This document shows positions 1 through 43,726 of a DNA stretch of 43,726 nt, one piece after another. The stretch is from an uncultured Pelagibacteraceae bacterium (GTDB lineage Bacteria > Pseudomonadota > Alphaproteobacteria > Pelagibacterales > Pelagibacteraceae). The position numbers were made by a program, and so were the translations under genes. The notes beneath the pieces were generated by a model. It had not been told where the DNA came from. It did no database searches and was given only the letters and a program-made list of their open reading frames with translations. Each line of letters starts with the position of its first letter. Positions within the stretch are counted from its first letter, which is position 1. Location: NCBI GenBank assembly GCA_902571525.1, contig CACGCL010000007.1, positions 1 to 43,726 on the forward strand, in the 5' to 3' direction.

Positions 1-251
1 CAAAAAATTTTGAGGCAACTAATAATATAAATTATATAATAAATAGTTTTAGTAATAATCAAGTTAATATCGAATTTTACTCGGATAGTGAAGGATGGTT
101 GAATTATATAGATAATCACGATAATTTTTGGACAGCAAAAATTAACAAAAATTTAGTTGTTATAGAAAAATTGATGAACTCCTATAAAAGTATTAAGTTT
201 TCAGCTGGAAATAATGTTGTAAATTTTAAATATGAACCATTCAAATATTAA
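1..251 (+). CDS. C-terminal end of a YfhO-like membrane protein (5' truncated)
   Basis: The first full codon is at position 3 and the frame stays open for 82 residues to a TAA at 249-251. The visible part is a soluble tail with the pattern Y-S-D-S-E-G-W followed about 35 residues later by G-N-N-V-V-N-F-K-Y-E-P. That matches my memory of the end of YfhO-family proteins, large multi-pass membrane proteins linked to polymer glycosylation, where a W...D stretch leads into a G.H.V.F.Y.P ending. No membrane segment is visible because the gene starts outside the window. It overlaps the next glycosyltransferase gene by 20 bases, so the two are probably co-transcribed. The family call is tentative; the open frame is clear. 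Confidence 0.55.
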   Translation, partial: KNFEATNNINYIINSFSNNQVNIEFYSDSEGWLNYIDNHDNFWTAKINKNLVVIEKLMNSYKSIKFSAGNNVVNFKYEPFKY

Positions 252-966
252 AAAAAAAATTCTTATTTTTATACCAGCTTATAATGTCGAAAAAAAAATT
301 TACTCTGTGATAGAAAGAATACCTAAAGAAATATTTCAACATCATGATATTAAAATATTAATTATTAACGATTATTCTAAAGATAAAACATATGAAGAGA
401 TCTTGCGAGCTACAAAAAATTTTGACTATTCTATCACTGTTTACAATTCAACTATCAATCTGGGATACGGTGGTGTTCAAAAATATGCTTTTCAATATGC
501 TATAGATAATGAATTTAATTATGCCATTATGGTTCACGGTGATGGTCAATATGCACCAGAGGAAATACCCAATTTTATTTTAAAATTTGACGATGAAAGT
601 TTAGATGCGGTATTTGGTTCAAGAATGATTTCTTATAAAAGTGCTTTGAAAGGTGGCATGCCAGTTTATAAATTTTTAGGAAATATCTTATTAACATTTG
701 TACAAAATTTAATTCTAAATTCTAAAATAAGTGAGTTTCATTCTGGATATAGATCTTTTAAAGTGAGTTCGTTAAAAAAGATTAGTTTTAAGGATAAGGC
801 AAACTATTATCATTTTGATACTGAAATAATAATAGAGTTGTTAAAAAATAAGTTAAAATTATTAGAAATTTACATCCCAACGCATTATGGAGACGAAGTT
901 TCTCATCTAAAATCAATCCCTTATGGTTTAAAGGTATTATGGACTACCATTAAATCTAAATTTTGA
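232..966 (+). CDS. Family 2 glycosyltransferase
   Basis: A 244-residue GT-A fold glycosyltransferase, expected to move a sugar from a nucleotide or lipid-phosphate donor during surface glycan synthesis. The N terminus has the typical I-P-A-Y-N strand (about residues 13-18), then I-I-N-D-Y-S-K-D-K-T as the nucleotide-binding acidic motif, N-L-G-Y-G-G, and H-G-D-G-Q-Y, which supplies the DXD-like metal-binding aspartate. G-S-R and H-S-G-Y-R follow, as in dolichyl-phosphate mannose synthase-like members. There is no C-terminal membrane segment, so it is probably a peripheral cytoplasmic enzyme. It starts inside the end of the upstream YfhO-like gene and is 14 bases from the epimerase gene, which supports one polysaccharide operon. 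The donor sugar cannot be told. Confidence 0.88.
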   Translation: MNHSNIKKKILIFIPAYNVEKKIYSVIERIPKEIFQHHDIKILIINDYSKDKTYEEILRATKNFDYSITVYNSTINLGYGGVQKYAFQYAIDNEFNYAIMVHGDGQYAPEEIPNFILKFDDESLDAVFGSRMISYKSALKGGMPVYKFLGNILLTFVQNLILNSKISEFHSGYRSFKVSSLKKISFKDKANYYHFDTEIIIELLKNKLKLLEIYIPTHYGDEVSHLKSIPYGLKVLWTTIKSKF

Positions 967-980
967 TACAAACAGTGTAA

Positions 981-1985
981 ATGCATATTTTCATAACTGG
1001 TATAGCTGGCTTTTTAGGCGCAAATCTTGCAGATTATTACATAGCTAAAAATTACAAAGTTTCAGGATGTGATAATTTAGTTGGAGGAACAAAAAAAAAT
1101 ATAAGTTCAAAAAAAATTAAATTTTACAAAGCTGATTGTGAAAATTTAGATGAGATGTCTAAAATTATGAAAGGTGTTGATATTGTTATCCACTCTGCAG
1201 CATATCCACACGAAGGTTTATCGACGTTTGCACCATATTTAATATGTAAGAGTAATTTTATCGGATCTGTTTCTGTTTTTACAGCAGCAATTCAGAATAA
1301 AGTAAAAAGGATTGTTTTTTGCTCATCTATGGCAAGATATGGAAATGTCAAACCTCCTTTTGCAGAAAATCAAAATGTAAATCCGGTTGACCCTTACGGT
1401 GTATCAAAATTAGCTGCGGAACAAGTATTAAAAATTTTAGCTGACTCACATGGTGTTGAATATAATATTGCTGTACCACATAACATAATTGGTCCAAAAC
1501 AAAAATATGACGATCCATATAGAAATGTTGTTTCAATAATGATTAATCTTATGCTTCAAAAACGTAGACCTATAATTTATGGAGATGGTAAACAAACTAG
1601 GAATTTTTCTGATATTGTAGATTGTATTTATTGTCTAGATAAATTGGCAACAGATAAAAAAATTAAGTCTGAAATTTTTAATATTGGACCTGATGAAGAT
1701 ACTATATCTATAAATGAGCTATATGATATCTTGTGTAATAAATTACAATTTAACGAGCAGGCAAAATATGTTGAAGATAGACCTAATGAGGTAAAAAATG
1801 CAATTTGCTCATCTGATAAGGCTAGAAAATTTTTAAATTATAAAACAACTGTTAATTTACACGACTCTATTGATAAAGTTGTAAAATTCATTAAAAAAAA
1901 TGGAACCAAGAAATTTGAGTATAATTATAATTTAGAAATTAAAAATAAGATCACTCCAAAAACTTGGAAAAATAAATTATTTTAA
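981..1985 (+). CDS. NAD-dependent sugar-nucleotide epimerase/dehydratase (extended SDR)
   Basis: A 334-residue extended short-chain dehydrogenase. The N-terminal Rossmann motif is T-G-I-A-G-F-L-G (residues 6-13), followed by C-D-N-L for the adenine ribose. The catalytic pair is Y-G-V-S-K (YxxxK), and the serine of the triad is probably in the F-C-S-S-M stretch just before it. G-D-G-K-Q-T-R-N-F-S matches the substrate-binding loop of UDP-glucose 4-epimerase-like enzymes. It probably makes or modifies a nucleotide sugar for the upstream glycosyltransferase. The exact reaction (4-epimerase, dehydratase or other) is not decidable from sequence. The ATG at 981 fits because it begins the first Rossmann strand directly. 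Confidence 0.87.
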   Translation: MHIFITGIAGFLGANLADYYIAKNYKVSGCDNLVGGTKKNISSKKIKFYKADCENLDEMSKIMKGVDIVIHSAAYPHEGLSTFAPYLICKSNFIGSVSVFTAAIQNKVKRIVFCSSMARYGNVKPPFAENQNVNPVDPYGVSKLAAEQVLKILADSHGVEYNIAVPHNIIGPKQKYDDPYRNVVSIMINLMLQKRRPIIYGDGKQTRNFSDIVDCIYCLDKLATDKKIKSEIFNIGPDEDTISINELYDILCNKLQFNEQAKYVEDRPNEVKNAICSSDKARKFLNYKTTVNLHDSIDKVVKFIKKNGTKKFEYNYNLEIKNKITPKTWKNKLF

Positions 1986-2125
1986 TACAACCTACAGACG
2001 ACTATTAATATTTTAAAGGTTATAGTGTAATTTTAGACCCCAAATAAACGCATTTCTCATTTGTAATAAAAAGTTTACTTTTGTTTAATATAAAAGATTA
2101 AGTTTAATTAAATGAAAGGAAAATA

Positions 2126-2407
2126 ATGAAAAACTATTTAGCAACACACATATTTAAATCTGAAGAGATGAAGAAAAAATTTATGGATTTTGTAACTTCA
2201 ACTCCACACGAAGATCTTAAAAAAGGTGTAACAGGTGAAAAAGCAAGATGTTTAGTTACTATGGTCGGAGCAGGAGATTCTATGAAAGTATTTTGTAGAT
2301 GGGAAGCTGAAAGCAAAGAAGCAATCATAGAACAACTTGGCGATATGAACAGTATGTTTGAGACTGATCCAGAAGAGTGTGGAAACATCATGGACTTTAG
2401 AAACTAA
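2126..2407 (+). CDS. Small conserved protein, function unknown
   Basis: A 93-residue soluble protein with no signal peptide or membrane segment. It has two cysteines in motifs (A-R-C-L-V and V-F-C-R-W-E-A) and a third near the end (E-E-C-G-N). The F-C-R-W-E-A-E-S stretch followed by a helix recalls small ferredoxin-like alpha/beta-barrel families such as DUF3303, but I cannot place it firmly. A purine-rich GAAAGGAAAA precedes the ATG. It is 140 bases after the epimerase gene and heads a same-strand run with the DUF1330, GYD and SnoaL-like genes. The 140-base spacer holds no RNA gene I recognise and only weak promoter-like hexamers. Confidence 0.75.
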   Translation: MKNYLATHIFKSEEMKKKFMDFVTSTPHEDLKKGVTGEKARCLVTMVGAGDSMKVFCRWEAESKEAIIEQLGDMNSMFETDPEECGNIMDFRN

Positions 2408-2424
2408 GTAAAAAAAGATTTAAA

Positions 2425-2712
2425 ATGCCTGGTTACGTAATCGCTCAAATTAATATGACCAACAAAGAAGGCTTTAAAGTTTACGCAGAGCAAGTTCCTG
2501 AAACTATAAAACAATTCGGTGGTAAATATGTTGTAAGAGCTGGCGAGTATATTTCTATGGAAGGTAAATGGGATTATACCAGAAATGTTATAATTGAATT
2601 TCCCACTTATGAAAAAGCATTGGAGTGGTATAACTCAGATTTATACAAGCCAGTTAAAGAACTGCGTCAAAAAAATTCTGAAGGTAATATAATTATAATT
2701 AAAGGAGTATAA
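2425..2712 (+). CDS. DUF1330 protein
   Basis: A 95-residue protein matching DUF1330, a dimeric alpha/beta-barrel family of unknown function. Typical features are the opening P-G-Y-V-I-A-Q, the Y-A-E-Q-V-P-E-T-I-K-Q-F-G-G-K-Y segment, V-V-R-A-G-E, the V-I-I-E-F-P-T-Y-E-K-A-L-E-W-Y strand-helix unit and the closing Y-K-P-V-K-E-L-R. The length is normal for the family. It sits 17 bases after the upstream small gene and 27 bases before the GYD gene. The role is unknown; related folds bind small hydrophobic or quinone-like compounds. Confidence 0.9.
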   Translation: MPGYVIAQINMTNKEGFKVYAEQVPETIKQFGGKYVVRAGEYISMEGKWDYTRNVIIEFPTYEKALEWYNSDLYKPVKELRQKNSEGNIIIIKGV

Positions 2713-2739
2713 TTAACTAATAAGCAAAAGGAGAAAAAA

Positions 2740-3063
2740 ATGGCAAAATTTTATTTAATAGGCAAGATAAGTGGAGAACTAATGAAGAGGATGCAGAATG
2801 AACCAACTGCAGACAGATTTGCTTCTACAAAAAAGGTAACAGAGGCAGCTGGTTTAAAGCTTATTTCTTACGAGTGGGTTAGAGGTAGATTTGATGTAAT
2901 TTCTTGCGTTGAAGGGGAATATGAACAAGCCGTTGCATTAAAAATAGCTTTTAAAAATTCTGGTCTTATGGATGATTTAATGGTTCATGAGGTAATTGAC
3001 TATAATAAAGCTTTTAGTAATGCAGCAAATGCAGCTAACAGTGTAATTAAACCAGGAAAATAA
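2740..3063 (+). CDS. GYD-domain protein (first copy)
   Basis: A 107-residue protein of the GYD family, a small alpha/beta fold of unknown function. It is visibly related to the second copy at 12812-13135: same length, same M-A-K-F-Y start, the V-R-G-x-x-D-x-I central motif, a V-A-x-K-x-A helix and an E-x-I-D-x-x-x-A helix at the same places. A clear AAGGAG precedes the ATG. It lies between the DUF1330 and SnoaL-like genes, so the three probably form one transcript. Both GYD copies keep the central motif, which argues that both are functional. Confidence 0.88.
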   Translation: MAKFYLIGKISGELMKRMQNEPTADRFASTKKVTEAAGLKLISYEWVRGRFDVISCVEGEYEQAVALKIAFKNSGLMDDLMVHEVIDYNKAFSNAANAANSVIKPGK

Positions 3064-3081
3064 TATTGAAGGGAGAAACAA

Positions 3082-3465
3082 ATGAATGCAGAAGAAAGAG
3101 TAAAGTTAGGTTATGATCTTTTTAATAAACATGACATGGAGACTTTTTTTAAAGAATTGGTAGATGAAAATACTACTTGGACTTTCCCTGGAAAAGAAGG
3201 TGTTCATCCCTTGTCGGGGGTGCACAAAGGCCCACAAGCAATGATGGGAGCATTTTCTAAAATTCCAGAAAAATGGTCCAACTTTAAAGTTGAACCTATA
3301 GATATGATGAGTGAAGGAAATAAAGTTTTTGTAAGAGTAAAAGGGTCTGCCGATGGTATGGAAACTATGTTTGGTCATTACTTTGAAGTAAGTGATAGTG
3401 GAAAAATGATTACTATGATGACTTTTGATGATACTCTAAGCATGTTTAATGCGATGAAAAAATAA
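3082..3465 (+). CDS. SnoaL-like (NTF2 fold) protein
   Basis: A 127-residue single-domain protein of the NTF2/SnoaL type: an N-terminal helical pair, then T-T-W-T-F-P-G, H-P-L-S-G-V-H-K-G-P-Q-A and paired strands V-F-V-R-V-K-G and M-F-G-H-Y-F-E-V. Family members are isomerases, cyclases or small-ligand binders; the ligand here is unknown. The length is normal. It has GAAGGGAG before the ATG and follows the GYD gene by 18 bases. Right after its stop, another frame stays open for a short fragment that looks like the end of a related protein. Confidence 0.87.
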   Translation: MNAEERVKLGYDLFNKHDMETFFKELVDENTTWTFPGKEGVHPLSGVHKGPQAMMGAFSKIPEKWSNFKVEPIDMMSEGNKVFVRVKGSADGMETMFGHYFEVSDSGKMITMMTFDDTLSMFNAMKK

Positions 3466-3467
3466 AT

Positions 3468-3533
3468 CACTTTAAATTTAAAGATGGTAAAATAATTCAT
3501 CAAGAAACTGGAGCAACAAAATTACCTAAATAA
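3468..3533 (+). pseudogene. Possible remnant of a second SnoaL-like C terminus
   Basis: Just after the SnoaL-like stop, a frame offset by one base reads about 21 residues (H-F-K-F-K-D-G-K-I-I-H-Q-E-T) to a TAA at 3531-3533. The pattern F-x-F-K-D-G-K-I is a common last beta strand of SnoaL/NTF2 proteins. It has no start codon of its own. It could be the decayed end of a lost paralogue, the old end of the upstream gene after a frameshift, or chance. Confidence 0.3.
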
Positions 3534-3755
3534 ATGTTACCAAAAAAATACTCTCAATTGCTTTTTACATTAATTGTAGGATTTTTTACAAGTCTTATTA
3601 TGACTTTGTTAATTACTTATATTAATACTGGTCTAGACGAATTATATATAAAACGGTTTTTGAAAGCTTGGTCTGTAAGTTTACCAATTGCAATTATAAC
3701 TGTATTAAGTCTTGCTCCGGTAGTTAAAAAATTTGTTGATAAGATTACTTCTTAG
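3534..3755 (+). CDS. DUF2798 small membrane protein
   Basis: A 73-residue protein with two hydrophobic segments (about residues 8-28 and 45-65). The start M-L-P-K-K-Y, the L-I-T-Y-I-N-T-G-L stretch at the end of helix 1, the K-A-W-S-V-S-L-P-I-A turn into helix 2 and the A-P-V-V-K-K ending all match DUF2798, a family of two-helix inner-membrane proteins of unknown role. Its stop overlaps the stop of the opposite-strand gene by 11 bases. The ATG directly follows the TAA at 3531-3533. Confidence 0.85.
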   Translation: MLPKKYSQLLFTLIVGFFTSLIMTLLITYINTGLDELYIKRFLKAWSVSLPIAIITVLSLAPVVKKFVDKITS

Positions 3756-4272
3756 AATTTTTTTTATAATTAGACATCCATTTACTAAAGACTTTTATAG
3801 CATCTTTCATTTCTTTTGTTTTATGAGGGTGTTTTTTTGCACGTCCTAACATAGTTGCAATTACATTAACTTGATATTTTATTGGTCTATTTTTAATCTT
3901 ATCAACTGTATACAAAGCTTTTTCTTTATTTTTAAAACCTAATCCATGTGTAGTAGTTTTAGGATTATAGTCTGAAAATAGAGATAAATTTATTGGTTTT
4001 ACTGCGCTACTAACTTTTAAAGTATCAATATATTTAAATAAACTATTGGTATTAACTTTATTCAACACTTTTTTTGTTTTTCCATCAAAGTCAATAAAAT
4101 TTATTTTAAAACCTTTCTTATCTATTTTTGTAATTAATTTTATATGTCTTTTGTGAAATTTCTTTATATGCTTTTGATAAACATACTTAATATTTAAGTA
4201 ATCTTTTAATTTATAATTTGGGTATTTGATTAATAGAATTCTACTTTTATTTTTATACTTAGTTAAATCCAT
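3745..4272 (-). CDS. DUF4174-like N-terminal domain joined to an uncharacterised C-terminal domain
   Basis: A 175-residue basic protein in two parts. Residues 1-90 resemble DUF4174: D-L-T-K-Y-K-N-K-S-R-I-L-L-I, a long helix, a strand, then I-N-F-I-D-F-D-G-K-T and a closing helix, a thioredoxin-like arrangement without catalytic cysteines. Residues 95-175 hold a different domain with H-G-L-G-F-K-N-K-E-K-A and a helical V-I-A-T-M-L-G-R-A-K-K-H motif that I cannot name. There is no signal peptide, whereas DUF4174 proteins, as I recall them, are often exported. The ATG shares one base with the stop of yedK (TAATG), so the two are very likely translated together. The function is unknown; a link to DNA damage handling is only a guess from the neighbour. 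Confidence 0.72.
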   Translation of the reverse strand: MDLTKYKNKSRILLIKYPNYKLKDYLNIKYVYQKHIKKFHKRHIKLITKIDKKGFKINFIDFDGKTKKVLNKVNTNSLFKYIDTLKVSSAVKPINLSLFSDYNPKTTTHGLGFKNKEKALYTVDKIKNRPIKYQVNVIATMLGRAKKHPHKTKEMKDAIKVFSKWMSNYKKNSKK

Positions 4273-4898
4273 TATTGGTTTAACTTACTAATCAATGATG
4301 GATAGTTATTTGTGGGTTTGTTAACTTCTTTAGATATCTCATAAAAATTTAAAGGGACTTTCTTAATCTGACTAAGGTATTTTTTTCCATCTTTTTTAAG
4401 ATCTAAGTAATTATTAATTTCGTTATTATCTAAAATTACTGGTTGTCTATGATGAATATCCATAACATTTTCACTAGCCTCTTCTGTAATTAAACAAAAC
4501 TCATTATTTTCAAAAATGCCTGCAACATATAAAGGTTTTTTATCTTCTCTCGTGAAATAAAATGGAGTTTTGCTCTCTTTAGATCGTTTCCATTCATAAA
4601 AGCCATCCATTACAGCAACACATCTTGTTGTTTTTATAAGTTTTTTAAAAGAAACTTTCTCATCAATCGTTTCTATTCTGGCATTTATCAAAGGCCTAAA
4701 ATCTTTTTGTTTTGCCCATGATGGTACCATTCCCCACTTCACTAACTCTAAAGTCTTGCCATTTGAATATGATTTTATAATTGGTAATACTTGACTTGGG
4801 TGTGCATTAAAGTTTTCATCATCTTTAACTGTTGTCGATGATTTTACAATTTTAACAGTTTTTTCAACTGGTTTGGTAATTACGTACCTGCCACACAT
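4272..4898 (-). CDS. yedK: SRAP-domain protein YedK (HMCES family)
   Basis: A 208-residue SRAP protein. Family members form a thiazolidine crosslink between Cys2 and abasic sites in single-stranded DNA and so protect them during replication. All expected active-site residues are visible: Cys2 in M-C-G-R-Y, Asn72 in I-N-A-R-I-E-T, Glu102 in G-F-Y-E-W-K and His149 in I-H-H-R-Q-P-V-I-L. The last motif is usually H-x-R-M-P; here Met is Gln. The length is typical. The start is fixed because Cys2 must follow the initiator Met. It overlaps the DUF4174-like gene by one base. Confidence 0.95.
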   Translation of the reverse strand: MCGRYVITKPVEKTVKIVKSSTTVKDDENFNAHPSQVLPIIKSYSNGKTLELVKWGMVPSWAKQKDFRPLINARIETIDEKVSFKKLIKTTRCVAVMDGFYEWKRSKESKTPFYFTREDKKPLYVAGIFENNEFCLITEEASENVMDIHHRQPVILDNNEINNYLDLKKDGKKYLSQIKKVPLNFYEISKEVNKPTNNYPSLISKLNQ

Positions 4899-4925
4899 AA
4901 ATTGATTATACTTTAAATAAAAAAA

Positions 4926-5069
4926 TTAAAAACCCATTTTAGACCAATTTATTTTATCTTGGTCTTTGCTTTCAAATTTTTTAATTTCATCTTTAGAAGG
5001 TTTCTTAAAAATATACATTAAGATTATTCCTAAAAATATCGCAGACAATAATAAGTAGTAAATATTCAT
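4926..5069 (-). CDS. Small single-pass membrane protein (47 residues)
   Basis: This short gene encodes M-N-I-Y-Y-L-L-L-S-A-I-F-L-G-I-I-L, a hydrophobic helix at residues 3-21, followed by a charged cytoplasmic-type tail (F-K-K-P-S-K-D-E-I-K-K-F-E-S-K-D) ending W-S-K-M-G-F. Its ATG overlaps the stop of the upstream alpha/beta hydrolase gene as ATGA (5066-5069), the usual sign of translational coupling, which is the main evidence that it is real. No family is recognised. It fills most of the otherwise empty gap between the hydrolase and yedK. Confidence 0.62.
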   Translation of the reverse strand: MNIYYLLLSAIFLGIILMYIFKKPSKDEIKKFESKDQDKINWSKMGF

Positions 5070-5890
5070 GCCTTTATTAACTCTGCAACTTTCATAGGTG
5101 ACTCTAAAAAAGAAAAATGACCAGTATCTTTCATTACTTCAAAAGAATTTAATCCTAATAATTTCATTGTTTCTTCTCTTTCTAAATTATTAGACCAATC
5201 ATGATCTCCATAAATAAGGTGAACATCTGTTTTTAGATTGTTATAAATTTCCTTTTTTTTTGAGGATAATATAAAATTAAAAAATATATTTCTTTCGTGA
5301 TAAGTAAAATGTTTTTTCCTAATAGACCTGGCTAACGAGGATATATAGCTTTTTAGAATTGATTGTTTTTTAAAAACTCCTCCTCTAAAAATGACCCATA
5401 AAATAGGAAAACACTCAAGTTTACTAAAAAAATAACCTATTCCAAAAGGAAGACGCATATGTAAGAACAAAAATTTTGAAATAAGGTTGCCTCTAGACAC
5501 ACCTTCGCCAAATTTTGTGTCATAATCATATGGGTTAAAACAATAAATCTTTTCTACTTTTGAAGGAATTTTAATTGCTACTGTTGATGCTAATACAGCG
5601 CCGATCGACTCTCCTGCTATAGTTATGTCTTCCAATTGTTTTTGATCGATAAATTCTATTATTGAGTTGGTTATAAATTCAATATTGTAATTTGTTTCTT
5701 TATTAATTGGTGAGTCTCCATGACCTGGTAGCTCAATACAAAAAACTTTAAACTTTTTGGTCAATAAAGGGAGTACTTTTTCATAATACTCAATCCTATT
5801 TCTGATTGTATGTAAAAGTAATAAGTTTGGGCCCTCTCCTCGCTCTGAAAATCTTATATATGTTCCGTCTGATAAATTAAATTGATTCAT
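5066..5890 (-). CDS. Alpha/beta hydrolase
   Basis: A 274-residue alpha/beta hydrolase of the broad esterase/lyase type. Visible are the oxyanion strand L-L-L-L-H-T, the E-L-P-G-H-G-D-S turn, the nucleophile elbow G-E-S-I-G with Ser95, an acidic residue in Y-G-D-H-D-W (Asp229 or Asp231) and the catalytic His258 in T-G-H-F-S-F-L-E. Residues 130-210 form a helical cap. The substrate is unknown. It heads a small unit with the 47-residue membrane protein. The spacer before it carries a 12-bp direct repeat that could be an operator. Confidence 0.85.
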   Translation of the reverse strand: MNQFNLSDGTYIRFSERGEGPNLLLLHTIRNRIEYYEKVLPLLTKKFKVFCIELPGHGDSPINKETNYNIEFITNSIIEFIDQKQLEDITIAGESIGAVLASTVAIKIPSKVEKIYCFNPYDYDTKFGEGVSRGNLISKFLFLHMRLPFGIGYFFSKLECFPILWVIFRGGVFKKQSILKSYISSLARSIRKKHFTYHERNIFFNFILSSKKKEIYNNLKTDVHLIYGDHDWSNNLEREETMKLLGLNSFEVMKDTGHFSFLESPMKVAELIKA

Positions 5891-5942
5891 TTTTTATCTT
5901 TTAGACTTAAACTAATATTATTCAATATTTGTAGGTATGTAG

Positions 5943-5969
5943 AATTGTCCTACTCAAAATTGTCCTACT
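5943..5969. repeat. Two 12-bp direct repeats, 15-bp period, upstream of the hydrolase gene
   Basis: AATTGTCCTACT occurs exactly at 5943-5954 and again at 5958-5969. The pair lies in the 89-base spacer between the SMR-type gene and the hydrolase gene, 53 to 79 bases before the hydrolase start on the minus strand. The spacing, about one and a half helix turns, and the position suit a transcription-factor site, but the factor is unknown. Confidence 0.45.
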
Positions 5970-5979
5970 TCTGTAGATT

Positions 5980-6315
5980 CTAATTTGTTTTACCCAATAA
6001 GTTTACAAGAATTACACCTATGACAATCATAACGATCCCAACAATGCCGTATATGTTTGGAATTTGGTTATATTTAAAAATTCCAAAAATGGTTACTGCT
6101 GTTATAGTTAAACCTCCGTAAGTCGCATAGGTAAATCCAACAGGTATTATCATCATAGCTTTTGCTAAAAAAAATATGCAAAGAAGTATTGTAACCATGC
6201 ACATAATGGTTGGGCCTATATTGGTAAAACCGTTAGTGGTTTTTAAAAATCCATTGGATGTTATACCAAGTACAACTGCCAATAATAAATATACATATCC
6301 AATTAAATTACTCAT
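5980..6315 (-). CDS. SMR-type four-helix membrane protein lacking the essential glutamate
   Basis: A 111-residue protein with four hydrophobic helices and the layout of small multidrug resistance proteins such as EmrE and Gdx. G-F-T at residues 29-31, I-P-V-G-F-T-Y-A-T-Y-G-G-L and the last helix ending V-N-L-L match the family. Aligned on K25 and G29-F-T, the glutamate that binds both proton and drug in EmrE (Glu14) is Gly17 here, and Trp63 in the Y-A-I-W-S-G motif is Tyr66. It therefore probably does not act as a proton-coupled drug exporter, and it may be a divergent, ArnE/ArnF-like or partner subunit. It is one base from the AhpD-like gene and probably shares its transcript. Confidence 0.85.
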   Translation of the reverse strand: MSNLIGYVYLLLAVVLGITSNGFLKTTNGFTNIGPTIMCMVTILLCIFFLAKAMMIIPVGFTYATYGGLTITAVTIFGIFKYNQIPNIYGIVGIVMIVIGVILVNLLGKTN

Positions 6316-6316
6316 A

Positions 6317-6709
6317 TCATTTGTAAATTTTGTCTACTTCAACCTGATAAGCTTCAACAAGTTTATTATTTTGATTAGCTATACCAACTACATCAATCAT
6401 TTCTTTAATCATCTGCTCTGTTGCACCTTTTTTTTTTGCGGCATAAGTGTGTGATCTAGTACAATAATCGCAACTATTTGTTATTGAAACAGCAACGTAA
6501 ATTAGTTCTTTTGTTACAGAGTCCAAAGCTCCATCTCTCATAATTTCTTTTAAATTATTCCATGTTCTTTCTAAAAGTTTGGGGTTATGTGCTATTGATT
6601 TCCAAAAATTTGGAATTTTTTTTATTTTACGGGTTTTTTTAATTTCGTTAAATATACTTTTTACTTTGCCCTTTACTTCGTTTTCTTTAATTGGTTTAAA
6701 AATACTCAT
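6317..6709 (-). CDS. AhpD-like carboxymuconolactone decarboxylase family protein
   Basis: A 130-residue helical protein with the AhpD core: Glu68 in K-E-L-I-Y-V-A-V-S, the redox pair C80-D-Y-C83 and His87 in S-H-T-Y-A-A, followed by a glycine at the expected spacing. Such proteins act as thiol peroxidases or as reductants of peroxiredoxins, or, without those residues, as decarboxylases; here the peroxidase set is complete. A GGAGGAAT stretch precedes the ATG. It is followed one base later by the SMR-type gene. Confidence 0.9.
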   Translation of the reverse strand: MSIFKPIKENEVKGKVKSIFNEIKKTRKIKKIPNFWKSIAHNPKLLERTWNNLKEIMRDGALDSVTKELIYVAVSITNSCDYCTRSHTYAAKKKGATEQMIKEMIDVVGIANQNNKLVEAYQVEVDKIYK

Positions 6710-6764
6710 ATTCCTCCTATGATTAATATTTTAGTTTAATTAATTAAATAAATAAATCCTTAAG

Positions 6765-7550
6765 TTAGTTTAAAGGCTTTAATAACTTTAACATTTTTAA
6801 GTGTACTAATTTACTCGAGGAAACCAATACATTGCCACTTTTAAAATCTTCTTTATTTTCCCAGTTAGTAACTATTCCTCCTGAAGCTTTTATTATAGGA
6901 ATAAGTGGATAAATATCCCAAATTTTATTTCCACTTTGAAAAACCGTATCAATTTTACCCTCACAAAAATGCGAATAACTTAATGCGTCCATACATGGAA
7001 ACTGCATTCGTGGTAATAGTTTTTTAACTTTTTTAAGTTTATCTAAACTATACTGACCGTGAAAATCTCCAGAAATCTTTACACCTTTAAACTTTTTATA
7101 ATTTGAAGACTTTAATTTAATTTTTTTCTTACCACTAAAAAGAAATGCTGTCTTTTTATCTTGATTGATATAAAATTTATTTAAGATTGGAAAATTTACA
7201 AGACCCATAATCGGTTTATTTTTGTAGCACACCGCAATTAGGTTACTCCAAGATGGGTATCCAATGACAAAAGATCTTGTTCCATCTATTGGATCTATAA
7301 CCCAAGTGTATTCGCTTTTTTTATTTTTTATTCCAAACTCTTCACCAATAATTGAGTGATTTGGAAATTTACTGCTAATTTTTGATCTTATAAATTTCTC
7401 AAATTTTTTATCAGCAATTGTTACTGGATCGTAACTAGATTCGGTCCCTTTATTTTTAGCTTTAAATTTTTTGTTTAATTTTAACTTATAGAATCTGTTT
7501 AAATCTCTAGCTAAAGAAATTAGAAAATTATAAAAATCTTTATTTTTCAT
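6765..7550 (-). CDS. hisN: Inositol monophosphatase family phosphatase, probably histidinol-phosphatase
   Basis: A 261-residue magnesium-dependent phosphatase. Metal-binding motifs are G-E-E (69-71), W-V-I-D-P-I-D-G-T (83-91, Asp86 and Asp89) and W-D-I-Y-P in the C-terminal half. The T-R-S-F-V-I-G-Y-P-S-W extension after the D-P-I-D-G motif is closer to HisN-type histidinol phosphatases than to SuhB. It would remove phosphate from histidinol phosphate in histidine synthesis, but inositol-phosphate or 3'-phosphoadenosine phosphatase activity cannot be excluded. No other his gene is near. It faces the oxygenase gene across a short divergent spacer. Confidence 0.75.
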   Translation of the reverse strand: MKNKDFYNFLISLARDLNRFYKLKLNKKFKAKNKGTESSYDPVTIADKKFEKFIRSKISSKFPNHSIIGEEFGIKNKKSEYTWVIDPIDGTRSFVIGYPSWSNLIAVCYKNKPIMGLVNFPILNKFYINQDKKTAFLFSGKKKIKLKSSNYKKFKGVKISGDFHGQYSLDKLKKVKKLLPRMQFPCMDALSYSHFCEGKIDTVFQSGNKIWDIYPLIPIIKASGGIVTNWENKEDFKSGNVLVSSSKLVHLKMLKLLKPLN

Positions 7551-7589
7551 TTATTTTTGAGCCTGTTGGAAAGCTTAATACTATTTAAT

Positions 7590-7613
7590 TTTGCTTGATA
7601 AAAGCAAATTTTT
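7590..7613 (+). other. Small hairpin with T tail in the oxygenase leader
   Basis: TTTGCTT (7590-7596) and AAGCAAA (7602-7608) form a 7-bp stem with a GATAA loop, followed by five Ts (7609-7613). It looks like a weak intrinsic terminator but lies upstream of the oxygenase start with no plus-strand gene before it, so it could be a leader attenuator or chance. It also covers the alternative TTG start at 7591, which makes the ATG at 7636 the better start. Confidence 0.3.
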
Positions 7614-7635
7614 AGAGAAATGTATTAATATTGTA

Positions 7636-8736
7636 ATGAAAATTGAATTAGAGCAAAATAACAAAGTATTTGTTTTTGAAGGTCCAAATAAATTGGAATT
7701 GCACCCTATCTGGCTAAGGGAGAGGGTAAGTGAAAAAGAACATTTAGATAAAAATACTGAGCAACGTCTTTTCGATCCATCATTGTTAAAAGATATAAAA
7801 ATTAACAAGGTAAATATTACAGACAAGTTATTGGATATAGAATTTAGTGATGGTGTAAAATCAAAAATTGATATTAATAAAATAGAAGAAGAATTTAAAT
7901 CAGATATTTTTTTGAGAAGTCTAATAAGACCATCGTTATGGAACTCTAGTCTAAATAATATAAAAAATTTCAAATTTGAAAATAATTTTTTTGAAAGCAA
8001 CGAGATGCTTGAACTTCTAAAATCATTTTATAAATATGGATTTGTAGTAATTTCTAATGTTCCAATAAAAGATAATTTTATTGTTAATTTTGCAAATTCA
8101 ATAGGAAGTATTAGAAGAACAAACTTCGGTGAGTACTTCAATGTTAAGTCTAAACCTAATCCAAATGACTTAGCGTATACATCTTTGCCATTATCCCCAC
8201 ATACAGACAATCCATATAGAAAACCTGTTCCAAATATCCAGTTATTACATTGTATTAAGAATGAAGTAAGTGGAGGCCTCTCAACTTTAGTTGATGGCTT
8301 TTCGGTAGCTGCAAATTTAAAAAATACTCATCCTGAATTTTTTAAGATTCTAACTGAAGTGAAAGTAAAGTTTAGATTTGTTGATAAAGAAGTTGTTTTG
8401 GAAAATGAGGGTAAATTAATTGAATTGGATGAAAATAAAGAAGTTAAACAAGTCAGATTTAGTACAAGATTAGATTTTGTACCTGCTTTAGATAAAGAGA
8501 AGTTAGATTTATACTATGAAGCAAGAAATAAAATTTCTGAAATGTATAATTCAGATAATTTTTTAGTAAAATTTAAATTAAAACCTGGTGATTTGTTGAT
8601 GATGGACAATTATAGACTTTTACATGGTAGAACCGAATTTAATTCAAACGAAGGAAATAGATTTTTGCAAGGTTGTTATATTGATTATGACTCCTCAGAA
8701 GGTAAACTAAGGCACTTACTTAGAAAATTTATTTAA
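7636..8736 (+). CDS. Gamma-butyrobetaine hydroxylase-like 2-oxoglutarate/Fe(II) dioxygenase
   Basis: With the ATG at 7636 this is a 366-residue oxygenase of the BBOX/trimethyllysine dioxygenase group. An N-terminal DUF971-type domain (H-P-I-W-L-R) is followed by the double-stranded beta-helix core. Iron ligands are His189 and Asp191 in S-P-H-T-D-N-P-Y-R and His330 in L-L-H-G-R; Arg342 in N-R-F-L-Q-G should bind 2-oxoglutarate. The Q-L-L-H-C-I and L-V-D-G-F stretches are typical of the group. The cysteines that bind zinc in the N-terminal domain of mammalian BBOX are absent. The substrate is probably a quaternary or methylated amine, but this is inference. The methyltransferase gene begins three bases after its stop. 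A longer TTG start at 7591 is unlikely. Confidence 0.85.
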   Translation: MKIELEQNNKVFVFEGPNKLELHPIWLRERVSEKEHLDKNTEQRLFDPSLLKDIKINKVNITDKLLDIEFSDGVKSKIDINKIEEEFKSDIFLRSLIRPSLWNSSLNNIKNFKFENNFFESNEMLELLKSFYKYGFVVISNVPIKDNFIVNFANSIGSIRRTNFGEYFNVKSKPNPNDLAYTSLPLSPHTDNPYRKPVPNIQLLHCIKNEVSGGLSTLVDGFSVAANLKNTHPEFFKILTEVKVKFRFVDKEVVLENEGKLIELDENKEVKQVRFSTRLDFVPALDKEKLDLYYEARNKISEMYNSDNFLVKFKLKPGDLLMMDNYRLLHGRTEFNSNEGNRFLQGCYIDYDSSEGKLRHLLRKFI

Positions 8737-8739
8737 TCG

Positions 8740-9369
8740 ATGGCACAGAAGGATATAGGAAATAAAGTTCCACTACATACCCTTAAAAAAACAGAGGATG
8801 TGATGAAATTCTATGATGATTGGGGTAAGGAAAATAAATACGATAAAGATATGTCTGATTGGAACTATACCGGTCCAAAGGAAACTTCAGAAATATTTAA
8901 TAAGTATTCAAACAATAAAGAAATTAAAATCTATGATGCAGGTTGTGGTACAGGATTAGTTGGAGTTGAATTAAAGAAGTATGGTTTTAAAAACTTTTAT
9001 GGCGCTGATCTCTCTCAAAATCTTTTAGATTTAGTTCCAAAAAATCTTTATCAATTACTAGAAAAAGCAGATCTTAATAAAAGGATTAATCATGAAGATA
9101 ACAAATTTGATTCAGTAATGTGTGTAGGTACATTCACATATGCACATGTTAAACCACAGGCTCTAGATGAATTTGTAAGAATTACTAAAAACAAAGGTTT
9201 GATATGCTTCACAATTAATGAAGGTATCCATGAAGAATACGGTTTTGATAAAAAATTAAAAGAATTATGCGATACTAATATGTGTAAAAAATTAGAGTTT
9301 TTTAAATCTCAATATTTAGCAAGTAAAGAAGTAAATGCCTGGTTGGGTCTTTATCAAGTAACGAAATAG
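8740..9369 (+). CDS. Class I SAM-dependent methyltransferase
   Basis: A 209-residue methyltransferase with motif I D-A-G-C-G-T-G (66-72), an acidic residue ending the second strand (Y-G-A-D-L-S), motif for strand 4 at S-V-M-C-V-G-T-F and strand 5 at G-L-I-C-F-T. The N terminus has a Y-D-D-W-G-K stretch seen in small-molecule methyltransferases of the Williams-Beuren type. It begins three bases after the oxygenase stop, so the two are almost certainly co-expressed and may act on one substrate. The methyl acceptor is unknown. Its stop is two bases from the stop of the opposite-strand gene. Confidence 0.85.
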   Translation: MAQKDIGNKVPLHTLKKTEDVMKFYDDWGKENKYDKDMSDWNYTGPKETSEIFNKYSNNKEIKIYDAGCGTGLVGVELKKYGFKNFYGADLSQNLLDLVPKNLYQLLEKADLNKRINHEDNKFDSVMCVGTFTYAHVKPQALDEFVRITKNKGLICFTINEGIHEEYGFDKKLKELCDTNMCKKLEFFKSQYLASKEVNAWLGLYQVTK

Positions 9370-9371
9370 TT

Positions 9372-10388
9372 TTATAATTTTCTAAAAGCCATGCTCTTAC
9401 TTAGGTAAGCGTTTTTATGATAATACATTTCAAGTCCATAGTTTTTAGCTACTTCTTTTAAATTCTCTCTGATATATTTAGGATAAAACGGTTCATGAGT
9501 AGAATAAGGAAAAAATTCTAATAATGGGTTCAACTTTGGATTATCATCAATTTGTAATGAGTCTGTTAAAACAAATATACCATCTTTCTTTAAAACTCTT
9601 GAAACTTCAGAAAATACTCTCTTTCTAATTTCAGTTGGTATCTCATGAAACATGTAAGTTGAGGTAATTATATCATAAGAATTGCCTTCAAACGGTAATT
9701 CTTCACCTTTGCAATTAATATACTTGAGATCTTTAAATTTTTTTAATTTTTGTTTAGCAACATTGAGATATTCTTCAGACAAATCTGAACATGTTATGTC
9801 AGTATTTTTAAAATTTAATTTATAACTTTCAATAATTTCTCCAGTTCCAGTTCCAATATCTAATAATTTGATATTTGTTTTATTAGAATTTAAATATTTA
9901 ATTAAAGGTATCATTGAAAATCTTCTCATTGTAGCAGCGCATCCTGTAAAAAGTGTTTCCACTTGAAATTCATAAAGTCTTGCTGATTTTTCGCTTAAAT
10001 ATCCATCTGTCTGGTAATGAAAATTTCTTAAGTAATATTTAGGTAAATCTTTTTTAGCTTTTACTTCAGAAAACTTACCTGATGCTCTTCTTTTATCTAT
10101 TTTTGGAAGATCTAAGAAAAAATCAAAACTACTTTTTGCAGCACTTAATAAATCTTTTAGTTGTGTCTTAGGTATTTTATAAAATTTTGAATTAATTAAT
10201 TTTCTTTCTTCATTTAATAACTTTATCATTTCAAAAAACATTTGTTTACCTGAAGGCATCTTACCGTAAAAGGATGGGGGATTAGTTTTATCTATTTTTA
10301 TTGGTGTAGAATATTTAAATGAAATTATATAATGTGCGGAATACCACAGAAATTTTGTTGACTGATTAAAAAAGTAACCTATCGACAT
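9372..10388 (-). CDS. Class I SAM-dependent methyltransferase with a 160-residue N-terminal extension
   Basis: A 338-residue protein. Residues 174-300 are a methyltransferase domain with D-I-G-T-G-T-G (177-183), C-S-D-L-S as the ribose-binding acidic motif, D-I-I-T-S-T-Y-M-F-H-E and a COQ5-like F-S-E-V-S-R-V-L-K-K-D-G. Residues 1-160 are a basic helical region of unknown fold, ending in a conserved-looking A-R-L-Y-E-F-Q-V-E-T-L-F-T-G stretch just before the catalytic domain. The acceptor is unknown. The gene stands alone between a convergent methyltransferase gene and ccdA. Confidence 0.83.
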   Translation of the reverse strand: MSIGYFFNQSTKFLWYSAHYIISFKYSTPIKIDKTNPPSFYGKMPSGKQMFFEMIKLLNEERKLINSKFYKIPKTQLKDLLSAAKSSFDFFLDLPKIDKRRASGKFSEVKAKKDLPKYYLRNFHYQTDGYLSEKSARLYEFQVETLFTGCAATMRRFSMIPLIKYLNSNKTNIKLLDIGTGTGEIIESYKLNFKNTDITCSDLSEEYLNVAKQKLKKFKDLKYINCKGEELPFEGNSYDIITSTYMFHEIPTEIRKRVFSEVSRVLKKDGIFVLTDSLQIDDNPKLNPLLEFFPYSTHEPFYPKYIRENLKEVAKNYGLEMYYHKNAYLSKSMAFRKL

Positions 10389-10415
10389 AATTATATTTTA
10401 CACTAAAAAATTATT

Positions 10416-11123
10416 TTAACCAAGCTTTTGTAGGAAAGGTAATGCTTCTAATAAATAATAGCCAACAGCTTGTAATTGGTTTGTAATTATTAGAATTCCA
10501 GTAATTAAAAGAATAACTCCCCCTGATTTCGAAATAATATTCATATTATTTTTAAGATTTTTAGATACTGACATAAACTTTTGAATTAAGAACCCGGACA
10601 AGATAAACGGAATTGCTAGACCTAGAGAGTAAGATGTTAAAAGCAAAATACCTTTAGTTAATGTACTTTCTAATGCAGCCAGAGCTAAAATAGAGCCAAG
10701 AATAGGCCCAATGCATGGTGTCCAACCAAAACCAAAAGCTGCCCCTACTAAAACTGGGTACAATTTATTTGATCTTCTTTCTGTTTGAAATCTTTTTTCA
10801 ATATTTAGAAATTTAAAATTAAAAAAACCTAAAAGTTGCAAGGAGAATAATATGATTACTGCACCTGATGCAATTCTTAACTCGAAAGAATTAGCAAGCA
10901 CAAAATTACCTATTAAAGTGCTCGTTGCTCCAAAAGCAATAAACACTATTGAAAAACCTATTGTGAAGAGTGCTGTTGGAATTATGTTTACCCTTTTGCT
11001 CTCTAATAACTCATTTAAAGTACTGCCAGAAACGTAAGAGATGTATCCTGGAATAAGTGGTAGAACACAGGGTGAAAGAAAACTTATAAAGCCGGCAAAA
11101 AAAGCTAATAATAATTGTGCCAT
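10416..11123 (-). CDS. ccdA: CcdA-type thiol-disulfide transmembrane protein
   Basis: A 235-residue protein with six hydrophobic helices that carries reducing power from cytoplasmic thioredoxin across the inner membrane, for cytochrome c maturation or periplasmic disulfide reduction. The two redox cysteines are in the expected pseudo-symmetric motifs: Cys19 in L-S-P-C-V-L-P-L-I-P-G-Y and Cys137 in G-W-T-P-C-I-G-P. The length is normal for CcdA, shorter than DsbD. It is preceded by a 41-residue membrane protein gene and the aldehyde dehydrogenase gene on the same strand. Confidence 0.93.
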   Translation of the reverse strand: MAQLLLAFFAGFISFLSPCVLPLIPGYISYVSGSTLNELLESKRVNIIPTALFTIGFSIVFIAFGATSTLIGNFVLANSFELRIASGAVIILFSLQLLGFFNFKFLNIEKRFQTERRSNKLYPVLVGAAFGFGWTPCIGPILGSILALAALESTLTKGILLLTSYSLGLAIPFILSGFLIQKFMSVSKNLKNNMNIISKSGGVILLITGILIITNQLQAVGYYLLEALPFLQKLG

Positions 11124-11138
11124 TTAAAATTTTTAATT

Positions 11139-11264
11139 TTAAAAAGGTGAAAAAATTACAATTAAAAGCAAGATAATCCACACAGCGCCATAATAAAGTG
11201 GCATCATATTTCTCCAAGAAAATAAAATATTTGCGGCTTTTTTAATTTGTTTTTTTGATTTCAT
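11139..11264 (-). CDS. Small single-pass membrane protein (41 residues)
   Basis: A short frame begins with ATG one base after the stop of the aldehyde dehydrogenase gene and ends 15 bases before the ccdA start. It encodes a basic N terminus (M-K-S-K-K-Q-I-K-K-A), a short amphipathic part with W-R-N-M-M-P-L-Y-Y-G, and one hydrophobic helix (about residues 27-39) ending S-P-F. The tight fit between two real genes and the membrane-protein composition support it. No family is recognised. A role beside CcdA is possible but unproven. Confidence 0.55.
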   Translation of the reverse strand: MKSKKQIKKAANILFSWRNMMPLYYGAVWIILLLIVIFSPF

Positions 11265-11265
11265 G

Positions 11266-12708
11266 TTATCCTTTTATTCCTAAATGAGTATATTTAACAT
11301 TTAAATAATCTTTAATGGCCATTGAGCCACCCTCTCTACCGTAACCAGCTTGTTTTATACCACCAAATGGCGCTTCAGCAATTGCGACCATTGGTGTATT
11401 AACTGCAACTGTTCCTGTTTCCATTAGCTCAGATGCCCTATGTGCTCTTTCCATTGAATTCGTACAAATATAACTAGATAATCCAAGTTCGTGACTGTTT
11501 GCTCTTTCGATTACTTCATCAAATTCTTTAAAAGATAACATTGGGACTAAAGGACCAAATGGCTCTACCTTCATTATTGTATAATCATCTTTCACATTAT
11601 CAAATATAGTTGGTTCATAGAAATATCCTTTATTAAATCCTTGTGGTCTTTTTCCACCTAATAAAACTTTTGCTCCCTCTTTTTTTGTAGTTTCAACTAA
11701 ATCTTCAATTTCATTTAGTCTTTTCTTAGTTGTTAGTGGACCTAACTGAACTGTTGGATCCATACCGTCACCAATTTTTAACTTCTTAGTTTTTTCTACA
11801 AATAAATTTACAAATTCATCTTTTTTGCTTTCTTGAATATAAAATCTGTTCGGTGATATACAAACTTGTCCATTATTTCTAAATTTTGCAGCAATAGCCA
11901 TATCAGCAGCCTTTTTAATATCAGCGTCATCGAAAACTATAAATGGTGAATGGCCACTTAATTCCATGGTTACTCTTTGAACTTTATCTGCAGCTTGTTT
12001 TAAAATTAATTTACCTACTCTTGAAGATCCAGTTATAGATATTTTTTTAACAATATCTGATGCTATTAATTGTTGAGCAATACTAGGAGGATCTCCTGAT
12101 AATAAATTAACAACTCCAGGAGGAACTCCACATTCTCTACAAATTTCAACCTGTTCCATTACAACACCTGGTGTTATCACATCTGGTTTAACGATTACTG
12201 AACAGCCTGCTGCAAGAGCAGTAGAAATTTTTCTAGCTGATAGAACCAAAGGAAAATTCCAAGGAACTAAGGCTGCAACTACTCCTACGGGCTGATAATA
12301 AACGTGAACTCTTGTATCTTCAAATCTACTTTCAACAGTTTGACCATAAATTCTTTTTGTTTCTTCTGCATTCCATTCATAAATATCAGCAGCACCATTA
12401 ACTTCACCTTTTGCTTCTGCGAATGGTTTGCCAACTTCAAGTGTCATCCATTTTGCAAGTATGTCTTGTTTTTCTCTCATCTTGTCTGCAATACGTCTTA
12501 AGATATATGCTCTTTGCCAAGGCGGAGTTTTTCTCCAAACTTCCAAACCTTTCTCAGCAGACTTTAAAGCTTTTTCAACATCTTGTGGTGAAGCCTTTGA
12601 AGCATGTCCAATAATTTCTTCATTTGCAGGATTTAAAACTTCGTATGTTTCGCCATTTGTTGATTGATGCCATTTACCATCAGTGAATTGTCCGTATTTT
12701 TCATACAT
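11266..12708 (-). CDS. NAD(P)-dependent aldehyde dehydrogenase
   Basis: A 480-residue aldehyde dehydrogenase. Visible are V-P-W-N-F-P (148-153), the nucleotide-binding I-T-G-S-S-R-V-G (225-232), the general base Glu249 in T-M-E-L-S-G-H-S-P and the nucleophile Cys283 in G-Q-V-C-I. E-P-F-G-P follows near residue 390. The layout is that of the succinate-semialdehyde/glycolaldehyde/lactaldehyde group, where E-L-G-G-N is usual; here it reads E-L-S-G-H. The substrate cannot be assigned. It leads a minus-strand set with the 41-residue membrane protein and ccdA. Confidence 0.92.
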   Translation of the reverse strand: MYEKYGQFTDGKWHQSTNGETYEVLNPANEEIIGHASKASPQDVEKALKSAEKGLEVWRKTPPWQRAYILRRIADKMREKQDILAKWMTLEVGKPFAEAKGEVNGAADIYEWNAEETKRIYGQTVESRFEDTRVHVYYQPVGVVAALVPWNFPLVLSARKISTALAAGCSVIVKPDVITPGVVMEQVEICRECGVPPGVVNLLSGDPPSIAQQLIASDIVKKISITGSSRVGKLILKQAADKVQRVTMELSGHSPFIVFDDADIKKAADMAIAAKFRNNGQVCISPNRFYIQESKKDEFVNLFVEKTKKLKIGDGMDPTVQLGPLTTKKRLNEIEDLVETTKKEGAKVLLGGKRPQGFNKGYFYEPTIFDNVKDDYTIMKVEPFGPLVPMLSFKEFDEVIERANSHELGLSSYICTNSMERAHRASELMETGTVAVNTPMVAIAEAPFGGIKQAGYGREGGSMAIKDYLNVKYTHLGIKG

Positions 12709-12759
12709 ATTTTAATCTAGCATGACCTTTTAAAGTGTCTAGTGTGCAAATAAATCATA

Positions 12760-12807
12760 TCAACAAAAATCCCTAATTCGTATTATAATGATTTTATAAA
12801 AAAGGAG
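12760..12807 (+). promoter_or_regulatory. Sigma70-type promoter and ribosome binding site of the second GYD gene
   Basis: A perfect -10 hexamer TATAAT is at 12784-12789, with TCAACA (4 of 6 matches to TTGACA) at 12760-12765 and an 18-base spacer. AGGAG at 12803-12807 precedes the ATG at 12812 by four bases. This is one of the clearest promoters in the window and suggests strong expression of the small protein. Confidence 0.6.
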
Positions 12808-12811
12808 AAAT

Positions 12812-13135
12812 ATGGCTAAATTTTACGTTATGGGAAATTACTCATCACAAGCTTTCCAAGGATTTGTAAAGGATCCAGGACAAGACAGAGGAAAAGCAGT
12901 TGAAGCAATTTCACAAGCAATGGGTGGAAAAGTTCACTCATTTGATATTGTCAGAGGTCCTGTTGATTTCATAGCAGTTGTTGAAGCTGATAGTTTCACA
13001 AATGTTGCAGCAATTAAACTTGCTGTAGAAGCAAGTGGATCTATAAGTAACATGACTATTTGCGAGGCAATTGACATTAAGTCGGCTGCAGAAATGGCTG
13101 GAAAAGTAGCTTCGGTTTATAAACCTGCTGGCTAA
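12812..13135 (+). CDS. GYD-domain protein (second copy)
   Basis: A 107-residue GYD-family protein, a paralogue of the one at 2740-3063. Shared features are the M-A-K-F-Y start, D-I-V-R-G-P-V-D-F-I-A-V-V-E in the middle, a V-A-A-I-K-L-A helix and C-E-A-I-D-I near the end. It stands alone with its own strong promoter and ribosome binding site and is followed by a 13-bp hairpin, so it is a single-gene transcript. The function is unknown; the fold is a small alpha/beta sandwich. Confidence 0.88.
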   Translation: MAKFYVMGNYSSQAFQGFVKDPGQDRGKAVEAISQAMGGKVHSFDIVRGPVDFIAVVEADSFTNVAAIKLAVEASGSISNMTICEAIDIKSAAEMAGKVASVYKPAG

Positions 13136-13142
13136 ACTTTTA

Positions 13143-13175
13143 TTTAATCCTCTGTTGTGCGGACAGAGGATTAAA
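13143..13175. terminator. 13-bp perfect hairpin between convergent genes
   Basis: TTTAATCCTCTGT (13143-13155) and ACAGAGGATTAAA (13163-13175) pair perfectly around a 7-base loop. It lies between the stops of the GYD gene and the DsrE-like gene on the other strand. There is no T run after it on either strand, so it is not a textbook intrinsic terminator, but its place suggests a shared 3' end or mRNA-stabilising structure. Confidence 0.65.
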
Positions 13176-13205
13176 ATATTGTACTAATTTAAAAATTTAT
13201 AACTA

Positions 13206-13583
13206 TTAAAGTGTAATGACTTGATCTGGAGCATTTGGTCCTAATGCAGAATATAGTTGAGGAAAACATCCAGCTACAACACCATCAACTAGACCTTTTG
13301 CTTTAACTTCTCCACTACCACATTGCTCAAAAGTACCCTCTGCTAATTCCCTTCTTACAGCACACTGGTCGCAAACCATCAAAAGCATTTTTTTTTCTTT
13401 TGCAATTTTTGCTAAACGCTCACCTACTGGATTACCTTTTTGAAGACACATAATATTATCGTCAAAGAAAAACATTCCTATAACGTCTACCATGTGAGAG
13501 TTGTCCTCTAGTTGAGGCAATATCATAGTACCAAGTTGAAAGGTACTAGCCATATTACTTTTAAATACATACGCGATTTTCAT
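13206..13583 (-). CDS. DsrE-like (SaoD-like) cysteine-containing protein
   Basis: A 125-residue DsrE-fold protein. Residues 1-40 (K-I-A-Y-V-F, a helix, V-D-V-I-G-M-F-F-F-D-D-N) and the C71-D-Q-C74-A-V-R-R motif match, from memory, the DsrE-related SaoD group, in which the cysteines may carry or sense sulfur species. Further cysteines are Cys88 (E-Q-C-G-S) and Cys106 (A-G-C-F-P). No other sulfur-relay partner gene is nearby. AGGAGAG precedes the ATG, and a perfect palindrome covers its promoter, so it is probably tightly regulated. A role in sulfur trafficking or redox sensing is inference. Confidence 0.78.
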   Translation of the reverse strand: MKIAYVFKSNMASTFQLGTMILPQLEDNSHMVDVIGMFFFDDNIMCLQKGNPVGERLAKIAKEKKMLLMVCDQCAVRRELAEGTFEQCGSGEVKAKGLVDGVVAGCFPQLYSALGPNAPDQVITL

Positions 13584-13605
13584 GATTATCTCTCCTAAAT
13601 TAAGT

Positions 13606-13646
13606 TATGTTATAATATAACATATTTCAATTAGACAATAAGTCAA
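13606..13646 (-). promoter_or_regulatory. Promoter with perfect 19-bp palindromic operator for the DsrE-like gene
   Basis: On the minus strand a TTGACT -35 element (13646-13641) is followed after 16 bases by TATGTT (13624-13619), the first half of a perfect 9-1-9 palindrome, TATGTTATAATATAACATA on the plus strand (13606-13624). A dyad exactly on the -10 region, about 25 bases before the ATG, is the usual place for a repressor. The repressor is not identified. Confidence 0.6.
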
Positions 13647-13683
13647 GGTTCATATTTTCCACAACTAAAATATTTATTTAAGA

Positions 13684-14034
13684 TTAATTTTTCTTTTCGT
13701 TGTCTACTACTAGACAAATTTCAGACTTAGTTAAAAATCTTTGGCCTGTTCCATTATCTAATGAAAACATTCCACCAATTCCTTTTACAGCATCAATAGT
13801 TAAATCAGTGTGTTTCCATTTTTCATACTGATCATCATTCATATAAAAAGGAACACCCCCAATTTCTCCAAGTTTAACATCGCTATTTCCTACTAGATAT
13901 TCTTTTCTTGGATAACACATTGGTGCACTTCCATCACAACAACCACCAGATTGATGAAATAAAAGCTCATCACCATGTTGAGCTTTAATATCTTCAATTA
14001 ATTTTAATGCAGATTCTGTAGCTTTTACTTTCAT
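13684..14034 (-). CDS. DUF779 protein
   Basis: A protein of 116 residues when started at the ATG at 14034, which begins M-K-V-K-A-T-E-S-A. It matches DUF779 throughout: H-Q-S-G-G-C-C-D-G-S-A-P-M-C-Y-P, V-G-x-x-D-V-K-L-G-E-I-G-G, W-K-H-T-D-L-T-I-D and G-G-M-F-S-L-D. The three cysteines and histidines look like a metal or redox site; no activity is known to me. DUF779 genes are commonly found beside aldB/exaC-type aldehyde dehydrogenase genes, as here. A longer frame starting at 14067 is rejected because its first codons lie entirely in a GC-rich hairpin. Confidence 0.9.
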   Translation of the reverse strand: MKVKATESALKLIEDIKAQHGDELLFHQSGGCCDGSAPMCYPRKEYLVGNSDVKLGEIGGVPFYMNDDQYEKWKHTDLTIDAVKGIGGMFSLDNGTGQRFLTKSEICLVVDNEKKN

Positions 14035-14041
14035 ATAAATT

Positions 14042-14067
14042 ATGGCCCGTGATTCCTCACGGGCCAT
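14042..14067. other. GC-rich 11-bp hairpin between aldB and the DUF779 gene
   Basis: ATGGCCCGTGA (14042-14052) and TCACGGGCCAT (14057-14067) pair perfectly around a TTCC loop. It lies 17 bases after the aldB stop and ends 7 bases before the DUF779 ATG, so it occupies the normal ribosome binding site position. No T run follows on the minus strand. It may stabilise the aldB message, reduce readthrough or limit DUF779 translation. Confidence 0.75.
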
Positions 14068-14084
14068 TATATATTAATTATTGT

Positions 14085-15626
14085 TTAAAAGAAGCCTAAT
14101 TTCTTTTCACTGTAAGACACGTGTAAGTTCTTCACTTGTCTGTAGTGGTTAAGCATCATTTTATGTGTTTCTCTTCCGATACCAGATTGTTTGTATCCAC
14201 CGAAAGCAGCATGAGCAGGATAAGCGTGATAACAGTTTGTCCAAACTCTACCAGCTTGTATTTCTCTACCCATTCTAAACGCACGATTACCATTTCTAGT
14301 CCATACTCCTGCCCCTAAACCATAAAGTGTATCATTAGCAATTTCTAATGCTTCTTTCTCATCTTTAAATTTAGTTACAGAAACAACAGGTCCAAAAATT
14401 TCTTCTTGGAATATTCTCATGTCGTTTTTACCTTCGAAAATAGTTGGCTCAATGTAGTTTCCTTTTTCTAAACCACTATTGATTTTTGCAACATTTCCTC
14501 CACATAGAACTTTGGCACCTTCTTTCTTACCTAAGTCTAGATAAGATTTGATTTTTTCCATTTGTTCCAATGAAGCTTGTGCTCCAATCATTGTTTCCAT
14601 TTTTAAAGGATTGTCTTGTTTTACAGCTTTAGTTCTTGCAACAGCTCTTTCCATGAACTTATCATAGATAGACTCTTGTACTAATGCTCTACTTGGACAA
14701 GTACAAACTTCTCCTTGGTTTAATGTAAACATTGCAAAACCTTCTAAACACTTATCAAAGAAATCGTCATCTTTATCCATAACGTCTTCGAAATAAATGT
14801 TAGGAGATTTACCACCTAATTCTAAAGTAATTGGAATTAAGTTTTGTGATGCATATTGCATAATCAATCTACCAGTTGTCGTTTCACCAGTGAAAGCAAC
14901 TTTTCTAACTCTTTTAGAAGATGCTAAAGGTTTACCAGCTTCTAAACCAAAACCGCTCACGATGTTAAGTACGCCTGGTGGTAAAAGATCACCAATAAGT
15001 TCCATCATTACCATGATTGATGCAGGAGTTTGCTCTGCAGGTTTTAAAACCACACAGTTACCAGCAGCTAATGCTGGAGCAAGTTTCCATGTTGCCATCA
15101 ATAATGGGAAGTTCCATGGTATAATCTGACCAACTACACCTAAAGGCTCAGGTATATGGTAAGAATATTCACCATTACTTATCTCAGAGATCGAACCTTC
15201 TTCAGCTCTTATTACGCTTGCGAAATATCTCCAGTGGTCTACCACTAAAGGTAAGTCAGCAGCCATACATTCTCTGATTGGCTTACCGTTATCTAAACAT
15301 TCAGCAACAGCAAGTGTGCTAAGATTTTTTTCAAGCACATCTGCAACTTTAAGCAAAATGTTTGATCTTTCAGTAATTGATGTTTTTCCCCATGATGGGA
15401 AAGCTGCGTGTGCTGCATCTAATGCTGCGTCCACGTCTTTATCATTTGATCTTGCAATTGAACAGATCTTCTCATTTGAAATAGGAGAAGTATTATCAAA
15501 ATACTTACCTGATTTAGGCTCTACAAATTTACCGTTAATGTAGTTTCCATATTTTTCTTTAAATGGAAATTTAACCTTTAAATGAGATGTATCTAGAACA
15601 GAAGACAATTTCATTTCTGCACTCAT
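14085..15626 (-). CDS. aldB: Aldehyde dehydrogenase, AldB/ExaC type
   Basis: A 513-residue NAD(P)-dependent aldehyde dehydrogenase, probably oxidising acetaldehyde or another short aldehyde to the acid. It has P-W-N-F-P (170-174), F-T-G-E-T-T-T-G-R (245-253), Glu269 in L-E-L-G-G-K-S-P and Cys308 in [11 protein letters not shown]. The N-Q-G-E-V-C-T-C form and the C-terminal H-K-M-M-L-N-H-Y...L-G-F-F ending are typical of AldB/ExaC/AcoD enzymes. GGAGG stands six bases before the ATG, an unusually strong ribosome binding site here. The DUF779 gene follows, a familiar pair. Confidence 0.9.
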
Positions 15627-15747
15627 TTTTCCTCCATTAGTTATAACTTTTATGACCTTCGCTAAATTTTAGTTAAAGTCATTTTGTACAATGTTTAATT
15701 AAAACTCTTTTTGGACTACATGTAAATGTTCAAATATATTTACAATC

Positions 15748-16608
15748 TTAGGTTGAGATGTTTTTTCTTGTTGCTAAATAAACTCCAAAAGATGCGACTA
15801 AAAAACCAAATATATCTAAATTAGATAATTCCTCATTTAAAAATACCCAAGCAATTATAGCTGTGGTCGCTGGAATTAAAAAAAATATTGTTACTGTTTT
15901 GCTCGCTGAATTATTTTTTATTAGATACATTAAAATTGTGAAAGCTCCAAAAGATACTAAAAATATTTGATGACTCATTGCTATTAAAAAAGTTTTATTA
16001 AAATTGATAAAAGCCTCTGCAAAAAAAATAACAATTATAATATGAAACATACATCCTCCAGCAGCTTGGTACATGTTGCTAACCGACAAAGGAGCATTTC
16101 CACCAAATTTCTTTTGTAACAGAGTTGCAGACGTAATGGATGCCAAAGCTATAAATGATGCTATTATGCCAACTAAAGGTAAATCCCCTCCTAAATCAAA
16201 ACCTAAGACAATTGCTGCCCCACTAAAGCCAAGTAGAACACCTACCCACTGTCTCCATCCGACTTTTTCATTTAATATTGGTCCAGCTAATGCGTTGGTG
16301 AGTATTGGTTGCATTGTTACTATAAGTGCAGTTATTCCCGTAGGAACTCCAAGTGAAACTGAATAAAAAACTCCTCCTAAATAAATTCCATGAAACAACA
16401 CTCCACTTAAAATTGAATGGGATAATTCTTTTTTTTCTAAAGTTAATGAAATTTTTTTGTATTTTGCATAAATCAAAAACCCAATTGCAACTAAAAGAAA
16501 TCTGAAAGCTAATGCAGAAAATGGGTCACTATTATCAACTATTGGTTTAGTTGTTACAAAAGCAGATGACCATAAAAAAATAAATGCAAAAGATAAACTA
16601 TTTTTCAT
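15748..16608 (-). CDS. EamA/DMT family transporter (first of two)
   Basis: A 286-residue inner-membrane protein with about ten hydrophobic helices in two repeats, each starting with an EamA-type pattern (F-I-F-L-W-S-S-A-F-V and L-P-L-V-G-I-I-A-S-F). Conserved P-I-L-T-N-A in the middle and L-N-E-E-L-S-N near the end are family marks. These carriers export amino acids, purines or metabolites, or take up nucleotide sugars; the substrate is unknown. It lies 59 bases after another EamA gene on the same strand, and that spacer contains a parS-like palindrome. Confidence 0.87.
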   Translation of the reverse strand: MKNSLSFAFIFLWSSAFVTTKPIVDNSDPFSALAFRFLLVAIGFLIYAKYKKISLTLEKKELSHSILSGVLFHGIYLGGVFYSVSLGVPTGITALIVTMQPILTNALAGPILNEKVGWRQWVGVLLGFSGAAIVLGFDLGGDLPLVGIIASFIALASITSATLLQKKFGGNAPLSVSNMYQAAGGCMFHIIIVIFFAEAFINFNKTFLIAMSHQIFLVSFGAFTILMYLIKNNSASKTVTIFFLIPATTAIIAWVFLNEELSNLDIFGFLVASFGVYLATRKNIST

Positions 16609-16624
16609 TTTGATAAGCTATATT

Positions 16625-16640
16625 AATTTCACGTGAAACC
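16625..16640. other. parS-like palindrome (possible ParB binding site)
   Basis: TTTCACGTGAAA at 16627-16638 is a perfect 12-bp palindrome. The surrounding 14-mer ATTTCACGTGAAAC differs at one place from the near-universal parS core GTTTCACGTGAAAC. It lies between two genes, not inside one, which favours a real protein-binding site. No parA or parB gene is in the window. Confidence 0.6.
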
Positions 16641-16667
16641 ACAGAAAAACCTAAAGTTGAATTTAAT

Positions 16668-17573
16668 TCAGACAGACTTTTTTTTTAACTTTGGAATTTT
16701 TGAAGTTGATTTTTTTACTAAAAATATTCCAAGAATTATTGCAACTAATGCTATAATTACTTTTTCAGTAATCACCTCTTTTAAAAAAACATATCCTAAG
16801 ATAACTCCAAATATAGGTATCAGGTAAGCAACCTGTGACTGAAATACTAAACCATTTTCCTTTAAAACTTTAAATCTTAAGACCCAGGCTAATCCTGTAG
16901 TAATTAGGCCTAGATATATTATTGAAACAAGAGAATTTATTGATGGACTATAATTCCAGGGCTTTTCTAAAAAGAAACAAATAGGCAAGAGTATTAATGT
17001 CGCCCAAATCAAAATTGAAGCCGTTACATTTTCGTTTTTCTTTTTACTTATTTTTAAGGTTAAAATTCCACCTACAACGTAACCTAAGGAACCCATTAAA
17101 ATACAAAGAGCTGAAAAAATATTGTTTTCATTGATTAAAAAATCATCAGAAAATAAATAAACTATTCCTGCAAATCCAACTGAAACACCGATAATCTTTA
17201 AGAGATTTATTTTTTCATTTTTGATAAAAATATGGGCTAAGAGCGTTGATGTTAGCGGAGAAGTGGACATGAGTATCGCTGCTAAATTACTTTGTATTTG
17301 TTTAACTCCATAAGCAATTAAAAAAAATGGTAAAACCAAATTTACAAATCCAATTGATGCAAACCAAAACCAATCTTTTGAAAATGCTTCAATTTTTATA
17401 TTTTTAATATTGCACAAAATAAGTAACGGAATGGACCCCAAGAAAACTCTTATAAAAGCAATCGTTACTGGTCCAAAAGATTCTGTTGCAATTTTTATAT
17501 TGAAAAATGCTGAAGCCCAGATCACTGCTAAAAAAACAAGTAAACAATAATCGGTAACTGTTGGCTGTCTCAT
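16668..17573 (-). CDS. EamA/DMT family transporter (second of two)
   Basis: A 301-residue ten-helix transporter of the same superfamily as its neighbour but not close to it in sequence. Marks are V-I-W-A-S-A-F-F-N-I-K-I-A in helix 1, F-I-R-V-F-L-G at helix 2, M-S-T-S-P-L-T-S-T-L-L-A-H near the middle and F-L-K-E-V-I-T-E before the last helix, with a lysine-rich cytoplasmic tail. The substrate is unknown. Its ATG overlaps the stop of the upstream ybaK-like gene as ATGA (17570-17573), so the two are co-translated. Confidence 0.88.
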   Translation of the reverse strand: MRQPTVTDYCLLVFLAVIWASAFFNIKIATESFGPVTIAFIRVFLGSIPLLILCNIKNIKIEAFSKDWFWFASIGFVNLVLPFFLIAYGVKQIQSNLAAILMSTSPLTSTLLAHIFIKNEKINLLKIIGVSVGFAGIVYLFSDDFLINENNIFSALCILMGSLGYVVGGILTLKISKKKNENVTASILIWATLILLPICFFLEKPWNYSPSINSLVSIIYLGLITTGLAWVLRFKVLKENGLVFQSQVAYLIPIFGVILGYVFLKEVITEKVIIALVAIILGIFLVKKSTSKIPKLKKKSV

Positions 17574-18052
17574 TCAGATATATCCAAAATTTTACCATTT
17601 GTAATTTTTATCAAATCAGAGGTGCTGATCTTAAAAATACTATTTGGGTGACCTGCTGCAGCAAAGACATCAACAAATCTATTGAATGATTTATCAACTA
17701 ATATTTCTTGTTTATTTAAATGGCCTACTGGTGAAACTCCTCCAATACTAAAACCAGTGTTTTCTTTAACTTGAACTGCATCAGCCATACAAACATCTTT
17801 TAAAGAAATTGCTTTTTTCAATTTATTTAGTGAACATTTTTTATCTCCTGGAATAAGACATAAAACAAATTTGCTCTCTGCTTTTAATAATAAACTTTTA
17901 ACTATTGCTCCTATTTCACAGTTTAATGCAATTGCTGCATCTTTTGCAGTTTTGGCAGTTTTTTCTAAAATTGATATTTTAATATTATTATCAAATATAC
18001 TTAGCTCTTTTTGAACTCTTTGAACCGCCTCATTTTCTAAAACTGAATTCAT
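17570..18052 (-). CDS. ybaK: YbaK/EbsC-type aminoacyl-tRNA deacylase
   Basis: A 160-residue editing-domain protein that hydrolyses mischarged tRNA, typically Cys- or Ala-tRNA(Pro). It has I-V-K-S-L-L-L-K (the conserved lysine strand), L-I-P-G-D-K-K, the family signature G-G-V-S-P-V-G-H and A-A-A-G-H-P-N. The length is normal. Substrate choice among YbaK, ProX and related subgroups is uncertain. It starts a two-gene unit with the EamA transporter and is divergent from glnA. Confidence 0.87.
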   Translation of the reverse strand: MNSVLENEAVQRVQKELSIFDNNIKISILEKTAKTAKDAAIALNCEIGAIVKSLLLKAESKFVLCLIPGDKKCSLNKLKKAISLKDVCMADAVQVKENTGFSIGGVSPVGHLNKQEILVDKSFNRFVDVFAAAGHPNSIFKISTSDLIKITNGKILDISE

Positions 18053-18097
18053 TTACAACCTTTGATTGTTTGCAAAAAAGTAATTTCTCATGTTTAA

Positions 18098-18152
18098 TCC
18101 TATGCTTAAAAGACATAGGAGATATTAATTTAAATCGGGATAAAGTTATAAT
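18098..18152 (+). promoter_or_regulatory. glnA promoter region with a 7-bp dyad upstream
   Basis: A perfect TATAAT is at 18147-18152, 40 bases before the glnA ATG, but no good -35 hexamer stands at 16-18 bases. Just upstream TCCTATG (18098-18104) and CATAGGA (18114-18120) form a dyad with a 9-base loop. A weak -35 with a dyad centred about 40 bases before the -10 element suggests an activator site. AAAGGGGAAA before the ATG is a strong ribosome binding site. Confidence 0.45.
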
Positions 18153-18192
18153 TTATTTTGATACTAATCCAGAAAATTAAAGGGGAAATAAA

Positions 18193-19599
18193 ATGAGCGC
18201 AAATAACGTACTAAAAAAAATTAAAGATAAACAAATCGAATACGTAGATTTAAGATTTACAGATCCAAGAGGTAAACTTCAGCACGTTACTATGGACGCA
18301 AGCATGGTTGACGGCGATATGCTGAATGATGGAATATTTTTTGATGGTTCTTCAATTGCTGGTTGGAAAGCAATTAACGAGTCTGATATGATATTAAAAC
18401 CTGATTTAGATAAAGCCATTGTAGACCCTTTTACCTCACATAATACTTTAAATTTATTTTGTGACATTTTAGATGCAGTAAAAAAAGATCCTTATGAAAG
18501 AGATCCAAGAGGTACGGCAAAAAAGGCTGAAGCTTATTTAAAAAAATCGGGAATAGGTGATAAAGCATTTTTTGGTCCAGAGGCGGAATTTTTTGTATTT
18601 GACGATGTTAAATTTAAAAATGATATGAACGAGACAGGATTCAAGATAGATAGCACGGAGGGTCCTTATAATACTGGTAAAGATTACGATAACGGTAACA
18701 TGGGTCACAGACCAGGTATTAAAGGAGGATATTTTCCAGTACCACCAGTAGACAGTGCGCAAGATATGAGGAGTGAATATTTAAAAGCTATGAGAGATAT
18801 GGGAATTAAAGTTGAAAAACATCACCATGAAGTAGCGCCAAGTCAGCACGAATTAGGAATGTATTTTGGTACACTTGTAGATCAAGCAGATAACTTACAA
18901 TTATACAAATATGCTGTACATATGGTGTCACACTCTTTTGGCAAGACGGCAACATTTATGCCTAAGCCTGTAAAAGGTGATAATGGTTCAGGAATGCACG
19001 TTCACCAATCTATATGGAAAGGTAGCACTGCATTATTTTCTGGAGATAAATATGCTGGTTTGTCTGATCTTGCCCTAAACTATATAGGTGGAATTTTAAA
19101 ACATGCAAAAGCTATTAATGCTTTTTCGAATGCTACAACAAATAGTTACAAACGATTAATTCCAGGATTTGAAGCTCCAGTATTGTTAGCTTACTCAGCT
19201 AGAAACAGATCTGCTTCTTGTAGAATACCAATTACTTTAAGTAAAAAGGCTGCAAGATGTGAAGTACGTTTTGGCGATGCTGCAGGTAATCCATATTTAA
19301 CCTTTGCTGCAATGTTGATGGCAGGATTAGATGGTATTAAAAATAAAATTAATCCTGGTAAATCATTTGATAAAGATCTTTATGCATTATCAGAAGAGGA
19401 AGTAAGCAAAATTCCAACTGTCTGTGGTTCTTTAAGAGAAGCTATGGAAAGTTTAGATAAAGATAGAAAATTCTTAACACAGGGTGGTGTTTTTACAGAC
19501 GACCAAATTGATGCATATATTTCATTGAAGATGGAAGAAGTTCATAATTTTGAACACACTCCACATCCGATAGAATTTGAGATGTATTACAGCTGTTAA
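18193..19599 (+). CDS. glnA: Glutamine synthetase, type I
   Basis: A 468-residue GlnA that makes glutamine from glutamate, ammonia and ATP in the cytoplasm and is the main ammonia-assimilating enzyme. Visible motifs are F-F-D-G-S-S-I-A-G-W (beta-grasp domain), F-F-G-P-E-A-E-F-F-V-F and G-S-G-M-H-V-H-Q-S for metals and ATP, N-R-S-A-S-C-R-I-P, and Tyr397 in D-L-Y-A-L-S-E-E-E, the position that is adenylylated in Escherichia coli. The length equals the enteric enzyme. It stands alone on the plus strand, with no glnB neighbour, and ends six bases from the sufA stop. Confidence 0.97.
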   Translation: MSANNVLKKIKDKQIEYVDLRFTDPRGKLQHVTMDASMVDGDMLNDGIFFDGSSIAGWKAINESDMILKPDLDKAIVDPFTSHNTLNLFCDILDAVKKDPYERDPRGTAKKAEAYLKKSGIGDKAFFGPEAEFFVFDDVKFKNDMNETGFKIDSTEGPYNTGKDYDNGNMGHRPGIKGGYFPVPPVDSAQDMRSEYLKAMRDMGIKVEKHHHEVAPSQHELGMYFGTLVDQADNLQLYKYAVHMVSHSFGKTATFMPKPVKGDNGSGMHVHQSIWKGSTALFSGDKYAGLSDLALNYIGGILKHAKAINAFSNATTNSYKRLIPGFEAPVLLAYSARNRSASCRIPITLSKKAARCEVRFGDAAGNPYLTFAAMLMAGLDGIKNKINPGKSFDKDLYALSEEEVSKIPTVCGSLREAMESLDKDRKFLTQGGVFTDDQIDAYISLKMEEVHNFEHTPHPIEFEMYYSC

Positions 19600-19605
19600 T
19601 TAATT

Positions 19606-19935
19606 TTAAGTTTTAAAAGATTCACCGCATCCACAACGTTCAGTTTCGTTTGGATTGTTAAAAACAAATGAAGATGAAAACTCTTCTACTTTGTAGTCCA
19701 TTTCAGTGCCTAAAAGATACATTATTGCACTTGGATCGATGAAAACCTTGACACCTTTATCCTCTATTAACTCATCATTGGGTTGATGTGTTTTAGCATA
19801 TTCCATGATGTAAGCCATTCCAGCACAACCACCGCTCTTTACACCAATTCTCACTCCCATTGTGTCTTTTTCTTTAGAAAGAATTTCCTTAATTCTGTTA
19901 GCAGCTTTATCACTTAGTTTAATTACTTGTGTCAT
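19606..19935 (-). CDS. sufA: A-type Fe-S carrier SufA/IscA
   Basis: A 109-residue A-type carrier that passes Fe-S clusters to apoproteins. The three conserved cysteines are in S-G-G-C-A-G-M and in the C-terminal R-C-G-C-G-E-S-F. It is the last gene of the suf operon; its ATG overlaps the sufT stop as ATGA (19932-19935). Whether it is closer to SufA, IscA or ErpA cannot be settled, but the operon supports SufA. Confidence 0.93.
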   Translation of the reverse strand: MTQVIKLSDKAANRIKEILSKEKDTMGVRIGVKSGGCAGMAYIMEYAKTHQPNDELIEDKGVKVFIDPSAIMYLLGTEMDYKVEEFSSSFVFNNPNETERCGCGESFKT

Positions 19936-20231
19936 AAATTTAATTCTAATTTTCCAGCTTCTGTTATCATTGATTTATCCCATGGTGGGTCCCAAACCAA
20001 TTCCAAATTTACTTTTTTGACTTCTTTTACCTCTTTGACTGTATTTTCAACTTCCATTGGTAAACTCTCTGCAACTGGACAATTAGGTGTGGTAAGGGTC
20101 ATTATTACATCCACATTTTTTTGGTCATCCACTTTTACATCGTATATCAAACCAAGATCATAGATATTAACTGGAATTTCAGGATCATATATTTTTTTAA
20201 TTTCACCTATGATTTTTTCTTTAAGATCCAT
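19932..20231 (-). CDS. sufT: SufT (MIP18/DUF59 family)
   Basis: A 99-residue MIP18-family protein that helps Fe-S cluster maturation. Typical pieces are Y-D-P-E-I-P-V-N-I-Y-D-L-G-L-I-Y, M-T-L-T-T-P-N-C-P-V-A with the conserved cysteine, and L-V-W-D-P-P-W. It lies between sufU (two bases away) and sufA (four-base overlap). It is a stand-alone domain without extensions. Confidence 0.93.
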   Translation of the reverse strand: MDLKEKIIGEIKKIYDPEIPVNIYDLGLIYDVKVDDQKNVDVIMTLTTPNCPVAESLPMEVENTVKEVKEVKKVNLELVWDPPWDKSMITEAGKLELNL

Positions 20232-20233
20232 AA

Positions 20234-20704
20234 TTATATAAATTTCTCACTATCATTTTCGTCTTTTTTATAACTCATTGCTGCTGCTAAAGCATGCCAA
20301 GCTATTGTAGCACATTTTACTCTCATTGGATATTGCTTAACACCAGAAAGTGACATTAGCTTAGTTTTCTCATCCTCTTTAATTAGTTGAGACTTTAGTT
20401 CAGGGTTTTGTTTAATCATACTTAAAAAATCGTTAAGTATCTCTTTAACTTCAGGATTTTTTTTATCTTTCATTAACTCAGTCATTATTGAAGCAGATGC
20501 CATTGAAATTGCACAACCATGACCTTCAAAAGAAATATCTTCTATTTCTTTATTTTCGTTTAGTTTTAAATAAACATGTACTTTGTCGCCACAAAGTGGG
20601 TTATATCCCTCAGCATCCTTGTTAAAGTTTTCAAACTTACCTAGATTTCTCGGATTCTTACCATGTTCTAATATTATTTCTTGATAAAGTTCTTTTAAGT
20701 CCAT
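20234..20704 (-). CDS. sufU: SufU, IscU-like sulfur-transfer/scaffold protein
   Basis: A 156-residue SufU. The three cysteines are Cys38 in N-P-L-C-G-D, Cys64 in G-H-G-C-A-I-S and Cys131 in R-V-K-C-A-T. The extra loop between the second and third cysteines, compared with IscU, marks the SufU type, which mainly takes sulfur from SufS with help of zinc. It follows sufS by two bases and precedes sufT by two bases. A SufE gene is not seen, in line with SufU being the partner of SufS. Confidence 0.93.
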   Translation of the reverse strand: MDLKELYQEIILEHGKNPRNLGKFENFNKDAEGYNPLCGDKVHVYLKLNENKEIEDISFEGHGCAISMASASIMTELMKDKKNPEVKEILNDFLSMIKQNPELKSQLIKEDEKTKLMSLSGVKQYPMRVKCATIAWHALAAAMSYKKDENDSEKFI

Positions 20705-20706
20705 TT

Positions 20707-21921
20707 TTAACTAAAAATTTTTTTACATTTATTTAAAGACTCATTTAACTGTTCTAAATCGTCTTTTGTATTATAAACACCTAATGAAGCCCTAGCTGTT
20801 GCAGATAAACCAAGCTTCTCGTGTAGAATTTGACAACAGTGATGACCAGCTCTAATTGCAACACCGTCTTCATCAAGAATAGTTGCTATGTCGTGTGGGT
20901 GTACGCCGTCTAGAGTAAATGACAAAACTGAACCTTTGTCTTTAGGATTTCCGATGAGTTTTACAGAGTTATTTTTTCTTAACACCTCTTCACCATAAAC
21001 AGTCAATTCTCTTTCATGTTTTTCAATATTTTCTATACCAATTTTGTTTATAAACTTAATTGACTCTCCAAAGGCTATAACTTGAGCAGTTGCCATTGTG
21101 CCAGCTTCATATTTATTAGGTAATTCACCGAATGTAATTCCTTCTTTTTTAACTTCTCTAATCATTCCGCCACCACCTTGATAAGGAGGTAATTCCTCTA
21201 GCCATTTTTTCTTGGCATACAAAATACCTAATCCGGTAGGTCCATACATTTTGTGGCAAGAGATTGCGTAAAAATCGCAATCAAGATCTTGCATATCAAG
21301 TTTTAAATGCGGTGCTCCTTGACAACCATCAATTAAAACTGGAATATTTTTTGAATGTGCTAATTTAGTAATTTCTTTTACTGGTAATATTGCTCCAGTT
21401 ACATTTGATAGATGTGTTATTGCAATAATTTTTGTTTTATCAGTAATATTTTTTTCTATAGTCTCTAAAGTAACGTCACCATTTTCATCCATTTCTGCAA
21501 ATTTAATTTTTACACCTTTTGATTTTCTTAAGTAGTGCCATGGGACATAATTCGAATGGTGTTCAAGCTCAGTAAGCAAGATTTCGTCACCTGCATTTAA
21601 ATGTTTTTGACCAAATGTATTTGCGACTAAATTTATAGCTTCAGTAGCCCCTTTTGTAAAAACTATTTCATTCTTATCTTTAGCATTAATATATTTTTGA
21701 ACTAGAGTTCTTGTATTTTCATATAAATTAGTAGCTGCAACAGCTAAATAATGAATACTCCTTCCCACATTTGAGAATTCTTTAGTATAAAAATCATAAA
21801 TTCTATCTACAACTACCTGAGGTTTTTGTGATGAATTTGCACTATCTAAATATACTAAGTCGTTATTTTGTATTTTATTGTTAAATATAGGAAATTCTTT
21901 TTTAATATCTTCTATGCTCAT
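20707..21921 (-). CDS. sufS: Cysteine desulfurase SufS
   Basis: A 404-residue class II cysteine desulfurase, PLP-dependent, which removes sulfur from cysteine as an enzyme-bound persulfide. Marks are the E-L-E-H-H-S-N motif, D-G-C-Q-G-A-P-H, the PLP lysine in S-C-H-K-M-Y-G-P-T-G and the active Cys362 in R-A-G-H-H-C-C-Q. The C-terminal R-A-S-L-G-V-Y-N-T is normal. It overlaps the sufD stop by four bases (21918-21921). Confidence 0.95.
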   Translation of the reverse strand: MSIEDIKKEFPIFNNKIQNNDLVYLDSANSSQKPQVVVDRIYDFYTKEFSNVGRSIHYLAVAATNLYENTRTLVQKYINAKDKNEIVFTKGATEAINLVANTFGQKHLNAGDEILLTELEHHSNYVPWHYLRKSKGVKIKFAEMDENGDVTLETIEKNITDKTKIIAITHLSNVTGAILPVKEITKLAHSKNIPVLIDGCQGAPHLKLDMQDLDCDFYAISCHKMYGPTGLGILYAKKKWLEELPPYQGGGGMIREVKKEGITFGELPNKYEAGTMATAQVIAFGESIKFINKIGIENIEKHERELTVYGEEVLRKNNSVKLIGNPKDKGSVLSFTLDGVHPHDIATILDEDGVAIRAGHHCCQILHEKLGLSATARASLGVYNTKDDLEQLNESLNKCKKIFS

Positions 21922-23165
21922 TCTTTAACTCCCATTAAGTCTTTAATCAGGTTTTTAATTTCCTCGTCTGTTATTTTTTCAATGACATCTAATAAGAAAC
22001 CATTAATTAGAAGTTTTTTTGATTCTTTATAATTTAACCCTCTGGACATTAAATAAAATATTGAGTTTTCATCTAAACTTCCTGATGACGATCCATGAGA
22101 ACATTTTACATCATCAGCATAAATCTCTAATTCGGGTTTTGCATTGAACTCTGAGTTTTCACTTAAAAGTATGGCATTACTCAACTGATAACCGTCTGTT
22201 TTTTGAGCCTCAGAACTTACAAATATTTTTCCTTGATATACCGCTTTAGACTTTTTCTCTAATACACTTTTTACCAACTGATAGCTTTTAGTATTTTCTA
22301 CTAAATGATTTATATTTGATTTTATTTCGTGGTGGTTTTCATCATCTAAATCAAAAATTCCATTTACGAAAGCTGAAGAATGCTGTCCTTGAAGATCGCA
22401 GTTAATTTCATTTTTAAAAAATTTAGAACCACTAGACAATATAAAAGTTTCAGAAATACTGTTAGCTTCTTGTTTAACATTGTTATAAGAATATTTAACA
22501 TTATCATTAATTATTTTGTCAATTTTATAATTTTTTAATATCGATGACCTATCTAATTCAAAATTATAATAAACATTAATAAAATTTTTTTCTGAATTTT
22601 CCTTGAAAATGTCAATAATCCTTAAGCATGTATTTTCTTCTAACTTAAAGTCAATTCTCAAATTAATATTTTTAAAATGTGTATTTTTATTTGTTGAATG
22701 GTAAATAACCAAAGGTTTTTTTAAACTATAATTTTTTTTTATATTTATTTTGCAGAATTTATTAGAAAAAGCGTTATTTAAGTTAATCAGTGAATTAATA
22801 TTTTTTGTAATATTTTTTTCAGCCTGTTCAACTAAAACTTCAATTTTATCATCATCTTCAAACTTGAAGTCAATTTTTTCTATTTTTCCGTCAACAATAA
22901 TAAGTTTATTGTGCTCTAATTCATTTATTAATTCAATTTTATCAATTTGATTTTCTTTACTATGATCGTTATAGAAGGCTAATTCACCAATATTACTTTT
23001 AATTATTTGGCTCAGATCAGAAAATTTCCAGTTTTCTAACTTTCTATTAGGAAAGCCTTGTTTAAGAAATTCTTTAAAGTTGGTCTCCTTAAACTTTTTT
23101 TCCTGGTCAGAATATGAGAGATCTTTTAAATTTTTTTCAAAATCTATTTTTAATTGTTGTTCCAT
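21918..23165 (-). CDS. sufD: SufD, scaffold subunit of SufBCD
   Basis: A 415-residue SufD. The N-terminal part has N-W-K-F-S-D-L; the C-terminal beta-helix region has V-L-E-K-K-S-K-A-V-Y-Q-G-K-I and K-C-S-H-G-S-S-S-G-S-L-D-E-N, the conserved histidine stretch, then R-G-L-N-Y-K-E-S-K. The middle is low in recognisable residues, as usual for SufD. It is directly after sufC (stop to start spacing zero) and overlaps sufS by four bases. Confidence 0.93.
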   Translation of the reverse strand: MEQQLKIDFEKNLKDLSYSDQEKKFKETNFKEFLKQGFPNRKLENWKFSDLSQIIKSNIGELAFYNDHSKENQIDKIELINELEHNKLIIVDGKIEKIDFKFEDDDKIEVLVEQAEKNITKNINSLINLNNAFSNKFCKINIKKNYSLKKPLVIYHSTNKNTHFKNINLRIDFKLEENTCLRIIDIFKENSEKNFINVYYNFELDRSSILKNYKIDKIINDNVKYSYNNVKQEANSISETFILSSGSKFFKNEINCDLQGQHSSAFVNGIFDLDDENHHEIKSNINHLVENTKSYQLVKSVLEKKSKAVYQGKIFVSSEAQKTDGYQLSNAILLSENSEFNAKPELEIYADDVKCSHGSSSGSLDENSIFYLMSRGLNYKESKKLLINGFLLDVIEKITDEEIKNLIKDLMGVKE

Positions 23166-23900
23166 TTAATTAATTTTTTCGTATCCTTTCTCCTCTAGCT
23201 CGAGGGCTAATTCTGGACCGCCAGATTTAATTATTTTTCCATTCATTAAAACATGAACAAAATCGGGTTTGATGTATTCAAGTAATCTTTGGTAATGAGT
23301 AATAATTAGGAAAGAATTATTTTTTTTTCTTAACGCATTTACACCATCTGCAACAGTCCTAAGAGCATCAATATCTAAGCCTGAATCTGTTTCATCTAAT
23401 ATAGAAAGTTTAGGGTTTAAAATAGACATTTGAAGAATTTCATTTTTCTTTTTTTCCCCACCTGAAAATCCAACGTTAAGCTGTCTGCCTAATTTTTCTT
23501 CATCAAATTTCAGTTCTTTTGCTTTTTCTTTAACAAGTTTTAAAAATTGTATTGCATCTAATTCTTTTTCTCCTCTTGCTTTTTTAATTGCATTTAAAGA
23601 AGTTTTTAAAAAAACATTTGTATTTACACCTGGTATCTCCAATGGATATTGAAATGCTAGGAAAATTCCTTTATGCGCACGTTCTTCGGTTTCTAATGAA
23701 AATAAATCATTATTTTCAAACAAAATTTCACCAGTAACATCATATCCTTTTTTTCCAGATAAAATGTTTGACAATGTACTTTTGCCTGAACCATTAGGGC
23801 CCATAATTGCGTGGACTTCACCTGGTTTAATTTCTAATTTAAAATCATGCAAAATAGATTTATCATCAATTTTTGCACTTAGATTATTTATTTTTAACAT
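23166..23900 (-). CDS. sufC: SufC, ATPase of SufBCD
   Basis: A 244-residue ABC-type ATPase that drives conformational change in the SufBCD scaffold. Walker A is G-P-N-G-S-G-K-S-T (34-42), the Q loop is in A-F-Q-Y-P, the signature is V-G-F-S-G-G-E-K-K-K and Walker B is L-S-I-L-D-E-T-D-S-G-L-D. It shares one base with the sufB stop and abuts sufD. Confidence 0.96.
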   Translation of the reverse strand: MLKINNLSAKIDDKSILHDFKLEIKPGEVHAIMGPNGSGKSTLSNILSGKKGYDVTGEILFENNDLFSLETEERAHKGIFLAFQYPLEIPGVNTNVFLKTSLNAIKKARGEKELDAIQFLKLVKEKAKELKFDEEKLGRQLNVGFSGGEKKKNEILQMSILNPKLSILDETDSGLDIDALRTVADGVNALRKKNNSFLIITHYQRLLEYIKPDFVHVLMNGKIIKSGGPELALELEEKGYEKIN

Positions 23901-25336
23901 TAACCTACGCTTCCTTCTAAACTAATCCCAACTAATTTTTGAGCTTCAACTGCAAATTCCATTGGTAATTGCTGTAAAACTTCTTTACAAAAACCATTTA
24001 CTATTAATCCAACTGCTTCTTCAGGATTTAATCCTCTTTGCTGACAATAATGTAATTGTTCTTCACTAATCTTTGAAGTTGTCGCTTCATGTGCAATATT
24101 TGAGTCAGAGTTTTTATTTTTAATGTATGGAACAGTATGTGCTCCACATTTATTGCCCATTAATAACGAGTCACACTGAGTAAAATTGTTTGAGTTTGTT
24201 GCTTTCGGAGAAATGTCTACAAGACCTCTATATGTCATATCTGAAAATCCTGCACTTATACCTTTTGAGATAATTTTACTCTTTGTATTTTTTCCGAGAT
24301 GAATCATTTTTGTACCGGTATCAGCTTTTTGATGATTGTTTGTAATAGCAATTGAATAAAATTCTCCAATTGAATTATCACCCTTTAAAATGCAGCTTGG
24401 GTATTTCCAAGTAATAGCAGATCCTGTTTCAACTTGAGTCCAGGAAATTTTTGAATTTTTACCTTTGCATAGACCTCTTTTTGTTACGAAATTATAAATC
24501 CCACCTTTTCCATCTTTATCTCCTGGATACCAATTTTGAACAGTTGAATATTTTATTTCAGCATCATCAAGTGCAATAAGTTCGACGTTAGCGGCATGTA
24601 ATTGATTTTCATCTCTCATCGGAGCAGTACATCCCTCTAGATAACTTACATAGCTTCCTTTATCAGCAATGATTAATGTTCTCTCAAATTGACCTGTATC
24701 AGATGCATTAATTCTAAAATAAGTTGATAATTCCATTGGGCATCTTACTCCTGGTGGAATGTAGACAAATGATCCATCAGTAAAAACTGCTGAGTTAAGT
24801 GTTGCAAAAAAATGATCTGTTAAAGGTATTACTGTTCCAAGATATTTTTTTACTAATTCAGGATGTTTTTGTACAGCCTCAGAAATTGAACAAAATATTA
24901 TTCCTTGTTTTGTTAAAGTTTCTTTAAATGTTGTAGCTACAGAAACTGAGTCAAAAACAGCATCAACTGCTATTCCATTTAATCTTTTTTGCTCTTGTAG
25001 CGGAATCCCTAACTTTTTATAAGTCTCAAGTAACTTTGGATCTAATTCATCAAGACTTTTTGGTTTATCTTTAAAGCTCTTTGGAGCCGAATAATAATAC
25101 AAGTCTTGATAATCTATTTTTGGATATTTTGGTTTTTGCCAATCTGGTTCTTTTAAAACTTTTAGTCTTTCAAAAGCTTTAAGTCGCCAATCTAATAACC
25201 ATTTAGGTTCTTTTTTAATATTTGATATAAACTTAATTACATCCTCATTTAATCCTTTTGGAGCTTTGATGCTTTCAATGTCAGTTGAAAAACCATATTT
25301 GTAATCTTTTAAATCTTCTATTTGCTTATCTCTCAT
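23900..25336 (-). CDS. sufB: SufB, scaffold subunit of SufBCD
   Basis: A 478-residue SufB, on which Fe-S clusters are built. Typical are [26 protein letters not shown] with the conserved cysteine, N-Y-P-like W-Y-P-G-D and the late [16 protein letters not shown] motif. It follows iscR with no spacer (25336/25337). Confidence 0.96.
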
Positions 25337-25759
25337 TTAATATCTTACCTCTTTATTTCTTAATAGATCACTTAATTTTTTGCTTTCAAAAAAACTGTTA
25401 ATATGAATATCTAATTCATCCCAAAAATTATGAGTTATACATTTCGTACTTTTACCATTACATGATTTCTTAGAATCTTTTTTACATCCAATTGTCTTAA
25501 CTTTTTGGTCTAAAGCTAATAGTATATCTAAAATTTTTAATTCTTTTGGAGTTTTAACGAGCATATAACCTCCGTTAATTCCTCTTACGCTTTTTACAAT
25601 ATTATTTTTTTTTAATTTTAAAAATATTTGTTCTAAATAAAGTAAAGATATTCCTTGTCTTAGCGAAATATCTCTTAAACTGACTGCATTATTTCTTGAA
25701 AAAACAGCCATGTCTGCGAGTGCCATTACTGCATATCTAGATTTTGTATTAAGCTTCAT
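25337..25759 (-). CDS. iscR: IscR-type Rrf2 regulator
   Basis: A 140-residue Rrf2-family regulator. The winged helix is at residues 1-65 (K-L-N-T-K-S-R-Y-A-V, G-I-S-L-L-Y-L-E-Q-I-F, V-R-G-I-N-G-G-Y), followed by the dimer helix and the [2Fe-2S] ligands Cys92, Cys100, Cys107 and His110. The ligand set is that of IscR, although spacing between cysteines (7 and 6 residues) is wider than in Escherichia coli (5 and 5). It is the first gene of the suf operon and its promoter contains a matching IscR site, so autoregulation by cluster state is very likely. Confidence 0.93.
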   Translation of the reverse strand: MKLNTKSRYAVMALADMAVFSRNNAVSLRDISLRQGISLLYLEQIFLKLKKNNIVKSVRGINGGYMLVKTPKELKILDILLALDQKVKTIGCKKDSKKSCNGKSTKCITHNFWDELDIHINSFFESKKLSDLLRNKEVRY

Positions 25760-25778
25760 AATCCTTTATTTATGGGAC

Positions 25779-25811
25779 TTATATATATACCCGACTAAAA
25801 TAGTCAAGTTT
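25779..25811 (-). promoter_or_regulatory. iscR-suf promoter with an IscR type 1 box
   Basis: The 25 bases at 25787-25811, read on the minus strand, agree with the IscR type 1 consensus ATASYYGACTRWWWYAGTCRRSTAT at 24 of 25 positions. The box contains the -35 hexamer TTGACT (25807-25802); a -10 element TATATA or TATAAG lies 16-18 bases further (25785-25778). IscR with its cluster bound would block polymerase here. AAAGGAT before the iscR ATG is the ribosome binding site. Confidence 0.85.
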
Positions 25812-25853
25812 TAGAAATTAAAAAGACTCGCATTTTGTCGCTTCAATATGATA

Positions 25854-25921
25854 AACAAAGTTTTTTTGTGAGAATAATTATCATTAACAAAATTTTTTTG
25901 AGAATAATTATCATTAACAAA
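25854..25921. repeat. 30-32-bp tandem repeat holding two Fur-box-like sites
   Basis: A unit of the form AACAAA-T(7)-GAGAATAATTATCATT occurs twice, with an AACAAA remnant of a third copy. The 22-mer from 25870 to 25891 recurs exactly at 25900-25921. Each copy contains TGAGAATAATTATCA (25869-25883 and 25899-25913), which differs at one position from the 7-1-7 Fur model TGATAATNATTATCA. The second copy ends two bases before the ATG at 25923, so it covers the ribosome binding site position. The repeats lie 60 to 110 bases upstream of the iscR -35 element. Confidence 0.7.
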
Positions 25922-25922
25922 T

Positions 25923-26579
25923 ATGGAAAATAAAATTGTAGAAATATTTATTCCTGGACCCGCTGGTAGATTAGAAGCAAAGTATTTTAAAAATCAAAAA
26001 ATTACTTCTCCAATTGCTTTAGTTTTGCAACCTCATCCTCAGTACGGGGGTACAATGAACAACAAAGTAGTTGTCGAAACATTTCATGCTTTTATGGATA
26101 ACGGGTTTTCAGTATGCAGAGTTAATTTTAGAGGAGTTGGTAAAAGTGATGGTGAATTTGATAACGGACAAGGCGAACTTGCAGATGCTGCCGCTGCATT
26201 GGATTGGATTGAAAGAGAAAATTTTGATAATTCACAATGTTGGGTTGCTGGTTTCTCTTTTGGATCATTAATATCTATGCAATTACTTATGAGAAGGCCA
26301 GAAATAAACAGGTTTATTTCAATATCACCTCAACCAAATGTATATGATTTTTCATTTCTTTCACCTTGTCCAACTTCGGGACTAATGGTCTATGGTAAAA
26401 AAGATGAACTTGTTCCTATAGGTCATTTGAACGAGCTTGATAAGAGATTATCAGCACAAAAAGGAATAAAAGTAGACTTTCAATCAGTTCCAGATGCTAA
26501 CCATTTTTTTGCGAAATCTGAAAATAGTTTAAGAAAAGTTTTAGATAAATATATTCAAAAAGAATCAGCTTTATTTTAA
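25923..26579 (+). CDS. Alpha/beta hydrolase of the COG2945 type
   Basis: A 218-residue small hydrolase. It starts with a beta hairpin (I-F-I-P-G-P-A-G-R-L-E), then Q-P-H-P-Q-Y-G-G-T-M-N-N-K-V-V, V-N-F-R-G-V-G-K-S-D-G and the nucleophile motif G-F-S-F-G-S with Ser112; G-K-K-D-E-L-V-P and D-A-N-H-F-F supply the acid and histidine. Members of this group are common beside iscR/suf genes in alphaproteobacteria, as I recall, but their substrate is unknown. It is divergent from iscR and begins two bases after a Fur-box-like repeat, with no clear ribosome binding site, so iron control is likely. Its end overlaps the anmK stop by four bases. Confidence 0.87.
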   Translation: MENKIVEIFIPGPAGRLEAKYFKNQKITSPIALVLQPHPQYGGTMNNKVVVETFHAFMDNGFSVCRVNFRGVGKSDGEFDNGQGELADAAAALDWIERENFDNSQCWVAGFSFGSLISMQLLMRRPEINRFISISPQPNVYDFSFLSPCPTSGLMVYGKKDELVPIGHLNELDKRLSAQKGIKVDFQSVPDANHFFAKSENSLRKVLDKYIQKESALF

Positions 26580-27703
26580 AAATTTTTTGCATACACACCG
26601 CCAGTAGTAGGTCTTGCACAGCCAGTTGTATTTGGGAAAGATATAGGTAGTTTTAAAAAGGATCGAATTGCTAGATAAGCGAAAGCTTGGGATTCTACAA
26701 AATCTCCATCAACCCCATAATCGTCTGTAGTTTCAAATTTTAATTTTTGATCACTATATGACTTAATTCTCTCAATTAATGTTTTATTTTTTCGTCCACC
26801 ACCACACAAGATAACATTTGAAACCTTTTTATTAGATTTTAATATCTCTCTATATAATCTAGAAGCAATTATACTACCTGTGAAATCGGTTATTGTTGAA
26901 GCACCATTCTCTACATCAAGTCCTCTCAAAAAGTTTATTTCAAAATCATTAACATCAAATGAATTTATATTTTTATCCAGAATATTTTCAAAATCTTCAA
27001 GAGCTTGATTAAGTATTAATTGATTTGTTTTACCTGAGTTTGCTAATTCACCATTTTTATCATAATTGCCTTTATTGTTTCTTCTCATCCATTCATTAAT
27101 TAAACAATTTCCAGGTCCAATATCTTTACTAATCAGATTTTTCTCATTTAAATCCTTAATTAAAGTCAAATTAGAAATACCTCCGATATTTAAAATACAA
27201 ACTGGTAGGTCAATTTTTTTTTCTTTAACAACTAAATGATGAAAAATTGGTGACAGTGGTGCTCCTTCACCTCCTTCTAATAAATCCTTTTGTCTAAAAT
27301 TATAGATAACTTTTTTCTTCGAAAGTTGAGATAATAATTTACCATCACCTAATTGTTTAGAATATTTGTCTTTTGGACTATGTAAAATTGTTTGACCGTG
27401 AAAACCGATTAAATCTATTTCGAAATCGTTATTTTTTGAGCATTTTAAAATAACATTTGAATGGAATAATGTGATTTTCCTCTCCAAATCACTAATTTCT
27501 TTTGAGAATTTTTTTATATCTTCGAGCTTATTTATATTACTTTTTAAATTATAAATATTTTCAGATATATCATCTGTATATTGAAAATATTTGTTAGTTA
27601 AAACTTTATAATAACCTTTGCCATCAGAGTTTATTACCGATGCATCTACACCATCGCCAGAAGTACCACTCATTAAGCCTAAACTATTTAGAGATTTATT
27701 CAC
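26576..27703 (-). CDS. anmK: Anhydro-N-acetylmuramic acid kinase
   Basis: A 375-residue AnmK, which phosphorylates and opens 1,6-anhydro-MurNAc from cell-wall turnover. It opens with G-L-M-S-G-T-S-G-D-G-V-D-A-S, the ATP/phosphate motif of the family, then has F-H-G-Q-T-I-L-H-S-P, N-I-G-G-I-S-N-L-T, D-I-G-P-G-N and L-C-G-G-G-R-K-N. The end has T-T-G-C-A-R-P-T-T-G-G. It is divergent from tyrS, an arrangement common in alphaproteobacteria. No amgK or murU recycling genes are nearby. Confidence 0.95.
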   Translation of the reverse strand: MNKSLNSLGLMSGTSGDGVDASVINSDGKGYYKVLTNKYFQYTDDISENIYNLKSNINKLEDIKKFSKEISDLERKITLFHSNVILKCSKNNDFEIDLIGFHGQTILHSPKDKYSKQLGDGKLLSQLSKKKVIYNFRQKDLLEGGEGAPLSPIFHHLVVKEKKIDLPVCILNIGGISNLTLIKDLNEKNLISKDIGPGNCLINEWMRRNNKGNYDKNGELANSGKTNQLILNQALEDFENILDKNINSFDVNDFEINFLRGLDVENGASTITDFTGSIIASRLYREILKSNKKVSNVILCGGGRKNKTLIERIKSYSDQKLKFETTDDYGVDGDFVESQAFAYLAIRSFLKLPISFPNTTGCARPTTGGVYAKNF

Positions 27704-27763
27704 AATTTATTTTTCAATCAAATTAAAATAAGTATATTAAATTAATATTAATAAATTTAAAAA

Positions 27764-28999
27764 ATGAAAAATTCATTTATATCTGAGTTTAAAGAAAGAG
27801 AGTATTTTAATCAATGTACTAATTCTGAAGAGCTGGATAATCTAATGAATAACAAAAAAATTAATGCGTATATTGGTTTTGATTGTACTGCTCAAAGTTT
27901 GCATGTGGGTAGTTTGCTACAAATAATGTGTTTAAGAATGCTACAGAAATACGGTCATAGGCCTATAGTTTTGCTTGGTGGTGGTACTACTATGATTGGG
28001 GATCCCTCTGGCAAAGAAGAAACTAGAAAAATTTTGTCAACAAAAGAAATAGATAAAAATATTAAAGATATTAAAAAAGTATTTCAAATTTTCTTAAATC
28101 ATAAAAATACCAAAACAAAACCAATTTATGTGAATAATTTTAAATGGCTTGGAAAATTAAACTATATAAAATTTCTAAGAGAAATAGGTAAGCATTTTAC
28201 AATCAATAAAATGTTAAGTTTTGATAGTGTTAAACTTAGATTAGAAAGAGAGCAATCTTTAAGTTATATGGAATTTAATTATATGATTTTACAAGCTTAT
28301 GATTTTTTAGAATTAAATAGCAAAAGCAATTGCGTAGTTCAAATAGGTGGATCTGATCAGTGGGGGAATATTGTGAGTGGTGTTGAATTAATTAAGAGAA
28401 GTTCAGGTAAACAAGCATATGGATTAACAACACCATTAATAACTTTAGCATCAGGTACAAAAATGGGTAAAACAGAAAAAGGTGCTGTATGGTTAGACAA
28501 GAAATTGTTATCTCCGTATAATTATTGGCAATTTTGGAGAAATACGGATGACCGAGACGTAGTAAAATTTTTAAAAATGTTCACTGATAAAGAAATCTCG
28601 GAAATTGAAAGTTTGAAAAACAAAAATATCAACGAATTAAAAATTTTGTTAGCGAATGAAACAACCTCAATGTTGCATGGTAAAAATTCAGCAAAAAAAG
28701 CTGCAGAGACTGCAAAAAAAACTTTTAGTGCTGGATCTTATGGAGATGAACTGCCTGTTATAAATATAAAGAGAAATGAAATTACCAAAGGTATCAATAT
28801 TATAGATATAGTAATAAAATCAAAATTATTAAACTCAAAAAGTGAAGTTAGAAGAGCAATTAAAAATCAAGGAGTAAAAGTGAATAATAATACCATTGAT
28901 GAAGAAAGTCTAAATATTACAATTAATAATTTTAAAGAAAATATTTTAAAATTATCTCATGGTAAAAAAAACCATGTGTTGTTTAAAATTATTAATTAG
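27764..28999 (+). CDS. tyrS: Tyrosyl-tRNA synthetase
   Basis: A 411-residue class I synthetase. The HIGH-type motif is H-V-G-S (47-50), followed by G-G-G-T-T-M-I-G-D-P-S-G-K; tyrosine-binding residues are in Y-M-I-L-Q-A-Y-D-F and Q-I-G-G-S-D-Q-W-G-N; the KMSKS-type motif is K-M-G-K-T. The last 70 residues form an S4 RNA-binding domain (S-E-V-R-R-A-I-K-N-Q-G-V-K-V). Its stop overlaps the end of the AsmA-like gene by eight bases. Confidence 0.96.
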   Translation: MKNSFISEFKEREYFNQCTNSEELDNLMNNKKINAYIGFDCTAQSLHVGSLLQIMCLRMLQKYGHRPIVLLGGGTTMIGDPSGKEETRKILSTKEIDKNIKDIKKVFQIFLNHKNTKTKPIYVNNFKWLGKLNYIKFLREIGKHFTINKMLSFDSVKLRLEREQSLSYMEFNYMILQAYDFLELNSKSNCVVQIGGSDQWGNIVSGVELIKRSSGKQAYGLTTPLITLASGTKMGKTEKGAVWLDKKLLSPYNYWQFWRNTDDRDVVKFLKMFTDKEISEIESLKNKNINELKILLANETTSMLHGKNSAKKAAETAKKTFSAGSYGDELPVINIKRNEITKGINIIDIVIKSKLLNSKSEVRRAIKNQGVKVNNNTIDEESLNITINNFKENILKLSHGKKNHVLFKIIN

Positions 29000-31193
29000 C
29001 TTTTTTAATTCTTTCTAAAGTTCTAGTTATAAATCTTGGAGTTAAAGTTTTAATTGGATTTACAGTAGTTTTTAAATCTTTGGGATATCCTTTAATTTTG
29101 AAACTTACACCAAAAACTCCCTCACCTGCTTTTTTCCCTACTAGTATGTCTCCCAATAAAGGTATTGAGCCTATAGCTTTATTTATTGTAGTAGCAGGGA
29201 CTAATGTTCCTCTAAGACTAATTAATTCATCTTTTTGAACATATCCTTCCATTAAAACAGAAATTGAAGGGCCTAAAGAATAAATTTCCTCAATTGTCAT
29301 TAATCCTTTGTCTTTATTGAATTTCATCTCAAATTCATTAAATCTAATTCCTTCACCGGATAACATATCCGCTATACCTTGTAATGAAGCTAGGGTTAAT
29401 AATTTAGTAAGAGCAGGTACCTCATTTAATTTAAAATCATATAATTTTAAGTTTGAATTAGATTTTTTATCTTTTGAAATTGAGTAAAAGTCTAAGGAGC
29501 CACCATCAAAACCTTTAATAAATTTATATTTTTTCACAAGGGGCTTTGCGTGATTTGTAAAAACTGTTGTTATTTTCTCCTGATTTGAATTAGTTTTAAT
29601 CGAAACTTTAAATTCTTCATTATTAGGAAATTTAGATAATAAATTTAAATCAAAAACTTGGTTTTCTTTTAAAATTAAATTTGAGTTTAAAGAAGTAAGA
29701 TAATCTTCTTTATTAATATAAGCTGTATCAATTTTAATAGATATATCGCTATTTAAATTATCAAATAAATCAAAAAAATTTCCATCATCTTTCGAAAACA
29801 AAATTTCATCAACTAACTTGGATCCGTCAAAAATTTTACTTTTTAAAATATAGTTTTTGTTGTCTCTTTTTAGGTTTAATTCACTGTATTTATCATTGTT
29901 ATTAAGTATATTTATTTTTATATCGTCTAAACTCTTAATTTTATTATTGTTTCCGAATACTATATTGTTTATGTCAATAAAGTTTTTATCTTGAATAAGT
30001 TTTATATTCTCAATTACTATTAGTTTAGAGTTAGAAAACTTTCCATTCAGATTTAATAAACTTTTATCACCTTTATTTTTTGTGTAATTTAATATTTTAA
30101 AATTAATGGCAGAATTGATTAATTCAAAATTTAAATTGTAAAAAAATTCATTTTTTACTTTTTTTATTGAGTAATTAGCATCGTCAACATCATCATTTAT
30201 ATTTAATTTAGATTTACCATTTATTTCATAATCACCATTGTCATAATCAAATGTAATAGAGTTATCTTGAAGTTTTATATCTGTTTTGTAACCAGGAAAA
30301 AATCTTTTAAAAATATTGTTTGAATATTTTAATGATTCTAAAGATAATTTTGATTGAATCTTAACATCTAAAAGTTTAATTTTTTTACTTATTTTAAAAG
30401 AAAATTTGTTATTTGAATTAAAAATTAAGCTATTTTTTAAAATACTCTTTAAATCATCATTTAAAAAATTTGAAAGTTTAGCAAAATTTATTTCACCTTT
30501 TTTATTTGAAATATCACCCTCAAACTTAAGGTCGTTTTGATTTTTACTAATTTTTATTTCATTAGATCTGATATTAATGGATTGATAAATAGAAGATAAG
30601 TTGTAAATTAAATATTCTTTATCTTTTATTAAAAAATTAAAGTTAATATTTTCTACTAAATTATCATTTGCCAACTCTATTTTTAAATTTTCAACATTTC
30701 CATCAATTATATAGCTATTTTTTATGCTTCCATCCTCATTAAAATTAATTTTGCTTTCTAAAGACATGGTGCCATCTTTCACAATTTTATTTAAAATAAA
30801 TAGTTGAGGGTTATTCCGATATGTTCTCACTACTGAAATTAAATTTTTTATCTTATTTTTATCTGTCTTAATTCTGATTTTTTCTAAATTAAATTTATTA
30901 GAAAAAAAATTTTTTAATGGTAGGTCAGTGCTAATACTTTCAATCTTGATTTCTTTATTTCTTAAGAAAACTTTAGGCTCTTTTGTTTTTAACTCAAAAT
31001 TGAAATTATTAATATTTAGGAAAATTTTTATTTTATTTAAATTTATATTTAAATTTTCATGTCTTTCAGAGATTTTTTCACTAATTAAATTATTAAATTT
31101 ATCAGTACTAACTCCATAGATGCTTAAATAAATTAGGAATAATAATATAATTAATAAAAAAAAAGATATTAATTGTATTAATCTTTTAACCAT
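28992..31193 (-). CDS. AsmA-like (YhdP-type) envelope protein
   Basis: A 733-residue protein with one N-terminal membrane helix (about residues 5-27) and a long periplasmic region rich in repeated beta strands. The last 150 residues carry the AsmA-like C-terminal domain: L-A-S-L-Q-G-I-A-D-M-L-S-G-E-G-I-R-F, L-M-E-G-Y-V, L-R-G-T-L-V-P-A and I-P-L-L-G-D-I-L-V-G, followed by F-x-I-K-G-Y-P-K-D. AsmA/YhdP proteins are thought to form lipid-conducting bridges from inner to outer membrane. It overlaps the prfB stop by eight bases and is probably in the mrcA-prfB transcript. Confidence 0.85.
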   Translation of the reverse strand: MVKRLIQLISFFLLIILLFLIYLSIYGVSTDKFNNLISEKISERHENLNINLNKIKIFLNINNFNFELKTKEPKVFLRNKEIKIESISTDLPLKNFFSNKFNLEKIRIKTDKNKIKNLISVVRTYRNNPQLFILNKIVKDGTMSLESKINFNEDGSIKNSYIIDGNVENLKIELANDNLVENINFNFLIKDKEYLIYNLSSIYQSINIRSNEIKISKNQNDLKFEGDISNKKGEINFAKLSNFLNDDLKSILKNSLIFNSNNKFSFKISKKIKLLDVKIQSKLSLESLKYSNNIFKRFFPGYKTDIKLQDNSITFDYDNGDYEINGKSKLNINDDVDDANYSIKKVKNEFFYNLNFELINSAINFKILNYTKNKGDKSLLNLNGKFSNSKLIVIENIKLIQDKNFIDINNIVFGNNNKIKSLDDIKINILNNNDKYSELNLKRDNKNYILKSKIFDGSKLVDEILFSKDDGNFFDLFDNLNSDISIKIDTAYINKEDYLTSLNSNLILKENQVFDLNLLSKFPNNEEFKVSIKTNSNQEKITTVFTNHAKPLVKKYKFIKGFDGGSLDFYSISKDKKSNSNLKLYDFKLNEVPALTKLLTLASLQGIADMLSGEGIRFNEFEMKFNKDKGLMTIEEIYSLGPSISVLMEGYVQKDELISLRGTLVPATTINKAIGSIPLLGDILVGKKAGEGVFGVSFKIKGYPKDLKTTVNPIKTLTPRFITRTLERIKKAN

Positions 31194-32284
31194 TTGAACT
31201 AAATAATGAACTTTCTAAAAAGCTATCTATTTCCCCATTTAAAACTTTGTCTGGATCACTGCTCTCAAAATTAGTTCTATTATCTTTTACAAGCCTATAT
31301 GGATGTAGAACATAAGATCTAATTTGATGACCCCAACCAATGTCTTTTTTTTTATCATTCTCACCAATACTTTCTTTTTCTCTTTTTTCAAGTTCATAGT
31401 TATACAAACGAGCTTTTAACATTTGCATGCATGTCTCTTTATTTTTATGTTGTGATCTATCGTTTTGGCATTGCACTACTATTTTTGTGGGAATATGAGT
31501 AATCCTTACTGCGCTATCAGTAGTATTTACATGCTGTCCTCCTGCCCCACTAGAACGATAAGTATCCACCCTTAGATCTTTTTCTTGGATATCTATATCA
31601 ATACTGTCATCAACAACTGGGTAAACCCATACACTTGCAAAACTAGTGTGCCTTCTAGCGCCAGAGTCAAACGGAGAAATTCTTACTAATCGATGAATTC
31701 CAGACTCACTTTTTAACCATCCAAAAGCATAATCTCCGCTAATCTTAATAGTTGTAGATTTAACTCCGGCCTCATCACCTTTGTGCTCACTGATAATATT
31801 TTGTTTAAATTCTCTGGTATTGGACCATTTCATATACATTCTTCTTAACATATCAGCCCAGTCTTGACTTTCTGTGCCACCCGCACCGGCATGTATCTCC
31901 ACAAAACAGTCGTTGCTATCACTCTCTTTTGACAAGAAACATTTTATTTCATTTCTTTGTACTTGAGATTTTAAAAGTTCTATATTATTTGAAATTTCTT
32001 GAATAAGTTTAGTGTTATTTTCCTCTGAAGCTAATAGAAAAAATTCGTTTAAGTCATTGCTTTCTTTAACAGAATTTTCAAAAGATAAAACTAAATCATC
32101 TAATTTCTTTTTTTCCTTTAAAATTTTTTGAGCATTAGATTTGTCTTGCCAGAAATCTTTATCTAAAACTAACTTTTGATATTTATTTATTTTTGATTTA
32201 ATATTATTCTTTTCAAAGATACTCCTGTATTCTTTGATTTATTTTTTTTATAATTTCTATTGTATTTAAAAATTTATCATTCAT
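31186..32284 (-). CDS. prfB: Peptide chain release factor 2, with programmed +1 frameshift
   Basis: RF2 terminates translation at UGA and UAA. The gene is two frames: 32284-32216 codes 23 residues, M-N-D-K-F-L...Q-E-Y-L, then an in-frame TGA; one base (32215) is skipped and reading resumes at 32214 down to 31186, giving 365 residues, the same as Escherichia coli RF2. The codon-recognition motif S-P-F is in R-I-S-P-F-D-S-G, and the catalytic G-G-Q is in S-G-A-G-G-Q-H-V-N. The ATG shares a base with the mrcA stop (TAATG). A start near 31935 would lose the first third of the protein and is rejected. Confidence 0.96.
32212..32227 (-). promoter_or_regulatory. prfB programmed frameshift signal
   Basis: On the minus strand CAGGAGTATCTTTGAA holds an internal Shine-Dalgarno AGGAG (32226-32222), three bases, then the slippery CTT (32218-32216) and the TGA stop (32215-32213). 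Order and spacing match the enteric site. Low RF2 makes the ribosome pause at TGA and slip +1, so RF2 controls its own synthesis. Confidence 0.95.
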
Positions 32285-34629
32285 TAGTAAAACTTTAATA
32301 TATTATTATTATTATTAAATCTATCGTTATTTTTTAATTGAACATCAAAATTTTTAGTAATATTTTCTGATTTAAAAGATTCAATCAAGGTTTTTTTTGA
32401 TGCAAAGCTAACTTTTTTTCCAGTTTCAGAATCTACGACCATTAGTGTAATATTTTCAGGAATTTTAAATGGTCTGGTGTTTTCTTTTTTAACTGCTTTC
32501 TTAATAAAAGATTTAAATATTGGCATGGCTGTTTTTGCACCTGTTTCAAATTTTCCTAGAGTTCTTGGATCATCATGACCTATATAAACCCCAACCACTA
32601 AGTCAGATGTAAATCCTATAAACCATGTATCTGTATTTTTATTAGTCGTTCCAGTTTTGCCTGCAATATCTAAATTTAAATCTTTTAATTTTTTTGCAGT
32701 ACCCCTTTTAGTAGCACCCTCTAAAATAGATGTTATTTGATATGCTGTTTGGGGAGAAAAAATCTGTTTAAAATTATCTTTTATTTTAGGAAGATCATTA
32801 CTTAAAAAAGATATATTTTTGCAGTTTTCACAATATCTATCTTCAGTTTTAAAAATGGTATTTCCTTCACTATCCTGTATACGGTCAATTAATTTTGGAT
32901 TTACAAGTTTCCCTCCGTTAACAAATGAGCAATAAGCGGACGTTAATTTCAGTAATGTTGTTTCTGTAGAACCAAGAGAAATTGATAAAAGTTCGTTAGG
33001 ATTTTCATAAATTCCTAATCTTTTAGATAGGTCAATTATTTTTTTTAGTCCCAAATCTTGTGAAATTCTTACTGTCATTAAGTTTCTAGATTTTTCTAGA
33101 CCTTCTCTTAAAGTTAAGCGACCATAAAATTTTTTACCATAATTTTCAGGTTTCCACATTTTGAGATCAGTGCCCTGTTTCAAAACAATAGGTGCATCTA
33201 ATATTAATGTAGAAGGCGAATATCCATTTTCTAATGCAAGAGCGTATATAAATGGTTTAAATGCAGAACCAGGCTGTCTTAAAGCTTGGGTGGCTCTGTT
33301 GAATTCGCTTTTTTTAAAGCTAAATCCTCCACTTAAAGCTAAAACCCTACCTGTGTAAGGATCCATAACTACTATAGCTCCGTTAACGGATGGCAATTGT
33401 TTTAAATCATAAATGGAGTCTTGTTTATGCTTAACATATATTAAGTCACCAACTTGAAAAGTTTTCTCTTTTTCTAATTGTTTAATCCATTCTAAATTTG
33501 AAAATTTAATTTCACCGATTTTACTATTTTCTGTTTCAATTTTAATTTTTGAGTCATTAATTTCTATTATTCTGGATATTTCCCAGCCAATTTTCTTTTC
33601 TAGATTATTTTTAATCAGGTTTTTCCAATTCTGATTTGAAAGATTAATATTTTTTACAGGTCCTCTCCAACCCTTTCTTTTATCGTAATTTTCAATACCA
33701 TTTCTTAAAACACTAGATGCTATTTCTTGCAAAGTTAAATTGAGAGGAGTTTTTATATTGAGGCCCTCTTTATATACTTTGTCATATCCTAATTGTTCTA
33801 TTATATCTTTCCTTACTTCCTCGACATAGTATCTTGAGTCCTCTAAAAAAATTTTTTTCCTTTTTTTTAAAACTATTTCCTTTTTTTTTAAATCTTTTAG
33901 TTTTTTTTCATTTATATATTTATTCTCAAATAAGTTTTTTAAAACCAAATCTCGTCTAAACTTTGCGATTTTTTTATCTTTATATGGGTTATATCTGCTT
34001 GGTGCTTTAGGTAAGGCTGCAAGAAGAGCTGCTTCTTCGTAATTTAGTTCATCAATAGATTTGTCAAAATACTCCAAACTTGCAGCAGCAATTCCGTAAG
34101 ATCCTTGGCCTAAATATATTTGATTTAAATAAAGCTCTAGTATTCTTTCTTTTGAAAGACTTCTTTCAATTCTAAAAGCTAAAATTGCTTCTTTCAATTT
34201 TCTTTGTAAACTGACTTCATTAGTTAATAGAAAATTTTTTGCAACTTGTTGTGTAATTGTTGATGCTCCTTCAAGTCGTTTGGAATTTAAAATATTAGAA
34301 ATATTTTTAATAATAGCCCTCAAAACTCCTTTTGCATCTATTCCTGGATGATTAAAAAAATTTTTATCTTCTGCTGACAAGAAAGAGTTGACAACTATTT
34401 TAGGTATTGAGTTATAGGGAATAAAAATTCGCTTCTCAGATGAAAAATCTTGTATAAGTTCTCCATCGCCAGAATAAATCTTACTTGAAACCGGCGCTTT
34501 GTAATTTTTCAAATATTTGTAATCTGGTAAATTATTAGAAAAAGCCCATAATATAGATACAACTATTAAGAAAACTGATAAAATAGTTGTACTAATTAAG
34601 ATTAAAATTTTTTTTACTAGAGTATTCAT
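32284..34629 (-). CDS. mrcA: Penicillin-binding protein 1A (bifunctional)
   Basis: A 781-residue class A PBP that polymerises and crosslinks peptidoglycan at the inner membrane. One N-terminal membrane helix (about 7-30) is followed by the GT51 domain, with Glu87 in S-A-E-D-K-N-F-F-N-H-P-G and E-G-A-S-T-I-T-Q-Q-V-A-K-N. An OB-like region follows, then the transpeptidase domain with the active serine in Q-P-G-S-A-F-K-P, S-R-N, and K-T-G-T-T-N. It ends in an asparagine-rich tail. It is first in a unit with prfB and the AsmA-like gene and divergent from rne. Confidence 0.96.
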   Translation of the reverse strand: MNTLVKKILILISTTILSVFLIVVSILWAFSNNLPDYKYLKNYKAPVSSKIYSGDGELIQDFSSEKRIFIPYNSIPKIVVNSFLSAEDKNFFNHPGIDAKGVLRAIIKNISNILNSKRLEGASTITQQVAKNFLLTNEVSLQRKLKEAILAFRIERSLSKERILELYLNQIYLGQGSYGIAAASLEYFDKSIDELNYEEAALLAALPKAPSRYNPYKDKKIAKFRRDLVLKNLFENKYINEKKLKDLKKKEIVLKKRKKIFLEDSRYYVEEVRKDIIEQLGYDKVYKEGLNIKTPLNLTLQEIASSVLRNGIENYDKRKGWRGPVKNINLSNQNWKNLIKNNLEKKIGWEISRIIEINDSKIKIETENSKIGEIKFSNLEWIKQLEKEKTFQVGDLIYVKHKQDSIYDLKQLPSVNGAIVVMDPYTGRVLALSGGFSFKKSEFNRATQALRQPGSAFKPFIYALALENGYSPSTLILDAPIVLKQGTDLKMWKPENYGKKFYGRLTLREGLEKSRNLMTVRISQDLGLKKIIDLSKRLGIYENPNELLSISLGSTETTLLKLTSAYCSFVNGGKLVNPKLIDRIQDSEGNTIFKTEDRYCENCKNISFLSNDLPKIKDNFKQIFSPQTAYQITSILEGATKRGTAKKLKDLNLDIAGKTGTTNKNTDTWFIGFTSDLVVGVYIGHDDPRTLGKFETGAKTAMPIFKSFIKKAVKKENTRPFKIPENITLMVVDSETGKKVSFASKKTLIESFKSENITKNFDVQLKNNDRFNNNNNILKFY

Positions 34630-34705
34630 TTTAGTTTATTTAATACACGAATTTGTTAAAGTTAAGGCATCAGAATTTATAAAAAATGAACAAAATATTA
34701 AAATC

Positions 34706-36466
34706 ATGGAAAAGAATTTATTTATTGATGCATCGCATCCAGATGAGACTCGAGTTGTGCTTAAAGAGAATGGTAATATTGAAGATTACGAATACGAAAC
34801 TGTTAAGAACAATTTAATTAAGAACAATATATATTTAGGAAAAGTTAGTAGAGTAGAGCCGTCTCTACAAGCAGCATTTATTGATTTTGGAAGAGAAAGA
34901 CATGGCTTTCTATCTTTTAATGATATTCAATCTGATTACTATCAAATTCCATCGAGTGATCTAGATATAATAAAGAAAGAAGAGGAAAAATTAAGAGAGG
35001 AGCTTGCTAAAAAAAGTGAAGAAGAGGATAGTTCTATAAAAGAAAACGAATTATCATCTAATGATATTGAAAAAGAAAAAATAACAGAAATTGAAAATCA
35101 AAATATTTCTGTACCTAATAAATCTAAAATTCCGTCAAAAAGATATAAAATTCAAGAAGTGATTAAACCTAATCAAGTAATATTAGTTCAAGTTCTTAAA
35201 GATGAAAGAGGTTTAAAAGGTGCTGCATTAACAACATTCATATCAATAGCTGGCAAATACATTGTTTTAATGCCAAATACCCCCAAAGGTGGTGGAATAT
35301 CTAGAAAAATTTTTAACTTTGGTGAAAGAAAAAAAATTAGATTGATACTTAATGAAATAAAAATACCAAAAGAGATGGGTTTAATAGTAAGAACCGCAGG
35401 TTCAAATAAAACAAGAAATGATATTGAGTATGATCTTTCTAGTTTAATTGAAAGTTGGGATAAAATTAAAGAAACTGCAATGAATTCGATTGCTCCCTCT
35501 TTGATACATCAGGAAAGTGACATTATCAAACGTACTTTAAGAGATATTTACGATGATGAAACTAAAAATATTATAATTCAAGGTAACGAGGGTTACCAAA
35601 AAGCAAAAAAGTTCATGAAAATTTTAATGCCAAAGAGTGTAAAAAAGATAAAGAAATACAGAGATAAACAACCATTATTTATAAAAGAAAAAATAGAGGA
35701 AAAATTAAATGAAATATATGACACTCAAGTAAAGCTTAATTCTGGTGGTTACTTGGTAATAAATCCTACCGAAGCCTTGGTGTCTATAGATATAAATTCA
35801 GGTAAATCAATCAAGCAAAGAAATGTGGAGAGCACTGCTCTTGATACAAATTTAGAGGCTGCATATGAAATAGCTAGACAAATAAAAATTCGAGATTTGT
35901 CCGGTTTAATAATTATTGATTTCATTGATATGATGAGCTTTGGAAATAGAAAACAAGTTGAAAAAAAATTAAAAGAAAGATGCAGAAAAGATAGGGCAAG
36001 AGTTCAAATTGGTAGAATAAGTAGTTTTGGTTTATTAGAAATGTCAAGACAAAGATTACGAGAAAGTAGCGTTCAATGGAATATATCTTTAACAAGTCAG
36101 TCTTTCGTGCAAAAAATCATTAAATTGATTGAAGTAAAATCAATTAATTCAAAAGCAAAAATAGTAAATGCAAGTATACCAGAAAAAATTAAAAATTTTA
36201 TTTTAGATAATTTTCAAAAAGATCTCAAATATTTAGAAAAAAGGTATAAAATAAAGATCAATATTTTAGGAGATAAACTTTTACTTGTTCCTGAATATGA
36301 AATTTTATTTGAGAATAAAAGTAAGAAAATTTTAGAAAAAATTGAACATAAAGTAGAGATTAAGAAATTCATAGATAATAAAAAGATTAAAACTAATAAT
36401 GTTATAAAATTCGTTAAGCAAGATTTTAAAAAAAAAAAATATTTCAAAAGAAGAAAAATTAAATAA
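34706..36466 (+). CDS. rne: Ribonuclease E/G, without the zinc-link cysteines
   Basis: A 586-residue endoribonuclease for mRNA decay and rRNA/tRNA processing. The S1 domain (about 37-185) is split by an acidic insertion at 80-145. Catalytic aspartates are Asp362 in V-S-I-D-I-N-S-G and Asp405 in I-I-D-F-I-D-M. The expected C-P-x-C zinc-link motif after M-S-R-Q-R-L-R is missing: the stretch reads [11 protein letters not shown] with no cysteine, so tetramer formation must differ. The C-terminal degradosome scaffold is absent; only a short lysine-rich tail remains. The first ATG in frame was chosen; no upstream in-frame start exists nearby. Confidence 0.9.
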
Positions 36467-37232
36467 TTCCTTTTTTAGTAGTTGAAGCAAATCCTGTTAT
36501 ATTTTTTTTTATTCTTCCAGATAAGAAGGATTTTCTACCAGCAATGACTGCATACTTCATGGCAATAGCCATTTCAATTGGTTTTTTTGCTAGTGCAATT
36601 GCTGTATTTATTAAAACACCATCACATCCTAATTCCAATGCAATAGCCGCATCCGATGCCTCGCCTATGCCTGCATCGATTATAAGAGGTAATTTAGTTT
36701 GTTTTCGGATAATTCTTATATTTGTATAATTTTGTATTCCCAATCCAGACCCTATTGGTGCAGCTAATGGCATTATTGCTACAGCGCCTACGTCTTCCAA
36801 TCTTTTTGCCATCAATGGGTCGTCATTACAATAAACCATAACTTTAAAACCTTCTTTAGATAAGACTTCTGTTGATTTTAGGGTTTCAATCATATCAGGT
36901 AATAAGCTTTTTTTATCACCCAAAACCTCGAGTTTTACTAATTTCCAACCACCTATTTCACGTGCAAGTCTCAAAGTTCTTAAAGCTTCACCAGAAGAAA
37001 AACATCCCGCAGTATTTGGAAGGTATGTTATTTTTTTTGGATCTAAATAATCCATGAGCATGGGTTTTTTTTTGTCAGATATATTTACTCTCCTTACTGC
37101 AACAGTAACTATATCGGCTCCCGATGCTTTGACGGCTTTAGAACATTCTACAAAGTTTTTATATTTTCCAGTTCCAACTATTAATCTTGATTTGAATTTT
37201 TTTTTAGATATTTTAAAGAAATCTTTTTTCAT
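36459..37232 (-). CDS. thiG: Thiazole synthase ThiG
   Basis: A 257-residue ThiG, which forms the thiamine thiazole phosphate from deoxyxylulose phosphate, dehydroglycine and ThiS thiocarboxylate. Visible are [16 protein letters not shown], Lys100 in L-V-K-L-E-V-L-G-D as the likely Schiff-base lysine, [12 protein letters not shown] and [11 protein letters not shown]. Its ATG shares one base with the thiS stop. The 3' end overlaps the rne end by eight bases. ThiC, ThiH and ThiO are not in this window. Confidence 0.96.
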
Positions 37233-37450
37233 TAACCACCACCAATAAAATGAACAATTTCGATTTTATCTCTATTTTTTAGAAAAATTTTATCAATTTT
37301 TTTTTTATTAATAATTTCTCTGTTTAACTCAATTGCAATCTTATTGGACTCTAGTTTGTTTTTTTTGATAACTTTATATAATGAGGTTCCTTTAGTTAAA
37401 AAAAGAGCCTTTCCATTTAAATTAATTTTGATTTTTTTAATTTTTTTCAT
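37232..37450 (-). CDS. thiS: Sulfur carrier ThiS
   Basis: A 72-residue ubiquitin-fold protein ending H-F-I-G-G-G; the C-terminal diglycine is converted to a thiocarboxylate that gives sulfur to the thiazole. [10 protein letters not shown] and D-K-I-E-I-V are typical strands. The N terminus is very lysine-rich. It is directly upstream of thiG with a one-base overlap and divergent from aroQ, 12 bases away. Confidence 0.93.
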
Positions 37451-37462
37451 TATGTATAGTTT

Positions 37463-37912
37463 ATGACTTTTAAAATATTAATAATAAATGGTCCAAATCT
37501 TAATCTATTAGGTCAAAGAGAACAATCACAATATGGGTCAATATCATATGATGAGCTTAAAGACATATGTATGAAAAAATCTAGTGAATTAGATATTAAA
37601 CTTGAATTTGTTCAGTCTAACCTTGAAGGCGAAATAGTCACATGGATACAAAAGGCGAAAGAAAATCAAGATGGAATAATAATAAATGCAGCAGGATTTA
37701 CACATACTTCTGTTTCAATTAGGGATGCTCTTTTACTGTTTGATAAAACAAAAATTGAATTACATATATCAAATATTTATAAAAGAGAGGAATTCAGAAA
37801 AAAGTCATTAATAAGTGATGTAGTTAATGGGGGAATATTTGGAATTGGTAGCAAAGGTTATATTTTAGCCATAATGGCAATCCATGATATATTATTGAAT
37901 GAAAATAGATAA
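37463..37912 (+). CDS. aroQ: Type II 3-dehydroquinate dehydratase
   Basis: A 149-residue AroQ, third step of the shikimate pathway. It has N-G-P-N-L-N-L-L-G-Q-R-E, the mobile loop Y-G, the N-A-A-G-F-T-H-T-S-V catalytic stretch with the active histidine region and E-L-H-I-S-N-I-Y-K-R-E-E. The family usually ends in G-x-x-x-Y-x-L-A, seen here as G-S-K-G-Y-I-L-A. It overlaps accB by 14 bases, which fits the common alphaproteobacterial aroQ-accB-accC order. Confidence 0.96.
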   Translation: MTFKILIINGPNLNLLGQREQSQYGSISYDELKDICMKKSSELDIKLEFVQSNLEGEIVTWIQKAKENQDGIIINAAGFTHTSVSIRDALLLFDKTKIELHISNIYKREEFRKKSLISDVVNGGIFGIGSKGYILAIMAIHDILLNENR

Positions 37913-38315
37913 AAAATTAGTTAAAGAACTAGTAAGTAGTTTAGAAGAAAATAAACTAACTGAATTAGAATATTCAGAAAAAGATATAAAAATAAAAGTT
38001 GTGAGAAACTCAACAAATGAAATAAGCAGAACTCAGGTCCTAGAAAATAAAAATGAAAACCAAAATAAAAAAAAGATTGTAGGAACTGAAATTAAATCTC
38101 CTATAATCGGAACAGCTTACTTAGCACCTGAACCTGGTGGTAAAAAGTTTGTTGAGGTTGGAAAAAAGATTAAAAAGGGCGATACAGTAATGATAGTCGA
38201 AGCCATGAAAACAATGAATCATGTGCCATCAAATAAGGATGGAATAATAAAAGAAATTATTGTCGAAGATGGTCAACCTGTTGAATTTGGTCAAACTCTT
38301 GTAATTCTTGACTAA
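37899..38315 (+). CDS. accB: Biotin carboxyl carrier protein of acetyl-CoA carboxylase
   Basis: A 138-residue BCCP. The biotinyl domain covers about residues 64-138, with the modified Lys104 in V-E-A-M-K-T-M-N-H. Residues 1-35 are the BCCP N-terminal segment, and a lysine/asparagine-rich linker follows. The usual tyrosine in P-M-V-G-T-Y is replaced in S-P-I-I-G-T-A-Y by local shift. It starts inside aroQ and abuts accC. Confidence 0.95.
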   Translation: MKIDKKLVKELVSSLEENKLTELEYSEKDIKIKVVRNSTNEISRTQVLENKNENQNKKKIVGTEIKSPIIGTAYLAPEPGGKKFVEVGKKIKKGDTVMIVEAMKTMNHVPSNKDGIIKEIIVEDGQPVEFGQTLVILD

Positions 38316-39653
38316 ATGTTTAAAAAAATTCTTATAGCAAACAGAGGTGAAATAGCAGTTAGAATTATTAGAGCATGTAAAGAATGGGGAATTCAAACTG
38401 TTGCTATACACTCAGATGTGGACAAAGAGAGTATGCATGTAAAATTAGCAGATGAAAGCCTTTGCGTAGGGTCTAGCCAGCCAGTAAACAGCTATTTAAA
38501 TATTCCATCTATTTTATCAGCCATCGAGATAACAAATTCTGATGCTGTTCATCCAGGATATGGTTTTTTATCTGAAAATTATAATTTTGCAAAAATATTA
38601 AAAGACAACAATATAAAATTTATTGGACCATCACCTGAAATAATAAAAATGATGGGAGATAAAATTGAGGCAAAAAATATTGCAAAAAAATACGGAATAC
38701 CTGTAATTGAAGGATCTGAAGGAGGAGTATTGAATTTAGATATTGGAAAACAAATAGCAAAAAAAATTGGTTATCCTATCTTAATAAAGGCTGCAGGTGG
38801 AGGTGGAGGAAAAGGAATGAAAGTTGTTAAATCTGAAGATGAGTTTAATCATTTATTTTTAACTGCAAAATCAGAAGCTAAAAAATTTTTTGCAAATGAC
38901 GAATTATATATAGAAAAATTTTTCGAAAATCCAAGACATATAGAAGTACAAGTTTTATCTGGAAAAAATAGAACTGTTCATTTGCATGAAAGGGATTGTT
39001 CAGTTCAAAGAAGACATCAAAAGCTTATTGAAGAGACTCCAAGCCCAATATTAAATGAAAATCTAAGAAATGAATTATTTAGTAAAACTGTCAAAATGGT
39101 TTCAGAAATTGGATACGAAGGTGCAGGGACTGTAGAATATATATTTCAAGATGGAAAGTTTTATTTTCTTGAAATGAATACAAGAGTACAGGTAGAACAT
39201 CCTGTTTCTGAAATGGTTACTGGTATTGATATTGTTAAAGAGCAAATTTGGATAGCTTTTTCAGGGAATACTGCTTTAAAACAATCAGACATAAATCCAA
39301 GAGGTCATGCAATTGAGTGTAGAATTAATGCGGAAGATCCAAGTAAAAATTTTCAGCCTTCACCGGGATCAATTGGAATGTGCCATCAGCCTTCAGGATT
39401 CAGAACAAGAGTAGATGGCTCAATTTATCAAGGATATAAAGTGACTCCTTATTATGACAGTATGATTTGTAAACTTATATGTCATGGAAGAAACAGAACT
39501 GAGGCTATACAAAGAACCTTACGATCTTTAGACGAATTCGTTATTGAAGGTATTACAACAACAATAGATCTTCATAAGAAATTATTAAAACATGAAAAAT
39601 TTCTGAATTCAGATTTTAACGTCACTTGGTTAGACAAAGATAAATTAATTTAA
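38316..39653 (+). CDS. accC: Biotin carboxylase subunit of acetyl-CoA carboxylase
   Basis: A 445-residue biotin carboxylase that carboxylates BCCP-biotin with ATP and bicarbonate, the first step of fatty acid synthesis. Motifs: I-A-N-R-G-E-I-A-V-R, H-P-G-Y-G-F-L-S-E-N, the ATP-grasp loop K-A-A-G-G-G-G-G-K-G-M, E-R-D-C-S-V-Q-R-R-H-Q-K and F-L-E-M-N-T-R-V-Q-V-E-H-P. It immediately follows accB. Its stop overlaps the convergent DUF2155 gene by four bases. Confidence 0.97.
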   Translation: MFKKILIANRGEIAVRIIRACKEWGIQTVAIHSDVDKESMHVKLADESLCVGSSQPVNSYLNIPSILSAIEITNSDAVHPGYGFLSENYNFAKILKDNNIKFIGPSPEIIKMMGDKIEAKNIAKKYGIPVIEGSEGGVLNLDIGKQIAKKIGYPILIKAAGGGGGKGMKVVKSEDEFNHLFLTAKSEAKKFFANDELYIEKFFENPRHIEVQVLSGKNRTVHLHERDCSVQRRHQKLIEETPSPILNENLRNELFSKTVKMVSEIGYEGAGTVEYIFQDGKFYFLEMNTRVQVEHPVSEMVTGIDIVKEQIWIAFSGNTALKQSDINPRGHAIECRINAEDPSKNFQPSPGSIGMCHQPSGFRTRVDGSIYQGYKVTPYYDSMICKLICHGRNRTEAIQRTLRSLDEFVIEGITTTIDLHKKLLKHEKFLNSDFNVTWLDKDKLI

Positions 39654-40054
39654 TAACATTTTAAAATCCATAAATCGTATATTGGATGATCAAAAACCTG
39701 AATTGAGGGACTTGAAGAAAAAGTCCATCCATTAAATACAAATACCTCATTATTATCTTTGTTATTTAGATCCTTTACTTGTAAATAAGATGTAATTTCC
39801 GGATTATCATCAAATTTGGAATTTTTACATTTCAATACTTTGAGAACTAAATTTTTAAAAACATAATCTTTACCAATCTCAATTTTTAATAATTTATTTT
39901 TTGAACTCAATTTATCCAAAATTTTTACATCTACTGTTTTTCCAAAATAAGTATTTTCCTCAGCATAGTTTGGAACTATAAGTACCTGAAATAATAAAAT
40001 TACAATAAAATAAAAAAAACTATTCTTTCCAAGATTTGTACTTTTTATATTCAT
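39650..40054 (-). CDS. DUF2155 exported protein
   Basis: A 134-residue protein with an N-terminal hydrophobic signal (about residues 11-29, ending around N-Y-A-E). It matches DUF2155: V-K-I-L-D-K-L-S, a cysteine in V-L-K-C, P-E-I-T-S-Y-L-Q-V, F-N-G-W-T-F-S-S-S-P and H-P-I-Y-D-L-W-I-L-K-C. The two cysteines probably form a disulfide in the periplasm. The role is unknown. It overlaps the NDUFA12-like gene by 35 bases, the usual neighbour in alphaproteobacteria. Confidence 0.9.
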   Translation of the reverse strand: MNIKSTNLGKNSFFYFIVILLFQVLIVPNYAEENTYFGKTVDVKILDKLSSKNKLLKIEIGKDYVFKNLVLKVLKCKNSKFDDNPEITSYLQVKDLNNKDNNEVFVFNGWTFSSSPSIQVFDHPIYDLWILKCY

Positions 40055-40379
40055 TTTTACTATCTTTATTTGGATGAAAAGCTTTTGTGGTCCCAGTTTG
40101 ATTAGGAATATTTTTTTTTTGCCAACTATATTTTTTTAATTCTTGAGTATACTCAATTTTATTATTTAAATGATGTATCCAGGAATACCACTCATTTGGA
40201 ATTTTTGATGCATCAACTTCACCATTATAAATAACCCATCTTTTCCCAGACTTATTTTGATAATATTTATTTCCGAAATAGTCCTTGCCTTTAAAGCTAC
40301 CAAAAAATATCGTATAAATTCTTGTACCCAGAGTTTGATGATTCCACCATGTGAAAGTTTGTTTCAAAAGCGTCAACAT
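40020..40379 (-). CDS. NDUFA12-like subunit of NADH:ubiquinone oxidoreductase
   Basis: A 119-residue protein of the NDUFA12 (17.2 kDa) family, an accessory complex I subunit shared by alphaproteobacteria and mitochondria. Marks are F-T-W-W-N, G-T-R-I-Y-T, the D-Y-F-G-N-K-Y-Y pair of aromatic-rich turns, R-W-V-I-Y-N-G-E-V-D-A-S-K-I-P and W-Y-S-W-I-H-H. It lies away from the nuo operon, next to DUF2155, as in other alphaproteobacteria. Confidence 0.93.
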   Translation of the reverse strand: MLTLLKQTFTWWNHQTLGTRIYTIFFGSFKGKDYFGNKYYQNKSGKRWVIYNGEVDASKIPNEWYSWIHHLNNKIEYTQELKKYSWQKKNIPNQTGTTKAFHPNKDSKNEYKKYKSWKE

Positions 40380-40480
40380 ATTTTTTTTATTTTCAATCTT
40401 AAATTGAAAAAAATAGATTAGACTAAATATTAAATTTGTATATAAATATTTTAAGATTCTAATATAATTTTAAAATAAAC

Positions 40481-41314
40481 ATGTCAAAATATTTAGTTGA
40501 AACATTCTATACCTGTTCCTTTAAGGTAAAACATTATTTAAATAAAATTGACCAAGTAGAGCTAAATAATTTAGAAAAAAGAGATGACGGAGAATTTGAA
40601 GTAATAGATTTAAAAATAGATACTAGAAAAACAAAAAGTCTTGAAAAAAATACGGCAAATGAAGGTAATAATAAAATTTCGGAAGTCAAAATGAACAAAA
40701 CTAATTCTAATTTAGAGGATAAGAACTTAACTAAAAACTCTAATTTTATTAAAAATGTTGATGAAGTTATTAATAAGAGATTTAGTATGCCTGATAGACG
40801 TAAGGGCTACATACAGAAGGCTACAATCGGTAATCACAAAGTGTATTTACACACTGGTGAATATGAAGACGGTAAAATTGGAGAAATTTTTATTGACACA
40901 AGTAAAGAAGGAGAGTTGGTTAAAGCATTGATGAACAATTTTGCTATAGCTATTTCTTTAGGTTTGCAATATGGGGTGCCGCTTGATGAGTTTGTGAGTG
41001 CGTATGTAGATACAAAATTTGAGCCCTCAGGCAAAGTTTTCGGTAATGACAGAATATTATCAGCAACATCTATTCTAGATTATATTTTTAGAGAGCTTGC
41101 TATATCTTATTTAAATAGAGAAGATCTAGCACATACTCCATCTATAGGTAGATCGGAAAATATTAGCGAAAATATTGCTAATTCTTTTGATGAGAATAAT
41201 CAACTAATCAAAATTGTAAAAGATATGACTAGTAAGGGTTTTGTTAGAAACGATTATAAAAGAAAATTGGTTGACCTTTCTGATATAAGAATAAATCTTA
41301 AAGGTAAAAAATAA
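40481..41314 (+). CDS. Stand-alone TSCPD-domain protein related to the C terminus of B12-dependent ribonucleotide reductase (NrdJ)
   Basis: A 277-residue protein. Residues 1-48 are a small alpha/beta unit ([19 protein letters not shown]). Residues 50-95 are a charged linker. Residues 104-217 match the TSCPD domain at the end of class II ribonucleotide reductases: [42 protein letters not shown] and [11 protein letters not shown]. The catalytic barrel is absent and the cysteine-rich zinc tail of NrdJ is missing. No frame upstream encodes the rest, so it is a free-standing protein, perhaps a partner or regulator of a reductase elsewhere. Its stop abuts the aspS stop. Confidence 0.85.
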
Positions 41315-43102
41315 TTATTTTTTTTTAATAATATTAATATTTAATTCTTTTAAACGGTTATCTTCCACATTTGATGGTGCATTCATCATTAAATCTTGAG
41401 CATTTTGATTCAATGGGAACATTGTGATCTCCCTAATATTTTTTTCGCCAGCTAATAACATGATAATCCTATCAATACCAGGTGCTATACCACCATGGGG
41501 GGGAGCTCCATAACTTAATGCATTAATCATTCCACTAAATTTTTCATCTACACTTTGCTTGTTGTAACCAGCTATTGCAAAAAGTTTGTACATTAGCTCA
41601 GGTATATGATTTCTAATTGCCCCTGATGATAATTCAACTCCATTGCAGACTATGTCATATTGATATGCTTTTATATCTAATGGTTTATTTAAATTCAATT
41701 TATTTAAATCGCCTTGGGGCATTGAGAATGGGTTATGACTGAACTTTATTTGACCTGATTTTTCATCAATTTCATACATAGGGTAGTCAACTATCCAACA
41801 AAAAGCAAATATATTTTCGTCAATTAAATCTAAGTCTCTAGCAATTTTGTCTCGTGCTAAAGATAATAATTTCTCCACATCTTTTTTATTACCACAAGAA
41901 AAGAAAATACTATCTCCGTTTTCAGCTTTGCTTTTTTTCATAATCTCCTTACATGCATCTGAAGAAAAAAATTTTCCTATTGGACCTTTGCCTGAAATTT
42001 TATTTTCTTCGTTTTCAAAGGTTAAATATGCTAGTCCATTGGATCCTTCTTCTTTAGCCCATCTGTCAATATTGTCAAAAAAACTTCTAGGTTTATTTTT
42101 TGTTTTTTTTGTAACTATTGCTCTTACTAATGATCCTTCCTTTACTAATTTTTTAAAAATTTCAAACTTTACATCTGTTCTTGAAAAGATTTCTGTTAAA
42201 TCACATATTTCTAGGGGATTTCGAAGATCAGGTTTATCTGATCCATATTTAAGCATTGAATCAGAAAAAGTAATTTGGGGGAATTTTTCATTTAGAATTT
42301 TTTTAGAAGAAAATTTTTTAAAAATATTATTAAGTAACTTTTCTACAACAGTAAATACATCTTTTTGTTCCACAAAAGACATTTCTATATCTAATTGGTA
42401 GAACTCACCCGGGCTTCTATCTGCTCTGGCATCCTCATCTCTAAAACATGGGGCAATTTGAAAATATTTATCAAATCCAGAGACCATTATAAGCTGTTTG
42501 AATTGTTGTGGTGCTTGCGGAAGAGCGTAAAACTTTCCAGGGTTGAGTCTGCTGGGTACCAAAAAATCTCTTGCCCCCTCAGGGCTTGATGATGTTAATA
42601 TTGGTGTTTGATATTCTAAAAATCCAAAACCTTCCATTTCTTTTCGAATAAAAGATATTACCTTAGACCTTAGATTGATATTTTCATGAATTTTACTTCT
42701 TCTTAAATCTAAAAACCTGTATTTCAGTCTTATTTCTTCAGAATATTCCTGATCTGAAAATACTGGAAGGGGTAATTCTTTGGTTTTACCTAAAATTTTA
42801 AAATTGGTAATTTTTATTTCAATTTCTCCTGATTTAAGCTCCTTATTTATAGTATCCTTTTCTCTTGTAACAACTCGCCCTTGGAATTGAGCAACAGTCT
42901 CCAAAGGAATTTTTTCAATTTTTTTGAATAAATTATTTTTGTTGTCTATAACACATTGTGTAATTCCATAAGTATCCCTCAAATCAACGAATAAAAGATT
43001 TCCATGATTTCTCTTTTTATTAATCCATCCAGATAATAAAACATCTTCACCATTATTATTTATATTTAATTCACCACATGTATGAGTTCTATATAACGTC
43101 AA
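41315..43102 (-). CDS. aspS: Aspartyl-tRNA synthetase
   Basis: A 595-residue bacterial-type class II synthetase. The anticodon-binding OB fold is at 1-105, with W-I-N-K-K-R-N-H-G-N-L-L-F-V-D-L-R-D. Motif 2 is F-R-D-E-D-A-R-A-D-R, followed by the Q-L-D-I-E-M-S-F strand; a GAD insertion is in the middle; motif 3 is G-I-A-P-G-I-D-R. A histidine (His33) in the K-R-N-H-G loop matches non-discriminating enzymes, which also charge tRNA(Asn); this implies a GatCAB pathway for Asn-tRNA, by inference. Its start overlaps the hdaA end by 14 bases. Confidence 0.96.
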   Translation of the reverse strand: MTLYRTHTCGELNINNNGEDVLLSGWINKKRNHGNLLFVDLRDTYGITQCVIDNKNNLFKKIEKIPLETVAQFQGRVVTREKDTINKELKSGEIEIKITNFKILGKTKELPLPVFSDQEYSEEIRLKYRFLDLRRSKIHENINLRSKVISFIRKEMEGFGFLEYQTPILTSSSPEGARDFLVPSRLNPGKFYALPQAPQQFKQLIMVSGFDKYFQIAPCFRDEDARADRSPGEFYQLDIEMSFVEQKDVFTVVEKLLNNIFKKFSSKKILNEKFPQITFSDSMLKYGSDKPDLRNPLEICDLTEIFSRTDVKFEIFKKLVKEGSLVRAIVTKKTKNKPRSFFDNIDRWAKEEGSNGLAYLTFENEENKISGKGPIGKFFSSDACKEIMKKSKAENGDSIFFSCGNKKDVEKLLSLARDKIARDLDLIDENIFAFCWIVDYPMYEIDEKSGQIKFSHNPFSMPQGDLNKLNLNKPLDIKAYQYDIVCNGVELSSGAIRNHIPELMYKLFAIAGYNKQSVDEKFSGMINALSYGAPPHGGIAPGIDRIIMLLAGEKNIREITMFPLNQNAQDLMMNAPSNVEDNRLKELNINIIKKK

Positions 43103-43726
43103 ATTTATCCTCTAAAATTTCTTTAATTATTTTCATATTAATTGGTTTTTTTTTTTTTAAACTAATTTCATCAATTGTACATATAAATTCTCTAATTTTT
43201 CCATATGATCTCGTAATTCTTTTTGAAATAAAATCTATAAGTTTTGAGTTTAAAGTGATTTGATAATCTGCTAAATTTTTAGTTATAAGAGCTTGTATTA
43301 AAATATCATCAGGTTTTTGGATTTCTGCAAATAAACAATTTTTAAGTCTAGACTTTAAGTCATTAAGTTTAATATTTGAGTCCTTTAATGACTTGTTAGA
43401 GGTCAATATTAAAAATTTATTATATTTCTCGATAGTATCTATAAATGTATAGAATAAATTCTCATCGAATTTGTCGGGAATATTATCGATAATTATATTT
43501 TCATTAAATCTAAGTTTATCTAAATCATAATTTTTTAATTTTTTTAAATCTATTATCAAACCGTTATTTTTCTGCAAAAATATTTCAATTAAGTGAGTTT
43601 TTCCCGAATATCTCTCTCCATGGATATTTATAATTTTTTTTTCCCATTTAGGCCAGCTTAGAAGTAAATTATATGCATAAAAGTTACTTTTACTTACGAA
43701 AAAATCATTTTTATTAAAACTTTTAT
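43089..43726 (-). CDS. hdaA: Hda/DnaA-type ATPase (5' truncated)
   Basis: The frame is open to the window edge, so the true start lies outside; an apparent TTG start at 43577 is rejected. Visible from the edge are D-F-F-V-S-K-S-N-F-Y-A-Y-N-L-L-L-S-W-P-K-W and the Walker A motif G-E-R-Y-S-G-K-T-H-L-I, as in Hda and DnaA; the Walker B region is I-I-I-D-N-I. The DnaA DNA-binding domain IV is absent, which fits Hda, the factor that stimulates ATP hydrolysis on DnaA to stop re-initiation. It ends K-F-D-V-I and overlaps aspS. Confidence 0.85.
   Translation of the reverse strand, partial: KSFNKNDFFVSKSNFYAYNLLLSWPKWEKKIINIHGERYSGKTHLIEIFLQKNNGLIIDLKKLKNYDLDKLRFNENIIIDNIPDKFDENLFYTFIDTIEKYNKFLILTSNKSLKDSNIKLNDLKSRLKNCLFAEIQKPDDILIQALITKNLADYQITLNSKLIDFISKRITRSYGKIREFICTIDEISLKKKKPINMKIIKEILEDKFDVI

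Follow-up and report, generated by a model that had tools for sequence, protein, structure and literature searches.

The window, a stretch of 43,726 nucleotides, carries two genes for EamA-family transporters in succession on the minus strand: EamA2 upstream (16668..17573; PF00892, 129.6 bits) and EamA1 downstream (15748..16608; Pfam PF00892, 90.8 bits). The spacer between them comprises 59 bases (16609-16667) and contains a parS-type palindrome. At 16626-16639 the minus strand reads GTTTCACGTGAAAT and the plus strand ATTTCACGTGAAAC, which equals parS (GTTTCACGTGAAAC) at 13 of 14 bases, with one mismatch. The parS consensus used for this comparison agrees with the literature. The inner 12-mer, TTTCACGTGAAA, is the inverted repeat of the parS core. 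The first-pass annotation had described a parS-like site between two transporter genes, with a perfect 12-mer palindrome lying in a 59-base spacer and not in a gene, and all of this was borne out. The EamA1 start codon follows 17 bases downstream of the palindrome. An A+T-rich stretch on the minus strand, TAATATAGC (16617..16625), lies between the two; it is similar in the EamA1 cases, is missing from the aligned methyltransferase cases described below, and is possibly a -10 region. A sigma-70 promoter scan of 16550-16750 found no consensus promoter. Three genes served as neighbourhood markers: EamA2, a glutamine synthetase gene on the plus strand (18193..19599) and an aldehyde dehydrogenase gene on the minus strand (14085..15626), the last of which is divergent from the methyltransferase gene in genome G017.

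Scanned against parS with up to three mismatches, the window yields three matches where 1.53 are expected, and 21 of 100 shuffles reach three, so that only the one-mismatch match is notable. Its class was followed with the pattern GTTTCACGTGAAAD, where D stands for A, G or T; the pattern is built to pass over the perfect 14-mer and any copy in which both outer bases differ. Reckoned from the reversed control of this pattern (three hits in 399 genomes of about 1 Mb), chance would supply about 3e-4 such sites per 43.7 kb, in line with the initial judgement that the palindrome is unlikely by chance in 43 kb.

Immediately upstream of the palindrome, also on the minus strand, is a 24-bp box A (16640..16663, AATTCAACTTTAGGTTTTTCTGTG; consensus TTTTCAACTTnAGGTTTTTCTGTG). 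Between clades, box A is 0.68-0.85 identical, versus 0.34-0.41 for the DNA 30-60 bp upstream, a level close to that of unrelated A+T-rich sequence. Thirteen bases of the palindrome are invariant across 40 aligned elements, but most of these were gathered with a search pattern that fixes those bases and part of box A (GTTTT..T.TGG). The invariant box A columns in 16 aligned sequences are TTCAA, A, GTTTT, T and TGG; TTCAA and further columns lie outside the search pattern, and the 16 upstream regions of EamA1 orthologues described below were gathered pattern-free. The conserved unit is about 38 bp, box A plus palindrome: the 14-mer named at first is part of it and not the whole.

The genome that carries the window (923,953 bases in 31 contigs, 78% complete) has a single perfect parS, at C3:110983, inside rsmG and beside mnmG, parA and parB. 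The window is on another contig, C7, and the site lies away from parAB, as first noted. A better parS near oriC, together with a lack of ParB binding here, had been named in advance as a point against the original reading, and the perfect site in this genome's own rsmG, next to parA and parB, is a better origin-side site of that kind. The neighbouring parB encodes a protein of 280 aa (L006:1015-1857), residues 6-220 of which align with Caulobacter ParB (6t1f, E 1.7e-56). It scores 189.7 bits with TIGR00180 and 213.8 bits with the Noc model TIGR04285, under the cut-off of 315 for that model. The protein keeps the GKSR and GHA motifs and the equivalents of R173 and G201 (positions counted from G170-K171-S172 of PMC7383237), the residues that set parS specificity according to that paper. 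A lysine replaces R204, which contacts DNA in Caulobacter. The same paper describes the Noc-binding site as differing from parS by A at half-site position 1 and C at position 6 (PMC7383237); the palindrome in the window has A at position 6 in both halves and A at position 1 in one half only, and does not belong to that class. A long open reading frame with an SMC_N match was found in 8 of 8 genomes examined.

In an even sample of the genus, 399 genomes in all, the perfect parS 14-mer occurs exactly once in 302 and twice in none. It is missing from 97, including 7 of the 57 genomes that are at least 90% complete. A smaller set of 151 genomes was scanned with one mismatch allowed; 129 of these have a site, among them all 22 near-complete ones. 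All 32 origin-side loci inspected are at rsmG. Counting sites in the genome and its relatives, a check proposed at the outset, found GTTTCACGTGAAAD in 87 of the 399 genomes, one copy each; 30 of these copies are in the neighbourhood of the window's site (hereafter distal). The other 57 are origin-side, 55 in mnmG and two in rsmG, and none is elsewhere. The general parS of the genus is therefore the origin-side one (302/399, against 30/399 with a distal site), so the palindrome at 16626-16639 is hardly the usual centromere; of the earlier phrase 'part of the centromere', what stands is a conserved parS-type site.

The 55 mnmG copies lie in the 3' part of the gene. Every one of these loci also includes rsmG, and wherever the spacing to the rsmG parS was measured it is 332 or 335 bp. 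This part of mnmG, with its second origin-side parS-type site, is variable (L195-L262, L007-L036), and the mnmG genes inspected that do not have the site encode other residues at that position. Genomes G059 and G274 have no perfect 14-mer and carry GTTTCACGTGAAAT in rsmG, so the origin side too uses the variant. Because the variant occurs in rsmG of these two genomes and in mnmG of 55, we predict that the ParB of the group accepts GTTTCACGTGAAAT. Origin-side copies with both outer bases changed exist as well (L010, L031 and L035 in mnmG, and L008 at the same 332-bp distance), and the outer bases of parS therefore seem relaxed in this group, here called SAR11. Two further genomes without perfect parS have one-mismatch sites: GTTTCACGTGGAAC in G154 (C1:404275) and, in rsmG of G069 (L275), GTTCCACGTGAAAC, which reads VPRET.

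Among the 30 distal copies, 20 are upstream of EamA1, four are upstream of a homocysteine S-methyltransferase gene and six are in the coding tail of coxG, a gene whose identity is supported by Pfam. The three classes belong to one neighbourhood. Its order is suf genes, glutamine synthetase and EamA2, after which comes a segment of varying content: EamA1, the methyltransferase gene, a TauE-like gene, a DUF1244 gene and coxG beside a molybdopterin-dependent dehydrogenase gene can all occur there. EamA2, present in 110 of the 151 genomes, shares a contig with 19 of the 20 EamA1-class sites; in the twentieth case, G249, EamA1 and EamA2 are on separate contigs, each near the contig start. In nine of the ten remaining distal cases the contig also carries one or more other genes of the neighbourhood; in the tenth, G306, the piece is too short to tell. 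Had the coxG sites arisen independently, the odds of their falling within about 5 kb on either side are put, roughly, at about 1% for a 1.1-Mb genome.

The neighbourhood lies far from the origin-side parS, whereas a parS is typically, though not by definition, origin-proximal. In a close relative, G399 (966,325-base contig), the rsmG parS is at 384,917 and the site at 789,700, or 404,783 bp apart. G012 is a single contig of 1,343,202 bases without the site; taken as a circle, it places EamA2 408.7 kb from parS. Its cumulative GC skew, from 20 sampled windows, is lowest at 1,230 kb, beside parS (1,254.7 kb), and highest near 618 kb. EamA2 and parS are 480 kb apart in G081. Given these three distances and the G012 skew, the distal locus is likely mid-arm. 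Mapping the site against parB and oriC, as the first-pass annotation had suggested, thus gave a distance from parS, but the GC skew of G399 does not settle oriC: it is noisy (half of the contig was sampled), has its minimum near 582 kb with parS at 385 kb, and was rejected as proof of the origin. In G012, parS is flanked by EamA2 on one side, at 409 kb (C1:320197), and by EamA1 on the other, at 415 kb (C1:839348), whereas in the window the two genes adjoin; this layout suggests a rearrangement symmetric about the origin.

Conservation was assessed from EamA1 orthologues collected by protein alone, which were found in 301 of the 399 genomes. Among the 18 best-scoring, the element is present in 16 of 16 readable upstream regions; the remaining two loci lie at a contig end, where they are truncated or shifted, and one of these, in G249, has the site. 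The statement is made by score rank, as one orthologue (L164) at 73% identity is without the site. The initial proposal that the site should be kept at this locus in close relatives was thus confirmed, within a few clades. The loci ranked 19-30 (12 loci, 69-73% identity) are without the element, and so are 18 further orthologues, about 130 bp upstream being inspected in each of these 30. The element recurs in an additional EamA1 group (G033, G041) whose identity is about 67%. Present in the readable best-ranked loci, absent from the next and present again in the G033/G041 group, it is clade-bound, with losses or gains. In an EamA2 tree of 43 chosen rows, the 16 rows from the window's own clade and its sister clade group together, and every one of them has the site. 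The coxG, methyltransferase and third EamA1 groups are placed elsewhere, separated from this clade by siteless rows, so that gains and losses are not firmly countable. Among 48 relatives that carry the element are Pelagibacteraceae and Candidatus Pelagibacter. An exact search of a viral collection with the extended pattern found no match, and phage origin of the element was rejected. Judged by its sequence and distribution, the palindrome at 16626-16639 is a lineage-specific second parS-type site.

This record bears on the possibility that the palindrome is a mere accident of composition. One-mismatch sites in which an inner base differs are found in other genes as well. Thirteen regions of this sort were taken from the matches listed; 12 show no match to the window's proteins and one is rsmG, and these sites were rejected as kin of the distal site. 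Six background one-mismatch hits fall in what we take to be carB-like genes. Retention of the site in all 16 readable upstream regions, next to DNA that has drifted to 0.34-0.41 identity, and the gathering of 30 distal copies in one neighbourhood with none elsewhere make an accident the least credible of the explanations considered, with a probability close to nil.

The element has a marked orientation. Of 49 copies of the extended pattern, 47 point towards a long frame on their own strand whose start codon follows after 3-22 bases; the remaining two are truncated where the sequence piece ends. Scored with a weight matrix built from the EamA1 groups, only just before each palindrome and against 319,360 genomic positions, box A was detected in all five tested cases of the methyltransferase class (p no higher than 1.3e-4). 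Half of the six coxG cases score at p 2e-4, 2e-4 and 1e-3, in related genes that are not independent, and the other three are weak (p 0.01-0.04). These values call for caution, as the top-scoring position anywhere in a siteless coxG gene reached p 9e-5. The origin-side sites tested, two in mnmG and the rsmG sites of six genomes, are without box A (p 0.07-0.95).

Such features would suit an operator through which some other transcription factor regulates EamA1 and the gene for homocysteine S-methyltransferase, the likeness to parS being convergent. An operator would account for the conservation of about 38 bp rather than 14, for the start codons at 3-22 bases and for the occurrence at two kinds of metabolic gene. 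It accommodates the coxG copies poorly. These six of the 30 distal sites (L211, L218, L220, L227, L256 and L261) are in coding sequence, and in G112 and G125 the copy is about 450 bp upstream of a DUF1244-EamA1 gene pair and not beside its start. The coxG site encodes ISRET in all six, amid residues that differ, and its Arg codon, CGT, accounts for seven of the 247 Arg codons in 16 ORFs of the window. The tail itself is a variable stretch after the CoxG domain, in which the position of ISRET relative to an SELI motif varies by about five residues. The only other exact places of the 87 hits in 399 genomes are mnmG and rsmG, beside parS. ParB would, moreover, probably bind a foreign operator of parS-core sequence in any case. 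We regard an operator of this kind as improbable, though it is the most serious of the competing explanations.

The methyltransferase gene, which belongs to methionine metabolism, also raised the suspicion of a riboswitch-like RNA leader of EamA1 and the methyltransferase gene, and the direction of the element and its place beside start codons would agree with one. At permissive thresholds, however, Rfam had no match at the site in the window or at eight loci, with a few weak matches elsewhere, and no covariance model of SAM-II, SAM-V or another Rfam riboswitch matched. The consensus fold has an energy of -0.28 kcal/mol and no covarying pair, single folds have z values of -0.62, -0.15 and 0.13, and in coxG the element and box A lie on the strand opposite to the gene. 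SAM-V and other riboswitches were rejected on the Rfam and folding results, and a structured leader of any sort is very improbable.

We therefore favour, at a probability of about two in three, reading 16626-16639 as a conserved parS-type site, a second place on the chromosome where ParB is likely loaded. Behind this reading stand the sequence, the confinement of such sites in the sampled genomes to the origin-side genes and a single distal neighbourhood, their presence in three gene settings and the parS-type specificity residues of ParB. The coxG copies, and a core shared with origin-side genes alone, speak for ParB. Set against this are the presence of distal sites in only 30 of 399 genomes, and box A and the start-codon direction, which fit a gene-control element better than a bare parS; the lack of box A at the origin-side sites and the lysine at R204 also count on that side, as do the 30 siteless EamA1 orthologues and the harm done by a mid-arm parS pair in Caulobacter (PMC5815017).

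By analogy with known ParB proteins, a CTP-bound dimer that recognises the palindrome would then form a closed clamp and slide a few kilobases. The locus would gain a loading point for ParB, perhaps also for SMC, and a second, small ParB domain would form there, in which neighbouring transporter and metabolic genes might be dampened. Box A may bind a second factor, or may be the promoter region that ParB shuts. Silencing of EamA1 by ParB is plausible because ParB at parS3 and parS4 of P. aeruginosa represses the adjoining genes (PMC5521831). For Caulobacter, PMC5815017 reports that an ectopic parS pair is more harmful mid-arm than at two positions near ori or ter, which makes a site kept mid-arm surprising.

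More speculatively, the unit of box A and parS could be a position-bound second centromere, held mid-arm by selection on the place in the chromosome and not on the gene. The 38-bp composite would then have arisen anew in each setting, ahead of the transporter gene, ahead of the methyltransferase gene and within coxG, and ParB with a box-A partner might mark or loop the arm. This is possible, though we consider it doubtful.

SAR11 bacteria have very small genomes, with at most one perfect parS in each of those sampled, against which a second parS-type site kept at a probable mid-arm locus is surprising. If ParB binds there, the locus would offer a natural test of what an origin-distant parS does, whether arm positioning, SMC loading or gene silencing. 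Literature matches that combine SAR11 or Pelagibacter with ParB or parS look incidental, in a search that covered few subscription papers.

The element resembles three known systems in part. With Caulobacter ParABS and the SAR11 rsmG parS it shares 13 of the 14 bases of GTTTCACGTGAAAC and a cognate ParB with the R173 and G201 equivalents; it differs in lying 404,783 bp away in G399, in its box A and in its restriction to 30 of 399 genomes. Bacillus subtilis reportedly has origin-distal parS sites (Breier and Grossman are said to have described them in 2007), and these too are ParB-type sites far from oriC, whereas the small SAR11 genomes were found to have no more than one such distal site each, which is confined to a single neighbourhood, occurs there in three gene settings and is paired with a partner box. 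The parS3 and parS4 sites of P. aeruginosa, which lie beside a promoter where ParB lowers expression, are the model for the EamA1 case, but those sites are near oriC.
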